A DNA stretch of 64,000 nucleotides from Calothrix sp. 336/3 (GTDB lineage Bacteria; Cyanobacteriota; Cyanobacteriia; Cyanobacteriales; Nostocaceae). How positions within the stretch are numbered: the stretch's first letter is position 1; the number at the start of each line of letters is the position of its first letter. A program made the position numbers and the translations under genes. Positions 1 through 64,000 of the stretch are shown here, one piece after another. Location: NCBI RefSeq assembly GCF_000734895.2, contig NZ_CP011382.1, positions 2,892,700 to 2,956,699 of the forward strand, given 5' to 3'. The notes below the pieces were generated by a model that saw nothing but the letters and a program-made list of their open reading frames with translations, was not told where the DNA came from and searched no databases.

Positions 1-2
1 TG

Positions 3-224
3 GCGAGTGTTTTTGTTGATACTCAGGGCAACGTGGTGCAAGCTATAGTGATTGACTCCAATATTCCTGCTAGCGAAAGGGATAAATACGCCCAGTTTGC
101 CACCGAAGTTTTCCGCGATGAAAAATTTCAACCAGCTTATTTTCCTCCAGGAGCTAAGGGAGCCGAAGGTACGAAGTTAGATCTAACTGAGCGTTATGTA
201 CAAATCACCATTCGACGAGAATAA
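3..224 (+). CDS. C-terminal part of a TonB-like protein (left-truncated)
   Basis: The frame is open from the left edge, so this is the last 73 codons of a longer gene; a GTG at 33 is internal. The visible residues (a VDxxGNV strand, a helix ending in EVFRDEKFQPAY, then a basic end) resemble the C-terminal domain of TonB-family energy transducers, where a V-D-x-x-G turn is followed by a W/F-x-F-x-P-A strand. This is a family resemblance only; the rest of the protein is outside the window. It is followed by a tRNA gene on the same strand. Confidence 0.5.
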   Translation, partial: ASVFVDTQGNVVQAIVIDSNIPASERDKYAQFATEVFRDEKFQPAYFPPGAKGAEGTKLDLTERYVQITIRRE

Positions 225-230
225 TTGGAT

Positions 231-259
231 TTGACATCTAGACTTGTAAAAAATATTGT
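231..259 (+). promoter_or_regulatory. Sigma70-type promoter of tRNA-Gly
   Basis: TTGACA at 231-236 and TATTGT at 254-259 are separated by 17 bases, close to the consensus -35/-10 arrangement. A start about 7 bases downstream would give a short leader before the tRNA at 285. It lies directly after the stop of the truncated gene. Confidence 0.6.
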
Positions 260-284
260 GTTATATTAGTAGGGTTGAAAATTC

Positions 285-355
285 GCGGGTGTAGTTTAGT
301 GGTAAAACCTTAGCCTTCCAAGCTAATGATAGGGGTTCGATTCCCCTCACCCGCT
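285..355 (+). tRNA. tRNA-Gly (anticodon TCC)
   Basis: A 71-base cloverleaf is visible. The acceptor stem GCGGGTG/CACCCGC is closed by discriminator T at 355. The anticodon stem TTAGC/GCTAA (310-314/322-326) carries the loop CTTCCAA with anticodon TCC at 317-319. The T arm is GGGGTTCGATTCCCC. CCA is not encoded, as is common in cyanobacteria. Confidence 0.97.
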
Positions 356-597
356 TAACGCCGATTTGCAAATAATTCTTCCGTACCTACAGTCAGCTAG
401 TGAATCTAAACAAAGTGGGGAGTGTCAAGAGGAGGGAGAGGATTTACATAGGTTCAAATAATAGAAATAACCTCTCCCCAGAGAAAGAGAGGCTTGGCAA
501 CGTTTATTTTTCGTTGAAAACGATAGGTTTTTCTGCCCCTCTGTGTTTTGGATACTGCTTGGGAAGAGGTAATCGAACTCACGTTCTGCTTATTTCC

Positions 598-2505
598 CTA
601 ACTCACAGATGATAATTGTTGTTGGAAAAAAGCCTGTAGGACTCTCTCCGCAATTTGTGGGCTAGTTAGGGCTAAATCAGCCTTCGATTCATTTGGTTCA
701 GCGTGTTCTACGAGAATATCCGGTACACCAATGCGCTTCACAGGTACAAGAATATCAGCATCAAGTAAAGCTTCAGCAACAGCAGTACCAAAACCACCCA
801 TAATACAACCCTCCTCCAGGGTGACAACCCGACCAATTTTTTGGGCGAGGGGAAGAATCAGTTCCGTATCCAGAGGTTTAGCAAAGCGAGCATTGACTAC
901 AGTTGCTTGTACTCCATGTTCACTGAGAATTTCTGCTACCTGCATTGATGGATAAACCATAGTGCCATAGGCTACAAGCAGGACATCATCTCCATGGCGG
1001 AGAATTTCCCCTTTGCCGATTTCCAGGGGTTCCCAGCCTTCTTCCATTAAGGGTACACCATAGCCATTGCCACGGGGGAAACGCATAGCGATCGCCCCAT
1101 CGGTATAATTCACACCCGTCACTACCATTCTCTGTAGTTCTGCCTCATCCTTGGGAGCCATTAATACCATATTGGGAATACAGCGCAAGTAGGCAATATC
1201 ATACATCCCTTGGTGAGTCGGACCATCAGCACCAACAATCCCTGCTCGATCTAAACAGAAAAAGACAGGTAATTTTTGAATACAGACATCATGGATAATT
1301 TGGTCGTAAGCCCGTTGTAGGAAGGTAGAATAAATCGCAGCCACCGGACGCATTCCTTCACAAGCTAAACCTGCTGCTAAGGTGATAGCGTGTTGCTCGG
1401 CAATTCCGACATCAATGTATTGGTTAGGTAATTTGGCTTGTAGCTTATCTAAACCTGTACCCGTAGCCATCGCTGCTGTAATCCCGATAATTTTCGGGTT
1501 TGCTTCTGCCAGTTTCACCAAAGTATGGGCAAAAACCTTAGAGTAGGCTGGGGGCTTAGGTTTATTCGAGGGAACAGCTTTCCCCGTAGTCAAATTAAAG
1601 GGATTTTGGGCATGATAACCCACCTGGTCTTTTTCCGCGATTTCATAGCCCTTACCCTTGGTAGTGGCAACATGAACCAAAACCGGACCAGGAATTTGAT
1701 GAGCTTGTTGGAAAGTTACAATTAATTCTTCTAAATTATGACCATCCACCGGTCCCATGTAGGTGAAACCTAACTCTTCAAATACTGCCCCTACTTTGGG
1801 AACCGCCAAGCGTTTCATCCCTTCCTTAATTCGTCCAATTTCGGGAGAAAGTGATTCACCGACGAAGGGAATTTGCTTAAACTGTTCTTCTAAATTATCA
1901 GTAAAAAATTGTACAGGAGCGCTGAGGCGCATTTTATTTAAGTAACGAGGAATTGCCCCAACGTTAGGGGATATTGACATTTCGTTGTCATTCAGGACAA
2001 CTAGCAAGTTAGTTTTTGGTAAGTGTCCCGCATGGTTAATCGCTTCTAGAGCCATACCACCGGTTAAAGCTCCATCCCCAATAATGGCAGCAACTTTAAA
2101 TTTTTCTCCCTTGGCATCCCGTGCTAGTGCCATACCTAAGGCAGCTGAAATACTTGTAGAAGCGTGTCCTGCCCCAAAATGGTCAAATTGATTCTCCCCA
2201 CGCTTGAGATAACCAGCTATCCCATCTTTTTGTCGTAGGCTGTCAAAATTACTATAGCGTCCGGTAATAAGTTTATGGGGATAGGCTTGGTGTCCCACAT
2301 CCCAAATAACTTTGTCATGGTCTAAGTCAAGGGTTTGGTATAGTCCTAGAGTCAACTCGACAACGCCTAAACCTGGTCCCAGGTGTCCGCCCGTAGCAGC
2401 TACAGTTTGCAGATGCTTGTCACGGATTTGACGGGCAATTTGCTGGAGTTGCCGGATGGATAGACCATGCAACTGATTTGGATGGGTGATTTCACTCAGA
2501 TGCAT
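598..2505 (-). CDS. dxs: 1-deoxy-D-xylulose-5-phosphate synthase
   Basis: Condenses pyruvate and glyceraldehyde 3-phosphate to DXP, the first step of the MEP isoprenoid pathway feeding carotenoids, phytol and quinones. The 635 residues match the usual family length. Visible motifs are the early GHQAYPHK block (71-78), the thiamine-diphosphate site beginning GDGALTGG (143-150) and closing with NDNEMSI (172-178), and the central transketolase domain with EQHAI. The C-terminal transketolase domain is complete. It is a single gene on the minus strand; ATG at 2505 fits the usual N-terminus [12 protein letters not shown]. Confidence 0.97.
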
Positions 2506-2660
2506 ACTATAGGGTTTTCCTCTCTATAACTTTGCGTATTTTGATTCTCCCATGGTCGGGTGGTTAGCCGCAGAATCTCCAGGGGTAATTATATCGATGC
2601 AGCGATTTTTAGAGATTTTTGCTATTTGCTATTGTGCAGCTCACCCCTGACATAAAAATA

Positions 2661-2681
2661 GAAAAACCCCTTGCGGGGCTG
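2661..2681 (-). terminator. Rho-independent terminator of the ctaCDE operon
   Basis: Read on the minus strand, CCCC-GCAA-GGGG is a tight hairpin with a GNRA-like loop, followed at once by a run of five T and then a further T-rich stretch. It lies about 35 bases after the ctaE stop codon. Confidence 0.75.
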
Positions 2682-2713
2682 AGAAATTTATAGTGTGGAG
2701 TAATACCTATTAC

Positions 2714-3337
2714 TCACAAAAGATACAACAAAATGAACAAGATAATCCAAATGACATCGACAAAGTGCCAGTAGATTTCTGCTGCTTCAATGCCAAAGTG
2801 CTTGTTATTACTGTAATGACCTGGTGTGCGCGATCGCCACAACACAGAGAGAATTGCTAACACACCGATGGTGACGTGCAATCCGTGAAACCCTGTCAAG
2901 ACATAGAATGCACTGGCAAATAGGTTAGTTGTCAAACCAAATTCTAGGTGAGTATATTCATAGACTTGCCCAATCAAAAAGATAATACCCATAACCGCAG
3001 TCAGGGCAAACCACATTTGCATCCCTTTGAGGTTATTCTTTTTAATTGCGGTATCAGCATTATGAATGACGAAACTACTGGCAACCAGATTAACCGTATT
3101 CACCCCAGGAAGTAATAATTCTAACTCTGGAGTTCCTGCGGGGGGCCAAACTGGGAGAGTTCCACGGAAAGCGAGGTATGCTCCGAATAATCCCATGAAA
3201 ATCATTCCCTCTGCCACCAGAAACATGATCAGTCCAAAAACCCGGTGGTCGGGATGGGCAGCATGTTCACCACCAACAGTGGCAGCATGATGATGATTTA
3301 ATGCCGTTTGTGCGGGGTCAATTGTTTGACTTTGCAT
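2714..3337 (-). CDS. ctaE: Cytochrome c oxidase subunit III
   Basis: Subunit III of the aa3-type terminal oxidase, a membrane protein that supports stability of subunit I. The 207 residues contain five hydrophobic segments. Conserved blocks are HPDHRVFGLIMFLVAEGMIF near the start, TGFHGLHVTIG in the fourth helix region and AAEIYWHFVDVIWIILF at the end. The five-helix form of about 200 residues is the usual cyanobacterial type. Third gene of ctaC-ctaD-ctaE, 96 bases behind ctaD, with a terminator just downstream. Confidence 0.96.
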   Translation of the reverse strand: MQSQTIDPAQTALNHHHAATVGGEHAAHPDHRVFGLIMFLVAEGMIFMGLFGAYLAFRGTLPVWPPAGTPELELLLPGVNTVNLVASSFVIHNADTAIKKNNLKGMQMWFALTAVMGIIFLIGQVYEYTHLEFGLTTNLFASAFYVLTGFHGLHVTIGVLAILSVLWRSRTPGHYSNNKHFGIEAAEIYWHFVDVIWIILFILLYLL

Positions 3338-3433
3338 GCAATTTGTTTATTTATTAAGGGTTGGGAAAATGGTGGGTAATAGGGAACGGGATGAATGTTC
3401 AGTCCGCAATCCCCCATACCCTATTACATGTAA

Positions 3434-5140
3434 TTATTCTGTTTTGCTTGTTTCTGCTTCTGCTACGGAGGTGGAAACACCAGCTAATACGGGTTGGGGT
3501 TCCGATGGCGAACTGGTGCTTTCATGCGCCACACCATAGTCATAGGGTCCCGTAGTTAGGACGGGGGGGTGATCAAAGTTTTCAATGGCTGGGGGGGATG
3601 TGGTCATCCATTCCAGGGTTAATGCCTGCCAGGGATTATTCCCAGCTTTTTCGCCGTATAACCAACTCCAAATGGCGTTGATAATAAAGGGGAAAGTCGA
3701 AATTGCCAGTAGATAGGAACCGTAGGTACAAACTTGATTCAGGGTTGTGAATTGGGGGTCGTACTGAGCAATGCGTCGATTCATACCCATCAAACCCAGC
3801 TTATGCATAGGTAAGAAGGTCATATTTAAACCCACGATGGTTAAAACAAAGTGAACCTTACCCCAGAATTCGTTATACATCCTGCCAGTAATTTTGGGAA
3901 ACCAGTGGTAAATAGCAGCAAAAATACCGACAACGCTACCACCAAAAAGTACATAATGCAGGTGTGCTACCACAAAATAGGTGTCATGGACGTGGATATC
4001 AAAGGGCACAGAGGCTAACATCACACCACTGATACCACCGATAACGAAGGTTCCCACAAAGCCCATGGCAAAAAGCATGGGTGTATTCAGGCGTAGTTTC
4101 CCGCTCCACATTGTTGCTAGCCAACTGAATATTTTAATACCAGTGGGTACGGCAATAATCATGGTGGTAATCATGAAAAACATTCGTAACCAGCCAGGAA
4201 TACCACTGGTAAACATATGGTGTGCCCAGACGATGAGTCCGAGGAAGCTGATAGCTAGACTAGAATAGGCGATCGCCTTGTAACCAAAAATCGGTTTGCG
4301 GCTATGAATGGGAATAATTTCGGAAATTGTCCCAAAGAAGGGCAAAATCATGATGTACACTGCCGGGTGGGAATAGAACCAGAACATATGCTGGTAAACT
4401 ACGGGATCTCCACCACCGGTTGGGTTGAAAAATGTTGTTCCGGCAATTAAATCAAAGGACAGCAAGATTAAACCGGCTGCTAGTACAGGTGTAGAAACTA
4501 ATGCTAGGGCAGAGGTTGCTAACATTGCCCAGCAAAATAGGGGCATTTGATAGAACCCCATACCGGGGGTACGCATTTTAATTATGGTGGTGAGGAAATT
4601 TATCGCTCCCAGGATGGAAGAAGTTCCTAACACCAAAACACTCATAATCCAAATAGCTTCCCCTACTTGTCCTGTGACTAAACTCAGGGGAGGGTAGGAA
4701 GTCCAACCGGCATCTGGTGCATCACCAACTACTAAGCTAGCAATGAGTAATAAACCGGCGGGGGGAATCATCCAGAAGGCAACAGCATTCAGCTTAGGGA
4801 ATGCCATATCCTGCGCCCCAATCATCAAAGGTATAAGATAGTTGGCAAAACCTGCCCCAGCTGGCACAATCCACAGGAAAATCATGATGGTGGCGTGGAG
4901 AGTAAACAAGCTGTTGTAAACTTCCGGGGTGACAAAATCTACTTCTGGAGTGCGGAGTTCTGTTCTGACTAAATCAGCCATCACCCCACCGATACAGTAA
5001 AAAATAAAACTTGTTACCAGGTATTGGATACCGATGACCTTATGGTCACTATTAAAGGTGAAATAATCTGTCCATTTTCTTTCCCCATGTGCAGAGTGTA
5101 AGGGGATATTGGTATTTTCGGAAATTTGTGCTTGAACCAT
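3434..5140 (-). CDS. ctaD: Cytochrome c oxidase subunit I
   Basis: Catalytic subunit with heme a, heme a3 and CuB; reduces O2 to water and pumps protons in thylakoid and/or plasma membranes. The 568 residues hold twelve membrane segments. Landmarks are LHATIMIFLW, which carries a heme a ligand, QHMFWFYSHPAVYIMILP with the CuB His and cross-linked Tyr region, AHHMFTSG, and the HVHDTYFVVAHLHYV block near residue 385 with the heme ligands. The hydrophilic C-terminal tail of about 70 residues is variable in this family. It sits between ctaC (86 bases upstream) and ctaE. Confidence 0.98.
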   Translation of the reverse strand: MVQAQISENTNIPLHSAHGERKWTDYFTFNSDHKVIGIQYLVTSFIFYCIGGVMADLVRTELRTPEVDFVTPEVYNSLFTLHATIMIFLWIVPAGAGFANYLIPLMIGAQDMAFPKLNAVAFWMIPPAGLLLIASLVVGDAPDAGWTSYPPLSLVTGQVGEAIWIMSVLVLGTSSILGAINFLTTIIKMRTPGMGFYQMPLFCWAMLATSALALVSTPVLAAGLILLSFDLIAGTTFFNPTGGGDPVVYQHMFWFYSHPAVYIMILPFFGTISEIIPIHSRKPIFGYKAIAYSSLAISFLGLIVWAHHMFTSGIPGWLRMFFMITTMIIAVPTGIKIFSWLATMWSGKLRLNTPMLFAMGFVGTFVIGGISGVMLASVPFDIHVHDTYFVVAHLHYVLFGGSVVGIFAAIYHWFPKITGRMYNEFWGKVHFVLTIVGLNMTFLPMHKLGLMGMNRRIAQYDPQFTTLNQVCTYGSYLLAISTFPFIINAIWSWLYGEKAGNNPWQALTLEWMTTSPPAIENFDHPPVLTTGPYDYGVAHESTSSPSEPQPVLAGVSTSVAEAETSKTE

Positions 5141-5225
5141 AAAAGTGCTGATTATTTCTGAGTGGTGAGTGCTGAAGAAGGGAGTTTGCCTATTTTCTGT
5201 TCCCTATTTCGGACCACGAGGTAGT

Positions 5226-6206
5226 TTATTGACTAATTTGCTTCAGCAATTCTGGCTTGATACCCATATTTTGGGTGTAGGGGGCAAGGAAATTATCTAC
5301 TGATTTTTCTGTAGGATTGAGGGCGATCGCCTGATTAATTTCTGCTTTTGCTGCCACGACTTGCTCTTGTTGCCACTTATCAAAGTCTTCTTGAGATTGC
5401 ACAATGACTTGACTACGCATTGCTCCGTGATAAGGACCACATAATTCGGCACAAATTAAAGCATAGTTACCAATTTTTGTCGGTGTAAAACTAAACTCAC
5501 TTTCCCGACCGGGAATAGCGTCTTGCTTTAGACGAAATTCCGGAACCCAAAAAGCATGAATCACATCGTTGGCAGTCATGTTTATTTGGGCTTTTTTGCC
5601 AATGGGTAAGTGAAGTTCACCAGCAGTAATTCCCGTCTCTGGATAACTAAAAAGAAAAGCATATTGTAAACCTGTGATTTTGACAAAAATATCCGCAGGT
5701 TTATCTTCTGCATCAAATGCTTGGGCAATCTGGGTTTGAGCTTTGCCCATATGATGGTGTTCGTGGTTCTCAGTCAATGTTGCCGCCATTGCGCTCCCCG
5801 GAACCATTGTCATCTCTTGCTTAATCACTGCTTCATGCACTGCATGGGGATTAATTCCACCCAGGGAGTTATATACCTCAAAGCTATATACAGAAAGAAC
5901 GATCACAATAATGGCGGGAATTCCTGTCCAAAGAATTTCTAGGGGTACGTTGCCTTCCACTGGGGGACCATCGGTGTTATCTCCAGGACGGCGACGGAAT
6001 TTGAAGGCACAAATAATTAAAACACCTTCGACGAGAATAAAAATACCTGTGGAAATGGTCATCATCGTATTGAACAGACCATCAACTAGGGAGGCAGATT
6101 CGGAAGCTGCAACAGGCAACAGTCCATGGTTTTGACCATACCAGAGACTGATGAGTGTCAACCCGATGCCGATGAGTAATGTCCAGATGGAACTTGGAAT
6201 TTTCAC
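5226..6206 (-). CDS. ctaC: Cytochrome c oxidase subunit II
   Basis: Accepts electrons from cytochrome c or plastocyanin at its CuA centre. There are two N-terminal membrane segments (about 9-25 and 45-67) followed by a lumenal/periplasmic cupredoxin domain. The CuA motif CAELCGPYHGAM near residue 252 has both Cys, the Glu, the His and the Met. The start is GTG at 6206. First gene of the ctaCDE operon; the 540-base upstream gap separates it from divergent ctaA. A His-rich loop (ENHEHHHMG, around residue 150) is a minor local feature of unknown role. Confidence 0.97.
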   Translation of the reverse strand: MKIPSSIWTLLIGIGLTLISLWYGQNHGLLPVAASESASLVDGLFNTMMTISTGIFILVEGVLIICAFKFRRRPGDNTDGPPVEGNVPLEILWTGIPAIIVIVLSVYSFEVYNSLGGINPHAVHEAVIKQEMTMVPGSAMAATLTENHEHHHMGKAQTQIAQAFDAEDKPADIFVKITGLQYAFLFSYPETGITAGELHLPIGKKAQINMTANDVIHAFWVPEFRLKQDAIPGRESEFSFTPTKIGNYALICAELCGPYHGAMRSQVIVQSQEDFDKWQQEQVVAAKAEINQAIALNPTEKSVDNFLAPYTQNMGIKPELLKQISQ

Positions 6207-6749
6207 GGTGAGATTAAGTTGGTAACTTTACTGGATTTTTGTCAAATTGCTTTACTCTCCTACTAAGGTAATCCAGGTAATAGGACATGGAGTAAAAGAT
6301 ACGGAATTTTTTCTTAATTTTTGGCTGCTTTATATCTCTAGAAACAAATAGGAATATTGAGATGTGCAGAATTCAGAATGATAAATTGGCTAGCTGATAT
6401 TTCAAGTTTAGTCAACAGTGAAATAGGAATCTAAAGAAAGATTTAAGAAATTGTTTGCCTTTTGAGAGCAAACTTGTGTGGTGCAATCTGTTTCTTACCT
6501 TTGTTGTCTGGCTCCTATGTCCTGAAGGATTATCGGTTATTTTGGAAAGTAGTCATGTTTACAGCTATGCAGTAATTCTTTACAACCTGAAAAATCTCTA
6601 AAAGTTCTGGGACAAACTCATGTTCGTAAGGCACAGTAGAAAACAGAACTAATTTCTAACCTAGATTTATGCGCTAGGGTGGAAATAAATCGCTTCGACA
6701 AATTGTCAAACATTCATAGCTCACAGATAGCGGGCAAAAGGTGTATTTA
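6207..6749. other. Divergent intergenic region between ctaC and ctaA
   Basis: About 540 bases, AT-rich, with no credible ORF. It must contain the promoters of both the oxidase operon and the heme A genes. I found no clean NtcA site (GTA-N8-TAC) and no strong -35/-10 pair that I would assign. Confidence 0.5.
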
Positions 6750-7706
6750 ATGAGCGAATTTGTCCTAGATCAACAAAATTTGTCTGCTCCTAAACAACAA
6801 GAGCCAAAGGATAGAATTCGTCGCTTGGTGTGGAGGATGTGTGTCGCCACGTTGATTTTAATGGCAATAGGCAGCGCCACCCGCGTGATGAATGCCGGAC
6901 TTGCTTGTCCGGATTGGCCTCTATGTTACGGGGAGTTAGTACCGACTCAGCAAATGAATCTCCAAGTCTTCTTGGAATGGTTTCACCGTTTAGACGCAGC
7001 TTTGATTGGTATCAGCGCGATCGCCCTCGTGGGTATGAGTTGGTGGTATCGAAAATTACTTCCTTCTTGGCTACCTTGGGCAGCCAGTTTTGCAGCCTTT
7101 CTCATTGTCTTTCAAGGAATTCTGGGCGGACTGACCGTTACAGAATTACTGAGATTTGATATTGTGACTGCACATTTAGGCACAGCGTTGTTGTTTTTTA
7201 CCACCCTACTAGTTATTGGCACTGCCCTCACACCCTACCAAGCAACAGCCACAGTCGGGAAACTACCTTGGATAAGTTTAACCGCAGGCATTTTGGTTTA
7301 CCTACAAAGCTTGTTAGGTGCTTTAGTGGGTTCTCGCTGGGCGCTACACCAGTGCTTTGGTGGATATCAACTCTGTAACGTCATGTACAGTCATATTTTT
7401 GGCTTAGTACCACCCACTGTGGCTACCCTGGCAGTAGTGTTAATTGCTTGGCGTACCCCTGCCCTACATCCAGCTTTAAGACGTTTAGCAAACATGGCTG
7501 GTGGGTTGTTGATGCTGCAAATTCTCCTAGGGTTTGCCACATTCCGCTTACATTTGCAAGTAGAACCCCTAACAGTATCTCACCAAGCCATCGGTGCAGC
7601 CTTACTAGGGACTTTGGTGGTATTTACAGTCTTAGGAATCCGTGACTGGGCAGCAAGTCGGGCAATTAACGCTCAGAATGAACTTGCCATGGGATCAAAT
7701 CCGTAG
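6750..7706 (+). CDS. ctaA: Heme A synthase (COX15/CtaA family)
   Basis: Oxidises the C8 methyl of heme O to give heme A for the oxidase encoded next door. About 318 residues with eight hydrophobic segments. It has the conserved GSATRVMNAGLACPDWPLC block near the first helix, EWFHRLDAALIG, TAHLGTALL, and SHQAIGAALLG near the end, which supply the heme-binding His residues. ATG 6750 is preferred over GTG 6741 because AAAAGG at 6737-6742 is then well placed as a ribosome binding site. It precedes ctaB on the same strand and is divergent from ctaCDE. Confidence 0.95.
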   Translation: MSEFVLDQQNLSAPKQQEPKDRIRRLVWRMCVATLILMAIGSATRVMNAGLACPDWPLCYGELVPTQQMNLQVFLEWFHRLDAALIGISAIALVGMSWWYRKLLPSWLPWAASFAAFLIVFQGILGGLTVTELLRFDIVTAHLGTALLFFTTLLVIGTALTPYQATATVGKLPWISLTAGILVYLQSLLGALVGSRWALHQCFGGYQLCNVMYSHIFGLVPPTVATLAVVLIAWRTPALHPALRRLANMAGGLLMLQILLGFATFRLHLQVEPLTVSHQAIGAALLGTLVVFTVLGIRDWAASRAINAQNELAMGSNP

Positions 7707-7750
7707 TTACTGCCACTGCATAAAATCATGGCGATCGCGCAAGCTGAATA

Positions 7751-7771
7751 GGTAATGGGTAATGGGTAATT
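7751..7771. repeat. Heptamer tandem repeat (GGTAATG)x3
   Basis: Three consecutive seven-base units (GGTAATG, GGTAATG, GGTAATT) lie in the ctaA-ctaB gap. This is the short tandemly repeated type common between genes of heterocystous cyanobacteria. Confidence 0.7.
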
Positions 7772-7967
7772 AAGTCATAAAAAACTTGTCACCCTGCTCC
7801 CTCCTTTTCCCACGCTCCCTTCACCACCTCCCACCTATACAGATTTATCTAGTCAGCACCCGTCAATCGATAGCGAGTTCACATCATGACTAAAAACTGT
7901 ATAGGCATAAATATTCTCTTGCTTACTCACTCACCCACTGCTGACACAACAAGGAACTATTGCCAAC

Positions 7968-8924
7968 ATGATTGAGACAACAAATGTCTCCAAGCAGCAC
8001 GATACATTTCTCCAAGTTATTCATAGTTACTATCTACTGACTAAGCCGAGGATTATTCCTCTTTTATTAATTACAACGGCTGGCAGTATGTGGATTGCGG
8101 CAAAGGGAGAAGTTAATCCTTTGCTATTACTAGTAACTCTAGCTGGTGGAACTTTAGCTGCGGCGAGTGCTCAAACAATTAACTGTATTTATGACAGAGA
8201 TATAGATTATGACATGGAGCGGACACGTCATCGCCCCATTCCCTCTGGCAGAATTCAACCTCGTGATGCACTGATTTTTGCCATTATTTTGGCTGCCCTT
8301 TCTTTTACTCTGCTGACCGTATTTGCTAACTTGCTAGCAGCTAGTTTGGCAATGTCTGGCATCGTTTTTTATGTACTAATTTACACTCACTGGTTAAAAC
8401 GTCATAGTACTCAAAATATTGTCATTGGTGGTGCGGCAGGAGCAATCCCCACCCTTGTTGGTTGGGCAGCAGTCACCGACTCCATGAGTTGGACTGGATG
8501 GTTATTATTTGGCATTGTCTTTTTGTGGACACCGCCCCATTTTTGGGCATTAGCACTCATGATTCGGGATGATTACGCAAAAGTTGGCATACCAATGTTA
8601 CCCGTAATTGCTGGAAATCAGGCTACTGTCAAACAAATTTGGATTTATACTTTGGTGACAGTTGTCGCCAGTATGATGCTAGTCTGTCCCCTGGGGCAAA
8701 CCGGATTTTTCTATGGGGCGATCGCTCTGTGGTTAGGTGGTATCTTTATTCACAAAGCTTGGCAATTATTGCAAAATCCCGATGATAAAACCCTAGCAAG
8801 AGGATTATTTCTTTACTCGATTTCCTACATGATGTTGTTATGTTTAGGAATGGTGGTAGATAGTTTACCTTTAACTCACCAAGTCATGAGTGTAATTGTG
8901 AGTAAACTCCATTTTATTGGGTAA
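7968..8924 (+). CDS. ctaB: Protoheme IX farnesyltransferase (heme O synthase)
   Basis: Membrane UbiA-family prenyltransferase that transfers a farnesyl group to heme B, giving heme O, the substrate of CtaA. The 318 residues hold about nine membrane helices. The polyprenyl-diphosphate site [19 protein letters not shown] (from about residue 66) has the Asp-rich N-x-x-x-D-x-x-x-D pattern. The second conserved loop is [23 protein letters not shown] 7968 opens [10 protein letters not shown] hairpin terminator follows. With ctaA and ctaCDE this completes a heme-aa3 oxidase locus. Confidence 0.96.
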
Positions 8925-8954
8925 TAATTTACCTGAAGAATATATTCATATTTG

Positions 8955-8987
8955 GCTGTGATTTGTAGAGAATCGCAGCTATTTTTA
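8955..8987 (+). terminator. Terminator after ctaB
   Basis: GCTGTGATT (8955-8963) pairs with AATCGCAGC (8971-8979) around a 7-base loop, with one G-T pair, and is followed by ATTTTTATT. It sits between the convergent ctaB and the next minus-strand gene and may serve both. Confidence 0.65.
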
Positions 8988-9617
8988 TTGCTTCATGGCA
9001 CGACAATCCCGTAACCAGAGATTTACCCCCTGTCCAATATCTCCATAGCTACTATCCCTAGGGGGAGTTGGTACTGTGCTGCTGCGTTCCCCCCGACTTT
9101 GGGTAAACATCATCACCATCCACCAACCATTCTCTGATTTAGTTAACAACAGCCAGTGAAATTCTTGCACTTCAATTGTTTTTGGTCGCTTATATTGTCG
9201 AGATAAGGTAGTGAAAAAAACTTGACGAATATTTGCCTCAAAATTTTGATTTTTATTTGCTTCCGACAACTCCAATTTTAAAGGCAAAGGCGTAAATTCT
9301 GGTCTACCTGCCGTGACAACATAACTATAAAAATCAACCTTTCTCCTTAACCTTCGACCTCGTTGATTTACCCGATTAGCATAACTCGGCAAATCTCGCA
9401 GCAAATTATTAGTTAAAGTCTCTAAATTATCCTGGGCACAATTGGAAGAAATTTTACGAGCCAACACAGGATGGGGAAAAATCAATAAAAAAGCAGATAA
9501 AAATAGCAAAAATCTGCTGGAGATTAACTTGTAATTGGGAATATGAGACTTCAACATAAAGTCAGATAAAGAGAGTTTCAATTTCAAGTCAAAGCTCCAA
9601 ATTTTGGATTTCTGCAC
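8985..9617 (-). CDS. Hypothetical secreted protein
   Basis: Not recognised. A hydrophobic stretch ([19 protein letters not shown], about residues 36-54) followed by a small-residue site reads as a signal peptide. The mature part is about 150 residues, basic, with a single early Cys and one late Cys (disulfide possible). The GTG at 9617 overlaps the end of pyrF by 29 bases and has GGAG 8 bases upstream. An ATG at 9557 would avoid the overlap but lacks a ribosome site. Likely cotranscribed with pyrF. Secretion is inferred; function is unknown. Confidence 0.7.
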
Positions 9618-10311
9618 AAATTTTGCTCCAAGCTAATTCTGGATCAGCAGCAGCAGTAATCGGACGACCAATAACTAAATAATTAGCTCCTGCTTGGATT
9701 GCCTGGGAAGGAGTAAAAGTACGTTGTTGATCGCCTTTATCTGCCCATGTGGGACGCACTCCTGGACAAACGAGTAAAAAATCATTTCCACAGGTTTCCC
9801 GCAGTTGAGCGGCTTCCTGGGGTGAGCAAACAGCCCCATTTAAACCCGACTCCTTCGCCATCAGTGCCATTTCCAGAGCATATTCTGGCAATTCTAGGGG
9901 AATTTTTAAATCAAATGCTAATTGTCGGGGAGAAATACTGGTGAGTAGGGTGATAGCAATTAATTTTGGTGGTTGCACACCCGTAGATGCTGCTCCCTCC
10001 TGTATTGCCGTGGTGGCAAGTTCCAGGCAAGTTCTACCATTGCTAGCATGAATTGTTAATAAGTCTACCCCCAAACTAGCAGCTGCCCGACAAGCTCCAG
10101 CGACGGTATTGGGAATATCGTGAAATTTCAAATCTAGAAAAATGCGTTTTTGCCGAGATTTTAACTCACGAAGAATAACAGAGCCCGTGCTAGTAAATAA
10201 TTCTAAACCGACTTTCCAAAAAGTTACTTGAGGTAGTCTTTCTACAAGAGCGATCGCTGCTTCGATTGTCGGTACATCTAAAGGAACAATAATCTGATTT
10301 TCTGCTTGCAT
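9589..10311 (-). CDS. pyrF: Orotidine 5'-phosphate decarboxylase
   Basis: Last step of UMP synthesis, OMP to UMP plus CO2. The 240 residues form one TIM barrel. The catalytic Asp-Lys array is [10 protein letters not shown] from residue 60, followed by the phosphate-binding VCPGVRP block and YLVIGRPIT near the end. The length matches the bacterial short form. The stop is overlapped by the following secreted-protein gene. Upstream lies a heptamer-repeat spacer and then tyrS on the same strand. Confidence 0.96.
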
Positions 10312-10369
10312 ATTAGGAAAGGTGAAAGGGGAAAAGGAGGGAGTAGGGAATAGGTTTTTTTATCTCACC

Positions 10370-10411
10370 CATTACCCGTTACTCATCACTCATTACTCAT
10401 TACTCATTACC
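10370..10411. repeat. Heptamer tandem repeat (CATTACT-like, six units)
   Basis: Six adjacent seven-base units read CATTACC, CGTTACT, CATCACT, CATTACT, CATTACT, CATTACC. The array runs into the 3' end of tyrS and provides its stop codon (TAA on the minus strand at 10400-10402). Confidence 0.75.
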
Positions 10412-11575
10412 CACAAGTCTGACAAACTTATTTTTGCCTAGTTGCAAAACTCGTGCTTGTAAATCACTAGCTTGAGAAAAAGTTGTTTCAATATCGGTGA
10501 CGCGATCGCCATCTAAACGCACCCCACCTTCTTGAATTTTGCGTCTAGCTTCCGAATTACTAGCAGCTAAACCAGTTTTACTCAAAATCGCTGTCAGTTT
10601 TGCAGGAAATTCGATATTTGCCAGGGAAAATTCAGGCATTTCCCCCTTTTCGATTTCTGTGATACCCTTTTGCCCATGGTATTGACGGACAATTTCCTTA
10701 GCTAAAAGAACCTGGCGATCGCGGGGGTTTTCTGGCAACTTATCCAAGGATAAATCCGTCAGCAACTCGAAATAACTTTCTAGGAGATGATCCGGTGTAC
10801 CCTGTAACTTTTGGTATTTTTTAAATGGGTGTTCCGATAGAGCTACGTAATTATCCAGAGACTTAGACATTTTTTGCACCCCATCCGTGCCAATTAGAAT
10901 CGGCATTAACAAGCAATACTGAGGATTTTGACCAAAATAGCGTTGTAAATCTCGTCCCACAAGCAAGTTAAATTTCTGGTCAGTACCGCCTAATTCCACA
11001 TCCGCCTCTACCGCTACGGAATCATAGCCCTGCATCAAAGGATACATGAACTCATGGATAAAAATTGGATTTTCCTTTTTGTATCTTTCGGCAAATCCCT
11101 CCTTTGCCAACATTTGCCCCACCGTCATGGTAGAAAGCAACTGCAAAATTTTCCCTAAATCTAGTTTTGACAACCACTCGGAGTTATAGCGCACCTCCAA
11201 ACGTCCAGGGGTATCAAAATCAAGAATTGGTCGTACCTGCTCTAAATAAGTTTGGGCATTTTGTGCCACTTCTGTTTCTGTCAGTTGCCGGCGAGTTTCT
11301 GATTTTCCTGTGGGGTCACCAATTCGTGCTGTAAAATCACCAATAATTAGGACTGCCGTATGACCAGCATCTTGAAAAGCTCGCAGTTTCCTCACGGGTA
11401 TGCTATGACCTAAATGGATATCCGCACCGGTGGGATCAATGCCAAACTTGACTCTCAGGGGACGGTCTGTAGTGGTCAGACGTTTTTCCAGACTCACAAT
11501 TTCTGTCTCAGAATCAGAAGGTTGTGGGAAAATTTCGACTATACCCCGATGTAACCAAGAAAAATCCTGTGCCAT
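10400..11575 (-). CDS. tyrS: Tyrosyl-tRNA synthetase
   Basis: Class I aminoacyl-tRNA synthetase charging tRNA-Tyr. The HIGH-type motif reads HLGHS near residue 54 and the KMSKS loop is near 235. The C-terminal part is an S4 RNA-binding domain ([17 protein letters not shown]). From the ATG at 11575 the protein has 391 residues, the typical TyrZ/TyrS type; an earlier start at 11632 would add 19 poorly conserved residues. The last residues, GNE, and the stop are written in a heptamer tandem repeat. Confidence 0.95.
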
Positions 11576-11746
11576 GGTCGATTGACTTGTATCTATGTTT
11601 TTCACTGTGCGAGTAGAGTTGTTGATAATCACGGATAATTAATTTCATCTTTCATCTGCCAGACTAATATAATTGCAAAAAATTAACCGCCTTGCTTCGC
11701 CAAAAAAACTATAGTTGTACTTACCAAGTGAGGAAGTGAGAAAGCC

Positions 11747-13669
11747 GTGTCGTCGTCTAGGACTTATGAAGAGAAGCGTCCCGAAAAAGCTTCATCTGGT
11801 TTTGAATTTTTAAAAGGAGTCGGTCAGGTAGCCGGTGGTACCCTGTTATCTGTCACCATGCTGACAAGTTCTATTGTTGCCGGAGGTTTAGTGGGTTTAG
11901 CCATTAGCTTCCGTAACTTGCCAGATGTCAGAACCCTGCGTAACTTCTTTCCCTCAGAAACAACCTATATCTATGATGTAAAAGGTAAATTACTGACCAG
12001 TATCCACGGTGAAGCTAATCGGGAAGTTGTCTCCCTAGATCGAATTTCTCCGGAATTAAAACGAGCAGTACTAGCAAGCGAAGACGCTGACTTTTACTAT
12101 CACCATGGTATTAACCCCAAAGGGGTAGGACGAGCAGTACTTACCAACTGGTCAGCTGGTGGGGTAAGGGAGGGTGGTTCCACCGTCACCATGCAATTGG
12201 TGAAAAACCTGTTTTTATCTCGCAGACGGGAAGTCACAAGGAAAATTGCTGAAGCAGTTCTGGCAATTCGTTTAGAACAAATACTGACTAAAGACCAAAT
12301 TTTAGAAATGTACCTCAATCAAGTTTATTGGGGACATAACAACTACGGTGTACAAACTGCTGCCCGGAGCTATTTTAATAAGTCTGTGGAGAATTTAACC
12401 CTCGCAGAATCGGCAATGATGGCTGGGTTAATCCAGGCTCCAGAGCAATATAGTCCTTTTGTCAGTATGAAGAAAGCCAAGTACCAACAAAAGGAAGTCT
12501 TGGGACGGATGCTGACTTTAGGTTGGATTACTCAACAGGAGTATGATAAAGCCCTTCAGGAAAAAATCAAGCTAGGTAAAATTCGCTCCTTTCAAGGTAG
12601 TGCTTTACCCTACGTCACAAATACTGTAGCTGCGGAGTTGGCGAGAAAATTTGGTCGTGAAGCCCTACTCAAGGGAGGAATGCGCGTCCAAACAACCGTT
12701 GACACGGATTTTCAACGGATGGCAGAGGAGACTGTAGCTAAATGGCATAATCGACTACTGAGTCAAGGATTACGTCGTAACCAAATGGCATTAGTGGCGA
12801 TCGACCCCCGTACCCACTACATCAAGGCTTTAGTCGGTGGTGTAGACTCGAAAACCAGTGAATTTAACCGCGCCACCCAAGCACTGCGACAACCAGGTTC
12901 AGCTTTTAAACCTTTTGTCTATTATGCTGCTTTTGCAACTGGTAAATATGCTCCATCTAGCACAGTGATAGATTCTCCTGTCAGGTATCGAGATGGCAGT
13001 GGTTGGTATTATCCCAGAAACTATGATGGCGGCTATGCGGGAGCCATGTCCATCCGTACAGCCTTAGCTCAGTCACGAAACATACCAGTAATTAAACTAG
13101 GTAAGGCAGTGGGAATGAACAAGGTTGTGGAGACTTCCCGTACTCTAGGTATTATGAGTCCGATGGAGCCAGTGACTTCCCTTCCCCTGGGGGCGATCGG
13201 TGTGACTCCCTTGGAAATGGCAAGCGCCTACGCAACTTTTGCTAATTACGGTTGGCAATCCCCAACGACAATTATCATGCGTGTAACTGATAGCAGTGGG
13301 AATGTGCTGCTAGATAATACACCAAAACCCCAGCAAGTCCTGGATCCTTGGGCATCGGCTGCCACGATAGATATTATGCGGGCAGTAATTAATGAAGGAA
13401 CAGGGAAAAACGCGGCGATCGGTCGTCCCGCAGCTGGTAAAACCGGTACTACTTCCTCGGAGAAAGATATTTGGTTTGTGGGAACTGTTCCCCAGTTGAC
13501 TACTGCGGTTTGGGTTGGTAGGGACGACAACAGACAATTAGCTAGTGGAGCGACGGGAGGTACAATGGTGGCTCCGATTTGGCGCGATTTTATGAATCGA
13601 GCGCTTAAGGGTGTTCCTGCGGAGAGCTTCAAGCCCCCATCTCGATTCCCCCGACCAAAATCCAGATGA
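11747..13669 (+). CDS. Class A penicillin-binding protein (PBP1a family)
   Basis: Bifunctional peptidoglycan glycosyltransferase/transpeptidase anchored in the plasma membrane. A cytoplasmic tail is followed by a membrane helix (about 30-55). The glycosyltransferase domain has catalytic Glu112 in the SEDADFYYHHG motif and the GGSTVTMQLVKNL block. The transpeptidase domain has the SxxK motif PGSAFK (about 383-388), SRN and KTGTT (about 564). The 640 residues are a normal length. The start is GTG at 11747 with GAGAAAG just upstream. Which of several cyanobacterial class A paralogues it is cannot be told from the sequence. Confidence 0.93.
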   Translation: MSSSRTYEEKRPEKASSGFEFLKGVGQVAGGTLLSVTMLTSSIVAGGLVGLAISFRNLPDVRTLRNFFPSETTYIYDVKGKLLTSIHGEANREVVSLDRISPELKRAVLASEDADFYYHHGINPKGVGRAVLTNWSAGGVREGGSTVTMQLVKNLFLSRRREVTRKIAEAVLAIRLEQILTKDQILEMYLNQVYWGHNNYGVQTAARSYFNKSVENLTLAESAMMAGLIQAPEQYSPFVSMKKAKYQQKEVLGRMLTLGWITQQEYDKALQEKIKLGKIRSFQGSALPYVTNTVAAELARKFGREALLKGGMRVQTTVDTDFQRMAEETVAKWHNRLLSQGLRRNQMALVAIDPRTHYIKALVGGVDSKTSEFNRATQALRQPGSAFKPFVYYAAFATGKYAPSSTVIDSPVRYRDGSGWYYPRNYDGGYAGAMSIRTALAQSRNIPVIKLGKAVGMNKVVETSRTLGIMSPMEPVTSLPLGAIGVTPLEMASAYATFANYGWQSPTTIIMRVTDSSGNVLLDNTPKPQQVLDPWASAATIDIMRAVINEGTGKNAAIGRPAAGKTGTTSSEKDIWFVGTVPQLTTAVWVGRDDNRQLASGATGGTMVAPIWRDFMNRALKGVPAESFKPPSRFPRPKSR

Positions 13670-13764
13670 TTCCCTGCCCGATTTGCCAGCTATGGTAAGT
13701 CAGGTGCCCACAACTTTTATGTGTCATAATCCTTAGCAGGGACTGAAATCACTCGTAATTACCC

Positions 13765-15039
13765 ATGACCTCTACCCTGCTAAAATTTCCTCGTCTCAAT
13801 GCACCCCAGCTACACCAGTTGCCTAACGGTTTGACAATTATTGTTGAACGAATGCCCACAGAAGCAGTGAACCTGAATCTGTGGGTTAATGTTGGTTCTG
13901 CTGTTGAACCAGATGAGATTAACGGTATGGCTCATTTTTTAGAGCATATGATTTTCAAGGGAACGGAAAAGCTTGCTAGTGGTGAATTTGAACGACGGAT
14001 TGAGGAGCGGGGTGCGGTGACAAATGCTGCTACCAGCCAGGATTATACCCACTACTACATTACGACTGCACCCCAGGATTTTGCCGAACTAGCGCCTTTG
14101 CAAGTGGAAGTGGTAACTCGTGCCATGATTGCCGATGATGCCTTTGAGCGTGAGAGAATGGTGGTCTTGGAAGAGATTAAGCGTTCAGAAGATAATCCCA
14201 GGCGACGGGTGTATCGGCGGGCAATGGAAACAGCTTTTAGTTATTTACCCTATCGTCGTCCGGTTTTGGGACCAGAAGAGGTGATTTCCCATCTCGTACC
14301 TCAACAAATGCGAGATTTTCATAGTACTTGGTATACACCCAGATGTATGACTGCTGTTGCTGTGGGGAATTTACCGGAAGAGGAATTAGTGGAAATTATT
14401 GCTGCCAGTTTCCAGGAGCATCAACAGACAACAGTTAGCAGCCAAAAGCCAGCATTGACTCTGGAGCCAGCATTTACAGAAATTGTTCGCCAAGAATATA
14501 CAGATGATAGTTTACAGCAAGCCCGAATAGTGATGGTGTGGCGAGTTCCTGGGTTAACGGATGTAGAAAATAGTTATCCCTTGGATGTGTTGGCAGGGAT
14601 TTTAGGACATGGACGCACGTCTCGCTTAGTCAGAGATTTACGAGAAGAGAGGGGAATTGCTTCCCATATTTCTGTGAGCAATATCACGAATAAGTTACAA
14701 GGGACGTTTTATATTTCTGCCCAGTGTGCGACGGAAAATTTAGGAATTGTGGAAGCAGCGATCGCCGAGCATATCCGTAAACTCCACAGCGAATATGTCA
14801 CAAAAACTGAGATTGACCGTGTACGAAAACGGGTAGCAAATAGATTTATTTTTGGTAATGAAACACCTAGCGATCGCTCTGGTTTGTATGGTTACTATCA
14901 TGCGGTTGTGGGTGACTTAGAACCTGCTTTCCACTATCCCCAATACATCCAATCCCAGGAACCAGATGATTTAATGCAAGCTGCTAAAACCTACCTCTCA
15001 CCCGATGCTTATGGTGTAGTAACAGTCAAGCCAAAATAG
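13765..15039 (+). CDS. M16 family zinc metallopeptidase
   Basis: Mitochondrial-processing-peptidase-like protein. The inverted zinc motif HFLEH is at 57-61 and the third ligand region VVLEEIKRSEDNPRRR follows about 75 residues later, so this is the catalytically competent subunit type. The 424 residues contain both M16 half domains. No signal peptide is seen, so it is probably cytoplasmic. Cyanobacteria often carry two adjacent M16 genes; here only one is present, and it is followed by a kinase-like gene. The substrate is unknown. Confidence 0.92.
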   Translation: MTSTLLKFPRLNAPQLHQLPNGLTIIVERMPTEAVNLNLWVNVGSAVEPDEINGMAHFLEHMIFKGTEKLASGEFERRIEERGAVTNAATSQDYTHYYITTAPQDFAELAPLQVEVVTRAMIADDAFERERMVVLEEIKRSEDNPRRRVYRRAMETAFSYLPYRRPVLGPEEVISHLVPQQMRDFHSTWYTPRCMTAVAVGNLPEEELVEIIAASFQEHQQTTVSSQKPALTLEPAFTEIVRQEYTDDSLQQARIVMVWRVPGLTDVENSYPLDVLAGILGHGRTSRLVRDLREERGIASHISVSNITNKLQGTFYISAQCATENLGIVEAAIAEHIRKLHSEYVTKTEIDRVRKRVANRFIFGNETPSDRSGLYGYYHAVVGDLEPAFHYPQYIQSQEPDDLMQAAKTYLSPDAYGVVTVKPK

Positions 15040-15082
15040 CTCATAGTACACTGTCAAGGTTAATTTGAGGGATATCTTCCCC

Positions 15083-15124
15083 TTATCCCCCCTATCCCCC
15101 TATCCCCCTGTCCCCCTTTCCCTA
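15083..15124. repeat. C-rich octamer tandem repeat (CTATCCCC-like)
   Basis: Degenerate units TTATCCCC, CTATCCCC, CTATCCCC, CTGTCCCC and CTTTCCC are read in series in the gap just before the fructosamine-kinase-like gene. Confidence 0.6.
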
Positions 15125-15132
15125 CCTTTTCC

Positions 15133-15996
15133 ATGTGGACTGATATCGATTGCCAAATTAGCCAAGCTACAGGTGAAAAATTTCAATCTTCCCAACGTCG
15201 GACTGTTGGTGGGGGTTGTATTAACCAAGGCTATTGTATTTCTGATGGCGATCGCACCTATTTTGTCAAGCTTAACCAAGCTACGCAAATCGCTATGTTT
15301 GAAGCGGAATCCCTGGGTTTACAGCAGATGTATGATACTCAGACAATCCGCGTTCCCCAACCTATCTGTACGGGAGTGGCTGGTAACTCGTGCTACATAG
15401 TTTTAGAGTGGCTAGAGATGGGAGGTAGTAATGGCAAATCGTGGCAGGAAATGGGGCAAAAATTGGCTGCAATGCACAAAATTAACAGTAGTAAGGATTT
15501 TGGTTGGAATATTCCGAATACCATTGGCTCTACACCACAAATCAATACCTGGACAGCTAGCTGGAGTGAGTTTTATACTCACCATCGTCTAGGGTATCAA
15601 TTCCAACTGGCTCGGCGACGGGGTGGGTATTTTCCCCAGTCAGAGGAGTTGTTGATGGCGATTCCCGAACTGTTGGCAGGACATGAAGTGGAACCTTCCC
15701 TAGTTCACGGAGATTTGTGGGGAGGGAATGCTGGGTGTACTGTGGATGGGGAACCTGTAATTTTTGACCCTGCAACTTATTACGGTGACAGAGAAGTCGA
15801 TATTGCCATGACAGAATTATTTGGTGGTTTCCCTACAGCTTTTTATCAGGGTTATGAGAAAGTTTATCCCCTAGATGCAGGTTATAGTCGGCGCAAAACT
15901 TTGTATAATCTGTATCACATTATCAACCACTTTAATTTATTTGGTGGTAGTTACGAGTCTCAAGCCAACAGTATGATCAGAAAATTACTAGCTTGA
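15133..15996 (+). CDS. Fructosamine kinase family protein
   Basis: Aminoglycoside-phosphotransferase-fold kinase of the fructosamine-3-kinase group, which phosphorylates ketoamines on glycated proteins and helps deglycation. The 287 residues include the N-terminal GGCINQGY phosphate-binding turn, the catalytic loop VHGDLWGGN (about 191-199) and the metal-binding DPATYYGDREVDIAM block. The length agrees with the family. It stands behind the M16 protease gene on the same strand; linkage to protein repair is an inference. ATG 15133 opens MWTDIDCQIS. Confidence 0.9.
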   Translation: MWTDIDCQISQATGEKFQSSQRRTVGGGCINQGYCISDGDRTYFVKLNQATQIAMFEAESLGLQQMYDTQTIRVPQPICTGVAGNSCYIVLEWLEMGGSNGKSWQEMGQKLAAMHKINSSKDFGWNIPNTIGSTPQINTWTASWSEFYTHHRLGYQFQLARRRGGYFPQSEELLMAIPELLAGHEVEPSLVHGDLWGGNAGCTVDGEPVIFDPATYYGDREVDIAMTELFGGFPTAFYQGYEKVYPLDAGYSRRKTLYNLYHIINHFNLFGGSYESQANSMIRKLLA

Positions 15997-16090
15997 AAAT
16001 TATTAATGGTGAATACTGTTTATTTGACACTGCTGTGGGGAGAAATTTCAATATTCTCAAATGCTCCTTGAGTACTGTAAGCCATACGGA

Positions 16091-16293
16091 AACTTGGGTC
16101 AAAAACCCGAACGCTACCCTTCAGGAACCTCAAGGGTGAACAGGAGATTCGACCTCTACTTTTGCTGGTGAGTCAGCATGGTGTTGGGGTTCCTCCCGTT
16201 GTAGTGACTGAAGAACCCCTAAGGGAGAAATCCTGTATGAGCAAGTTGGGTCTATGAATGAAGAATCTTCACCCTTGCAGGGGGAAGTGTCAA
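16091..16293 (+). mobile_element. Possible orphan IS200/IS605-type right end with omega-RNA-like folds
   Basis: This non-coding stretch is dense in hairpins: GGGT/ACCC (16096-16107), ACCCTT/AAGGGT (16116-16121/16132-16137), and GGGGTTC/GAACCCC (16186-16192/16213-16219) enclosing CTCCCGTTGTAGTGACTGA. A final hairpin CTTCACCC/GGGGGAAG (16267-16274/16280-16287) is followed by TGTCAA. From memory, the order and the GTAGTGACTG loop resemble the 3' ends of cyanobacterial tnpB elements. There is no tnpB or tnpA ORF beside it, so at most it is a relic. The assignment is inference. Confidence 0.35.
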
Positions 16294-16295
16294 AA

Positions 16296-16619
16296 CTAAG
16301 ACTGTTTTTCAATTTCTGCTTTCATCCGTTGCAGAGTCATATTCATTTGGTCAAACATTTGCTGGGGAGTCATCCCGAACTGACCTAGCTGAGTTTTTAA
16401 TTGCTGGACGGTCATCTGTGCCATAAAATCTTCTGATAGCTCAAAGCGTTTCATAAAGATGTTATAGCGATCCATCATCCTTTCCATCTGCTCAATAAAC
16501 AGTTTTTTCCCTTCACGGTCAAATTTACCATAGCTATTTCCCAGATTAATCAGCGCTTGGTAATCTTCAAATAGCTGTTTTGCTTCTTGTTGAACTATTT
16601 CAGAATCAAAGAATCCCAT
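16296..16619 (-). CDS. DUF1825 family protein
   Basis: Small, conserved, predominantly helical protein of 107 residues found across cyanobacteria; function is not known. The sequence opens MGFFDSEIVQQEAKQLF and is almost entirely amphipathic helix, with many Met and Gln (MTPQQMFDQMNMTLQRM near the end). It has no membrane segment and no Cys. The full family length is present. The hairpin-rich element described separately ends 3 bases past its stop. Confidence 0.88.
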   Translation of the reverse strand: MGFFDSEIVQQEAKQLFEDYQALINLGNSYGKFDREGKKLFIEQMERMMDRYNIFMKRFELSEDFMAQMTVQQLKTQLGQFGMTPQQMFDQMNMTLQRMKAEIEKQS

Positions 16620-16839
16620 AGTGTTTATAATTACCTGAGCCGTGGCACTCAGAACTTATCTAAAATACTTTATTGCCCTAACCTTATTTTAGTGTAGGGA
16701 GTCTATCTAGAAAACAAACTACGGTTCAGGTAGAGTTTCCTACCGGGATTTCAACACTTGACTATTGCAGTTATTTGGGTGTTTTGCGACTATAACTGTT
16801 TTACCGTAGGAAATATATTAGTGGTGAATTATTCAGCTT

Positions 16840-17214
16840 ATGTTGCAGAAGCGTAAAAGTCGTAGTGTTGCCGCAGTTTTAGCTTTTGCGGGAACTTTAA
16901 CCATCTCTGGGTTACATAAATTCTATCTGGGACAACCTCTTTGGGGTGTTATCTATGTTTTGCTGTCTTGGACTCCCATTCCTAAGGTTGCAAGTGCAAT
17001 TGAGGGGGTATGGTATCTGACACAGGATGATGAAGCTTTTGACCGTAATTTTAATTTGGGTCAGACTGTGGTGAGGAACTTGTCCACGGGGGTGAATCAG
17101 GTGGGAGCGATCGCCAATGCTTTACGAGAGTTAGATACACTGCGTCAGGATGGATTAATCTCGGAATATGAATTTGAACAGAAGCGTCGTAGTCTCCTTG
17201 ACCAGATTTCCTAA
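16840..17214 (+). CDS. TM2 domain protein with C-terminal SHOCT-like segment
   Basis: The 124 residues begin with a basic stretch, then a TM2-type pair of membrane helices (about 10-30 and 36-52) with the typical GLHKFYLGQPLWGV turn between them. The C-terminal 30 residues (LDTLRQDGLISEYEFEQKRRSLLD) match the short helical SHOCT motif, which usually mediates oligomerisation. Function is unknown. A helix-hairpin-helix gene follows after 21 bases, so the two are likely cotranscribed. Confidence 0.85.
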   Translation: MLQKRKSRSVAAVLAFAGTLTISGLHKFYLGQPLWGVIYVLLSWTPIPKVASAIEGVWYLTQDDEAFDRNFNLGQTVVRNLSTGVNQVGAIANALRELDTLRQDGLISEYEFEQKRRSLLDQIS

Positions 17215-17235
17215 ATTTTCCTAGGCTTAACCATT

Positions 17236-17775
17236 ATGAAGCACAATTGGTTATCATCCTCCCTCAACTTGAGAATGCAAAGACTACGTTCTCAGTTACT
17301 CAATGACCCCTATTATCGTTTGCAATCTCTGGAAGAAGTGGCGATCGCTGTACAATTGGGTATTCGTATTGATGCCAATCAAGCCACTATAGATGATTGG
17401 TTACGTCTTCCTGGTTTATCTATCCATCAAGCACGGACTTTAGTCGAGCTTTCTCGTGGTGGTGTCAAATATTACTGTATTGAAGATGTTGCCGCAGCTT
17501 TAGGTATATCTGCTCCTCGTCTCCAAGCTTTAGAACAGATTTTAGATTTCAGCTATTACGAAGATGATGTTTTAGACCATAGTAAATTTACTATTAATCC
17601 CAATACTGCTAGTGTTGAAGCTTTAGCTAAAGTTCCCTTTATTGATGCTCAATTAGCAACAGCTATGCTGGAAAACCGCCAATTAGCACCTTTTAAAAAT
17701 ATTGTTGACTTGCAACAACGATTAAATTTACCAGGTGATATTTTGGCTCAGTTAATGTATTACCTAAGATTTTAA
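17236..17775 (+). CDS. ComEA-like helix-hairpin-helix protein
   Basis: The 179 residues contain two helix-hairpin-helix regions. The first is around DDWLRLPGLSIHQARTLVEL (55-75). The second is FTINPNTASVEALAKVPFID (115-135), with the NPNTAS-x-x-x-L-x-x-x-P-G/F pattern of ComEA DNA-binding domains. There is no signal peptide or membrane anchor, unlike classic ComEA, so a cytoplasmic DNA- or nucleoprotein-binding role is more likely. It lies directly behind the TM2 gene. Confidence 0.8.
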   Translation: MKHNWLSSSLNLRMQRLRSQLLNDPYYRLQSLEEVAIAVQLGIRIDANQATIDDWLRLPGLSIHQARTLVELSRGGVKYYCIEDVAAALGISAPRLQALEQILDFSYYEDDVLDHSKFTINPNTASVEALAKVPFIDAQLATAMLENRQLAPFKNIVDLQQRLNLPGDILAQLMYYLRF

Positions 17776-17835
17776 ATTCTTGACCTAGACTAGAAATTAA
17801 ACTGCGTAGCGGAATTTGCAGTGTTTTTTAGCCGA

Positions 17836-18399
17836 CTAAATTAAACCGAAACGGTTGGGGGGCCAAAAACGAAATACCGCACGTCCAATCACATTTTTTC
17901 GAGGTAAGAATCCCCAATAACGGGAGTCATTACTATCATTGCGATTGTCACCCATAACAAAGAAATTATCTTCAGGAACACGCACAGGAGCTAATGGAGA
18001 TTCGGGTGGTTCTGCAATATAGTTTTCACTAATTGCTTTTCCATCAAGGTAAACTTTGCCATCAGTAATACTGATTGTTTGACCAGGTTGAGCAATGATA
18101 CGTTTAATAAATGCTTGGTCTTTAGGATATCCGCGTTTTTGTAGTGCTTCTGGAGGCTGAAAAACAACGATATCACCATATTTTGGTGAATGGAGATAGT
18201 AGGATACTTTTTCCACAACTAGGCGATCGCCAGTATGTAATGTCGGTACCATTGAGTCTGAGGGAATAAACCGGGGTTCTGCAATCAAGGTACGAATCAT
18301 AAAAGCTAAAAAGAGAGCGATCGCCACTAACAGCAAATTTTCTCGCACACTTTGCTTGATTCCTGACGATAACCCAATTTCTTTTTCTTCAGAAGCCAT
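17836..18399 (-). CDS. lepB: Signal peptidase I
   Basis: Removes signal peptides from exported proteins. An N-terminal membrane segment (about 21-40) is followed by the catalytic Ser motif PSDSMVPTL (Ser about 49) and the general-base Lys in AFIKRIIA (about 99). The C-terminal signature is MGDNRNDSNDSRYWG. ATG at 18399 gives 187 residues, the usual short single-anchor type; an upstream TTG at 18411 would add four. It is convergent with the HhH gene. Many cyanobacteria have two lepB paralogues. Confidence 0.95.
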   Translation of the reverse strand: MASEEKEIGLSSGIKQSVRENLLLVAIALFLAFMIRTLIAEPRFIPSDSMVPTLHTGDRLVVEKVSYYLHSPKYGDIVVFQPPEALQKRGYPKDQAFIKRIIAQPGQTISITDGKVYLDGKAISENYIAEPPESPLAPVRVPEDNFFVMGDNRNDSNDSRYWGFLPRKNVIGRAVFRFWPPNRFGLI

Positions 18400-18704
18400 A
18401 GGGGTGATCAATTAAGTTAAAAACTAGATATATACTTTGATGATTTTGCCGCAAAATCTGTCATTACATCAACAAACTATGGCAAGGATGAGAGAGTTTT
18501 GTATCTTATCACATTCAAATCGGATAAATCTCACCCAGACTCCTGCTTTTGAGAATTTTGACAAGAATTGTGATGTGTCAATCACCAGAATACTTATACT
18601 TGCCCCTAGGATAACGACAACATAAATCATAAAAAAACGGTAAAGAAATTTCTCCTTTACCGTCTTATAAATCTAAATTGTCAACAGGGAATATATCGGT
18701 AAAT
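18400..18704. other. Intergenic region between lepB and clpC
   Basis: About 300 bases holding the lepB promoter region and the clpC terminator. A 62-codon plus-strand frame at 18437 has no ribosome site or protein-like features and is not called. Confidence 0.5.
18631..18663 (-). terminator. Terminator of clpC
   Basis: On the minus strand ACGGTAAAG pairs perfectly with CTTTACCGT (18655-18663 with 18637-18645) over 9 bp with a 9-base loop, followed by six T residues. It is about 40 bases past the clpC stop. Confidence 0.85.
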
Positions 18705-21173
18705 CTATTCCACCGCTCCTGGAGTCAGCAATTCTCGACGCTGTTCACCACGAACGACAACACTACCAGTCTCATCTACGTCAACTAAAGCGGTATCCCC
18801 ATCTTTAATCCGACCAGAGAGAATTTCCTCTGCTAGACTATCTTCTAGTAAACGCATAATTGCTCGACGTAAAGGTCTCGCACCGTATGCGGGACTGTAA
18901 CCCTCTTGGATGAGACGCTCTTTGAAGCGATCGCTAACTTCTAAAGTAATACCTTTTTCAGTTAAGCGTCCAAAGACTTCCTTCAGCATAATTTCGGCGA
19001 TTTCTGTCACCTCTTGCTTATTCAACTGACGGAAGACAATGATTTCATCCAAACGGTTGAGAAACTCAGGACGGAAGTAGTTCTTCAGTTCTTCGTTCAC
19101 CAAAGAGCGAATACGGTTGTATTGAGACTCACTCGCATCTTCTGAGAACTCGAAACCAATACCACCACCACCTTTCTCAATCACCTTAGAACCAATATTC
19201 GAGGTTAAGATAATTAAGGTGTTCTTGAAGTCTACGGTTCGACCCTTCGCATCCGTTAATCTACCGTCTTCCAAAATTTGTAGCAGCATATTGAACACAT
19301 CGGGGTGCGCTTTTTCAATTTCGTCAAAAAGCACTACTGTGTAAGGTCTGCGGCGTACAGCTTCTGTTAATTGCCCACCTTCGTTGTAGCCAACGTAACC
19401 TGGAGGTGAACCAATTAATTTGGAAACGGTATGACGTTCCATATATTCGGACATATCTAAGCGAATCATCGCTTCTTCTGAACCGAAGAAATAGGAAGCC
19501 AAGGCTTTTGTCAACTCTGTTTTACCTACACCGGTAGGACCAGAGAAGATGAAGCTAGCGATTGGTCGGTTGGGGTTTTTCAAGCCGACACGAGCGCGAC
19601 GAATTGCGCGGGAAACTGCTTTCACAGCGTCTTCTTGACCGATGAGGCGCTGATGCAGGGTATCTTCCATATGCAGCAGTTTCTCGGATTCGGATTCGGT
19701 GAGCTTGTTAACGGGCACACCTGTCCAAGAAGCCACAATGTGGGCTATATCTTCCTCGTTCACAACAGGTTCGTCTCCATCACGGGTGGAACCTTTGCTC
19801 TGAGCGATGGCGCGGATTTCGGCTTTGATTTCCATTTCCCGATCACGCAATTCCCCAGCTTTGTCAAAGTCTTGGGAACGAACAGCATCATCCTTTTCTT
19901 TTAGGATTTGCCGCAGTTCTTTGTCCAATTCCTTGGCTGCGGGAGGCAGTTGGGAGTTAATCAAGCGGACGCGGGAACCAGCTTCGTCAACTAAATCGAT
20001 AGCTTTATCGGGGAGATAGCGATCGCTAATATAACGGTCGGACAGTTTCGCGGCAGCCACCAAAGCTTCGTCAGAAATTTTTAGCTTGTGGTGTTGCTCG
20101 TAACGGTCACGCAGACCAAAAAGAATTTCAATGGTTTCATCTACAGATGGTTCACCCACCATCACGGGCTGGAAACGACGCTCTAGGGCAGCATCACGCT
20201 CGATGTGTTTGCGATACTCATCGAGGGTAGTAGCACCGATACATTGCAGTTCACCCCTTGCCAAAGCTGGCTTGAGGATATTTGCCGCATCAATTGCCCC
20301 TTCCGCAGCACCAGCACCAATTAATGTATGTACCTCGTCGATTACTAAAATTACATTTCCTGCCTGTCGAATCTCATCCATGATTTTCTTCAGGCGTTCT
20401 TCAAATTCACCCCGGTACTTGGTTCCTGCTACGAGTAAACCGATATCTAAGGTGACAACACGCTTATCTTCCAATATGTCGGGTACATCTTTGGTGGCAA
20501 TTCGAGTCGCCAAACCTTCGGCGATCGCGGTTTTACCTACACCAGGTTCCCCAATCAATACTGGATTGTTTTTCGTGCGTCGTCCCAGAATCTGAATTAC
20601 CCGCTCAATCTCCTTGGCGCGTCCCACCACTGGATCTAGCTTGCCATCTGCCGCCATTTGGGTCAGATTTGAGCCGAATTCGTCCAATGTCGGAGTTTTA
20701 TTGCGTCCCGATTGGGCACCAGGCGCTCCTACCTCGGCAGTTTCCCCTAACATCCGGATGACTTGGGTTCTCACTTTCGAGAGATCTACACCGAGATTTT
20801 CTAGAACTCTGGCTGCTACACCTTCGCCCTCTCGGATTAAGCCCAACAACAGATGCTCGGTACCAATGTAGTTATGCCCTAATTGGCGTGCTTCTTCTAA
20901 GGATAGTTCGAGTACCCGTTTCGCCCTGGGTGTAAATGGAATTTCCACCGCGACAAAACCTGAACCTCGACCTATGATTTTCTCTACCTCGATCCTGGCA
21001 TCCTTGAGATTGACACCCATGGATTTCAGTACCTTAGCCGCCACTCCGGTACCTTCGCCAATCAGACCCAAGAGGATCTGCTCGGTACCCACAAAATTGT
21101 GCCCAAGACGGCGTGCCTCTTCTTGGGCAAGCATGATTACCTTAATGGCTTTTTCTGTGAAGCGTTCAAACAT
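18705..21173 (-). CDS. clpC: ATP-dependent Clp protease ATP-binding subunit ClpC
   Basis: Hsp100 unfoldase that feeds substrates to ClpP proteases and is essential in cyanobacteria. The 822 residues contain two Clp-N repeats, AAA-1 with Walker A GEPGVGKT (about 206), a UVR motif ([14 protein letters not shown], about 430) in the middle region, and AAA-2 with Walker A GPTGVGKT (about 541). The UVR motif and length mark it as ClpC rather than ClpA or ClpB. It stands alone with its own terminator. ATG 21173 gives the family-standard [15 protein letters not shown]. Confidence 0.98.
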
Positions 21174-21590
21174 ATGGCATCTATCCCATCACCTGCGTCG
21201 TGCCGGTACGCTGATTTTAGCACAGGCAAAACAGTTGGATGCTTTGTATAAAGAAATCAACATCCAACTTTCATCACCCAGATTTACGGGACAGACTGGA
21301 AATATTTATTACTTTTTTCAGGTCAGTGTACTGAGGAGCTTGATTTTAACAGCTTCTAGGAGACTAATAACCAGCTAGAAGTAGCTAATTACGGTTATTT
21401 TATTATTAATCCCAAAGGAAAATATATACTAGAAAACACAGCTTTTGTCAAGAAGTAATTGAACTTAATGATTATTTTTTATACCAAGAAGATAAAGGAT
21501 AAGTTAAATAAAATTTAAAATTAGTGGAGGAATATGAAGAAGGGGTGTGGGAGGAAAGAATATTTATAGATTGTTGGTTGCTGGTTGTCG
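21174..21590. other. Intergenic region upstream of clpC
   Basis: About 415 AT-rich bases between clpC and rimI. It should carry the clpC promoter. I see no CIRCE inverted repeat, no tandem repeat and no credible ORF. Confidence 0.4.
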
Positions 21591-22118
21591 TTACTTCTGA
21601 AGGCGATCGCTAACCATGGCAAACCATCTTGCTAAAGTCTGAGGGAACTGGGGATATTGCAGACCTCCAAGCCACAGAACAAGAGCATCTTCCTGATTAT
21701 CCTGGTAATAGCCCCGACGTGTACCAGCTGTTTTGAAGTCAAATTTTTGATATAAAGATATAGCTGCCAGGTTAGAAGCCCTGACTTCCAAAGTTGCTCG
21801 TTCTAAGCCAGATTCATGAGCAGTCTTCAGCAGAAAATACAGTAAGGCTTGCCCCAAACCTTGATGATGATATTGGGGATGAACTGCCAAAATAGTAATG
21901 TGTGCCTCTTCTAAAATAGACCAGAAGCAGCCCATTGCTAAAAGTTCACTTCCCTCACTTCCTGAGAAAAGACCTAGTAAAACACTGTTGGGGCTATCCA
22001 ATTCGCGTTGATAGCCTTCTAGAGTCCAAAGACCGCCAAAACAGGCTCGATCTAGTTCTAGCACATCACTCAGATGTTCAGTTGTCAAGGATTTGAGTTC
22101 TAAATTAAATTTGTTCAC
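21591..22118 (-). CDS. rimI: Ribosomal-protein-alanine N-acetyltransferase (GNAT)
   Basis: GNAT-fold acetyltransferase of the RimI group, which N-terminally acetylates ribosomal protein S18 or related targets. The acetyl-CoA loop is HPQYHHQGLGQALL, followed by ASNLAAISLYQKFDF and the GYY motif that typifies RimI. GTG at 22118 gives 175 residues and leaves 92 bases to the divergent lysA. A TTG at 22199 would add 27 residues but leave only 11 bases for two promoters. Neither has a clear ribosome site, so the start is uncertain. Confidence 0.82.
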   Translation of the reverse strand: MNKFNLELKSLTTEHLSDVLELDRACFGGLWTLEGYQRELDSPNSVLLGLFSGSEGSELLAMGCFWSILEEAHITILAVHPQYHHQGLGQALLYFLLKTAHESGLERATLEVRASNLAAISLYQKFDFKTAGTRRGYYQDNQEDALVLWLGGLQYPQFPQTLARWFAMVSDRLQK

Positions 22119-22210
22119 ACTTATTGGTATTGTTGCCTCCCCTTGTAAACTGGGAATCGGCAGATTTGCTTGAGGTTCGTAAATTTTCAACAAGGACAAT
22201 TTTTATCACT

Positions 22211-23626
22211 ATGGTATCGACTCACCCGACTGGGGTTCAAGATTCTGGTAGTAAGTATTTACCGCAAATCAGCAGTACCCAAACAACCCCTTCACCCAAT
22301 CAGCAACTTTTACCCCTCACGGCAAAAGTGAATCTTCACGATCATCTAGAAATTGGTGGTTGTGATGTGAAAAATTTGGTGGCACAGTATGGAACACCAT
22401 TATATATTTTAGATGAAGCCACCCTACGGGCAGCTTGTGAGCAGTATCGTGAGAGTTTTAAAAAATATTATCCTGGAGAATCTCAGGTATTATATGCTTC
22501 CAAGGCATGGAACTGTCTAGCCATTTGCGCGATCGCTGCTAGCGAGGGCTTAGGTATAGATGTGGCATCTGGTGGTGAATTACACACAGCCTTAACAGCA
22601 GGGGTAGAACCAGAGAAAATTTATCTTCATGGTAATAATAAATCTCGCCAGGAATTAACCTATGCAGCCCAAGCTGGTTGTACGGTGATGGCTGATAACT
22701 GGCATGATTTAAATACCTTAGTGCAAATAGCCCAGGAGAATTCCGGGGAAATTTCCCTACCTATCAGGATTATGTTGCGCTTAACTCCTGGTATTGACTG
22801 TCATACCCATGAATATATTCGTACGGGTCACTTGGATAGTAAATTTGGCTTCGATCCAGGTGATTTAGACGAAGTATTTGCCTTTGTCAGCCAACAATCT
22901 GTACTCAATTGTGCAGGAGTTCATGCTCACATTGGTTCACAAATATTTGAACGTCAACCCCATCGAGATTTAGCCGCATTAATGGTACAGTGGTTAACTC
23001 AAGCTGCTGGCTATGGTTTAAATTTGACGGAGGTAAATGTGGGTGGCGGTTTAGGGATTACCTATACTGAATCTGATGATCCACCCAGCATTGAAGAATG
23101 GGTCAAACCCATTTGCGAAGTCATTCAGCAACAGTGTGAATTAGCAAACTTACCCTTACCAAAAATTTTATGTGAACCAGGGCGATCGCTAGTTGCCAAT
23201 GCCTGTGTGACAGCATATACGATTGGTTCATCAAAGGAAGTACCAGAAATTCGTACTTATATTGCAGTAGATGGAGGAATGTCTGACAATCCCCGTCCAA
23301 TTACTTACCAATCTGTGTATCGTACGGTCGTTGCCAACAAAATGTCAGCACCGATCACCGAAACTGTTACAATCGCCGGAAAGCATTGTGAATCGGGAGA
23401 TGTGTTAATTAAAAATGCCCAACTTGCCAAAACAGAACCCGGTGATATTCTCGTCATCATGACAACCGGTGCATACAATTACAGTATGGCATCTAACTAT
23501 AACCGTTTGCCTCGACCAGCAGCAGTCTTGGTAGGAAACACAGAAGCAAATTTAATTCTACGTCGGGAAACCTACGATGATTTAATTCGCCAAGATTGTC
23601 TACCGGAAAGACTCAAAAAAGGATGA
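22211..23626 (+). CDS. lysA: Diaminopimelate decarboxylase
   Basis: PLP enzyme converting meso-diaminopimelate to L-lysine. The PLP Lys lies in LYASKAWNC (about residue 97), with HAHIGSQI (about 237), the GGGLGI phosphate loop and CEPGRS (about 320). The C-terminal Cys region SGDVL and the YNYSMASNYNR active-site loop are intact. The 471 residues include a 40-residue N-terminal extension usual in cyanobacteria. ATG 22211 is chosen over upstream frames because it opens this extension and has AAGGA upstream. First of lysA-cdaA-uppS on one strand. Confidence 0.95.
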   Translation: MVSTHPTGVQDSGSKYLPQISSTQTTPSPNQQLLPLTAKVNLHDHLEIGGCDVKNLVAQYGTPLYILDEATLRAACEQYRESFKKYYPGESQVLYASKAWNCLAICAIAASEGLGIDVASGGELHTALTAGVEPEKIYLHGNNKSRQELTYAAQAGCTVMADNWHDLNTLVQIAQENSGEISLPIRIMLRLTPGIDCHTHEYIRTGHLDSKFGFDPGDLDEVFAFVSQQSVLNCAGVHAHIGSQIFERQPHRDLAALMVQWLTQAAGYGLNLTEVNVGGGLGITYTESDDPPSIEEWVKPICEVIQQQCELANLPLPKILCEPGRSLVANACVTAYTIGSSKEVPEIRTYIAVDGGMSDNPRPITYQSVYRTVVANKMSAPITETVTIAGKHCESGDVLIKNAQLAKTEPGDILVIMTTGAYNYSMASNYNRLPRPAAVLVGNTEANLILRRETYDDLIRQDCLPERLKKG

Positions 23627-23646
23627 AGGGTAAAGGATGAAGGATG
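23619..23646. repeat. Heptamer tandem repeat (AAGGATG-like, four units)
   Basis: Units AAGGATG, AAGGGTA, AAGGATG and AAGGATG run through the lysA stop codon (TGA at 23624-23626) into the spacer before cdaA. Confidence 0.7.
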
Positions 23647-23801
23647 AAAAACAGCATCCCAGCTATAAGTAAATCAGGAGTGAACCATGATTTTTCTATC
23701 TTCACCCTTGATTGATTGCTTCCTAGCAGCTGCTTTATGTCTCTACTTCTTCAGACTTCATCCTTCACACTTCATAACTTCACAATTTCACACCAGATGT
23801 C

Positions 23802-24725
23802 ATGGGAGATTGGTGGAAGCAATGGCTGATAAACCTAGGAAGGTCACAGTCTTTACTGCTTGAGACTCTGGATATTATTTTAGTACTGGCGCTAACTTAC
23901 ATGATTTTGGTTGTAATTAGCGAGCGTCGGACATTATGGATGGTGCGGGGATTTATTATTTTGATGCTGGCTTCTGCCCTTAGTGGTAGATTGCAGTTGC
24001 AGTTACTCAACTTTGTGTTAGAAAAGTTGGTGATTGGTTGTGCGGTAGCAATGGCAGTAGCTCTCCAGTCTGAATTTCGTCGCTTTTTAGAACAATTAGG
24101 GCGAGGAGAATTTCGGCTATTGTTTCAACCATCCAATTTGGTAATCCCCAAATCTGATAACGTGATTGATGAAATTGTTGATGCGGTCAAAGAACTTTCT
24201 AAAAATCGCATTGGTGCCTTATTGATTATTGAAACTACTGGTCCAATTGACGAGCGAGATTTTTCTGTACCTGGAGTCAAGTTAAATGCTGAAGTTTCTA
24301 AGGAGCTAATTCAGACGATTTTTCAGCCTAAAACTTTGCTACATGACGGAGCAACCTTAGTACGTGGCTCACGGATTGTGTCATCGGGTATAATTTTACC
24401 GCTATCGGGACGCACAGCCTCACGCCAGTTGGGTACACGCCACCGGGCGGCGATGGGAATTACTGAGCGGGTCGAAAATTGTATTTGTGTCGTTGTATCA
24501 GAAGAAACAGGTTCTATTTCTCTAGCAGAAAGGGGAACCCTAAATAGACCATTGACTGTCACGAAGCTGAAGGAATCTCTGGATGCTCGTTTATCCCCCA
24601 CTGTGGATCGGGAAGCTGTGGCTCCTGGTTTGTTTAGTTTGGGGCGGCAGATTCGTGGTAAGGCACTTTTTATGGTTTCACGTTTACTCGGATTACCATC
24701 GACCGCTTCGCGAGATAAAAAATGA
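23802..24725 (+). CDS. cdaA: Diadenylate cyclase, CdaA type
   Basis: Makes cyclic di-AMP from two ATP; a second messenger for osmotic, potassium and cell-wall homeostasis. Three N-terminal membrane helices lie within residues 18-85. The DAC domain then shows the DGA motif in [11 protein letters not shown] (about 180) and the RHR motif in TRHRAAMG (about 212), both needed for activity. The 307 residues match the CdaA type. Its stop overlaps the uppS start (ATGA at 24722-24725), which implies translational coupling with the lipid-carrier synthase. Confidence 0.95.
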
Positions 24726-25474
24726 CAGCACAACAAACAACTCAACTGCAAGATTTGCCTGCTGATTTACAAAAAGAATTTTTGCCCAAACACGTTGCGG
24801 TAATTATGGATGGCAATGGTCGATGGGCAAAACGTCAGGGTTTACCTCGAATTATGGGTCATAAGCGTGGGGTAGATGCTTTAAAAGATTTACTGCGTTG
24901 TTGTAAAGATTGGGGAATTGAGGCATTAACTGCCTATGCGTTTTCCACAGAGAATTGGGGTAGACCTCAAGAAGAGGTAGATTTTTTGATGACGCTGTTT
25001 CAGCGAGTCCTGCGCCAGGAATTGCGAGAAATGGTCAAGGAAAATGTGCAAATCAAGTTTGTCGGCAATTTGCAGGCATTACCAGGAGCGTTACAGGCAG
25101 AAATTTCTCGTTCCGTGGAAGAAACTCAAAATAATCGGGGAATTCGCTTTACCGTAGCCACGAATTATGGTGGTAGACAGGAAATTCTCCAAGCTTGTCG
25201 GGCGATCGCCGAAAAAGTTCAGCAGGGTTTACTCCAACCAGATGAAATTGATGAGGGTGTGTTTGAACGACATCTTTATACTTCTGGCACTTGTGATCCA
25301 GATTTACTAATTCGCACAAGTGGGGAAATGCGTTTAAGTAATTTCCTACTTTGGCAAATGGCTTATTCTGAAATCTATATTACTGATACCCTTTGGCCCG
25401 ATTTTAACCGCCAGGAGTTCATGCGCGCCTTATCTGCTTATCAGTGTCGCGATAGAAGATTTGGCAAGGTTTAA
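24722..25474 (+). CDS. uppS: Isoprenyl transferase (undecaprenyl diphosphate synthase)
   Basis: cis-Prenyltransferase producing the C55 lipid carrier for peptidoglycan and polysaccharide export. The catalytic Asp30 is in [12 protein letters not shown], followed by HKRG, the FSTENWGRP substrate block and the C-terminal [15 protein letters not shown] motif. The 250 residues are typical. The start overlaps the cdaA stop by four bases. A hairpin follows about 40 bases after the stop. Confidence 0.97.
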
Positions 25475-25514
25475 CAAACTTGAATCAACCCGCTTGTTTC
25501 TGGGTGATGTGCTA

Positions 25515-25536
25515 CCCCTCGGATCTCTCCGTGGGG
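25515..25536 (+). terminator. Hairpin after uppS
   Basis: CCCC-T-CGGA (25515-25523) pairs with TCCG-T-GGGG (25528-25536) around a TCTC loop, with one T-T mismatch. The following bases are only moderately T-rich, so termination is likely but not certain. Confidence 0.5.
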
Positions 25537-25583
25537 ATTAATAATTTATGAATTATGAATTATGAATTTCTAAAAGGGGTGGA

Positions 25584-25856
25584 TTATGGTCCAGAAAATA
25601 CTGCTTGTTCAATATCTCTACGGCTCAGAGAATATTTAAAAGCCCGTTGAATATCTTCTCCGTTAGCTGCTGCTTGAAGATATTTGACAACTACTTGCTC
25701 AATATCTAAGCAGAGTTCTGCTTCCCATGTGGGACGTTTGACTTTCCAGCAATGTAATTGTTGTTCGTCTTGTTGACAACCTTGATTTTTTAACCATTGC
25801 TCAATTTCTGGCAAAGGATGGTTGTATAGGGGTGTTTCGGGGGAAGGTAGGGACAT
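25584..25856 (-). CDS. DUF3143 family protein
   Basis: Small conserved cyanobacterial protein of unknown function. It starts MSLPSPETPLYNHPLP, contains the family's QWLKNQGCQQDEQQLHCWKV stretch with two Cys, and ends KYSLSRRDIEQAVFSGP. ATG 25856 gives 90 residues; the upstream extension to 25910 is low-complexity and lacks support. It sits at the end of a minus-strand group with two J-domain proteins and DnaK, a neighbourhood that suggests, without proving, a chaperone link. Confidence 0.82.
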   Translation of the reverse strand: MSLPSPETPLYNHPLPEIEQWLKNQGCQQDEQQLHCWKVKRPTWEAELCLDIEQVVVKYLQAAANGEDIQRAFKYSLSRRDIEQAVFSGP

Positions 25857-25927
25857 GGGGGAGAAGGAAAAAAGGTAAACAAGAGCAGGGGGAAAGGGTA
25901 GGAGTAACAACTAGTACCGCTACGCGG

Positions 25928-25959
25928 AATTCGTAATTCGTAATTCGTAATTCGTAATT
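25928..25959. repeat. Heptamer tandem repeat (AATTCGT)x4
   Basis: Four perfect copies of AATTCGT (25928-25955) plus AATT. The same heptamer array recurs at 35474, so it is a genome-wide repeat family rather than a local accident. Confidence 0.85.
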
Positions 25960-26027
25960 ACTTTGCCGCAAGTGTTTGAGAAATTTGGAATAGGTGGTTT
26001 ATTTTAGCCACCCTGTACTAGTGTTTA

Positions 26028-26537
26028 TTACCCGTTACCCACTAAAAAATATGAAAGTTTTTCTAGGTAAAATGATACGGTTTGGGGTTGCCAGGAGTCT
26101 CCTCGCAGAACTGCGATCGCGATCGCCAGTACTAAGCAACCAATAATTGTGATTGCCATGATAAATAGGGCAAAAATTTCTCCTGGTGATAGGGGGCGAT
26201 CGCTGGCATCGAGATAAGCTGATTTTGACATATCGTAGGTGTAAACGGGTTGATGCAAGTCTGGTGGAGCTTGAATCACACCAAAGCGAGAATAACCGAT
26301 TTTTAAATCATAATTTAATCTTCTATCCGGGCTACTGAGAGTTGCGTAAGCTTCGTTGATTTCTTGAAATTTCCGCTTGGCGATCGCCCCTGGCAATTCT
26401 GTGGTGTCAGGATGGTAAAGTTTACTCAAATCCCGATAGGCACGGCGAATATCGATTACTGATGCTGAGGGATGCAGTCCGAGCAGAGTATAGTATGTAG
26501 ATTCGCTGCTTTGCGCTTTTGCCCCGTTCTGGTTCAC
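26028..26537 (-). CDS. Membrane-anchored J-domain protein
   Basis: DnaJ-type co-chaperone. The J domain spans about 14-80 with HPD at 42-44 and the helix IV signature EINEAYATLSSPDRRLNYD. A Tyr-rich linker then leads to one membrane segment (GEIFALFIMAITIIGCLVLAIAIAVL, starting near 118) and a short tail. It would present the J domain at a membrane to stimulate an Hsp70. The DnaK3 gene 1.4 kb upstream on the same strand is the obvious candidate partner, which is inference. Confidence 0.88.
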   Translation of the reverse strand: MNQNGAKAQSSESTYYTLLGLHPSASVIDIRRAYRDLSKLYHPDTTELPGAIAKRKFQEINEAYATLSSPDRRLNYDLKIGYSRFGVIQAPPDLHQPVYTYDMSKSAYLDASDRPLSPGEIFALFIMAITIIGCLVLAIAIAVLRGDSWQPQTVSFYLEKLSYFLVGNG

Positions 26538-26656
26538 GGCTTCTTCTCTTGCAGTTCAGTCTTTCTCACATTTTAAACTGACTACACCTCGATTCGACCT
26601 GCCAGCACAGTTATTGTCTTGAATAGAAAGTATCAAGTTTTTGCCATCAACTCAGG

Positions 26657-27622
26657 TTAGGGGAATAAATCTGCGCGGGGTTTAAAGGTCTCTATTTGTT
26701 TTAATTTTTCGTATAGTTCCCGTTCTTGCCCACTGATATTTTTCGGAGTCACTATCTGAATTTCTACTAATTGGTCGCCTCGCTTGCCCTTTTCATTGGG
26801 ATAACCCTTACCTGTGAGGCGTAATTTTTGACCAGAACGCACACCGGGGGGAATATTCATTTTCACTAAACCATCGAGGGTAGGGGCTTCTACTTGTCCT
26901 CCAAGTACTGCTTCACTAGGGGTAATGGGTATTTGACAGTAAATATCAATGCCATCGACTTTGAAAATCGGATGGGGCTCTACGGTAATTTTTAAGTATA
27001 AATCTCCACCATTAATTCCTTGGTCACGCAGACGAATTGTTTGCCCTGTGACCATCCCAGAGGGCATATTTACTTCTAAACTACGTCCATCTTCGAGACG
27101 AATCCGTTCTACACCCCCTTGATAAGCTTTTTCTAAGGGTAGGGTGAGTCTAGCTTCAATGTCTCGACGGAGTTTGCGAGGATCGACGGTATAAGCTACG
27201 CGACTTTTGGGGGAGCGAAAAGGGTCTTTGTTTTCTGTAGGGGTTGTACCGTTTTTGACTCCAATGACTTGATTGATAAAGCTTTGAAAGTCGTTATATT
27301 GACTGGGATCGATATCTTGGGGATTACGATTATTTTCTTTATTGGCAGGGGTTCGCTGGGCTTGTTTGCGATTGTTAAAGCCTTTTTGTTGCCAAAATCG
27401 ACTAAACTGGTCGTATTGCTCACGCTTGGCGGTATCTGAAAGGATTTCGTAGGCTTCGCCGATATCTTTAAATTTATCTTCTGCTTCTTTGTTACCGGGA
27501 TTGACATCCGGATGGTATTGTCTTGCTAACTTCCGAAATACTTTTTTGATTTCTTCGTTAGTCGCGTCCTTTGATACTCCTAAAATTTCGTAATAATCAC
27601 GAAAATTACGCACATTTTGCAT
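26657..27622 (-). CDS. dnaJ: DnaJ-family chaperone (CbpA-like, no zinc finger)
   Basis: Co-chaperone for Hsp70. The N-terminal J domain has HPD at 37-39, then a Gln/Asn-rich linker in place of a Gly/Phe region, then two beta-sandwich substrate-binding domains ([21 protein letters not shown] and [16 protein letters not shown]). No CxxCxGxG zinc repeats are present, so it is the type B/CbpA form. The 321 residues are complete. It lies 317 bases behind dnaK on the same strand. Confidence 0.9.
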
Positions 27623-27938
27623 AGTCGATTGTTTAAGTTTGAGATTTGAGAATTTAATATCTGGTGATTGGAGTTTTACCTAGGGTAGGTTAGGTTTCTG
27701 TATCTAATGATTAATTAACTCTTGATGATGAGTGGTAAATAATAATTTCTCAGAAATACATCTGATTTCCGCATTGAAAATAATTTTAGCTGTTACCTAA
27801 TTCTGACTTTCTGCTTTTTTGCTCTCACTCCTGTAACTTATGTAACTTTTTTGCCTATCAACTTTCATTGTCGGCTGGTTTAAGCAATGATGGGCGGAAT
27901 TACCGCCCAATTTTATAAATTAATTATCTCAGGCTAAT
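27623..27938. other. Intergenic region between dnaK and dnaJ
   Basis: About 315 bases, AT-rich, with no ORF. A perfect 7-bp inverted repeat TGGGCGG/CCGCCCA (27891-27897/27903-27909) just past the dnaK stop may end or attenuate the dnaK transcript, but no T-run follows it on the minus strand. A promoter for dnaJ may also lie here. Confidence 0.4.
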
Positions 27939-30275
27939 TTATAACCAATCATCTTCATCATCCCAGTTGTCTTGATAGCTGGGACGGGGTTTCCGCGAAG
28001 AGTTACGATTACCTTCTAATCCTCCTGGAGTGCGATTTCCTCGACCATAATCTTTACTACCATAATCACGGCTGTCATTGTTGCGATCGCCGTAGGGTGG
28101 TTCCTTGGGTGCATCCTTAGTATTGCGGTTATAGTCGTAGTCGTCGTAATCGCGGTTGCTAGAGTCACGACTGCCATAATCTCGGCTACCATAATCGCGG
28201 TTGCTAGAGTCACGGCTACCATAATCCCGGCTACCATAATCGCGGTTGCTAGAATCACGACTACCATAATCTCGGCTACCATAATCGCGGCTACCAGCAT
28301 CGCGGTTGTAGTCTTTGTTATAGTCACGGCTACCATAGTCCCGGCTACCATAATCGCGGCTGCCATAATCACCGCGATCGCGGTACTTGTCGTCATCCTT
28401 GTCGCCACCTGTAAATATATCGCGGATAGCGCCAAACAAATCGTCGTCTTCTTCTTCTGCGTAGTACTCGCGGACTTCTCGACTCAGTTCTGATAAAGCG
28501 TCTTGCAGGTCGGCATAGGATTGATCAATACCGCGATCGTCATTAGCTTGTAAAGCTTCTCGTAACTCCCGACTCATATTATCAATGCGCTGACGACGGT
28601 TACGGGCAAATTGCATTCCGAATTCGATCGCCACTTCCCGTAGTTGTCTTTCTCCTTGGAGAATCAAAGCTTCGGAGCGTGTGCGTTTTTCTACCCGCTC
28701 TTTGCGTTCCCTGTCTTGATTGGCAAATTTTTCCGCGTCTTGAATTGCCCGTTTAATTTCCGATTCGCTTAGGGTAGAAGCGCCTTGGATAGTTATACTT
28801 TGTTCTCTGCCGGTGGTTCTATCCAGGGCTGTCACCTGTAATATACCGTTGGCATCGATATCAAAGGATACCTGAATTTGAGGAACACCACGGGGTGCGG
28901 GGGGGATGCCATAGAGCTTAAATCGTCCTAGGGACTTGTTGTCAGCAGCCATTTCCCGTTCCCCTTGCACAACACTAATTTCCACAGTGTTCTGATTATT
29001 TTCAGAGGTAGAGAAAATATCGGAGCGACGTACGGGGATGGTGGTGTTGCGGGGGATAAGTTTTTTCATCACTCCCCCAATGGTTTCTAATCCTAGGGAA
29101 AGGGGAGTCACATCTAACAGGAGAACATCTTTAAAATCTCCTGCGAGAATCCCTGCTTGAATTGCTGCACCTACTGCGACAACTTCATCGGGGTTGACGT
29201 TTTGGTTGGGGTCACGACCAATCATTGCCCGTACTAATTGCTGTACCATGGGCATACGGGTGGAGCCACCCACTAACACTACTTCGTCGATGTCACTGGG
29301 AGAAAGTCCAGCGTCTTTGAGAGCGCGTTTGACTGGTAAGCGAACTCTACCGAGTAAATCGTCACATAAACCCTCAAATTGGGAGCGGGTGAGGCGAGTT
29401 TCTAGGTGCTTGGGACCGTCTTCTGTGGCAGTGATGAATGGTAAATTAATGTCAGTCACACTAACGGCAGAAAGTTCGATTTTTGCCTTTTCTGCGGCTT
29501 CCATGAGTCTTTGTAAAGCTTGGCGATCGCGCCGCAAATCGACTTCATCTGTCTCTAAAAACTGCTCTGCTAACCAATCAACTATTTTTCGGTCAAAATC
29601 ATTACCGCCGAGTTGGGTATCTCCACTGGTGGATTTCACCTCAAAGACTCCATCCCCTACTTCCAGGATGGACACGTCAAAGGTTCCCCCTCCCAAGTCA
29701 AACACCAGGATAGTTTCCGTTTCTCCCCGATCTAAACCATAGGCAAGGGATGCTGCGGTAGGTTCATTGAGAATTCGTAATACTTCTAATCCAGCGATTC
29801 TGCCTGCATCTCTAGTGGCTTGGCGCTGGGAATCGTTAAAATATGCAGGTACGGTAATTACTGCTCCGGTGACGGGTTCACCTAAATATTTACTGGCATC
29901 TTCTGTCAGTTTTTTGAGAATCATCGCGGAAAGTTCTTCCGGGGCAAAGTCCTTACTCATTCGAGGACAGGCAATTTTAATATTACCCATTTCATCCTTG
30001 CGAATAGTATAGGGAACTCGCTTTGATTCTGATGATAATTCCCCGTAGCGCCGCCCCATAAACCGCTTGACGGCAAAAAATGTGTTTTGAGGGTTGAGGA
30101 CTGTTTGTCGCCGTGCCATCTGCCCTACAACGCGCTCTCCATCCTTGCTAAAACCGACTACAGAGGGAGTTGTTCGCGTACCTTCCGCATTGGCAATAAC
30201 CACCGGCTTGCCACCCTCCATGACGGCGACTACAGAGTTTGTTGTCCCTAAGTCGATGCCTACTACCTTGCCCAT
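27939..30275 (-). CDS. dnaK: Hsp70 chaperone, DnaK3-type with long repetitive tail
   Basis: ATP-dependent chaperone. The nucleotide-binding domain has GIDLGTTNS at the start, [11 protein letters not shown] and VGGSTRMP. The substrate domain has [17 protein letters not shown]. The 778 residues exceed the usual 630-640 because the C-terminus carries about 140 residues rich in Asp, Arg, Tyr, Gly and Ser, built from YGSRD repeats, and ends DDEDDWL without EEVD. A long divergent tail is known for cyanobacterial DnaK3, implicated in membrane-associated work. ATG 30275 is preferred to GTG 30284 because GGAG then lies 11 bases upstream rather than nearly abutting the start. Confidence 0.94.
28135..28385 (-). 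repeat. Coding tandem repeat in the dnaK tail (15-bp YGSRD and 45-bp units)
   Basis: The tail is made of repeated YGSRD pentapeptides (15 bp), organised in part into a 15-residue higher-order unit [15 protein letters not shown] (45 bp) present about three times. Copies are nearly identical in DNA, which suggests recent expansion by slippage or unequal recombination. Confidence 0.85.
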
Positions 30276-30682
30276 GCGTTGCACTTCTCCTACTGGTTTG
30301 TATATATAATAGTTTTTTGTGTTTTAGAAGCAATGCTTGATTTATTGTATCTTGCAGTTGAGAGATACACGGTCAAGCTGGGTTATAAAGTCGGAAATTT
30401 AGAAGTATAAAGTTAATCTACCTGCAAGGGTATCTTGAGGAAATAGTTTCTGGGTAAAGTTATCATAATGTTGCCCTAGTTAGGATTCTAGGGGAGAAGT
30501 CTGCATATTGGCGATAAACCTACGGTTCGCTTCGCGATAGAGCTACGCTCCGCCGAAACGGCGATCGCGCCATGATTTACCTAAGAATCATATTCGTAAA
30601 TATTGACCCTAGGGTAAGGTGTGGAAATCCGCACCTGGCAAGGTTCCCCTGACTAATTAAATTATCTCTTGACAGTTTCTAG
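30276..30682. other. Region upstream of dnaK
   Basis: About 400 bases with no gene. It should carry the dnaK promoter. It contains the 35-bp repeat at 30534-30568 described separately. No CIRCE-type inverted repeat was seen. Confidence 0.45.
30534..30568. repeat. 35-bp dispersed repeat, intergenic copy
   Basis: GCGATAGAGCTACGCTCCGC followed by CGAAACGGCGATCGC. It matches 34 of 35 bases with the copy at 32103-32137 inside the oxoprolinase gene. It ends in a HIP1 octamer and has internal GC-rich dyad symmetry. Confidence 0.85.
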
Positions 30683-31555
30683 TTATCGCCCTGTGGGGGT
30701 AAGACTCATCAAATCTTGAATATTCCGTTTCATGGTTGTACAAATGGCATCTAGGGGCAAATCATTGGCATCATAACCAAAGGGGTTTTCAATTTCTATG
30801 CCAATGGCTTCGATACCAAATAAAGTAAAGCTAATTAAGGCGACAAATATACCAGTTAACCAGCCTAAGCCATCAACTAATTGAAAGGGTAATAATAAGC
30901 AGTAAATTAATAATAATTGTTTGAGATGAATGGAATAGGCTAAGGGCATGGGAGTTTTGAGAATCCGCTCACAACCACCTAAGCTATCTACTAATATATT
31001 GACTAATTCTTGCATGGATGATAGCTGATGGCTATTAATAGATTTATGGCTATGTTGATTTTGCAAGTAATCACTAATCCAAAATGCCACTTCTAAGGGT
31101 GGGTTGTTCATATTTTGCAGTGTGAGGTACTTGGAAGATGGGATTAATTCTGCAATTTCTTCATTGATGGCTTCTCCCCTTAAGTGGAGTTTTGTGGATA
31201 CGGCAAAAGCAATTAATAACTTTAGTGCTTCTGTTTTATGCACTTTATCTTCTGGGGTATTGTCTGGAATTGATACCCATATTTGTCTTGCCAGGTTGCG
31301 AATTGTATTGACTATATTTCCCCAAGCTTTTCTACCCTCCCAGAACCTATCATAGGCTGTATTAGTACGAAAGACGAGTAATAAACCCAGGACAATACTG
31401 GGAATCACGGTGCTAAAGAGTGGTTGAGCTACAGGTAGTTTTAAATAATAAAGGACGGAAATACAAACGCCAAATAAGCCACAAATTATGACTTGGGGGT
31501 AAATGGAAAGTATGACTGAACCGCGAAGTTTAAATGCTATCCTTAACCAATTCAT
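30683..31555 (-). CDS. Bestrophin-like chloride channel (UPF0187)
   Basis: Membrane protein of the bestrophin/UPF0187 family, pentameric anion channels; plant and algal relatives act in thylakoids. The 290 residues show hydrophobic segments near 14-35, 40-60, 205-225 and 225-245. Family marks are FRTNTAYDRFWEGRKAWG after the second helix and FGIEAIGIEIENPFGYDANDLPLD near the end. It opens MNWLRIAFKLRGSV. It is alone on the minus strand; the physiological ion is inferred from the family. Confidence 0.9.
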   Translation of the reverse strand: MNWLRIAFKLRGSVILSIYPQVIICGLFGVCISVLYYLKLPVAQPLFSTVIPSIVLGLLLVFRTNTAYDRFWEGRKAWGNIVNTIRNLARQIWVSIPDNTPEDKVHKTEALKLLIAFAVSTKLHLRGEAINEEIAELIPSSKYLTLQNMNNPPLEVAFWISDYLQNQHSHKSINSHQLSSMQELVNILVDSLGGCERILKTPMPLAYSIHLKQLLLIYCLLLPFQLVDGLGWLTGIFVALISFTLFGIEAIGIEIENPFGYDANDLPLDAICTTMKRNIQDLMSLTPTGR

Positions 31556-31858
31556 TGCTGGTATGATGGAGGCTGAAATTCTCAGTAATTACCAGATATT
31601 ATACTCTAGGAAGGTAAAATTATATTCTTGGGGATGATTCAGGGTAATTGAGGAGTCAAAATTGGATGTTACTGATTTGCAAGGTAAACTTTTCCTGAAT
31701 CATCAATAGTAAAGGATAGTTCAAAATATCGACTAAAGGTGTAGGATTCACCTGCTTTGAGAATACGATTTATACTTATAAATATCTCACTTTTTTCTGT
31801 AAAGTACCAGATTTTGATAATTTAAAAGTATGGTGCTAAAAATCTGGGGTATTAGGAA
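31556..31858. other. Intergenic region before the oxoprolinase gene
   Basis: About 300 bases between divergent genes. It holds a start-less protein-like frame on the minus strand (31669-31835, listed separately). No recognisable promoter motif was assigned. Confidence 0.4.
31669..31835 (-). pseudogene. Possible decayed coding fragment
   Basis: A 55-codon minus-strand frame between two stops has no ATG, GTG or TTG near its beginning, yet reads as plausible protein in its second half (RILKAGESYTFSRYFELSF, then a charged turn, ending YLANQ). It could be the end of a degraded gene or a chance frame; 55 open codons alone are not significant in AT-rich DNA. Confidence 0.2.
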
Positions 31859-34800
31859 ATGAAGTGGGAATTCTGGATTGATCGGGGTGGTACTTTCACG
31901 GATATTGTAGCAAAACGTCCTGATGGTAAATTGGTGATTCATAAGCTACTATCAGAAAATCCCGAACAATACGCAGATGCACCAATACAAGGCATAAGAG
32001 ATATTTTAGGTATATCTGGGGATGTGGCAATTCCTACAGAAGAGATTGCTGCCATCAAGATGGGAACAACAGTAGCAACGAATGCATTATTGGAAAGAAA
32101 TGGCGATAGAGCTACGCTCCGCCGAAGCGGCGATCGCACTCTTTTAGTGATCACCCAGGGTTTCCGGGATGCACTGCGAATTGGATATCAAAATCGTCCA
32201 GATATTTTTGCCCAGGAAATCATTTTGCCCGAAATGCTCTATGAGCGGGTGGTGGAAGTAGAGGAACGTTACAGCGCCGAAGGTGAAGAGTTAGTACCCC
32301 TCAATTTTGATGCTGTACGTCCCCAATTGCAAGCAGCATACGATGATGGGATGCGCTCCTGCGCCATAGTTTTCATGCATGGTTATCGCTACCCGGAACA
32401 TGAGCTTCAGGTGGCAGCGATCGCCAAACAAACAGGATTTTCCCAAGTATCAGTATCCCACGAAGTTAGCCCCTTGATGAAGTTAGTTAGTCGAGGGGAT
32501 ACAACTGTGGTAGATGCCTATTTATCACCAATTCTGCGGCGCTATGTGCAACAGGTGCAGAGTCAGTTACAAGGGGATGGTGCCTTACCGAAGTTAATGT
32601 TTATGCAATCCAATGGTGGGTTGGTGGATGCTGATAGCTTTCAAGGTAAAGATAGTGTCTTGTCTGGTCCGGCAGGGGGAATTGTTGGAGCGGTACAAAC
32701 TAGCTTAGAAGCAGGATTTCAGAAGATTATTACTTTTGATATGGGTGGTACATCTACGGATGTAGCTCATTACAATGGTAACTATGAGCGCACCTTGGAA
32801 ACGGAAGTGGCGGGGGTACGTCTGCGAACGCCAATGATGGCAATTCATACCGTAGCGGCAGGTGGTGGCTCTATTTTACACTTTGATGGTTGCCGTTACC
32901 GTGTCGGACCAGATTCGGCGGGGGCAAATCCTGGTGCTGCTGCCTATGGTAGGGGTGGTGCATTGACGGTGACTGATTGTAATGTGATGGTGGGTAAGTT
33001 GCAACCGCAGTTTTTCCCCCAGGTGTTTGGGGTGAATGCAGATTTACCCTTAGATGCAGAGATTGTCAGGCAAAAGTTTGGGGAGTTAGCCGCAGAGATT
33101 GGGGATGGGCGATCGCCTGTGGAGGTGGCTACGGGTTTCTTGGCGATCGCAGTGGATAAAATGGCAAATGCTATCAAAAAAGTTTCTCTGGAACGGGGAT
33201 ACGATGTTTCAGAATATACTTTGTGCTGTTTTGGAGGTGCGGGAGGGCAGCACGCTTGTTTGATTGCCGATGCTTTGGGGATGGAGCAGGTTTTAATTCA
33301 TCCTTTTGCGGGAGTGTTATCTGCCTATGGTATGGGTTTGGCGGATGTGCGGGTGTTGCGAGAGCGGGCTGTGGAGGGGTTATTGGATGGGGAATTATGG
33401 CGAGAGTTGCAGGGGATATTGGGGGAGTTGGAGCGGGAAGCGAGGGAAGAATTAATTAGTCAAGATATTGAGGATGGGGGAGATATTAAGATAATCAGGC
33501 AAGTTTTGTTGAAATATCAGGGTACAGATACAGCTTTATTAGTAAATTTTGCTGATTTAGAGGTGATGATGGCAGAATTTGCTGATACTCATCACCAACG
33601 TTACGGTTTCACTCTCCCAGAAAAGGGACTGATTGTGGAGTCGGTGACGGTGGAGGCGGTTTATGGGATTAGAAGTCGGGAAAGGAAAGTATTTTCTCGT
33701 ACAAGAAATACTCAGCCAGTGCCTGCCGATACTGTCAATATTTATACGGCTGGGAAGTGGCATGATGCACCAGTATATCGTCGAGAGGATTTGCAACCTG
33801 GTGATGTGGTGTCAGGTGTAGCAATGATTGTGGAAGCAACAGGAACTAATATTATTGAATTAGGATGGCAGGGAGAGCTAACAACAGAAAATAACTTGAT
33901 TTTGCGACGAAAAGGCGAAAATTCCCAAAATTTACGGCTGAGTACTGAAAAAGCTGACGCGGTGATGTTGGAGATTTTCAATAACCTCTTTCGGGCGATC
34001 GCCGAGCAAATGGGTATTACTTTGCAAAATACTAGCTCCTCTGTCAATATCAAGGAACGCCTAGATTTTTCGTGTGCCATTTTTGATAAGTACGGACAGT
34101 TAGTTGCCAATGCACCCCATATTCCTGTACATCTTGGCTCCATGGGGGAGAGTGTTAAGGCATTAATTGCTACCAAGGGTGAGCGGATACAACCGGGAGA
34201 TGTGTTTGCTGCAAATAATCCCTACAACGGAGGTACTCACCTACCGGATATTACCGTGATTACCCCGGTTTTTGGCGATTCTCTGCTATTTTACGTGGCT
34301 TCTCGCGGACATCATGCAGATATTGGGGGAATTACTCCCGGTTCCATGCCTCCCCATAGTATTAAATTACAGGAAGAAGGCATATTATTGGATAATTTTC
34401 AGTTAGTTAAGGAAAGAAAGTTTCAGGAAACAGAGTTAATTGATTTGTTGACAAATTCTCCCTATCCGGCTCGGAATATTCAGCAAAATATTGCAGATTT
34501 ACAGGCACAAATTGCTGCTAATCAACGGGGTGTCCAGGAATTAGGTAAGATGGTTAATTGTTATGGTTTAGATGTCGTTAATGCCTATATGCAATTTGTT
34601 CAGGATAATGCGGAGGCGGCTGTCAAACGTGTGATTTCCGGTTTGCAAAATGGCAGTTTTCGCTATGAATTGGATAATGGCAGTGTTATTTGTGTTGATA
34701 TCAAAATTGACAGGGAGAATCGCACGGCTAAAATAGATTTTACTGGGACTTCTGCACAGCAAGAAAATAATTTCAATGCTCCCTCCTCTGTATGTCAGGC

Positions 34801-35476
34801 AGCAGTTTTATATGTTTTTCGTACTCTGGTGAATGATGATATTCCTTTGAATGCAGGTTGTTTGAAACCTTTAGAAATTATCATCCCCAAAGGATGTATG
34901 TTAAATCCAGAATATCCGGCGGCAGTTGTGGCTGGAAATGTGGAAACTTCCCAAGCTGTAACTGATGCTTTGTATGCGGCTTTAGGGATTATGGCTGCTG
35001 CCCAAGGAACAATGAATAATTTTACCTTTGGAAATGCCAGATATCAATATTATGAGACAATTTGTGGTGGTTCGGGGGCTGGGAAAAATTTTGCTGGTAC
35101 TGATGCAGTGCATACCCACATGACAAATTCTCGACTCACGGATCCAGAAGTTTTAGAATGGCGATTTCCGGTGATTTTAGAAAATTTTAGCATCCGTAGT
35201 GGTAGTGGCGGTCAGGGAATTTTTTCGGGGGGAAATGGGGTAATTCGACGTATTTATTTTCGGGAAAAAATGACTGCGGGTATTCTGGCAAATCGTCGCA
35301 TAGTTGCCCCCTTTGGGTTACAGGGTGGAGAGTCGGGTAAGGTGGGTAATAACTATGTAGAAAGATGTGATGGGAGAGTAGAAAATTTGGGCAGTCAAGC
35401 AACTGTGGAGATGGATATCGGTGATGTGTTTGTAATTGAAACTCCCGGTGGTGGGGGGTATGGGAATAAGAAGTAA
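31859..35476 (+). CDS. 5-oxoprolinase / hydantoinase A-B fusion
   Basis: ATP-dependent opening of 5-oxoproline (or a hydantoin-type ring), a step in glutathione breakdown. The 1205 residues fuse HyuA (N-terminal [11 protein letters not shown], then GGTSTDVA and [13 protein letters not shown]) with HyuB ([44 protein letters not shown]). The length fits eukaryote-like OplaH. A nine-residue segment (about 85-93) inside the N-terminal domain comes from insertion of a 35-bp repeat. The stop codon is the first triplet of a heptamer array. Substrate choice between oxoproline and hydantoin is inferred. Confidence 0.93.
32103..32137. repeat. 35-bp dispersed repeat inserted in a coding sequence
   Basis: Same repeat as 30534-30568 with one mismatch. 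It encodes [12 protein letters not shown] in frame: residues 82-84 and 91-93 are both GDR, so about 27 bp appear to be added between two GGCGAT(A/C)G direct repeats without breaking the frame. Confidence 0.85.
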
Positions 35477-35505
35477 TTCGTAATTCGTAATTCGTAATTC
35501 GTAAT
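35474..35505. repeat. Heptamer tandem repeat (TAATTCG)x4
   Basis: Four perfect TAATTCG units plus TAAT. The first TAA is the stop codon of the oxoprolinase gene. It is the same family as the array at 25928. Confidence 0.85.
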
Positions 35506-35636
35506 GCTACCTGAGGGAGAGCTAACGCTAACGGAATTAAGAAAGTCCTATCTATCAGGCTTTCAGGGTTTGTATCTGTTCCACTATTTTCATGAAATGG
35601 TATAATTTGCTAAATACTGACTTATCGGATGTGAAT

Positions 35637-36341
35637 TTAAGAGCGATCGCCAGTTATTTTTGCTCCTAGGGATTGGCGAAAATCTTGATATTCAGAGCTT
35701 GCTAATCCTTGATTTAATCCTGCAATTAATTGAGGTAAATTTCCTGCTAGCAAATCTGCAACTGCTAACCATAAACCTGGAAATACACGACTACGAATGA
35801 TTCCGTCTGCATCCACTGGCAAATTTACATATAATCCCTCTTGTAAACTAAACCAATCCACCGCAGAATCTATCACCCGCCATACTACATATTCCTGTAC
35901 CTGATTGCGACGATATACTTGCTTTTTATCGTGTAAATCATAGGAAGCTGTACTAGCAGCAATTTCCACAATTAATTCCGGCGCAAATTCAATATAATCA
36001 TCTTCTGTAATGCGCGATCGCCCTCCCACTATTTCCTCCATCCGCAAACAAGCATCTGGTTGAGGTTCGTTATCCGCATCCAAGCGCACCGTAGGGTTAT
36101 CTAGTAACTCGATACCGGGTGTGACTTGCCAATAATTACCTAACCAAGTCATTACCATCGCATGGGGTTTACCATGTTTGCGAGCGCGTACAGGAGATGC
36201 CATGTAAACCATTCCTTCAATTAATTCAGCTTTCTTAACATCAGACATTGTGTGGTAGCGTCGCTCAAATTCTCCACGGGTGAGGCGATCGCCATTTTCT
36301 AATGGAGGAATCAAGGAATTCGTTGATTTGGCAAGAGTCAT
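35637..36341 (-). CDS. Uma2 family (DUF820) putative endonuclease
   Basis: Member of the large cyanobacterial Uma2/DUF820 family with a PD-(D/E)xK-like fold; biological role unknown and often expanded near mobile DNA. The 234 residues show the family core: RRYHTMSDVKKAELIEGMVYM near the start, PDACLRMEE and ELIVEIAASTASYDLHDKKQVYRR with the Glu and Lys of the putative active site. ATG 36341 opens MTLAKSTNS. A second truncated copy of its first 28 codons lies at 37029-37142. Confidence 0.88.
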   Translation of the reverse strand: MTLAKSTNSLIPPLENGDRLTRGEFERRYHTMSDVKKAELIEGMVYMASPVRARKHGKPHAMVMTWLGNYWQVTPGIELLDNPTVRLDADNEPQPDACLRMEEIVGGRSRITEDDYIEFAPELIVEIAASTASYDLHDKKQVYRRNQVQEYVVWRVIDSAVDWFSLQEGLYVNLPVDADGIIRSRVFPGLWLAVADLLAGNLPQLIAGLNQGLASSEYQDFRQSLGAKITGDRS

Positions 36342-36383
36342 AGCTCGTCAGCATCAAGGATTTTTTTATTATAGGGCGATCGC
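36259..36383. repeat. Direct repeat, copy A (Uma2 start and leader)
   Basis: 125 bases covering the first ~28 codons of the Uma2 gene and its leader. It matches 37060-37183 with seven mismatches and one single-base indel (about 94%). The two copies flank the DUF433/DUF5615 pair in direct orientation. Confidence 0.9.
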
Positions 36384-36388
36384 ATTGG

Positions 36389-36763
36389 CTAGATATGAGG
36401 TAACAATGGTAGACGACGAATACGAATTCGAGTTGACTCAACTGTCACGGTTGCACCTCCCTCTAATTCTTGTTCGCATTCAGCAATAACTCTCAGTAAT
36501 AACTCTGTTAATTCTTTGGCACGTAATCTTTCGATACGAATGCGAATAACGGAGGGAGAGATTGCTTGATTCAATGCTAGTAATGTATGAAAATCCGCAT
36601 CTAGAGTTACAACAGTACGTTCATCTGTTCTAGCTCTGAGGATAATTTCTCCATCTTCAGCTTCAAACATGCCGATTTCGGCAACATGAATAGTATCAAT
36701 ACCAACACCGCGTAATAATTCTGCCGCAGAGCGCGGTAAACCCTGATCAAGCAACAGTTTCAT
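36389..36763 (-). CDS. DUF5615 PIN-like protein (probable toxin)
   Basis: Small PIN-fold-like protein of the DUF5615 family, typically paired with DUF433 antitoxins. ATG at 36763 opens MKLLLDQGLPRSAAELLRG, which carries the conserved early Asp; TDERTVVTLDADFHTLLAL holds the later acidic cluster. About 124 residues. The frame overlaps the end of the upstream DUF433 gene, implying coupling. RNase activity is expected from the PIN fold but is not shown by the sequence alone. Confidence 0.85.
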   Translation of the reverse strand: MKLLLDQGLPRSAAELLRGVGIDTIHVAEIGMFEAEDGEIILRARTDERTVVTLDADFHTLLALNQAISPSVIRIRIERLRAKELTELLLRVIAECEQELEGGATVTVESTRIRIRRLPLLPHI

Positions 36764-36989
36764 AATGCTGAGGTAATTCAATCACGCGATCGTCGAGATA
36801 GGAAGAGGTAAAAATTAAAGCTTGTTGGATATCTTCTTCTTCTAATTCTGGAAACTCTTGATATAGCTCCTGTCGATCAGGATAAGTTGCCAATAACTCA
36901 ATTACCCGACGCACTGTCAACCGCAAATTACGAATACAGGGTTGCCCATTCATTTGACTGGGATTGCTAGTAATACGATCTATTTTCAT
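36747..36989 (-). CDS. DUF433 protein (probable antitoxin)
   Basis: 80-residue winged-helix-like DUF433 protein, commonly the first gene of a toxin-antitoxin pair with DUF5615. It opens MKIDRITSNPSQMNGQPCIR, the family hallmark (a G-x-P-x-I-R block), followed by LTVRRVIELLATYPDRQELY and an acidic C-terminal helix. It overlaps the DUF5615 gene by 17 bases from the chosen start, the usual order with antitoxin first. The leader region lies between it and the duplicated Uma2 fragment. Confidence 0.87.
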   Translation of the reverse strand: MKIDRITSNPSQMNGQPCIRNLRLTVRRVIELLATYPDRQELYQEFPELEEEDIQQALIFTSSYLDDRVIELPQHYETVA

Positions 36990-37028
36990 AACAGAAACCC
37001 TAGCTCTTTAATAAAATCATGGCATATA

Positions 37029-37142
37029 TCAAAAATCTTCGAGACGCAGAGTATAGCAACGTCGCTCAATTTTTCCACGGGTGAGGCGATCGCCATTTTC
37101 TAATGGAGGAATCAGTGAATTGATTGATTTGGCAAGAGTCAT
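37029..37142 (-). pseudogene. Truncated second copy of the Uma2 gene start
   Basis: Read on the minus strand from ATG 37142, the first 28 codons nearly equal those of the intact Uma2 gene (MTLAKSINSLIPPLENGDRL against MTLAKSTNSLIPPLENGDRL). The frame then diverges after GKIERR and stops at codon 38. The rest of the gene is absent; the DUF433 gene begins 40 bases further on. Confidence 0.85.
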
Positions 37143-37183
37143 AGCTCGTCAGCATCAAGGATTTTTTATTATATGGCGATCGC
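37060..37183. repeat. Direct repeat, copy B
   Basis: 124 bases matching 36259-36383. It retains the leader and first codons of a second Uma2 gene. Centre-to-centre distance to copy A is about 800 bp, enclosing the DUF433/DUF5615 pair. Confidence 0.9.
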
Positions 37184-37692
37184 CATAGGGACTAATAACG
37201 CTGAGGTGAAGTATAGACAGTTCAGCCTTCTGCTATGAGATATCAGACAATTCTCCCAGATACGGAATCAAAAATAAGGCAATTAGGTTTATTTAAGTAA
37301 AAGATTTTGGTTTGGAGTAAATTTTGTATTCAGTTTGGGAATACTGTTTTATGAAGATAGGAATTGCTCTACGAAAATCATCATGACTATAGAAAGTCAT
37401 ATCCTAAATTTATCTTACATCACTCAATATAAGCCGTAATACTTTTTTATATCGGCAATACATCTATCTCAGAGATTAATATTTACCATCTAATAGGAAT
37501 AGTCTCAAAGGAGGAGCATTTTTACAAAATATAGCTTGTGGTTATAGCTATAAATTATGCTCTTAGAAGGAAGTAACTTTATATTCGGACTTATATATTA
37601 GGTGTAGAAATAAAAGGATGGATTATACAGTTAAACTCTGTTATTTTTTCATTCTCCAAACACTAGCAAAAGCAGTTATTCGGAGACATTCC
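37143..37692. other. Long AT-rich gap before the stress mini-genes
   Basis: About 550 bases. The first 40 belong to repeat copy B. The rest is AT-rich with no ORF that has a ribosome site; an ATG at 37618 has AAAAGG abutting it and is not credible as a start. Probably upstream regulatory DNA for the small genes that follow. Confidence 0.4.
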
Positions 37693-37824
37693 ATATCACA
37701 TACTAGTAAACGTGGATTCACACCCATGTATATAGACAAGCAACGCAAAATCACTAGTAAAGGCGGAAAATCCGCTCATACAAAAGGAACCACTCACGAA
37801 TTTACATCCGATTTACCGTCATAA
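37693..37824 (+). pseudogene. Degraded KGG-repeat stress protein (ATA in start position)
   Basis: The 43-codon frame reads SHTSKRGFTPMYIDKQRKI then TSKGGKSAHTKGTTHEFTSD before stopping. This is the N-terminal half of KGG-type (Con-10-like) stress proteins, which normally begin M-S-x-T-S-K-R-G-F and carry further KGG repeats. A GGAG at 37682-37685 is correctly spaced for a start at 37693, but that codon is ATA, not ATG. With the missing C-terminal repeats this suggests a decaying gene, or an unusual short version translated from ATG 37726 or from ATA. Confidence 0.55.
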
Positions 37825-38032
37825 GGTGATGGTAATTGGTTACAAAAGTTGGCAATAAAATTAAAACAGCTAAGTAGCTAGGCAAACTTAAGTATGAAAA
37901 TAAATAACATTTGTAGCAAGCTATAAATCGCCCATAGCTTAGTTTTTGAGCAATGAATTACTCACTACAAATTTCAATTTATTTGCACCTACCTACTTAT
38001 CCAAGATTAGCTGATATCTAAAGGAGATAATC

Positions 38033-38380
38033 ATGAAAGAAGATTCCGAAAACATGATTGGTTTTGAAGGTGAGGATAAAAATATTACCCGTGACACCAG
38101 TCAATCTGAACCAAATAAAGTCAATGTTCACAAAGAAAGATTAACCGCAAACCCTGGCGATCGCATTGCCGAAGAACCACAAACAATCGAAGAGAAAGCG
38201 AAACAATTAGCTGTGGATTCGGGTGATATTACAGGTGAGCATCTAAAAGTACCAACTTATTGGATTATCGAATATCCCAACGGTGAAAAAAAAGCACTAC
38301 ACCATGTTAAGGATGCGGAGGCAATCTCGGATTTTATTCGTGTTGCGCGCATGGATGAAAATGGCGATCGCATTTGGTAG
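38033..38380 (+). CDS. Small acidic protein of unknown function
   Basis: Not recognised. 115 residues, strongly charged. The N-terminal two thirds are hydrophilic and probably disordered (KEDSENMIGFEGEDK, then EEPQTIEEKAKQLAVDSGDI). The last 45 residues look folded: VPTYWIIEYPNGEKKALHHVKDAEAISDFI. A strong ribosome site AAGGAG is eight bases before ATG 38033. The SDR gene follows 32 bases downstream on the same strand, so the two are likely one operon, and the KGG remnant precedes it. A stress-related role is suggested only by this company. Confidence 0.75.
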   Translation: MKEDSENMIGFEGEDKNITRDTSQSEPNKVNVHKERLTANPGDRIAEEPQTIEEKAKQLAVDSGDITGEHLKVPTYWIIEYPNGEKKALHHVKDAEAISDFIRVARMDENGDRIW

Positions 38381-38412
38381 TCGAGCGAGGAAAAATATAG
38401 GAGGAATTAGTG

Positions 38413-39252
38413 ATGGTTAATACGCAACAACCCATACAAACGAACAAAGAATCGGAAATGTCCCCCAGACCTGCGGCGGAACGTCGTGCTTATCAAGGTA
38501 GTGGTAAGTTGCAGGATAAGGTGGCATTGATTACTGGTGGTGATAGCGGGATTGGTCGTGCTGTAGCTGTCATGTATGCCAAAGAAGGTGCGGATGTGGT
38601 AATTATGTATCTAAAAGAGGACGATGATGCTCAGGAAACTAAACAGTTAGTGGAAAAAGAGGGTCGCCGTTGTCTTTCAATTGCTGGTGATGTGGGGGAT
38701 GAAAACTTTTGTAGGCAAGCTGTAGAGCGAACTGTAAAAGAGTTTGGGCATCTGGATATATTGGTGAATAATGCTGCCGAGCAACATCTTCAACCGAGTT
38801 TGGAAGAGATTAGCGCTGAGCAGTTGGAACGGACTTTCCGCACGAATATTTTTTCGATGTTTTATTTAAGCAAAGCGGCTTTACCTCACCTGAAGGAAGG
38901 TAGCACTATTATTAATACGACTTCAGTTACAGCCTATGAAGGTAGCCCGCAATTACTAGACTATTCGGCAACCAAGGGCGCAATTGTTGCTTTTACCCGT
39001 TCTTTGTCCCAGTCACTGATTGACAAACATATTCGTGTTAACGGGGTGGCACCGGGACCAATTTGGACTCCTTTGATTACTTCGACTTTCCCGGAAGAAA
39101 AAATCACTAAACACGGTAGTAATGTGCCCATGCAACGTGTTGGACAACCTGATGAGGTAGCTCCTTGTTATGTGTTTTTAGCGTCGGACGACTCATCCTA
39201 TATTGCGGGTCAGATTCTTCATCCCAATGGTGGCAAAATCGTTAATGGGTAA
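38413..39252 (+). CDS. Short-chain dehydrogenase (YghA / general stress protein 39-like)
   Basis: NAD(P)-dependent oxidoreductase of the classical-extended SDR type related to YghA/YdaD. A 30-residue N-terminal extension with SPRPAAERRAYQGSGKL is characteristic of this subgroup. The nucleotide loop is TGGDSGIG (41-48), then NNAAEQ, and the catalytic YSATK motif at about 184. AGGAGG at 38399-38404 suits ATG 38413 (279 residues) better than GTG 38410. A terminator follows. Substrate unknown; relatives reduce small carbonyls under stress. Confidence 0.92.
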   Translation: MVNTQQPIQTNKESEMSPRPAAERRAYQGSGKLQDKVALITGGDSGIGRAVAVMYAKEGADVVIMYLKEDDDAQETKQLVEKEGRRCLSIAGDVGDENFCRQAVERTVKEFGHLDILVNNAAEQHLQPSLEEISAEQLERTFRTNIFSMFYLSKAALPHLKEGSTIINTTSVTAYEGSPQLLDYSATKGAIVAFTRSLSQSLIDKHIRVNGVAPGPIWTPLITSTFPEEKITKHGSNVPMQRVGQPDEVAPCYVFLASDDSSYIAGQILHPNGGKIVNG

Positions 39253-39607
39253 TGCCTATTTTGGATACATTTGCTGCGCTCTGTATAAGCAAAATACTTA
39301 CAAAGCAAGTTTTAATATAAGTTCTTCCTTGGGGAGGAACTTTTTTGCATAAGGAATACCGAGGTTACGCAGGAAATCAGCCAAAGGTTGCAAAAAAGCA
39401 ATATTCCTAAACTCAGATTTTCATTTAAAGGAGAATCTGCACGTAGTTTTAGGTAGAAAAGTACTTGAAGAATTAAAGAAAGCTATTGTAGTATGCCGTT
39501 TCCTCTTATTTTAGTAACTTGGGAATATACTCCCCGCTTTGTCTATATAATTTAGACACTTAATAGCTTAATTACCTATTTGTTCGGTTCTAATCGGAAA
39601 TTACATT
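39253..39607. other. Intergenic region between the SDR gene and nagZ
   Basis: About 355 bases. It contains the SDR terminator at 39319-39346. The remainder is AT-rich leader for the next gene, with no ORF. Confidence 0.45.
39319..39346 (+). terminator. Terminator of the SDR operon
   Basis: GTTCTTCC (39321-39328) pairs with GGAGGAAC (39333-39340), with one G-T pair and a short loop, and is followed by six T residues. Confidence 0.8.
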
Positions 39608-40684
39608 ATGAGTGATATACAAAGATTTGGTAATCATTTAATTATCGGCATCGCTGGCACAAAATTGAATGATGAAGATAAACGCTTGTTAAGTGATTTA
39701 AAACCCGTGGGAATTGTCTTTTATGGCAAAAACTTTCTCCACGATACCGATTATGAAACGTGGTTGCACAGTTTTGGAGAATTAATTAAGGGAATCCGCC
39801 AATATACAGAGCGAGAAAGGATGCTCCTTAGTATAGACCATGAGGGGGGGCGAGTAATTCGTCCACCTGCCCCTATTACCAGATTCCCCGATGCGTTTTC
39901 CCAAGGTGCTAAGGGGCGGCAAGTTGCCCAAGCCATGGCAGTAGAATTAAAATCTCTTGGTATAAATGTTTCCTGGTCTCCGGTTGCCGATATTTTTTCT
40001 AATCCTGACAATCCAATCATTGGCTCTCGCGCTTTCAGTAATAATGCAGAGTCAGCTGCGGAGTATGCTATCGAATGCTACAAAGGATTGCAGGAAGCTG
40101 GGATTATTGCCTGTGCTAAACATTTTCCCGGACATGGGGATACTAGTAAAGACTCCCATTTAGAATTGCCAGTTTTGCACCTCACAGAGGAGGAATTGTG
40201 GCAAAGGGAATTAATTCCTTTCCAAAAGCTGATTCAGCAGCAGATTCCCATGGTAATGACAGCGCATATTCTTTTCCCGAAAATTGATGCAGAGGTTCCT
40301 GCAACCCTTTCTCAGAAGATTCTCACGGGGATATTACGGGAAAAATTGGGTTTTACTGGGGTGATTGTCTCCGATGATTTGGATATGGCAGCCGTGGCTA
40401 GGATGTATAGTAATTCTGGAACCGTGGCGAAAACCTTGAACGCTGGTTGTGATTTGCTCATGGTATCGCGGAATTTACCCGCATCTTCCCCAGAGCGAAT
40501 TTATCAGATTGGGAGGGATTTTGCTGAATCTTTAAATCAGGGCAGTTTACAGGAATCGGTGGTGGTTGCTGCTCAGGAAAGAATTGAAAATTTATTGCAG
40601 CAAACTCCCCAGTATCGTGTCGTTTTTCTGGATGCAGATGTTTTGCAATATCATTCAGAATTGGCGATCGCCTGCTCTCAATAA
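39608..40684 (+). CDS. nagZ: Beta-N-acetylhexosaminidase, GH3 glycosidase family
   Basis: Glycoside hydrolase family 3 enzyme expected to release N-acetylglucosamine from muropeptides in wall recycling. The NagZ-specific catalytic loop KHFPGHGDTSKDSHLELP is near residue 170 and the nucleophile Asp lies in VIVSDDLDMAAV (about 254). The 358 residues form a single TIM barrel without the C-terminal domain of larger GH3 enzymes, as in NagZ. No signal peptide, so cytoplasmic. An AmpG-like permease gene lies 3 kb away, which fits a recycling role. Confidence 0.9.
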   Translation: MSDIQRFGNHLIIGIAGTKLNDEDKRLLSDLKPVGIVFYGKNFLHDTDYETWLHSFGELIKGIRQYTERERMLLSIDHEGGRVIRPPAPITRFPDAFSQGAKGRQVAQAMAVELKSLGINVSWSPVADIFSNPDNPIIGSRAFSNNAESAAEYAIECYKGLQEAGIIACAKHFPGHGDTSKDSHLELPVLHLTEEELWQRELIPFQKLIQQQIPMVMTAHILFPKIDAEVPATLSQKILTGILREKLGFTGVIVSDDLDMAAVARMYSNSGTVAKTLNAGCDLLMVSRNLPASSPERIYQIGRDFAESLNQGSLQESVVVAAQERIENLLQQTPQYRVVFLDADVLQYHSELAIACSQ

Positions 40685-40935
40685 CAAGTAGAAGGGGAAA
40701 AGGGTATTTTTCTATTTATTACCCATCCCCAAATATTACAAAATTTGAAGATATTAATTTTAATGTAACGAATAAATATATTTCATCTATTTTATACTGC
40801 CCAGATTCATAAGCTTTTTTTAACTAGTTTCCCTGGTTGGAAATATCTGAAATAGGTATAGACTTAAGTCATGCACTGATGTCGAATTAAGGTGTGTCAA
40901 GCTAGCTCTTGACGAGGGGTAAACTCTGCGTTTTC

Positions 40936-42480
40936 TTATTTATTTACTAGTTTTTCTATCTCTATGAGTAAATCTCTAGGAATGGGTTTCGTCATCAAAA
41001 TTTCGTGCTTTAAATCTCCCCATCTTTTTCCACAACTGATTTGATAATTAGTGATAATTTCCGGAATTTTTGAGGAAACAATGACTCGAATGGGTTGTAA
41101 TTGCCCTAGCAACCGAGCATGACGATATTGAGGAGAAGCTTGCAGGGCAATATCTAATTTTCTCGCAATAATTTCCGCGTCAATATCTATTTTTTCTAGT
41201 AATAAAAGATAATGTTCTTGGGGATATTTAACTGGTACAATTGCTCTGAAGGATTTTTCATCTAGGGGTAAACTAGCACAAACTTCCATGACAAAAGTAG
41301 AGTTTAACTTTTCTCCTACTAAGTCACTAATTTGTTGAGTACGTCCCAGGAATTCTAAACAGGGAGTTTGTAAATAGTAATGGGAAACACCTAGGCGATC
41401 GCCAATGCGATAACGATACAAACCACCCTTTTGTGAGATAATCACCTCATACTCTTCACCTACGACTAATTCATGCAATAAATGAATATTTCCCTGAGTA
41501 TCTAAAAACTCAAAAAATACCTCATCTAATATTGGTACACAACCCTGGGAAGGAATTAAGGGAATTGTCATGGGTGCTTCTGTTGCTAAAAGTCCTTTAC
41601 CCTGCACCAAAACCCTAGGAAAACAGGAGCGTAAATAGGCAGCACTATCAGCAGCATTTACCCTATCCCAGCAGGAAATTAATTTTAGTTCTGTCCACAT
41701 ATCCTGCCAGTTAATTGTTTCTCCTTGGAGCATTTGGCAGCGTTGTAGAGAAATTTTGTTTTCTAATTCCTGGGCTAAAATTTCTCGATTTTCTTGAATA
41801 TAATCAAGGATAACTTTTAAAAATGTGGGGCTCCAGATAGAGATAATTTCTAACTTATCTTCTGCTAATAAAGTCAGAGCCAGTTGATGTTTAAATTCCT
41901 TTCCACTACGTAAACCAGATATTTTTGGAATAGAGACTAGGAACGGACGTAAAAACCAGCGTAACCAGCCATCTAAATATTCACTATCATCATTATTAAT
42001 TCTATTTTCTCCCTGAAACTTTTCATCTTGACTTTGCAGTACAGGTGAGATGCAAAAATAGATTTTACCTGTAGTAAATTTCGCTCCATGGGCAATTAAA
42101 TCCTCTGCCCAAACGCAGAACATTTGACTGAAGGAACCTAGGAGAGATTGGGTATAGGGAATAAATTTAGCCGCACCACTACTCCCTGATGTCTGTTCAT
42201 AAAATTTAATTTTTTCGGGGGTGAGTAGAGATATTTTATTTTCTCGTTGTTGAGTTATCCATGGTTCTATATCTTGATAGCTGATAATGGGTATTTGCTG
42301 CCAATCTTCGATATTAGTAATAGATAGGGATTTGCCATACTCGCTGTTAATCAAATTAGGAAAAATAGCTTTTTGGACTTTTTGTTGTGCTAGCTGAGGA
42401 TTGTGTAAGGCTCGGTAAAATTTTCGTCGAGCCGGATACAGAAGTAAACGAAAAATTCTAATGATAAATTTGAATATCAT
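40936..42480 (-). CDS. GH3 auxin-responsive-type acyl-adenylating protein
   Basis: Member of the GH3 family (plant jasmonate/auxin-amino-acid conjugases), an adenylate-forming enzyme. The ATP loop reads FYEQTSGSSGAAKFIPYT (about 92-109); a second motif is YRYRIGDRLGV and a third LEFLGRTQQISDLVGEKL. The 514 residues are full length. Bacterial GH3 proteins have no settled substrate. A GNAT acetyltransferase gene lies 54 bases upstream on the same strand and may be cotranscribed. Confidence 0.88.
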   Translation of the reverse strand: MIFKFIIRIFRLLLYPARRKFYRALHNPQLAQQKVQKAIFPNLINSEYGKSLSITNIEDWQQIPIISYQDIEPWITQQRENKISLLTPEKIKFYEQTSGSSGAAKFIPYTQSLLGSFSQMFCVWAEDLIAHGAKFTTGKIYFCISPVLQSQDEKFQGENRINNDDSEYLDGWLRWFLRPFLVSIPKISGLRSGKEFKHQLALTLLAEDKLEIISIWSPTFLKVILDYIQENREILAQELENKISLQRCQMLQGETINWQDMWTELKLISCWDRVNAADSAAYLRSCFPRVLVQGKGLLATEAPMTIPLIPSQGCVPILDEVFFEFLDTQGNIHLLHELVVGEEYEVIISQKGGLYRYRIGDRLGVSHYYLQTPCLEFLGRTQQISDLVGEKLNSTFVMEVCASLPLDEKSFRAIVPVKYPQEHYLLLLEKIDIDAEIIARKLDIALQASPQYRHARLLGQLQPIRVIVSSKIPEIITNYQISCGKRWGDLKHEILMTKPIPRDLLIEIEKLVNK

Positions 42481-42534
42481 ATCTTTTAATAAATTCCCTC
42501 ACTTCTATAATGATTGGGGAATGTTATATAATAT

Positions 42535-43011
42535 CTATAGAAACTTTTTCATCCACAAAGACTGAGTTTGATAGTTCAATTGATGATATAAATTAATCGC
42601 AGGGTGATTATTCGCAAATACTTGTAAACTAATTTGCTTATCACCATGGTTGATTGCCCAGTTTTCTGCATATATCATTAAAGCTTTACCTATTCCTTGA
42701 CGACGATGCTCAGGTAACACGTAAAGAAGAAAAATATGGGTGTGGCGATCGCCAGTTACTTGATCAATAGCATTTCCCAACCACAGACAAGCAATGGGAA
42801 TTTGCTTTTTACCATTCCCTTCCGAAGATATCTCTACCCACCACAGAGGAGTCTCAGAAGAAAAGTACTGTTCAACGGTATATGCTAAGTGGGCAAAATT
42901 CTCTTGCTCAGTCATCTCCTGATAAGTTCGCTGCATAAACTTTACCAAGAGCGATCGCTCTAAAGTTGAGCCACGACGAATGCTATAACCCGGTGGTAAT
43001 TCAATCAACAT
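42535..43011 (-). CDS. GNAT family N-acetyltransferase
   Basis: 158-residue single-domain GNAT protein. The acetyl-CoA binding loop is VLPEHRRQGIGKALM, followed by the family's late ANNHPAINLYHQLNYQ motif. There is no extra domain. The target is unknown. It precedes the GH3-type adenylase on the same strand with a 54-base gap, so a shared modification pathway is possible but unproven. Confidence 0.88.
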   Translation of the reverse strand: MLIELPPGYSIRRGSTLERSLLVKFMQRTYQEMTEQENFAHLAYTVEQYFSSETPLWWVEISSEGNGKKQIPIACLWLGNAIDQVTGDRHTHIFLLYVLPEHRRQGIGKALMIYAENWAINHGDKQISLQVFANNHPAINLYHQLNYQTQSLWMKKFL

Positions 43012-43085
43012 GGGAATTTAGGGTGTAGATAGGAAGGGGAGCAGGAAAATTAAGAATTAACCTATTATCCATCCCCCATTACCTA

Positions 43086-43268
43086 TTACCTCATACCCAT
43101 AAATAACAACCAACTACTTCCCAAAAAACCGATACCACCATCCTGGAAAGTCGGTGCAGGTGCTGCCATATCCGCAGGTAGAAAAATTCTGGCACTAACT
43201 GCAACTAAAGCCACAAGAAATGTTAGTACCACTAGTAGGGGGGCAATATATTGACGGAAGAAAGCCAT
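43086..43268 (-). CDS. Small single-span membrane protein
   Basis: A 60-residue protein with one strong membrane helix near the start (YIAPLLVVLTFLVALVAVSA, from 7) and a second, weaker hydrophobic end (GIGFLGSSWLLFMG). Pro- and Ala-rich linker between. I do not recognise it as a known photosystem or cytochrome b6f small subunit. A regular start, clean membrane topology and length typical of conserved cyanobacterial mini-proteins favour a real gene. Confidence 0.65.
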   Translation of the reverse strand: MAFFRQYIAPLLVVLTFLVALVAVSARIFLPADMAAPAPTFQDGGIGFLGSSWLLFMGMR

Positions 43269-43465
43269 ATTTCACTCAAGAATAAGGGATATTTTTAGAA
43301 AAAGCTAAAGATTTGTTAAGCTGTCTAGATTTATTTTAGCGGTGTTTTGCTGCTGGCGAATTGGCAATCAATATTTCCTATGGGTAACAAACAAACTGTC
43401 ACCCACCCTAAATGTGAGGAGAAATTTCTTATCTTTTATTGGGAATTATCAGTTTTTCCTGAAAA

Positions 43466-43891
43466 TTAACTTTTATCCCGTTCAATATCAGCGATCGCCC
43501 TTTCCCAATACCAATTTTCTGGCATCCCTGGATTCTGCTGTTTCCCTTGCTCCACAATATCTTGGGCAGCATTTTCATCCCCTGCAAGTAAGGCAATTAG
43601 ACGATTTTTTAGGTAAGCATCGGGTGCTTTGGGATTACTCTGGGGTTTGGGTGCTGCTGCTGGTGCTGCTGGTGCTGGGCGAAAAGCTTGGGCTTGTTGT
43701 TGCCTTTTCAACTCCCAGAAAAGCACGTAGTACAATGTACCAAAAATCACAATTAAGCTAAACGTGCCCAAAAAAGTTAAGAGATTTAGGGAAAGGTATC
43801 CCAAAACTAACTGGGAAAGGACATAACCCAACAAAATCCCAGTTAACAATAGAATTGTAGTAGCTACGGAAATGACTAATTTTTGCCCCAT
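43466..43891 (-). CDS. Hypothetical membrane protein with Pro/Ala linker
   Basis: 141 residues. Two membrane helices (about 7-32 and 37-60) are followed by a low-complexity linker (APAAPAAAPKPQSNPKAP) and a short helical domain (DAYLKNRLIALLAGDENAAQDIVEQGKQ) that looks like a single TPR-like unit. Function unknown. Its start overlaps the end of the AmpG-like permease gene by 16 bases, so the two are translationally coupled. Confidence 0.78.
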   Translation of the reverse strand: MGQKLVISVATTILLLTGILLGYVLSQLVLGYLSLNLLTFLGTFSLIVIFGTLYYVLFWELKRQQQAQAFRPAPAAPAAAPKPQSNPKAPDAYLKNRLIALLAGDENAAQDIVEQGKQQNPGMPENWYWERAIADIERDKS

Positions 43892-45171
43892 AAATCATCC
43901 TCTTCATCTAATCCTGGTCTAGACATGGCTGCCGGGGGTTGATTCCACGGAGCGAATATAGGTAATAATAGTAACCCAGGTAAAGCCGCCGCAATACTAA
44001 TGAGAAAAAATGTTGACCATCCTGTGCTTTTGGCGATCGCTCCAGCTGGTGCTGCTAATATATCTCGACTGACCGCCATTAAACTAGAAAGTAAGGCATA
44101 CTGGGTCGCCGAGAATTGTTGATTGCAGAGACTCATCAAAAAAGCGACAAAGGCGATTGTTCCCAAACCACCACAGAAGTTTTCTACATTGATAGCAACT
44201 AACAGCATTTGGTAATTTTTTCCTACCTGGGGTTGCGCTAGGGCAAAGTAAGCTAAGTTACTCAGTGCTTGCAGTATGCCAAATATCCACAGGGAACGAT
44301 TAATACCAATTTGTCTCAGTATTGCTCCACCAGTCAAAGTTCCCACGATAGTGGCAAGTATTCCCATACCCCCACGAATTTTCCCAATATCGGTATTGGT
44401 GAAGCCCATCTGCACCAGGAATGTTATCGACATATTATTCAATAACGCATCCCCTAATCGATATAAAGTGACAAAGAGGATAATTAGGAGAGCAGAGACT
44501 ACACCCCGGCGTTGAAAAAACTCCCAAAAGGGCAAAAAAACTGCATCTCTGAGGGAAGTAGGGGGGGTGATTTGTTGAGGTTCTGGAGCAAACAAAGTAC
44601 CCAAAATCCCAATGATCATGGTAGCTGCCATAATTATATAGACCGATGACCAGGGTAGGCGGTCAGCTAAAATTAGAGCTAGGGAACCCCCTGCCAATGT
44701 GGCAATCCGGTAGCCAAGGGTAAAAACTGCCGCTCCGAAACCCATCTCTAAGGGTTCCAAAACATCTACCCGGTAAGCATCCGCAGCAATATCCTGAGTC
44801 GCACTTAAAAAAGCAATCACGAACGCATTAATTGCTAAGAGTTGTAACGCTTGCTTGGGTTGCTGAAAACCAAGAACGGCGATCGCCACCATTAAAGCAA
44901 TTTGAGTCACAATCAACCAACCCCTACGTCTACCCAAAAATGGTAGGGTAAAGCGATCGAGAAATGGCGACCAGAAGAACTTCCAGGAATATGGTAAATT
45001 GACAAGACTCGTCAAACCAATGACTGCAATATCAACTTGTTCTCGACTCATCCAGGTTTTGAGAGCATCACCAATTAACAACAAGGGTAAACCCGAACCA
45101 AAACCTATTAACAACAAAGTTGTCATCTTCCGGCTATTAAATACCCGTAGAATTGAAGAAGTAGAGTTCAC
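43876..45171 (-). CDS. AmpG-like major facilitator permease
   Basis: MFS transporter resembling AmpG, which imports anhydromuropeptides during wall recycling. The 431 residues have 12-14 hydrophobic segments. The first motif LLLIGFGSGLPLLLIGDALK and the FSATQDIAADAYRVD loop are AmpG hallmarks. The C-terminal ~20 residues are acidic and cytoplasmic. It is coupled to the small membrane gene downstream. AmpG-like proteins in cyanobacteria are not all proven muropeptide importers, so the substrate is inferred. Confidence 0.85.
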   Translation of the reverse strand: MNSTSSILRVFNSRKMTTLLLIGFGSGLPLLLIGDALKTWMSREQVDIAVIGLTSLVNLPYSWKFFWSPFLDRFTLPFLGRRRGWLIVTQIALMVAIAVLGFQQPKQALQLLAINAFVIAFLSATQDIAADAYRVDVLEPLEMGFGAAVFTLGYRIATLAGGSLALILADRLPWSSVYIIMAATMIIGILGTLFAPEPQQITPPTSLRDAVFLPFWEFFQRRGVVSALLIILFVTLYRLGDALLNNMSITFLVQMGFTNTDIGKIRGGMGILATIVGTLTGGAILRQIGINRSLWIFGILQALSNLAYFALAQPQVGKNYQMLLVAINVENFCGGLGTIAFVAFLMSLCNQQFSATQYALLSSLMAVSRDILAAPAGAIAKSTGWSTFFLISIAAALPGLLLLPIFAPWNQPPAAMSRPGLDEEDDLWGKN

Positions 45172-45370
45172 TGTATGATTACTTGCTCCCTTTGTCAGGT
45201 AAATTTCAGATATATTCCCATACTTACTGTGTCATTTCACGCCTATCCGCCAAATTGACATAAGCAACGGGTAATATACACAGAAACCCCTGTACTTTAA
45301 CTCCATATTGCTCAGAACAAAACAAATTGGTATCTTGAGGGCAAAACAGTAAAAACCCTTACTTGCAGTT

Positions 45371-46429
45371 ATGACTCAGAATAACCCAGTTTATCCGGTG
45401 ATTTGGCACAACGATTCTGTATCATTAATTGACCAAACTCGTCTACCTGGTGAATATAGTTTCGTAGAGATTAGCCGCAGTGCAGATATGGCACAGGCAA
45501 TTAAAACTATGATTGTTCGTGGTGCGCCGGCAATTGGTGTAGCTGCTGCCTATGGGATGTATTTAGGGGCAAGGGAAATCGCCACGGAGAACCGTGATGA
45601 ATTTTTGCGCTGTCTAGAGCAGGTAGCCGAAATGTTGCGGGCAACCCGTCCCACAGCCGTGAATTTATTCTGGGCAATATCGCGGATGATGAAAGTAGCC
45701 TATGAGACTATAGGTACGGTAGAAGACATTCAAAAAGTTATGTTGCAAACTGCCCAAGCGATTAATTCAGAAGATATTCAAACTTGCTTGGCGATTGGCG
45801 ACCATGGGTTAAAAGCCTTACCACAGACACCAGAAAAACTCACGATTCTCACCCACTGTAATGCGGGAGCTTTAGCCACGGCGGGTTATGGTACTGCCCT
45901 CGGCGTGGTACGCTCGGCTTGGAGTGAAGGACGTTTAACACGGGTATTCGCCGATGAAACCCGTCCCAGGTTGCAAGGAGCAAAGTTAACAGCTTGGGAA
46001 TGTGTGCAAGAAGGGATTCCGGTGACAGTGATTACTGATAGTATGGCAGCCCATTGTATGAAGCAAGGTTTAATTCATGCCGTAGTTGTGGGTGCAGATA
46101 GAATTGCGGCAAATGGGGATAGTGCGAATAAAATCGGGACTTACCACTTGGCGATCGCCGCCCAATACCACAATATACCTTTCTTTGTTGCTGCACCTTT
46201 GTCAACTGTAGACTTTAATATTAGCGACGGTAGTCAAATTCCCATCGAAGAACGTAACCCAGAGGAAATCTACCATGTGGGTGAAGCCACACTCACACCC
46301 CTAGGTGCGGAATTTTATAATCCAGCTTTTGATGTCACCCCCGCAGAGTTAATTACTGCCATCATCACCGAACACGGTGCTTTTGCTCCTGGTGAATTAA
46401 AAGACTTTCAGGAAAAACAAGTTAATTAG
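45371..46429 (+). CDS. mtnA: S-methyl-5-thioribose-1-phosphate isomerase
   Basis: Methionine salvage enzyme converting methylthioribose 1-phosphate to methylthioribulose 1-phosphate. eIF2B-like fold. Diagnostic blocks are [16 protein letters not shown] early, the catalytic Cys in [17 protein letters not shown] (about 160) and the catalytic Asp in [20 protein letters not shown] (about 240). The 352 residues are full length. It is divergent from the AmpG-like gene; no other methionine salvage gene is adjacent. Confidence 0.96.
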
Positions 46430-46575
46430 CAATTGCTCACAATTATCGTTTTTTCGAGATTATCAACAGTATAAACTGTGGCGATCGCCCGAGAATTTCC
46501 AGCCTAGATTGGGACAAATTCCTCTATGAAGAATCTCCAGCAATCCCTGGAATTTCGGAAAAAGGAATAAAATTT

Positions 46576-46950
46576 GTGCTTGGAAGTAAAGGTAATAGTG
46601 GAGATTTTGTCAGTTCTCCCGGCAATGCAGTTCCCCAACCCTTAGCTGAATATCTCTTCAAAGCCAATACACCTTATGCATTCTACCTGGAATCATTCTA
46701 TGGCGATCGCCCCACAGGTATCCTCTATTCCCACAACAATAAAAATCGTAATGGCAACCAGCAAAGTAAATTCTCCGCCGATTTCTCCGGACTTGCCAAA
46801 GGGGGTGTCACCATTCGTTGGGATGATACTGGTTCTGCCCTCGTCAGAAGTAATTTAGAAGATACTGACTTTGATGATTTTATTATCCGTGCTGGCGGGC
46901 TTTGTCCACCCTCAGCCAAATGTCACAAAGGAATTAAGGTAAAATTATGA
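46576..46950 (+). CDS. Hypothetical protein, possibly 5'-truncated
   Basis: 124 residues from GTG 46576, which has AAAGGA nine bases upstream. Gly-, Asn- and Asp-rich, with a beta-strand look and the segment DDTGSALVRSNLEDTDFDDFI. This calls to mind domains of secreted calcium-binding or DUF4114-type proteins, though the match is from memory. The frame stays open upstream to 46426 and reads protein-like (SLDWDKFLYEESPAIPG) but holds no start codon. It may therefore be the surviving end of a larger secreted protein gene. Confidence 0.5.
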   Translation: MLGSKGNSGDFVSSPGNAVPQPLAEYLFKANTPYAFYLESFYGDRPTGILYSHNNKNRNGNQQSKFSADFSGLAKGGVTIRWDDTGSALVRSNLEDTDFDDFIIRAGGLCPPSAKCHKGIKVKL

Positions 46951-46984
46951 GTAGAAATATTAATAAATGTAAATTTATCCCCCC

Positions 46985-48511
46985 ATGCCCCCAAAAATTG
47001 AAAATTCTCAGTCGCGTGTAGTCGTTGTGGGTGCGGGAATTGGTGGACTGACAGCAGCAGCTTTACTTGCCCATCGCGGCTATGATGTACTAATTCTCGA
47101 CCAAGCGATTGTACCAGGTGGTTGTGCTTCTACCTTTGAACGTCGAGGCTTTACCTTTGATGTTGGCGCTACTCAAGTAGCAGGTTTAGAGCCAGGAGGA
47201 ATTCACCACCGTATATTTACGGAGCTAGGTCTTGACCTACCCCCAGCTACACCCTGCGACCCCGCTTGTGCAGTATTTTTGCCAGGGGAAACTACACCGA
47301 TTAATGTTTGGCGTGACCCAGAAAAATGGCGTAGGGAAAGGGAAAAACAATTTCCTGGCAGCGAACCTTTTTGGGAATTACTAGCAGCCCTCTTTCAAGC
47401 TAGTTGGGAGTTTCAAGGACGTGACCCGGTGTTACCTCCCCGAAATCTGTGGGACTTTTGGCAACTTAGCCAAGCTATACGTTTAAGTACCTTCATTACC
47501 GTACCCTTCACCTTATTTACGGTTGGAGATGCATTAAGACTGTACGGATTAGGCAAGGACACACGCCTACGGACATTCCTCGATTTACAATTAAAACTAT
47601 ATTCCCAAGTAAGTGCAGAGGAAACAGCCCTGCTCTACGCAGCCACAGCTTTAAGCGTATCCCAGTCACCCCAAGGTTTGTACCATCTTCAGGGTAGTAT
47701 GCAAGTACTCAGCGATCGCCTTGTGGAATCTATGGAACGTGATGGTGCGAAATTACTCATGCGTCATACCGTGGAAAAAATTCTTGTGGAACAGGGTAAA
47801 ACCACAGGAGTAGTGATTCGCAATCAAAAAACCGGAGAAACCTGGACAGAAACGGCAGACCATGTAGTAGCAAATGTCACAGTACAAAATTTAGTGCAAC
47901 TTCTGGGAGAAAAATCACCCCCAGGATACAAGCAACGAGTGGACAACCTGCCATCGCCATCGGGAGCATTTGTAGTCTATCTCGGCGTGGATGCCAGCGC
48001 TATTCCCCCAGGATGTCCTCCCCATCTGCAATTTCTCTATGATGCTAGCGGACCAATTGGAGAAAACAACTCCCTCTTTGTCTCCGTTAGTCACCCCGGA
48101 GATGGACGCGCACCCACAGGAAAGGCGACAATTATCGCTTCTTCCTTTGTTGATACCCAACAGTGGTGGCAAACTTCCAACTATGAGCAGTTAAAACAGC
48201 AATTTACCCAAGAGGCGATCGCCCTCCTCGGCAAATATTTCGACCTCAAACCAGAAAACATCATCCATCTGGAAGCTGCCACACCCCGAACATTCCAACA
48301 TTACACGGGTCGCGATCGCGGTATCGTTGGCGGTATTGGGCAACGTATACCTACCTTCGGACCCTTTGGTTTTGCCAATCGTACCCCCATCCCTGGTTTA
48401 TGGCTAGTTGGTGACTCCACCCACCCCGGAGAAGGAACTGCGGGGGTTAGTTACTCTGCGTTGACTGTAGTCCGACAAATCGCCGCCATCAAAGGGCTAA
48501 AAAATCGCTAG
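46985..48511 (+). CDS. crtD: C-3',4' carotenoid desaturase
   Basis: FAD-dependent phytoene-desaturase-family enzyme, best matched to cyanobacterial CrtD, which introduces the 3',4' double bond in myxoxanthophyll-type glycosidic carotenoids. The N-terminal dinucleotide fold has GAGIGG (about 17-22) and the PGGCASTFERRGFTFDVGA block. The C-terminal FAD motif is GLWLVGDSTHPGEGTAGVS. The 508 residues fit CrtD (about 500). The related isomerase CrtH is the main alternative; GCASTFERRGFTFDVG and length favour CrtD. Confidence 0.8.
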   Translation: MPPKIENSQSRVVVVGAGIGGLTAAALLAHRGYDVLILDQAIVPGGCASTFERRGFTFDVGATQVAGLEPGGIHHRIFTELGLDLPPATPCDPACAVFLPGETTPINVWRDPEKWRREREKQFPGSEPFWELLAALFQASWEFQGRDPVLPPRNLWDFWQLSQAIRLSTFITVPFTLFTVGDALRLYGLGKDTRLRTFLDLQLKLYSQVSAEETALLYAATALSVSQSPQGLYHLQGSMQVLSDRLVESMERDGAKLLMRHTVEKILVEQGKTTGVVIRNQKTGETWTETADHVVANVTVQNLVQLLGEKSPPGYKQRVDNLPSPSGAFVVYLGVDASAIPPGCPPHLQFLYDASGPIGENNSLFVSVSHPGDGRAPTGKATIIASSFVDTQQWWQTSNYEQLKQQFTQEAIALLGKYFDLKPENIIHLEAATPRTFQHYTGRDRGIVGGIGQRIPTFGPFGFANRTPIPGLWLVGDSTHPGEGTAGVSYSALTVVRQIAAIKGLKNR

Positions 48512-48542
48512 GATTTAATTGCACTCATGATAAAATTCAGCC

Positions 48543-49109
48543 GTGACAGCAAACCTGACCCATGATTCCCTGGCGACTTTTCGCCTTTCACCCCTGATTC
48601 GCATCACCCTATTAACTCTCTATATTGCTCTCACCCTCCCTTTACCCTTTCTTGCTCAGATGACAAATGCACCTATACCTTACCAATGGTTTTGGGTGGG
48701 TATTGCCATCGGTTTTGTGGGTTTATATGCTGCTTTAAGTGAGCAGGTAGTTCTCGATGACCAAGGAATTCAAGTTACCTACCCGACATGGGTTCCCCGT
48801 TTTTTCCGCAGGGGTTGGTCTTTGCCTTGGTCTGATATCAAGGAGCTAAAACCGCGCACCACCGGACAGGGAGGTATTGTCTATTATTTTCTCAGCCAGT
48901 CAGGGCAAGCTTATTTGCTACCAATGCGAGTTGCTGGCTTTTCTCACCTGGTAAAATTGGTTGAGGAAAAAACAGGAATTGATACTAGAGATGTCTATCC
49001 TCTAGCCCAACCCTGGATGTATTTAATATTACTAATATTTACACTGCTGCTATTCTTGGTAGATGTGTGGACAATTGTCACTGCCGTTGACTTGGGTAAG
49101 TTGGTTTAA
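48543..49109 (+). CDS. Membrane protein with PH-like cytoplasmic domain
   Basis: 188 residues starting at GTG 48543. Two membrane helices (about 19-40 and 48-66), then a soluble stretch of strands (QVVLDDQGIQVTYPTWVPRF to AYLLPMRVAGFSHLVKLVEE) like a bacterial PH domain, then a third helix near the end (MYLILLIFTLLLFLVDVW). It ends 2 bases before the ABC ATPase gene, so the pair is almost surely cotranslated. Whether it is the membrane partner of that ATPase is an inference; it does not look like a standard ABC permease. Confidence 0.78.
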   Translation: MTANLTHDSLATFRLSPLIRITLLTLYIALTLPLPFLAQMTNAPIPYQWFWVGIAIGFVGLYAALSEQVVLDDQGIQVTYPTWVPRFFRRGWSLPWSDIKELKPRTTGQGGIVYYFLSQSGQAYLLPMRVAGFSHLVKLVEEKTGIDTRDVYPLAQPWMYLILLIFTLLLFLVDVWTIVTAVDLGKLV

Positions 49110-49111
49110 AT

Positions 49112-49879
49112 ATGACTAATGGGGAAGTTTTGCCACCCAAACTGAGATTAGAACAGGTAAATTGGTTTGCCAGTTTAATGGGAAAACCCCAGGGATACCC
49201 AATTTTACAGAATATTAACCTGGAAGTGATGGTGGGCGATCGCCTACTGATTACAGGAAAAACTGGTGCAGGTAAAACTTCCCTACTGCGTCTGCTAAAT
49301 CGTTTGAATGACCCCACAAGCGGTAAAGTTTATTTAGACCATCAAGAATATCGCCACATCCCTATTCAACACCTGCGACACCGGGTAATGCTTGTTCCCC
49401 AGGAAAGCAAACTATTGGGAATGACTGTACAGCAAGCTTTATCCTACCCCTTACAGCTACGGGGAATCACAGCACCAACCATTCAAGAACGAGTCGAGCA
49501 ATGGCTAGAATTACTGGCAATTCCCAGAGATTGGTTAGAACGCACCGAGGTACAATTATCATCGGGTCAAAAGCAGCTAGTGGCGATCGCCCGCGCTCTA
49601 GTCACCCAACCAGACATCCTGCTCTTAGATGAACCCACAGCAAATCTCGACTCCCATACCGCATCCCAACTTATCACCCTACTTGTCCAACTATCCCAAA
49701 ATCACCAAACCACTATCCTCATGGTCAATCATCAATTAGACCTAGGAAAAGTATTTGCCACCCGTATATTAAAATTAGACAACAGTCGTTTGATACTCAA
49801 TCAAAATGCGTCAGAAATAGAATGGCAAAATCTCCAAGTCAATTCACCACATCAATCGGAAGACGAATTTGATTTTTAG
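49112..49879 (+). CDS. ABC transporter ATP-binding protein
   Basis: Stand-alone ABC ATPase of 255 residues. Walker A GKTGAGKT (49-56), Q-loop in VPQESKLLG, signature LSSGQKQLV (about 150), Walker B ILLLDEPTAN (about 169) and the H-loop in MVNHQLD are all intact, so it should hydrolyse ATP. It follows a small PH-like membrane protein gene by 2 bases; no conventional permease is adjacent. Similar to the YbbA/phosphonate-type ATPases in size, but the substrate cannot be read from the sequence. Confidence 0.92.
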   Translation: MTNGEVLPPKLRLEQVNWFASLMGKPQGYPILQNINLEVMVGDRLLITGKTGAGKTSLLRLLNRLNDPTSGKVYLDHQEYRHIPIQHLRHRVMLVPQESKLLGMTVQQALSYPLQLRGITAPTIQERVEQWLELLAIPRDWLERTEVQLSSGQKQLVAIARALVTQPDILLLDEPTANLDSHTASQLITLLVQLSQNHQTTILMVNHQLDLGKVFATRILKLDNSRLILNQNASEIEWQNLQVNSPHQSEDEFDF

Positions 49880-50000
49880 CCACAAGACTGTGAACAACCC
49901 AAAACTAACCACCAACCCTAAAAACCTGCTGATAGATAGAATTACAACAACTATGATTATTCATGTGTAACTATTTCCCAGCATCGATATTCTGCAAATA

Positions 50001-50768
50001 TCATCTCTGAGTCGTTAATGTCGAACGGTGATTATTAAACCTTTCAACATTTAACTTTGTTGGTATAGATTGAATATTGGTATTTAAAATCTCCATATTG
50101 AATCTATATCCCACGTTGCGAATAGTTTGAATCAAACTTGGTTGCCGAGGATCGAATTCCACCTTTTTCCGTAAGGATAATACGTGAGTATCAATGGTGC
50201 GTGGATTATCAATGGCATCAGGCCAAGCACGACGCAATAACTCGGAACGACTCAATGGTACACCCCCAGCTTGCGCCAAAACATAAAGCAAACTAAACTC
50301 CTGTGGAGTCAAATCAATAAATTCACCCTGTAAGCGAACACGACGTTGGACTAAATCAATTTGTAAAGTTCCGTAATCTAAATATGCTGGAGCTACAGGT
50401 GTGCGTTTACGGCGAATCAAAGATTCTACCCGTGCCAGAAATTCCTGCATTCCAAAAGGTTTACTCAGATAATCATCAGCACCTGCTTTTAAACCAGCAA
50501 CCACATCTGATTCATTACTGCGAGCAGACAGCATTAAAATCAAAGGTTCTTGCTGACGATGTAACCAACGGCAAAACTCAACACCATCACCATCTGGTAG
50601 ATCAGCATCAAGAATTACAAGCGTTGGTTGATGACTGAGAAAAGCTTCCCTTGCTTGATAGATACTGGCAGCCTGATGCACCCGATAGTCAAGCTGTTGC
50701 AAGTGCCAGCCCAGCAACGATCTGAGATGGGGATTCCCCTCAACGATTTCAATACAAACCGAACCCAC
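50001..50768 (-). CDS. nrrA: OmpR-family response regulator, NrrA-like
   Basis: 255 residues, GTG start. A receiver domain has phospho-acceptor Asp54 (VILDADLPDGDG) and the conserved Lys (DDYLSKPFG). A winged-helix DNA-binding domain (DLTPQEFSLLYVLAQAGGV to SLRKKVEFDPRQPS) follows. The N-terminal acidic pocket reads EIVEGNP, so one of the usual two acidic residues is replaced by Gly. From memory the sequence resembles Anabaena NrrA, the nitrogen-regulated activator. The NtcA-type promoter upstream supports that. NblR-like regulators are the alternative. Confidence 0.7.
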   Translation of the reverse strand: MGSVCIEIVEGNPHLRSLLGWHLQQLDYRVHQAASIYQAREAFLSHQPTLVILDADLPDGDGVEFCRWLHRQQEPLILMLSARSNESDVVAGLKAGADDYLSKPFGMQEFLARVESLIRRKRTPVAPAYLDYGTLQIDLVQRRVRLQGEFIDLTPQEFSLLYVLAQAGGVPLSRSELLRRAWPDAIDNPRTIDTHVLSLRKKVEFDPRQPSLIQTIRNVGYRFNMEILNTNIQSIPTKLNVERFNNHRSTLTTQR

Positions 50769-51337
50769 GACGGCAAGACCCCTTAGCGTGCATGAATTTC
50801 AAAGTAACAAAGCCTATGCGTTAGGTTTTGTAACCGTTGTTACTCCTGCTACTTTTGTTTTGCTAATTACCCATATTTCCTCGTGTGAGGGGTTTCACCA
50901 ATGCCTTACCCAAAGCCAAATTAGTAATATTATTAAATTTTTGTTATGATCATTAAAAGTTTTTCAGAGGAGTACCCACCCTAGGGAACTAATTTCTGAC
51001 TCATTTTGTCAAACAAGGGGAACATCATCTACCCCATTTCCCAAAGAAATAACTTCCTGCGGGGTCTTAGCCCTCGCTATTTTAGCAAATAAATCAGTTA
51101 TACCTGTCACAGTAAAACGAAAATAGATGAAGATTCTACAATCCGAATATGACAATTACTTACTAAGCTGTCTATTTGAGATTTTCTGGAATAGGATCGG
51201 GTTAGACTGTATTTGCACAGGGTATAACTCCCCAGCAAATTCTTGAGTGTTGAGTTGATGACAAACTGCAAGTGGTACTTCACTTTTCAGCTTGAATAAA
51301 TTACAATTCTCATTCCAAAGAGACTTTTTTTCTAAAT
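50769..51337. other. Divergent region between nrrA-like and DUF6761 genes
   Basis: About 570 bases. It holds the NtcA-type promoter of the regulator near its left end. A minus-strand 65-codon frame at 51156-51353 has no support. No other conserved signal is recognised. Confidence 0.5.
50799..50843 (-). promoter_or_regulatory. NtcA-activated type promoter of the response regulator
   Basis: GTAACCGTTGTTAC at 50830-50843 fits the NtcA consensus GTA-N8-TAC and keeps the full palindromic GTAAC/GTTAC arms. On the minus strand, 23 bases further on, TACTTT fits the TAN3T -10 element, the spacing of class II NtcA promoters. The start codon lies about 30 bases beyond the -10 box. Confidence 0.7.
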
Positions 51338-51586
51338 ATGCTCCAGGACACACAAACTATCCGCTATTACCAAAGACTAACCGACGCCTTCGTCGAATTA
51401 TGGAATCGCGGTTACCGAACTGATGATATGCGGATGTATTTAGATGGTTATTTAGCCGCACTGCGACACAGCAACGCCATTGAAGCCTATCTAATCCATC
51501 GTTTAGAAGAAGAAGCAACCCGTTATTTGTACGATGTATCTAATTTTGCCGTGGCGCAACCACAACCAGAACCCGATTACTACTAA
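51338..51586 (+). CDS. Small conserved cyanobacterial protein (DUF6761-like)
   Basis: 82-residue soluble helical protein. It opens MLQDTQTIRYYQRLTDAFVELW, then DMRMYLDGYLAALRHSNAIEAYLIHRLEEEATRYLYD, and ends in Pro/Gln and Tyr. No membrane segment or Cys. I believe this is a conserved hypothetical of cyanobacteria, but no function is known. It is transcribed away from the NrrA-like gene. Confidence 0.75.
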   Translation: MLQDTQTIRYYQRLTDAFVELWNRGYRTDDMRMYLDGYLAALRHSNAIEAYLIHRLEEEATRYLYDVSNFAVAQPQPEPDYY

Positions 51587-51704
51587 CCACCTCCCCAGAT
51601 GACTTAGAAGTAATCATATCTAGACGCTGACAATTATAGCATACTGATTGTCAATGTCAATGGCATGAATGTTATAAGTTTTGGTATATTTTGCCAAATT
51701 AAAT

Positions 51705-51740
51705 CCCCTCTCTGTTAAACAACCATCAGAGTAGGGGAAT
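51705..51740. terminator. Possible bidirectional terminator
   Basis: CCCC and CTCTG (51705-51714) pair with CAGAG and GGGG (51727-51737) across a small internal bulge, with T-rich flanks, between two convergent genes. Strength is uncertain. Confidence 0.4.
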
Positions 51741-51754
51741 TTAACTTTTTAACT

Positions 51755-52078
51755 TTAGGATGCTAGGGCAACTTCTACCATTTGTTGCAATTCACCTTTC
51801 TGATACAGTTCAATTAGGATATCTGAGCCGCCGATAAATTCACCATTGATATAAACTTGGGGAATAGTGGGCCAATTAGAATACTCTTTAATTCCTTGGC
51901 GCAATTCCCCATCATCTAGAATATTCACTGTCTCAAAAGGAACACCCAGTGTGTTGAGAATTTGAACAACGTTATTAGAAAAACCACATTGGGGCATGAG
52001 TTTGGTTCCCTTCATGAAAACCATGATTTTGTTTTGTTGGATTAAATTGTCAATCTTTTGTTGTAATTCGGGTGTCAT
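51755..52078 (-). CDS. grxD: Monothiol glutaredoxin (Grx4/Grx5 family)
   Basis: Single-domain CGFS glutaredoxin of 107 residues. The active site CGFS is at 31-34, with the [14 protein letters not shown] cis-Pro and glutathione-binding block later. CGFS proteins bind a [2Fe-2S] cluster with glutathione and hand it on, often together with BolA. The bolA gene lies 200 bases upstream on the same strand, a partner arrangement seen in many bacteria. Confidence 0.95.
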
Positions 52079-52278
52079 AGTTTTTGTTTCCTAATTATTT
52101 CTGAGTCAACCTGGAGTAACTCTATAGTCAATAGTCGGTGAGTTTATCGTTCCTGCAAGCTGAAAATTTTAATGAGCAAGCTGTCAGAGGAAGAAACCAG
52201 GTTCCGGGAATTTTTTGATTTCCTACACTCCCCTTTGCTGGGTGTGAAACTGGGTTTTTTCCCCTTCCATAAATTTGA

Positions 52279-52536
52279 CTATTGACGATTGACTGCTGCA
52301 AATGATTCTGGAGTAAAGGTTTTCAGCGCCAGAGCGTGAATAGCTTCAGTGGACATCGCTTGTTGCAAAGCACCATAAACTAGCTGGTGTTGCTGCACTA
52401 GTCCTTTACCTGCAAACTGCGATGAGACTACTGTAACTTGGTAGTGGTCACCGCCACCAGTTAAGTCTTGCACCTGTATTTGGGCATCAGGCAATTGAGC
52501 TTGAATCATTGCCTCAACCTGTTGCGGACTAATCAT
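52279..52536 (-). CDS. bolA: BolA family protein
   Basis: 85-residue BolA protein, start ATG 52536; an in-frame extension to 52629 would add 31 poorly conserved residues. The beta-alpha fold core is [23 protein letters not shown] and the helix-turn region is [13 protein letters not shown] with the conserved His. C-terminal [12 protein letters not shown] is standard. BolA with a CGFS glutaredoxin forms a [2Fe-2S] heterodimer for iron sensing or cluster delivery; the gene order here fits that. Confidence 0.93.
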
Positions 52537-52777
52537 CGCAATTCCTAAGAAACTTCTTTTCCTATTATTAACAAATATGTGACTATCAGCCCTGCCATTT
52601 TGCGTTAGGGGGTACAGTATCATACCCATAATTTCATATACGCATTTTGACGTTTCCAGATTGAACTGGAGCTAAATGGCAGATAAGCTAATCCTACCAC
52701 TAAGAAAAGCGAAAGCTGCCTCCAATTAACTGGTGGCAGTCCATAGGATAAATCAATTCAGAAAATAGAGAGTTCAG

Positions 52778-53368
52778 TTATTTTTGTGGGGAACTGCTAT
52801 TTCTGGGGTAGGGTGCATCAACAAACCCTAATTCTAAAAGTTGTTGGTAAGCTTTTTTACCTAGTTCACGGGTAGGATTTTGGCTCTTGACGATTTGCAC
52901 CAGTAGGGGTGTTGCCAATTCTGGCTTATTTTGTGCGCGATGGACTAAAGCTAATTGATAGGTAGCTTCATCACGCATTTGCGCGGATTCTAGAGCTTTT
53001 TTCCGTTGGGAATCTGCAATTCTGTTGTCAATACCAGCAAAGCTGGCAGTTAGTTCTTGATAAAAATTGGAAAGTTGATTGAATACAACTCGTGCATCTT
53101 GTAGTTTTTTGGCTGCAACTTCGTAGTTTTGTGAAGAGACAGCATTATTTGCCTCATTTATCAAACGTTTGCCACCCTCAATACTCAATAGACTGTTACT
53201 TTGTGCTGTGGGACGAAGATTATTCGGATCGTTGGGATCAATCGGTTGTGCTTGATTAGCACCACTGGGGAGGGTAATTTGAGCATGAACGGGTGCTAGT
53301 AAGCTGAAAGCAGTAATCACTGATAAACAAGCGCAACCCATCCAGGAAACATTTGCAGCAAAATTCAT
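52778..53368 (-). CDS. Hypothetical secreted helical protein
   Basis: About 196 residues from ATG 53368, which gives a clean signal peptide (VSWMGCACLSVITAFSLLAP, cut after VHA). The mature part starts with an Asn/Pro-rich linker and is then mostly helical with TPR-like spacing (AAKKLQDARVVFNQLSNFYQ; YQLALVHRAQNKPELATPLL). An upstream in-frame start at 53485 would bury the signal. Function unknown; possibly a periplasmic scaffold. Confidence 0.75.
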   Translation of the reverse strand: MNFAANVSWMGCACLSVITAFSLLAPVHAQITLPSGANQAQPIDPNDPNNLRPTAQSNSLLSIEGGKRLINEANNAVSSQNYEVAAKKLQDARVVFNQLSNFYQELTASFAGIDNRIADSQRKKALESAQMRDEATYQLALVHRAQNKPELATPLLVQIVKSQNPTRELGKKAYQQLLELGFVDAPYPRNSSSPQK

Positions 53369-53573
53369 GGGGTCAATTAAAAGTGACAGTTGAAAATTTG
53401 GGATAGAAACTTCGGGTATCTTAACTCTGTTTGGGCTTTTCACAAAGCAAAGATATTGAAGATGGGGGAACCGGGAATTTACCATTGAGTAATTTATTGT
53501 GCCAATAATTTAGACTTAATATCGTAAAAATCTAGTTCCCGTTGTAATTTTCTGGTTTGGGAAAATATTCTGT

Positions 53574-55697
53574 ATGCGCGATCGCCCTGATTCTCCTGAT
53601 GCTTCTATTGGTGTTCCCCCAGCTCACCAAGGATTAGTTTTACAGCGTGGTGGTGAAGAGTTGGTTTTGGAAAAAGTCAGCGATCGCTTCACCCTGCGTA
53701 CCGTGAATGATTTTTTACCCAAGCAGTTATCCCGTCCGACTTGGGGTAATTGGCAATGTAGTATCCCCCAAGGACAATTAGAATTATTTACCGTCGCCCC
53801 GAAAAAACTTGATGGAGCCATGTCTATGGCGCGCTCCTCGGAAAATGTGGCGTTTGCGAGTCATGTTTATCAAATTCCTCACCAACCTGGCAGTCAATTT
53901 TACCTAACTGACCAAATCACTGTACAATTTGCTACCTGGGTTGATGGTGGCAAAATTCAGGCGATCGCCAACAATTTTGGTTTATTACTAGAAAAAGCTC
54001 TCCCCGATTTACCAAATACATTTGTTTTCACCCTAGGTTCCCAGGCAAAGGAAAACCCCCTGAAAATTACCAACCAACTCATTGCCCTACCAGAGGTAAT
54101 GACTGCGGAACCGAATATTATTGTTCACCAAGAGTTACACTACCAGCCCCGTGACCCCCTTTACCCTCAACAATGGTACCTCCAGCACCAAGGAGGCAAT
54201 CAATTAGCCCAAAATTCCCATATATCCGTAGAATCAGCTTGGGATATTACCAGGGGTATTCGTTCGGTAGTAATCGCAGTTGTGGATGACTCCTTTGATT
54301 TAAACCATCCTGATTTCCAAGGTAACGGCAAAATAGTTGCCCCTAGGGATCTACGGGAAAATGACTTTTTACCCTTGCCCGGTGAACAAGAAACTAGCCA
54401 CGGTACAGCTTGTGCTGGGGTTGCCCTTGCAGAAGAGAATGGTACTGGTATCGTTGGTGTTGCTCCGGGCTGTGCATTGATGCCAATCCGTACCACAGGA
54501 TATTTAGATGATGAGTCTGTGGAGGCAATTTTTTCTTGGGCAGTGGAAAAAGGAGCCAGCATCATTTCTTGCAGTTGGGGAGCTTCGGCGGTGTACTTTC
54601 CCCTTTCTCTGCGCCAAAAGGCAGCCATCACCCGTGCTGCTACCAAGGGGCGTACTGGCAAAGGTTGCGTGATTTTATTTGCTGCGGGTAATGCCAACCG
54701 CCCGGTAAGCGGTAGTATCAATGAGCAGGGATGGGTGAAAAATATTTTAAAAGGTGATACTAAGTGGCTTAATGGATTTGCGGTACACCCCGACGTAATC
54801 ACCATCGCCGCTTCTACCAGCTTAGGGAAAAAAGCCGCCTATAGTAATTGGGGTACAAGTATTTCAGTCTGTGCGCCCAGCAATAATGCACCCCCAGGAA
54901 TGTGGTTTCAAGAAATGGGCTATATTTTTACCCAACCAGCAATCAATGCCAATTTAGCAGGGTTAGGTGTGTTTACCAGCGATCAACTGGGAGCCGCAGG
55001 TTACGATGCTGGAGACTTTACCAGAAATTTTGGCGGGACTTCCAGCGCTACCCCGGTGGTTGCAGGTGTAGTGGGATTAATCTTGTCAGCAAATCCTGAC
55101 CTCACTGCCCAGCAAGTCAAACGGATTTTGCAGGAAACCGCAGATAAAATTATTGACCCAGATCCTGACCCCCAACTCGGCTCACGTTACGGAACTTATA
55201 ATCAACAGGGCTTTTCCCAATGGTTTGGTTATGGTAAGGTGAATGCTTGGCGGGCAGTAGAAGCAGCCCAACGCTTAAGGGCAAATATCAGTATTGCTAC
55301 GCAACAAATTGGTGGTGCAAACTACAGTCAGCTACCCATTCCCGATAATAATCGCCAAGGCTTAAAAAGTCCGATACTTATAGAAAGTCGTTCTCCCCAG
55401 ACAACATCGGAATCAACTTTAGTCAAAGATATTCAAGTTACAGTCAATATTACCCACGAATTTCTGGGAGATTTAGAAATTTATTTAATTGCGCCTAATA
55501 ATAATTCTGTCCTATTACAGAGTCGAACCCTCGGAAGAAGACAGCAACTACAAGCAATTTATACAGTGCGATCGCACCCAGTTTTAGAACAGCTACTCAA
55601 TCAAAAAGCCTCTGGGCGCTGGCAATTGTGGGTAATTGACCAGATTGCAGAAGATATCGGCAGATTAAACAGTTGGGAATTAAGTTTAGGAATTTAA
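53574..55697 (+). CDS. prcA: Subtilisin-like serine protease, PrcA type
   Basis: S8 peptidase of 707 residues. The Asp is in AVVDDSFD (about 236), the His in SHGTACAG (about 275) and the Ser in GGTSSATPVVAG (about 489). A C-terminal P domain (about 590-707) ends DIGRLNSWELSLGI. The N-terminal ~200 residues (MRDRPDSPDASIGVP onward) are propeptide-like and match my memory of Anabaena PrcA, the calcium-dependent protease. No signal peptide, consistent with an intracellular enzyme. Role in the cell cycle or development is unclear. Confidence 0.85.
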   Translation: MRDRPDSPDASIGVPPAHQGLVLQRGGEELVLEKVSDRFTLRTVNDFLPKQLSRPTWGNWQCSIPQGQLELFTVAPKKLDGAMSMARSSENVAFASHVYQIPHQPGSQFYLTDQITVQFATWVDGGKIQAIANNFGLLLEKALPDLPNTFVFTLGSQAKENPLKITNQLIALPEVMTAEPNIIVHQELHYQPRDPLYPQQWYLQHQGGNQLAQNSHISVESAWDITRGIRSVVIAVVDDSFDLNHPDFQGNGKIVAPRDLRENDFLPLPGEQETSHGTACAGVALAEENGTGIVGVAPGCALMPIRTTGYLDDESVEAIFSWAVEKGASIISCSWGASAVYFPLSLRQKAAITRAATKGRTGKGCVILFAAGNANRPVSGSINEQGWVKNILKGDTKWLNGFAVHPDVITIAASTSLGKKAAYSNWGTSISVCAPSNNAPPGMWFQEMGYIFTQPAINANLAGLGVFTSDQLGAAGYDAGDFTRNFGGTSSATPVVAGVVGLILSANPDLTAQQVKRILQETADKIIDPDPDPQLGSRYGTYNQQGFSQWFGYGKVNAWRAVEAAQRLRANISIATQQIGGANYSQLPIPDNNRQGLKSPILIESRSPQTTSESTLVKDIQVTVNITHEFLGDLEIYLIAPNNNSVLLQSRTLGRRQQLQAIYTVRSHPVLEQLLNQKASGRWQLWVIDQIAEDIGRLNSWELSLGI

Positions 55698-55707
55698 TCA
55701 TAAATAA

Positions 55708-56496
55708 TTATCGGTCATCAATATCCATACCCATGGCAATTTCAGCAAAAGAATGGTGATTGCATGGAGATTGGTGATTACTCAATGCGTGTAAAGTCTG
55801 ACTTAAATCAGATGTCAAGCGCTTGGCTTCCTGTTTTACACACCCCTGGGTATATTCTGCTGCTTCTATAGATGAACCAATATGAATATGCACATCAGTA
55901 CCCCACCCAGGATAGGGTTGACTGTAATTAATGGCAATCGGTAGTATTTTCACCCCCAATCCCGGATGATTATGTTCCGCAGTTAGGGCTAAACGGGCAA
56001 TACCTGGTTTGAGAGGATGAACTTGGCGATCGCGGAAAATTCCCCCCTCCGGAAAAATCACCAACATCTGTTTCTGCTGCAAGAGCTGCACACCATGGCG
56101 AAGAGTCCCCACCGATGGGCGCTTTGTATCTACAGGAAATCCCCCCATTTGTTTCACCAGCCACCCTTGTAAGCCTTTACACTCACTGATAGTCACCATA
56201 AAGTGTAAATCCCTGCCAGTCACACATCGACCAGCTACATAGGGAACTAACAACGCATCCCAACGCGCGCGATGGGTAGGAGCTAAAATCACTGCTCCTT
56301 GCTGAGGAACATTTGCTTGACCTGTCACCGTAATTTGGCGAAAAAAACTGGGCAAAACAAAATGTCGTCCTAAAAAATATGCGGCAGGACCCAACCAAGG
56401 AGAAACCTGAGAAGTTGTACGATTCACATGAACTTCTGGGGGAATAATTACTGGTGTGGGATGGTACGTATCCAAAAAATAACGAACTTCCATCAT
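55708..56496 (-). CDS. 1-acyl-glycerol-3-phosphate acyltransferase family
   Basis: PlsC-type acyltransferase of 262 residues. The catalytic HX4D motif reads HRARWD (75-80) and the acceptor-binding block is FPEGGIFRDR (about 149). It fits lysophosphatidic acid acyltransferase or a glycerophospholipid remodelling enzyme at the membrane. The C-terminal ~60 residues are family-variable. Cyanobacteria carry several such paralogues, so the exact acceptor is not assigned. It is convergent with the protease gene. Confidence 0.9.
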   Translation of the reverse strand: MMEVRYFLDTYHPTPVIIPPEVHVNRTTSQVSPWLGPAAYFLGRHFVLPSFFRQITVTGQANVPQQGAVILAPTHRARWDALLVPYVAGRCVTGRDLHFMVTISECKGLQGWLVKQMGGFPVDTKRPSVGTLRHGVQLLQQKQMLVIFPEGGIFRDRQVHPLKPGIARLALTAEHNHPGLGVKILPIAINYSQPYPGWGTDVHIHIGSSIEAAEYTQGCVKQEAKRLTSDLSQTLHALSNHQSPCNHHSFAEIAMGMDIDDR

Positions 56497-56614
56497 GATG
56501 GTGGCAGATGACTGTTGGGTAGTGTGTAATGAAAGCTTTATATTAGATACACCGTAGATTTTCTTTTTGACCTTGTGTTACCCCAAATGGACAGTTTCAC
56601 CTCTGTCCGTTAAT

Positions 56615-57088
56615 TTATCCGTGTCGCCGATTGACAAACCAATCTTGCAACTGTCGCCGACAATGAGATTCCAGAATGCCACCAATCACACACAAACGGT
56701 GATTAGATGCCGCACTATCAGGAATATTTGCCACAGTACGAATAGCCCCAGTTTTTGGGTCATCCACACCATAGACTAGTTGCCCTACACGAGCTTGGAT
56801 GATTGCACCTGCACACATCGGGCAGGGTTCTAGGGTGACATAGAGAATACAATGACTCAAGCGCCAAGTTTGTAACTTGTTTGCCGCAGCTCGCACAGCC
56901 ACAATTTCTGCGTGTGCGGTGGGGTCTTGGTCACGTTCTTTCCTGTTTTCACCTTCTGCAACCAGATTTCCAAATGAATCAATAATAACAGCACCTACAG
57001 GCACTTCACCGACATTTCCAGCATTTTTTGCCAATTCTAGGGCATGATACATCCACTTTTGATGTATAAGATATTCCGAGTGTTCCAT
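56615..57088 (-). CDS. tadA: tRNA-specific adenosine deaminase
   Basis: Deaminates A34 of tRNA-Arg(ACG) to inosine at the wobble position. Zinc motif His59-x-Glu61 (HAEIVAVR) and PCPMC (Cys89, Cys92) are complete, with FGNLVAEGENRKE near the start and VYGVDDPKTGAI later. 157 residues, the usual bacterial size. Free-standing gene; the ORF is intact. Confidence 0.96.
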   Translation of the reverse strand: MEHSEYLIHQKWMYHALELAKNAGNVGEVPVGAVIIDSFGNLVAEGENRKERDQDPTAHAEIVAVRAAANKLQTWRLSHCILYVTLEPCPMCAGAIIQARVGQLVYGVDDPKTGAIRTVANIPDSAASNHRLCVIGGILESHCRRQLQDWFVNRRHG

Positions 57089-57259
57089 TCATATATACCA
57101 ATACATGACAAAAGAGACTTAAAAGAAATCAAGTCTCGTAATTCTCTTTCGTCAAGAAAATTTGAAATATTTTAGTATTTGTCTGTGAATTCCTTGATGT
57201 ATTCCATACAGAAGACATCCGATGACGTGAGAAACGCAGAAACCTGTAAGCCGAGATAG

Positions 57260-57571
57260 TTAGGCAACTTGAGTCAATAAGGAATCCAACTTACCTTGTG
57301 TATCTAATGCATATAAGTCATCGCAGCCACCGATATGATGGTCGTTGATGAAAATTTGTGGTACCGAACGTCGATTGTGGGCACGTTCTGCCATGGCTGC
57401 TCTAGCAACTTCATCACCGTCTATTTTGTATTCGATGAATTTGACACCTTTCCACCACAAAAGCATTTTGGCGCGAATGCAATAGGGACAGGTTTGCCAG
57501 GTATAAATTTCGACGTTGGCTTTGATACGTTCTGGGTGGCGGTTTAAAAGGGAATTGAAAATATTTAACAT
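57260..57571 (-). CDS. grxC: Glutaredoxin 3
   Basis: Dithiol glutaredoxin of 103 residues with active site CPYC (28-31), the TVP-equivalent RSVPQIFIN cis-Pro region and the GGCDDLYAL glutathione-binding end. It reduces disulfides and glutathione adducts. It lies 20 bases past the start-proximal end of the Rieske oxygenase gene on the same strand, so the two may be cotranscribed. Confidence 0.95.
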   Translation of the reverse strand: MLNIFNSLLNRHPERIKANVEIYTWQTCPYCIRAKMLLWWKGVKFIEYKIDGDEVARAAMAERAHNRRSVPQIFINDHHIGGCDDLYALDTQGKLDSLLTQVA

Positions 57572-57590
57572 ATATGACTGGTGGGTGAAA

Positions 57591-58919
57591 TTATCTTGCC
57601 GAATGTATGTAGTCTACAAAATAAAATTTAGGAGTGAGCCAGAATTTTAACCATGTATAAGTTCCTAGGGCAACAAGAGCGATCGCCATCAAAGGTAAAC
57701 CCCAATTTAAACGTAAACTATCGGGTAAAATAGCAACACCAGCCACGGTCAGAATGAAGTATGTCAGCAAGACGATTTGTAAACGCTGCACCGCCTGTAA
57801 TGCTCCTCGGCAACTGCTGCAATGCTGGGTATGCTGGGTATAACGGTCAAGTAATTCCCGTCGATTCTCGTTGATTTTCAGGGGTGTTGCCGCATCAATT
57901 CCCACTGCTTCCCAGGGAAGTTTGCCATCACAATACCTATCGAACCACTTACGAAATTCTATAACTAGGCGATCGGCGCTAGTTGGTAGTTTATAAGCCG
58001 TTTTCCAACTTGATTCTGTTGCTTGCTTCTGGAGGAAATACTCTTGCTGGTGCAACAAAACCATATCCCCATCTAGAACCAGATTGCGATTGAACAGGTG
58101 ATCCCACCATCGGGGGGTGAAGCGGTAGAGGTTATGACCGAAATTTTGGGGAAATTGGGCGACAATTCGAGATTTACCAGGAGCTACGGGCAGGCAATAA
58201 ACTGCTAATCCGCTTATCTTACCCGTATCCCCAATAGTTATGGCATATTCCAAGCGACAGGGCGGCTCAAAGGTGATAGTGGTTTGGAGATATCGAGAAA
58301 TAGTTCCTTGAATCAAGTTTGCTGTGGATTTAGAGACTTGTATCGGTAGAGGTTTAGCTTGTCGGCGATCGCCCTGGATTCCGTGGTGAGCAAAGGGTAC
58401 ATGACTCGGATCAATGACATTTTCTATCAAGGTTTGCCAGTCATAGGCTAAATCCCGCACCAGAGATTTCCGCATAAAACCATGACTTTCATCCAGAGGA
58501 GATAAAGGTAAAGGTGTGGCTGCTGCCAGTTCTGGTGAATTCAGATCTAACCACACCCACAGCAACTCCTGTTCTTGACGTGTAGGAAACCCTTGGACAC
58601 AAAAATTCTCCTGGTTTTTACTCAGGATTTCGGGGTTGTCTGCTTGGGGAATTTGAGTACATATACCTTGGTCATCAAATTGCCAACCATGGTAGCTACA
58701 CATTAAATTCCCTGTCTCCTCGTCAATGCGCCCTTCCGTCAAAGGTGCAAGACGGTGGGGGCACTTATCTAAAAAAACACTAAATTTTTCGGAATGTTTG
58801 GGTTTCCAGATTACCAGACGCATACCCAATACCATCGCCGGTGTTGGTTTTTTGACATCCAGGTCAATCAAGGGAATTATGGGATACCAGTGTTGAAAAA
58901 AGTTAAATTCCGAAGACAT
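57591..58919 (-). CDS. Rieske oxygenase of the pheophorbide a oxygenase / Tic55 type
   Basis: Rieske centre CPH-x18-CSYH (Cys53, His55, Cys74, His77) is followed by the mononuclear iron motif DPSHVPFAHHG (about 167-177). The C-terminal part has a CSSC pair (near 369) and two membrane helices, as in chloroplast PaO, Tic55 and Ptc52. 442 residues. Bacterial members may oxygenate chlorophyll breakdown products or another tetrapyrrole; the substrate is not established. The linked grxC could keep the CxxC reduced, an inference from gene order. Confidence 0.88.
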   Translation of the reverse strand: MSSEFNFFQHWYPIIPLIDLDVKKPTPAMVLGMRLVIWKPKHSEKFSVFLDKCPHRLAPLTEGRIDEETGNLMCSYHGWQFDDQGICTQIPQADNPEILSKNQENFCVQGFPTRQEQELLWVWLDLNSPELAAATPLPLSPLDESHGFMRKSLVRDLAYDWQTLIENVIDPSHVPFAHHGIQGDRRQAKPLPIQVSKSTANLIQGTISRYLQTTITFEPPCRLEYAITIGDTGKISGLAVYCLPVAPGKSRIVAQFPQNFGHNLYRFTPRWWDHLFNRNLVLDGDMVLLHQQEYFLQKQATESSWKTAYKLPTSADRLVIEFRKWFDRYCDGKLPWEAVGIDAATPLKINENRRELLDRYTQHTQHCSSCRGALQAVQRLQIVLLTYFILTVAGVAILPDSLRLNWGLPLMAIALVALGTYTWLKFWLTPKFYFVDYIHSAR

Positions 58920-59323
58920 TAAACTTAAATCCTTATTTTTTGATGGTGATAGCTAGAATTTATCTAAATATAAATAGGACTTATGCAAAATTCGCAAGAA
59001 AACAAGGAATTGTACCATTTCTCTCAATTTCGACTACCTGCGGTCTATGTGTAGCTTGATTTTGGGAAATTAGTATTACTTCCTTGCCTCTGCCTAAGCC
59101 CTAATAAATAACTACGTTACAAAAAAAGAAATATGTTGGGTTATGGGGAATCGAGAATGGGTCATAGGACTTACCCTACCCCCGGAAAATACCTTTAGCA
59201 GCAAAACTTAACACATATGGAAGCACATACTATTTTCCACAGGTATCCGCCCTTTGGTAGACTGTAAAACTGAAATCGCTGTGCGGAAAGCCGCAAAATC
59301 AAGCAATTGAGAGGGCAGACTCT
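58920..59323. other. Intergenic region upstream of glpX
   Basis: About 400 bases between divergent genes, expected to carry promoters for the Rieske gene and for glpX. No ORF, repeat or NtcA site was seen. Confidence 0.4.
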
Positions 59324-60364
59324 GTGGAAAATACTCTTGGGTTAGAGATTATTGAGGTCGTTGAGCAAGCCGCGATCGCCTCTGCGAAATGGATGGGCAA
59401 AGGTGAAAAGAATACAGCTGACGAAGTAGCTGTAGAAGCGATGCGCGAACGCATGAATAAAATCTATATGCGTGGTCGTATTGTGATTGGTGAAGGTGAG
59501 CGTGATGATGCTCCCATGCTCTACATCGGTGAAGAAGTTGGTATCTGTAGTCGTCCAGATGCTAAAGATTTCTGTAACCCCGATGAACTGATCGAAATTG
59601 ACATCGCTGTTGACCCTTGTGAAGGTACTAACCTGGTAGCATACGGACAACCTGGTTCCATGGCTGTATTAGCCATTTCGGAAAAAGGCGGTTTATTTGC
59701 AGCTCCTGACTTCTACATGAAGAAATTAGCAGCTCCCCCAGCAGCTAAAGGCAAAGTCGATATCAACAAATCGGCAACAGAAAACCTAAAGATTCTCTCT
59801 GAGTGTCTAGGTAGAAGTATTGACGAATTAGTTGTGGTAGTAATGAAACGTGAACGCCACAATGACTTGATTAAGGAAATTAGAGAAGCAGGTGCGAGAG
59901 TCCAACTGATTTCTGATGGTGACGTAGGTGCGGCATTATCCTGTGGTTTTGCTGGTACTAATATTCACTGTTTGATGGGAATTGGTGCTGCTCCTGAAGG
60001 TGTAATTTCTGCTGCGGCAATGCGGGCTTTGGGTGGTCACTTCCAAGGGCAATTGATTTACGATCCGGCGATCGTTAAAACCGGCTTGATTGGCGAAAGC
60101 AAGGAAGCAAACCTAGAGCGTCTCAGTTCTATGGGTATTAACGACCCAGATAAGGTCTACGATGCTCATGAATTAGCATCCGGTGAAACTGTCCTCTTTG
60201 CAGCTTGCGGTATCACCACGGGCAATTTGATGCAAGGTGTGCGCTTCTTCAGTGGTGGAGCAAGAACTCAAAGCTTGGTAATTTCCAACCAGTCAAAAAC
60301 TGCACGCTTTGTGGATACTATCCATATGCTTGATGACCAACCCAAGACTATACAACTGCACTAG
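59324..60364 (+). CDS. glpX: Class II fructose-1,6- / sedoheptulose-1,7-bisphosphatase
   Basis: Calvin-cycle bisphosphatase; in cyanobacteria the GlpX-type enzyme acts on both FBP and SBP. GTG start. Metal and substrate motifs are [18 protein letters not shown], the DPCEGTNL block, and [15 protein letters not shown]-terminal [12 protein letters not shown]. The 346 residues are typical. It is a single gene on the plus strand. Confidence 0.96.
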
Positions 60365-60809
60365 TAAGTTCTCGTCACAAATTTTGATGGGTTAGGAGAT
60401 TGACGACTTAGTGATAATTCGGACATCTCACGCTTTCTAATCCTTCAAAAAAATAGATTCACTAGTCACTAAATAGTTATGGGGGAATGGGGTACAAAAA
60501 ATAGAGAAAAAGCAAAGGATAATCATTAAACTGGCATTTTGCGGAATTCCAAATAGAGCCGATGGCATCCACAAAAAATTCCCAAAGCTTTGATTGTCCA
60601 AGCAAAAATCTAGGAAATAATTGCTTTTGACGATAATTTTCTGGTAAGTTTTCTATTCTCCATTCCTCCATTTCCACCAGAGGATTAACGCAAAAACCTC
60701 ACAATCAGTAGGCGTAATTAATTACAACTACGAAATCAACTCGTTTTCGAGGATAACGTCTGTCTTGTCGCAAATTCCCCATTAACAATTAACAATTACT
60801 ATTTAGCAG
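60365..60809. other. Intergenic region between glpX and hemA
   Basis: About 445 bases. A 66-codon minus-strand frame (60477-60677) has no ribosome site and a mixed hydrophobic end; it is not called. Short direct repeats ATTAACA at 60781-60800 precede hemA. Otherwise nothing distinct. Confidence 0.4.
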
Positions 60810-62093
60810 ATGAATATAGTAGTAGTCGGACTAAGTCATAAGACTGCCTCTGTTGAAGTCCGGGAAAAATTGAGTATTCCAGAACCTCAAGTCGAAGGTG
60901 CGATCGCGCAAATTCTCGCCTATCCCCACATCGAAGAAGTAGCGATTCTCAGCACCTGCAACCGCCTGGAAATTTATCTGGTGACATCGGAGACTGAACA
61001 GGGTGTGCGGGAAGTCACTCAGTTTCTGTCCGAACACAGTAAATTGTCCATGGCTCCTCTGCGACAACATTTGTTTGTTTTATTACATGAAGATGCGGTC
61101 ATGCACTTGATGCGTGTGGCAGCTGGTTTAGATAGCCTGGTTCTGGGAGAAGGACAAATTCTTGCCCAGGTGAAAAATACTCATAAACTGGGACAACAGT
61201 TTAACGGTATAAAAACAATCTTAAATCGTTTATTCAAACAAGCAATTACCGCCGGAAAGCGAGTCCGCACGGAAACCAGTATCGGAACTGGGGCAGTTTC
61301 TATCAGTTCGGCGGCGGTGGAATTGGCACAAATCAAAGCGGAAAATCTGACTGCTTGTCGAGTGGCGATTCTCGGTGCTGGTAAGATGTCTCGCCTGCTT
61401 GTGCAGCATTTAATTGCCAAAGGTGCTACGGAAATTTGTATTTTAAATCGCTCCCTAGGGCGGGCGCAGGAATTGGCGCAAATGTTTTCTGATGTGCCGA
61501 TTCGTACCCATTTGCTGTCGGAGATGATGACAGTAATTTCCGAGAGTGATATTGTATTTACTAGTACTTCGGCAACAGACCCAATTTTAGACCGTGCCAA
61601 GCTGGAAGTTGTTTTAGAACCCAGCCGGAATTTAATGTTATTTGATATTTCTGTGCCGAGAAATGTCCACTCAGACGTAAATGACTTGGCGAATGTGCAA
61701 GCTTTCAATGTGGATGATTTAAAAGCGGTAGTGGCACAAAACCAAGAAAGTCGCCGGAAAATGGCACTGGAAGCAGAAGGTTTATTAGAAGAAGAAGTGA
61801 CTGCTTTTGATGTTTGGTGGCGATCGCTAGAAACTGTTTCGACAATTAGTTGTCTACGAAACAAAATTGAAACGATTAGGGAACAGGAATTAGAAAAAGC
61901 CTTGTCTCGATTGGGTTCGGAGTATGGTGATAAGCATCAAGAAGTAATTGAAGCCTTGACAAGGGGTATTGTTAACAAAATTTTACACGACCCCATGGTA
62001 CAGTTACGAGCACAACAAGATGTGGAAGCTAGACGCAAATGTATGCAAGCTTTGCAAATGTTATTTAACTTGGACGTAGAAGTAGTTAACTAG
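60810..62093 (+). CDS. hemA: Glutamyl-tRNA reductase
   Basis: First committed step of 5-carbon tetrapyrrole synthesis, making glutamate-1-semialdehyde. Catalytic Cys50 is in [10 protein letters not shown], with [16 protein letters not shown] at the start, [11 protein letters not shown], the NADPH domain [13 protein letters not shown] and the dimerisation helix at the end. The 427 residues are full length. It supplies both heme for the oxidase and chlorophyll. Single gene, plus strand. Confidence 0.98.
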
Positions 62094-62097
62094 TATG

Positions 62098-62128
62098 TGA
62101 AGGCAGTAGTGAGTAGGCAGTAGGCAGT
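62098..62128. repeat. Heptamer tandem repeat (AGTAGGC-like)
   Basis: Interrupted AGGCAGT units (62101-62107, 62115-62121, 62122-62128) in the hemA-UPF0182 gap, of the same short tandem type as the others. Confidence 0.55.
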
Positions 62129-62298
62129 GGGAAAAAATCTATGATTAATGGGTTTTTCCGGACTTAATAATGGTCTGCTTATTTCCGCCGTGCTGTACTA
62201 GTATTCCATAAAATGAATATTTGAGGAGCTTCGAGATACCCGATTTTTTCAGGAAGTCGAGTATCTGAACCCTCTATACCCTCTTTACCCTATGCAAA

Positions 62299-64000
62299 AT
62301 GTTGTCACAGCGTTTCTGGTATCAAGGAACTCGGTTGATATTGCTACTGTTGGGTGTGTGGTTGCTATTTGATTTAGTCGCACATCTAACAGCAGAGGTT
62401 TTGTGGTTTCAGGAGGTTGGTTATCTTTGGGAATATGTTTGGCGTTTAGGTACTCAATTGGGAATTTGGGCGATCGCCACGGGGTTTTCCCTATTTGTTT
62501 TACTCAGTAATTTAATTATCGCCTCCCACTTTTCATCTCCCCAGTTACTGGCAAATTGCAAAAAACCAGCACAAATCCTCTATTCGCCTTCCTTTCCTCC
62601 CCTATCCTCTCCCAAACAAACTCATGGGTTATCTATCTCCCTATTACTGCCGACAATATTAGGATTAACAAGTTTTGTTGCCCTGATAGTTAGTTACTAT
62701 ACCCATAAAGTTGGTAAATTATGGTTTCCCCAATTATCCTTACCTCAGCAAGTGTGGCAGTTTCCACCCTGGTTAAAATTCTTGCTGCAAAATTGGCAAT
62801 GGGAACAAATTAATATTCCCTTGATTCCCTTGGGGGTATTTCTTGTACTCGTCACCTTTATCTTGATTAACTATCAGTTGTGGTTGCGAGCGATCGCCAT
62901 CATAACTAGTATTATCTTGGGGACAATATTATCTCCAGAGTGGGTGAAAGTCTTACAGTACTTCCACCGCACCCCCTTTGCGCGACAAGATCCCTTATTT
63001 CACCATGACATCAGCTTTTATATTTTTTGCCTCCCCGTGTGGCAATTCCTCTGCGAATATTTTCTCAGTTTATCTTTACTAACTTTTGCCACAGTTACTT
63101 TAATTTACCTGCGTTCGGGTAACAGCTTGAGTGAAGGGATATTTCCTGGATTCTCCCTCAGACAGCGAATGCATTTAAACTTGGTATCCAGTTTTCTGAT
63201 GTTTGCCGTTGCTGGGTACTACTGGTTACTACGCTATCAACTTCTATACTCTACCAATAGCGTCAATTATGGTGCTAATTATACCGCCGTTCATACACAG
63301 CTACCAATCTACACAGGTTTAAGTCTGTTAGCAGTGGCGATCGCCATTTATCTTCTAGCTCGTATTTATATTCTCTTCCGCAAAACCAGAAAATTTATTG
63401 ACTCCTTTCCCGTCATTCCCTACCCTCGGCAATTATTTTACACCCTGGGTATCTACTTACTGTTTACCATCGTTGTTAATACCATCTTACCCATCGCTGT
63501 TAATCGCCTCATCGTTCAACCCAACGAATTGACTCGCGAGCGTCCCTACATCGAACGTACCATCAAATTAACCAGGGAAGCTTTTAATTTACACACCATT
63601 GAAGTAGAAAAATTTATTCCCCAAGGTAAATTAACCCTCCAAGATATCCAGAAAAACGATTTAACAATTCGCAATATTCGCCTCTGGGATACCTATCCCC
63701 TGCTGCAAAGTAATCGACAACTGCAACAGATTCGCCCCTATTATCGCTTTCCTGATGCAGATATTGACCGTTATAACCTGAAACGGGAAGCCACAACACC
63801 AATCGCAGAAAAGCAACAAACCATCATTGCTGCACGGGAACTCGATAGCAGTAATTTGCCCCCACAAGCACAAACCTGGGTAAACCAACATTTAATTTAT
63901 ACCCATGGTTATGGTTTTACCCTCAGCCCTGTCAATACCGTTGCCCCTGGTGGATTACCCGATTATTACATCAAAGATATTGGTGAGGGTACTTTACAAA
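62299..64000 (+). CDS. UPF0182 family membrane protein (right-truncated)
   Basis: The frame is open from ATG 62299 to the right edge (567 codons), so it has no stop in this window. At least seven membrane helices lie in the first ~400 residues, with the family motif DPLFHHDISFYIFCLPVW and later TRERPYIERTIKLTREAFN. UPF0182 proteins are about 900-1000 residues, with a large periplasmic part after the helices; roughly the first 60% is present. Function is unknown in the family. Confidence 0.9.
   Translation, partial: MLSQRFWYQGTRLILLLLGVWLLFDLVAHLTAEVLWFQEVGYLWEYVWRLGTQLGIWAIATGFSLFVLLSNLIIASHFSSPQLLANCKKPAQILYSPSFPPLSSPKQTHGLSISLLLPTILGLTSFVALIVSYYTHKVGKLWFPQLSLPQQVWQFPPWLKFLLQNWQWEQINIPLIPLGVFLVLVTFILINYQLWLRAIAIITSIILGTILSPEWVKVLQYFHRTPFARQDPLFHHDISFYIFCLPVWQFLCEYFLSLSLLTFATVTLIYLRSGNSLSEGIFPGFSLRQRMHLNLVSSFLMFAVAGYYWLLRYQLLYSTNSVNYGANYTAVHTQLPIYTGLSLLAVAIAIYLLARIYILFRKTRKFIDSFPVIPYPRQLFYTLGIYLLFTIVVNTILPIAVNRLIVQPNELTRERPYIERTIKLTREAFNLHTIEVEKFIPQGKLTLQDIQKNDLTIRNIRLWDTYPLLQSNRQLQQIRPYYRFPDADIDRYNLKREATTPIAEKQQTIIAARELDSSNLPPQAQTWVNQHLIYTHGYGFTLSPVNTVAPGGLPDYYIKDIGEGTLQ

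Follow-up and report, generated by a model that had tools for sequence, protein, structure and literature searches.

RESULTS

The locus and its repeat

The gene considered here lies in a window of 64,000 nt, by which we mean the whole stretch of DNA that was analyzed, and encodes a protein of the fused HyuA/HyuB type (Table 1). The 1205-aa ORF contains the Pfam domains PF05378, PF01968, PF19278, and PF02538 (Hydantoinase A and B), and its relatives by sequence in the PDB are 7hk5 and 6yra. NCBIfam models matched the protein below their curated cutoffs only, and thus the host is assigned to a type and to no exact substrate. Within the gene lies the 35-mer GCGATAGAGCTACGCTCCGCCGAAGCGGCGATCGC (32103-32137), all of which the first-pass annotation had taken to be inserted. 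The inserted length is instead 27 nt, and the last eight bases, GCGATCGC, are the HIP1 octamer of the host. That nine residues, ATLRRSGDR, are added in frame was borne out: they are residues 85-93 of the ORF, a gain in the host protein that leaves the reading frame intact.

The boundary of the element slides over a repeated GGCGAT (32102-32107 and 32129-32134), so that the exact cut is ambiguous. The 6-bp repeat could be read as a target-site duplication, which in a MITE goes with the terminal inverted repeats of a parent transposon, but some copies of the element (e.g., in L007 and L012) have C or A before the left GCGAT and yet G before the right-hand octamer.

Table 1. Features of the element, its host gene, and its neighboring copies (window coordinates)
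Feature	Coordinates	Strand	Evidence
Fused HyuA/HyuB (5-oxoprolinase/hydantoinase type) host gene, 1205 aa	31859..35476	+	ORF, Pfam, PDB relatives
35-nt repeat copy: 3 HIP1 bases + 27-nt element + 5 HIP1 bases	32103..32137	+	
Inserted 27-nt element, SDR5 convention (between nt 3 and 4 of HIP1)	32106..32132	+	Orthologue gap
Predicted hairpin I, GAGC-TAC-GCTC	32109..32119	+	Fold; arm covariation in own genome and in 24-nt relatives
Predicted hairpin II, CGCCG-AAG-CGGCG	32120..32132	+	Fold; 3/5 pairs with double-sided changes
Intact HIP1 GCGATCGC at right-hand end; possible target for further insertion	32130..32137	+	Sequence; 27-nt-period arrays elsewhere in the genome
Second window copy, intergenic, one mismatch to 32103-32137	30534..30568	+	
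Diverged unit, GCGATA AACC-TAC-GGTT CGC-TTC, adjoining the 30534-30568 copy	30511..30533	+	Direct reading

At the protein level, 7hk5 and 6yra align to the host with a nine-residue gap at the position of the insert. An AlphaFold model of host residues 1-700 was weak (mean pLDDT, 62; below 50 at residues 77-83) and draws residues 84-90 as a helix; tentatively, the model places the insert between a helix (71-81) and a strand (94-99). The nine added residues are most likely tolerated by the enzyme rather than useful to it. We note that host residues ~237-245 (32564-32602, codons 236-248) correspond to a second insertion hotspot in other cyanobacteria, at which 43 of 80 genome-set orthologues have 6 to 45 extra residues and the gene in the window has no such insert. 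Several of the inserts at this hotspot are simple or repeat-like DNA (e.g., CCCAATG runs, GGGAATCGGGA-like units, and GTAGGGGCGGTGCCCCCGTGCCCGCCCTC-like sequence), and the inserts translate through in one frame (tblastn; loci L259-L338).

The second copy in the window had been placed by the first-pass annotation at 30534-30568 with a single mismatch, and both the position and the mismatch were confirmed. Together with the adjoining diverged unit, which has the same two-hairpin layout and was matched by no model or pattern search, it looks like a two-element tandem. Several arm-compensated subfamilies occur side by side in this genome. The 19-mer core of the element matched the window twice at ≤3 mismatches, whereas 100 shuffles that preserved dinucleotides gave 0.00 matches on average. 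Rfam, applied to the whole window at the gathering threshold, found a tRNA alone.

Copies in this and other genomes

Within its own genome (6.42 Mb), a search allowing ≤3 mismatches locates the 35-mer at 24 places, namely the pair in the window and 22 others, and 4 of the 24 are exact copies. The 19-mer core occurs at 42 places genome-wide at the same tolerance and its reversed control at none. Searches of other genomes gave a different picture, as the 35-mer at ≤3 mismatches was absent from all 59 relatives, and an 18-mer core present 26 times in its own genome was found once in G002 and in none of the other 215 genomes. In that one G002 copy the layout is unchanged and the arms of hairpin II are altered. 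A degenerate 29-mer exact scan of genome contigs, from which the own genome may have been missing, gave no match. Moreover, a plasmid collection yielded weak matches only, the best being to a Nostoc plasmid (80% coverage, 88.9% identity, E 0.06), and a phage collection yielded nothing convincing. The comparison genomes all belong to other genera; set against these, the 27-nt form is apparently lineage specific and nearly private to this genome. The simplest reading would be that it multiplied rapidly once its lineage had separated from the genera sampled.

A covariance model found at least 73 places in the own genome at E ≤1 (150 of 8381 first-look candidates were scored), and a pattern search with free hairpin-I arms found 39 places, 7 of them outside the 73. 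We kept 68 of the 73 and left out five as partial or weak (674531, 4180144, 5081845, 4465082, and 1963699); 6241592, in an ORF of 131 aa, was set aside as ambiguous. Copies in tandem arrays were counted one by one, and 8 was subtracted from the length of each match to give the insert length. Most inserts so defined measure 23, 24, 26, or 27 nt; lengths of 21, 28, 47, and 54 nt occur once each. Tandem arrays with a 27-nt period occur elsewhere in the genome, at 674476, at 703609, and at further places. Two of the three units are identical in the array at 703609-703681, and the units differ from each other at 674476-674548. The copies at 1153522 and 6276260 have near-identical left flanks, and those at 103728 and 105807 have right flanks in common, so that some copies moved inside longer repeats and not singly.

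At E ≤0.1, the covariance model, which was fitted to the 27-nt form, had matches in 20 of 59 relatives, most of them weak. A 24-nt form with the same two-hairpin layout in HIP1 was found in 98 of the 208 genomes of the window's family, judged from the genera of the orthologues to be the Nostocaceae, and in 23 of its 56 genera. This genome contains 24-nt variants of other kinds but no instance of the exact 24-nt pattern seen in the relatives. Among the matches listed, reversed controls gave zero both for the 24-nt pattern and for the own-genome pattern, and with the reversed 19-mer also at zero, chance recurrence is ruled out.

HIP1 as a preexisting target

The N-terminal 400 residues of the host were matched in 58 genomes (57 besides its own), and loci were compared for 29. 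The nine residues are absent from all 29, the gap being exactly nine codons, and in 14 the site codons read GGCGATCGC, which contains HIP1 and encodes GDR. In a second set of 80 genomes (Nostoc, Cylindrospermum, Dolichospermum, Microcoleus, Pseudanabaena, and others), ATLRRSGDR was again found in none, an exact nine-residue gap was found in 79, and GGCGATCGC was present in the site region of 54. Because HIP1 is uninterrupted in so many orthologues, it was the earlier target and not a product of the insertion. The idea that the insert created a new HIP1, which the first-pass annotation had put forward, is thus ruled out: HIP1 was there before, was split, and was then restored. By these alignments, the 27 nt entered a preexisting HIP1, as GCG + 27 nt + ATCGC, with a boundary that slides over GGCGAT. 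The broader proposal, an in-frame insertion of a dispersed mini-repeat into the gene, has held up, in that the residues are shared by no orthologue in either set and the sequence recurs at 24 places in the genome.

One locus, L278 (MAG UBA11153), is the exception among the 80. It has an unrelated 24-nt, eight-residue in-frame insert in the same HIP1 (GGCGAT / CGC). The L278 insert is single copy in its own genome at ≤3 mismatches, and its status as a dispersed element is thus unsupported.

Empty sites were also sought for other host ORFs by comparing 24 segments with three relatives. A nine-residue gap was found in the NAD(P)H-hydrate dehydratase of 3/3 relatives (HIP1 in one), and the serine recombinase has an empty site in 2/2 relatives, with HIP1 in both. 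The site is empty without HIP1 in 3/3 relatives for a lipoate-ligase family protein and in 1/1 for a methyltransferase. An 18-residue gap was found in 3/3 relatives, with HIP1 in two, for a protein that we take from its motifs to be RNR-like, its Pfam matches being to homing-endonuclease domains. Segments of an M48 peptidase, a GAF-kinase, and an integrase gave gaps of other sizes that are consistent but inexact, and the remaining segments of the 24 gave no informative alignment at the insertion site.

Structure and covariation

The RNA of the element is predicted to fold as GCGAU-A-(GAGC UAC GCUC)(CGCCG AAG CGGCG)-AUCGC at -14.4 kcal/mol, mildly better than shuffled sequences (z -1.53). Two hairpins lie side by side and are closed by the HIP1 halves; in the 27-nt form an A is bulged and the second hairpin has 5 bp. 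Covariation is stronger structural evidence than the fold of a single copy. Among 19 distinct copies (18 from the own genome and one from G002), three hairpin-II pairs show double-sided changes, compared with a shuffled mean of 0.7 for the whole structure. The arms of hairpin I in the own genome are fully paired, GU allowed, in 6 of 11 distinct pairs versus 1.72 expected, a level reached by 7 of 20000 shuffles. In the 24-nt relatives, for which 77 distinct sequences were drawn from the matches listed, full complementarity holds for 9 of the 25 distinct arm pairs versus 2.35 expected, and 0 of 10000 shuffles reached 9. If GU is allowed, another 5 of the 25 pair, and the remaining 11 still fail to pair fully.

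Reading frames of the coding copies

Twenty-six of the 68 copies are in frame, in 25 ORFs; 25 of these copies are in ORFs of ≥150 aa, and the 26th is in an ORF of 143 aa that encodes a GDT1 domain. Pfam matches were found in 19 of the 25 host ORFs. The inserted length is divisible by three in all 26 coding copies (27 nt in 23 and 24 nt in 3), compared with 31 of 41 intergenic copies, the other 10 being 23, 26, 28, or 47 nt (Fisher P = 0.005), a result that is partly circular because frame-breaking copies would fall outside long ORFs. The 23-, 26-, 28-, and 47-nt forms are intergenic only, with one of the 68 copies ambiguous. When intergenic copies were excised, no ORF of ≥120 aa was restored in 41 rows (39 distinct places), and the largest was 105 aa; two pairs of identical copies were located at their first member, and one unit per tandem array was removed. 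Thus, no broken gene was found, which reduces the circularity without removing it. Further copies, for which the first-pass annotation had asked, are many, and those in ORFs lie in several phases and on both strands.

Of its six frames, the main consensus has two that contain a stop codon. One is same-strand phase 2, which 3 of the 68 copies leave open and no host uses; the other is opposite-strand phase 1, open in 18 of the 68 and used by two hosts, both with variant sequences. The encoded peptide varies with frame and strand (the AASAERSSI type among others).

Copies of the element are depleted in genes relative to their target. The window contains 73 HIP1 sites in 64 kb, and 62 of them are inside ORFs of ≥150 aa (phases 31, 24, and 7); for random positions the figure is 76.6%. 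Set against 62/73, the 26/68 of the copies is strongly reduced (Fisher P about 1e-8, with one 64-kb window as the reference and arrays counted by unit). Given so strong a depletion, selection probably removed many coding insertions. The 24-nt form looks less depleted in the relatives, as 26 of 36 centered copies are in ORFs of ≥150 aa, 19 of the 26 with a Pfam match at 1e-8, in a sample that took mainly the first match per genome and required an intact pattern and that is not a census.

Several individual cases deserve mention. A CHASE2-domain protein (G000:C1:680179-680267; L174 7280-7368 and just beyond) contains three consecutive in-frame units, DRATLRPQG DRATLRPRG DRAMLRLKG. Two related FAD-binding-domain proteins of different genera, in L232 (G062) and L244 (G086), have the same 24-nt in-frame element, LRSPMAGRSPS, in the same place, which suggests that the element has been retained for long or that one HIP1 was hit more than once. 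In the window, a minus-strand gene at 27939-30284, DnaK-like by sequence, has at its end a 15-nt-period array (28049-28389) that encodes a GSRDY-type tail, and in L238 and L240 an Hsp70 protein has a 24-nt element in its Arg/Asp-rich tail.

DISCUSSION

SDR5 is said to be a small dispersed repeat of Nostoc, 21-27 nt in length, described by Elhai et al. in 2008 in Genome Res, and its predicted secondary structure is reportedly common to SDR4 and SDR6 and backed by compensatory changes. SDR elements are reported in the same account as possibly using RNA intermediates. The 27 nt of our element fall in that size range. According to a further source, SDR5 inserts within HIP1, between nt 3 and 4 (PMC4390886). 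Small repeats of this kind are thus already known in cyanobacteria, where the first-pass annotation had taken those compatible with reading frames to be rarely documented. Insertion inside HIP1 is likewise what we find in the host gene, the recombinase, the NAD(P)H-hydrate dehydratase, and the RNR-like gene, although other empty sites are without HIP1. The two also differ in distribution, as our 27-nt form is almost confined to this genome and a 24-nt form is common in the relatives. We call the element SDR5-like by its insertion behavior, the comparison being with the description of SDR5. In the text that our literature search covered, which did not extend to the original 2008 SDR5 paper, nothing was found on frame-compatible SDR insertion.

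Very probably, the 27-nt sequence is one copy of a structured mini-element of the SDR5 type that targets HIP1, is specific to this lineage, and has moved recently. That it moved recently is suggested by its dispersal and by empty sites across genera. The element may travel as a folded single strand, either RNA or single-stranded DNA, without a gene of its own, and the folded strand would be joined into a cut HIP1. Insertion splits HIP1 and leaves a complete HIP1 at the right end, and a restored target fits the tandem arrays of 27-nt period, also inside proteins. Copies in genes would persist where length and frame leave the protein readable, and selection would remove the others.

Alternatively, the spread might not involve transposition of the element itself: copies flanked by HIP1 could undergo homologous recombination or gene conversion with one another, or they could be carried within larger repeats. 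HIP1 is dense in the window, one source mentions evidence tying it to site-specific recombination (PMC4390886), the two identical units at 703609-703681 are what slippage or unequal exchange would give, and the left flanks at 1153522 and 6276260 are nearly the same. The flanks of most single copies, however, are by eye alike over only 5-9 bases around HIP1, too short for ordinary homologous recombination, and the units at 674476-674548 are unlike each other. We consider recombination an unlikely general explanation.

The mini-element also resembles the GTAG/CGTC-tagged REPs and REPINs, which are nonautonomous dispersed palindromes of 20-40 bp (PMC3733652 and PMC3116915), and GTAG-tagged REPs are known in filamentous cyanobacteria (PMC3733652). 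It might, like them, consist of short palindromic dispersed units moved by a RAYT/TnpA-type transposase. In neither the consensus nor the fold, however, is a stem-loop flanked at its foot by unpaired GTAG or CGTC, the sole GTAG being inside hairpin I on the minus strand, and the 24-nt copies of the relatives, unlike REPs, are not mainly extragenic in our sample. Thus, a REP-like origin seems quite improbable, more so than recombination.

About as improbable, and if anything slightly more so, is the possibility that in-frame copies are adaptive, either because the peptide alters protein function or because the hairpins regulate the mRNA. Copies are kept in conserved enzymes and the RNA is predicted to fold, but the peptide changes with frame and strand, the hosts are without evident common function, and the copies are rarer in genes than HIP1 sites are. 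Finally, an ancestral origin of the nine residues with loss in other lineages has nothing in its favor and is refuted by the orthologue survey, since the residues are missing from every one of 29 and 80 orthologues spanning many genera and the same DNA is found again in spacers and in genes of other families.

Returning to an SDR5-type mini-element that targets HIP1, we note a parallel in the Rickettsia palindromic elements. These are about 150 bp, encode a conserved peptide (PMC10969869), and insert in frame in unrelated protein-coding genes, where they are tolerated (PMC10969869 and PMC3733652). Both are dispersed palindromic DNA found in frame in unrelated genes, here 25 ORFs. The element of this genome and its relatives differ in being 24-27 nt, in using several frames and both orientations, in encoding varied peptides, and in targeting HIP1. 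It would be an analog of the Rickettsia elements and not a member, in an unrelated lineage and with no common origin implied.

We lean, if only slightly, toward a wider reading in which HIP1-targeted two-hairpin elements of 24 or 27 nt constitute a frame-compatible mobile class throughout the Nostocaceae, possibly the smallest in-frame protein inserter known. Their target is mostly coding, insertion would add 8 or 9 residues, the self-restored target would let arrays grow inside proteins, most frames are stop-free, and sets of peptides would be specific to lineages.

The host gene offers a concrete case of a tiny noncoding repeat turning into protein sequence, with empty sites legible at the nucleotide level in dozens of genomes, and similar short inserts of the 27-nt repeat occur in about two dozen other proteins. 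The finding makes testable what cuts HIP1, an octamer strongly overrepresented in these genomes, and whether an element of 24-27 nt without a gene of its own can be mobile. If the family-wide class is real, each lineage of the Nostocaceae would build up its own set of peptide insertions.
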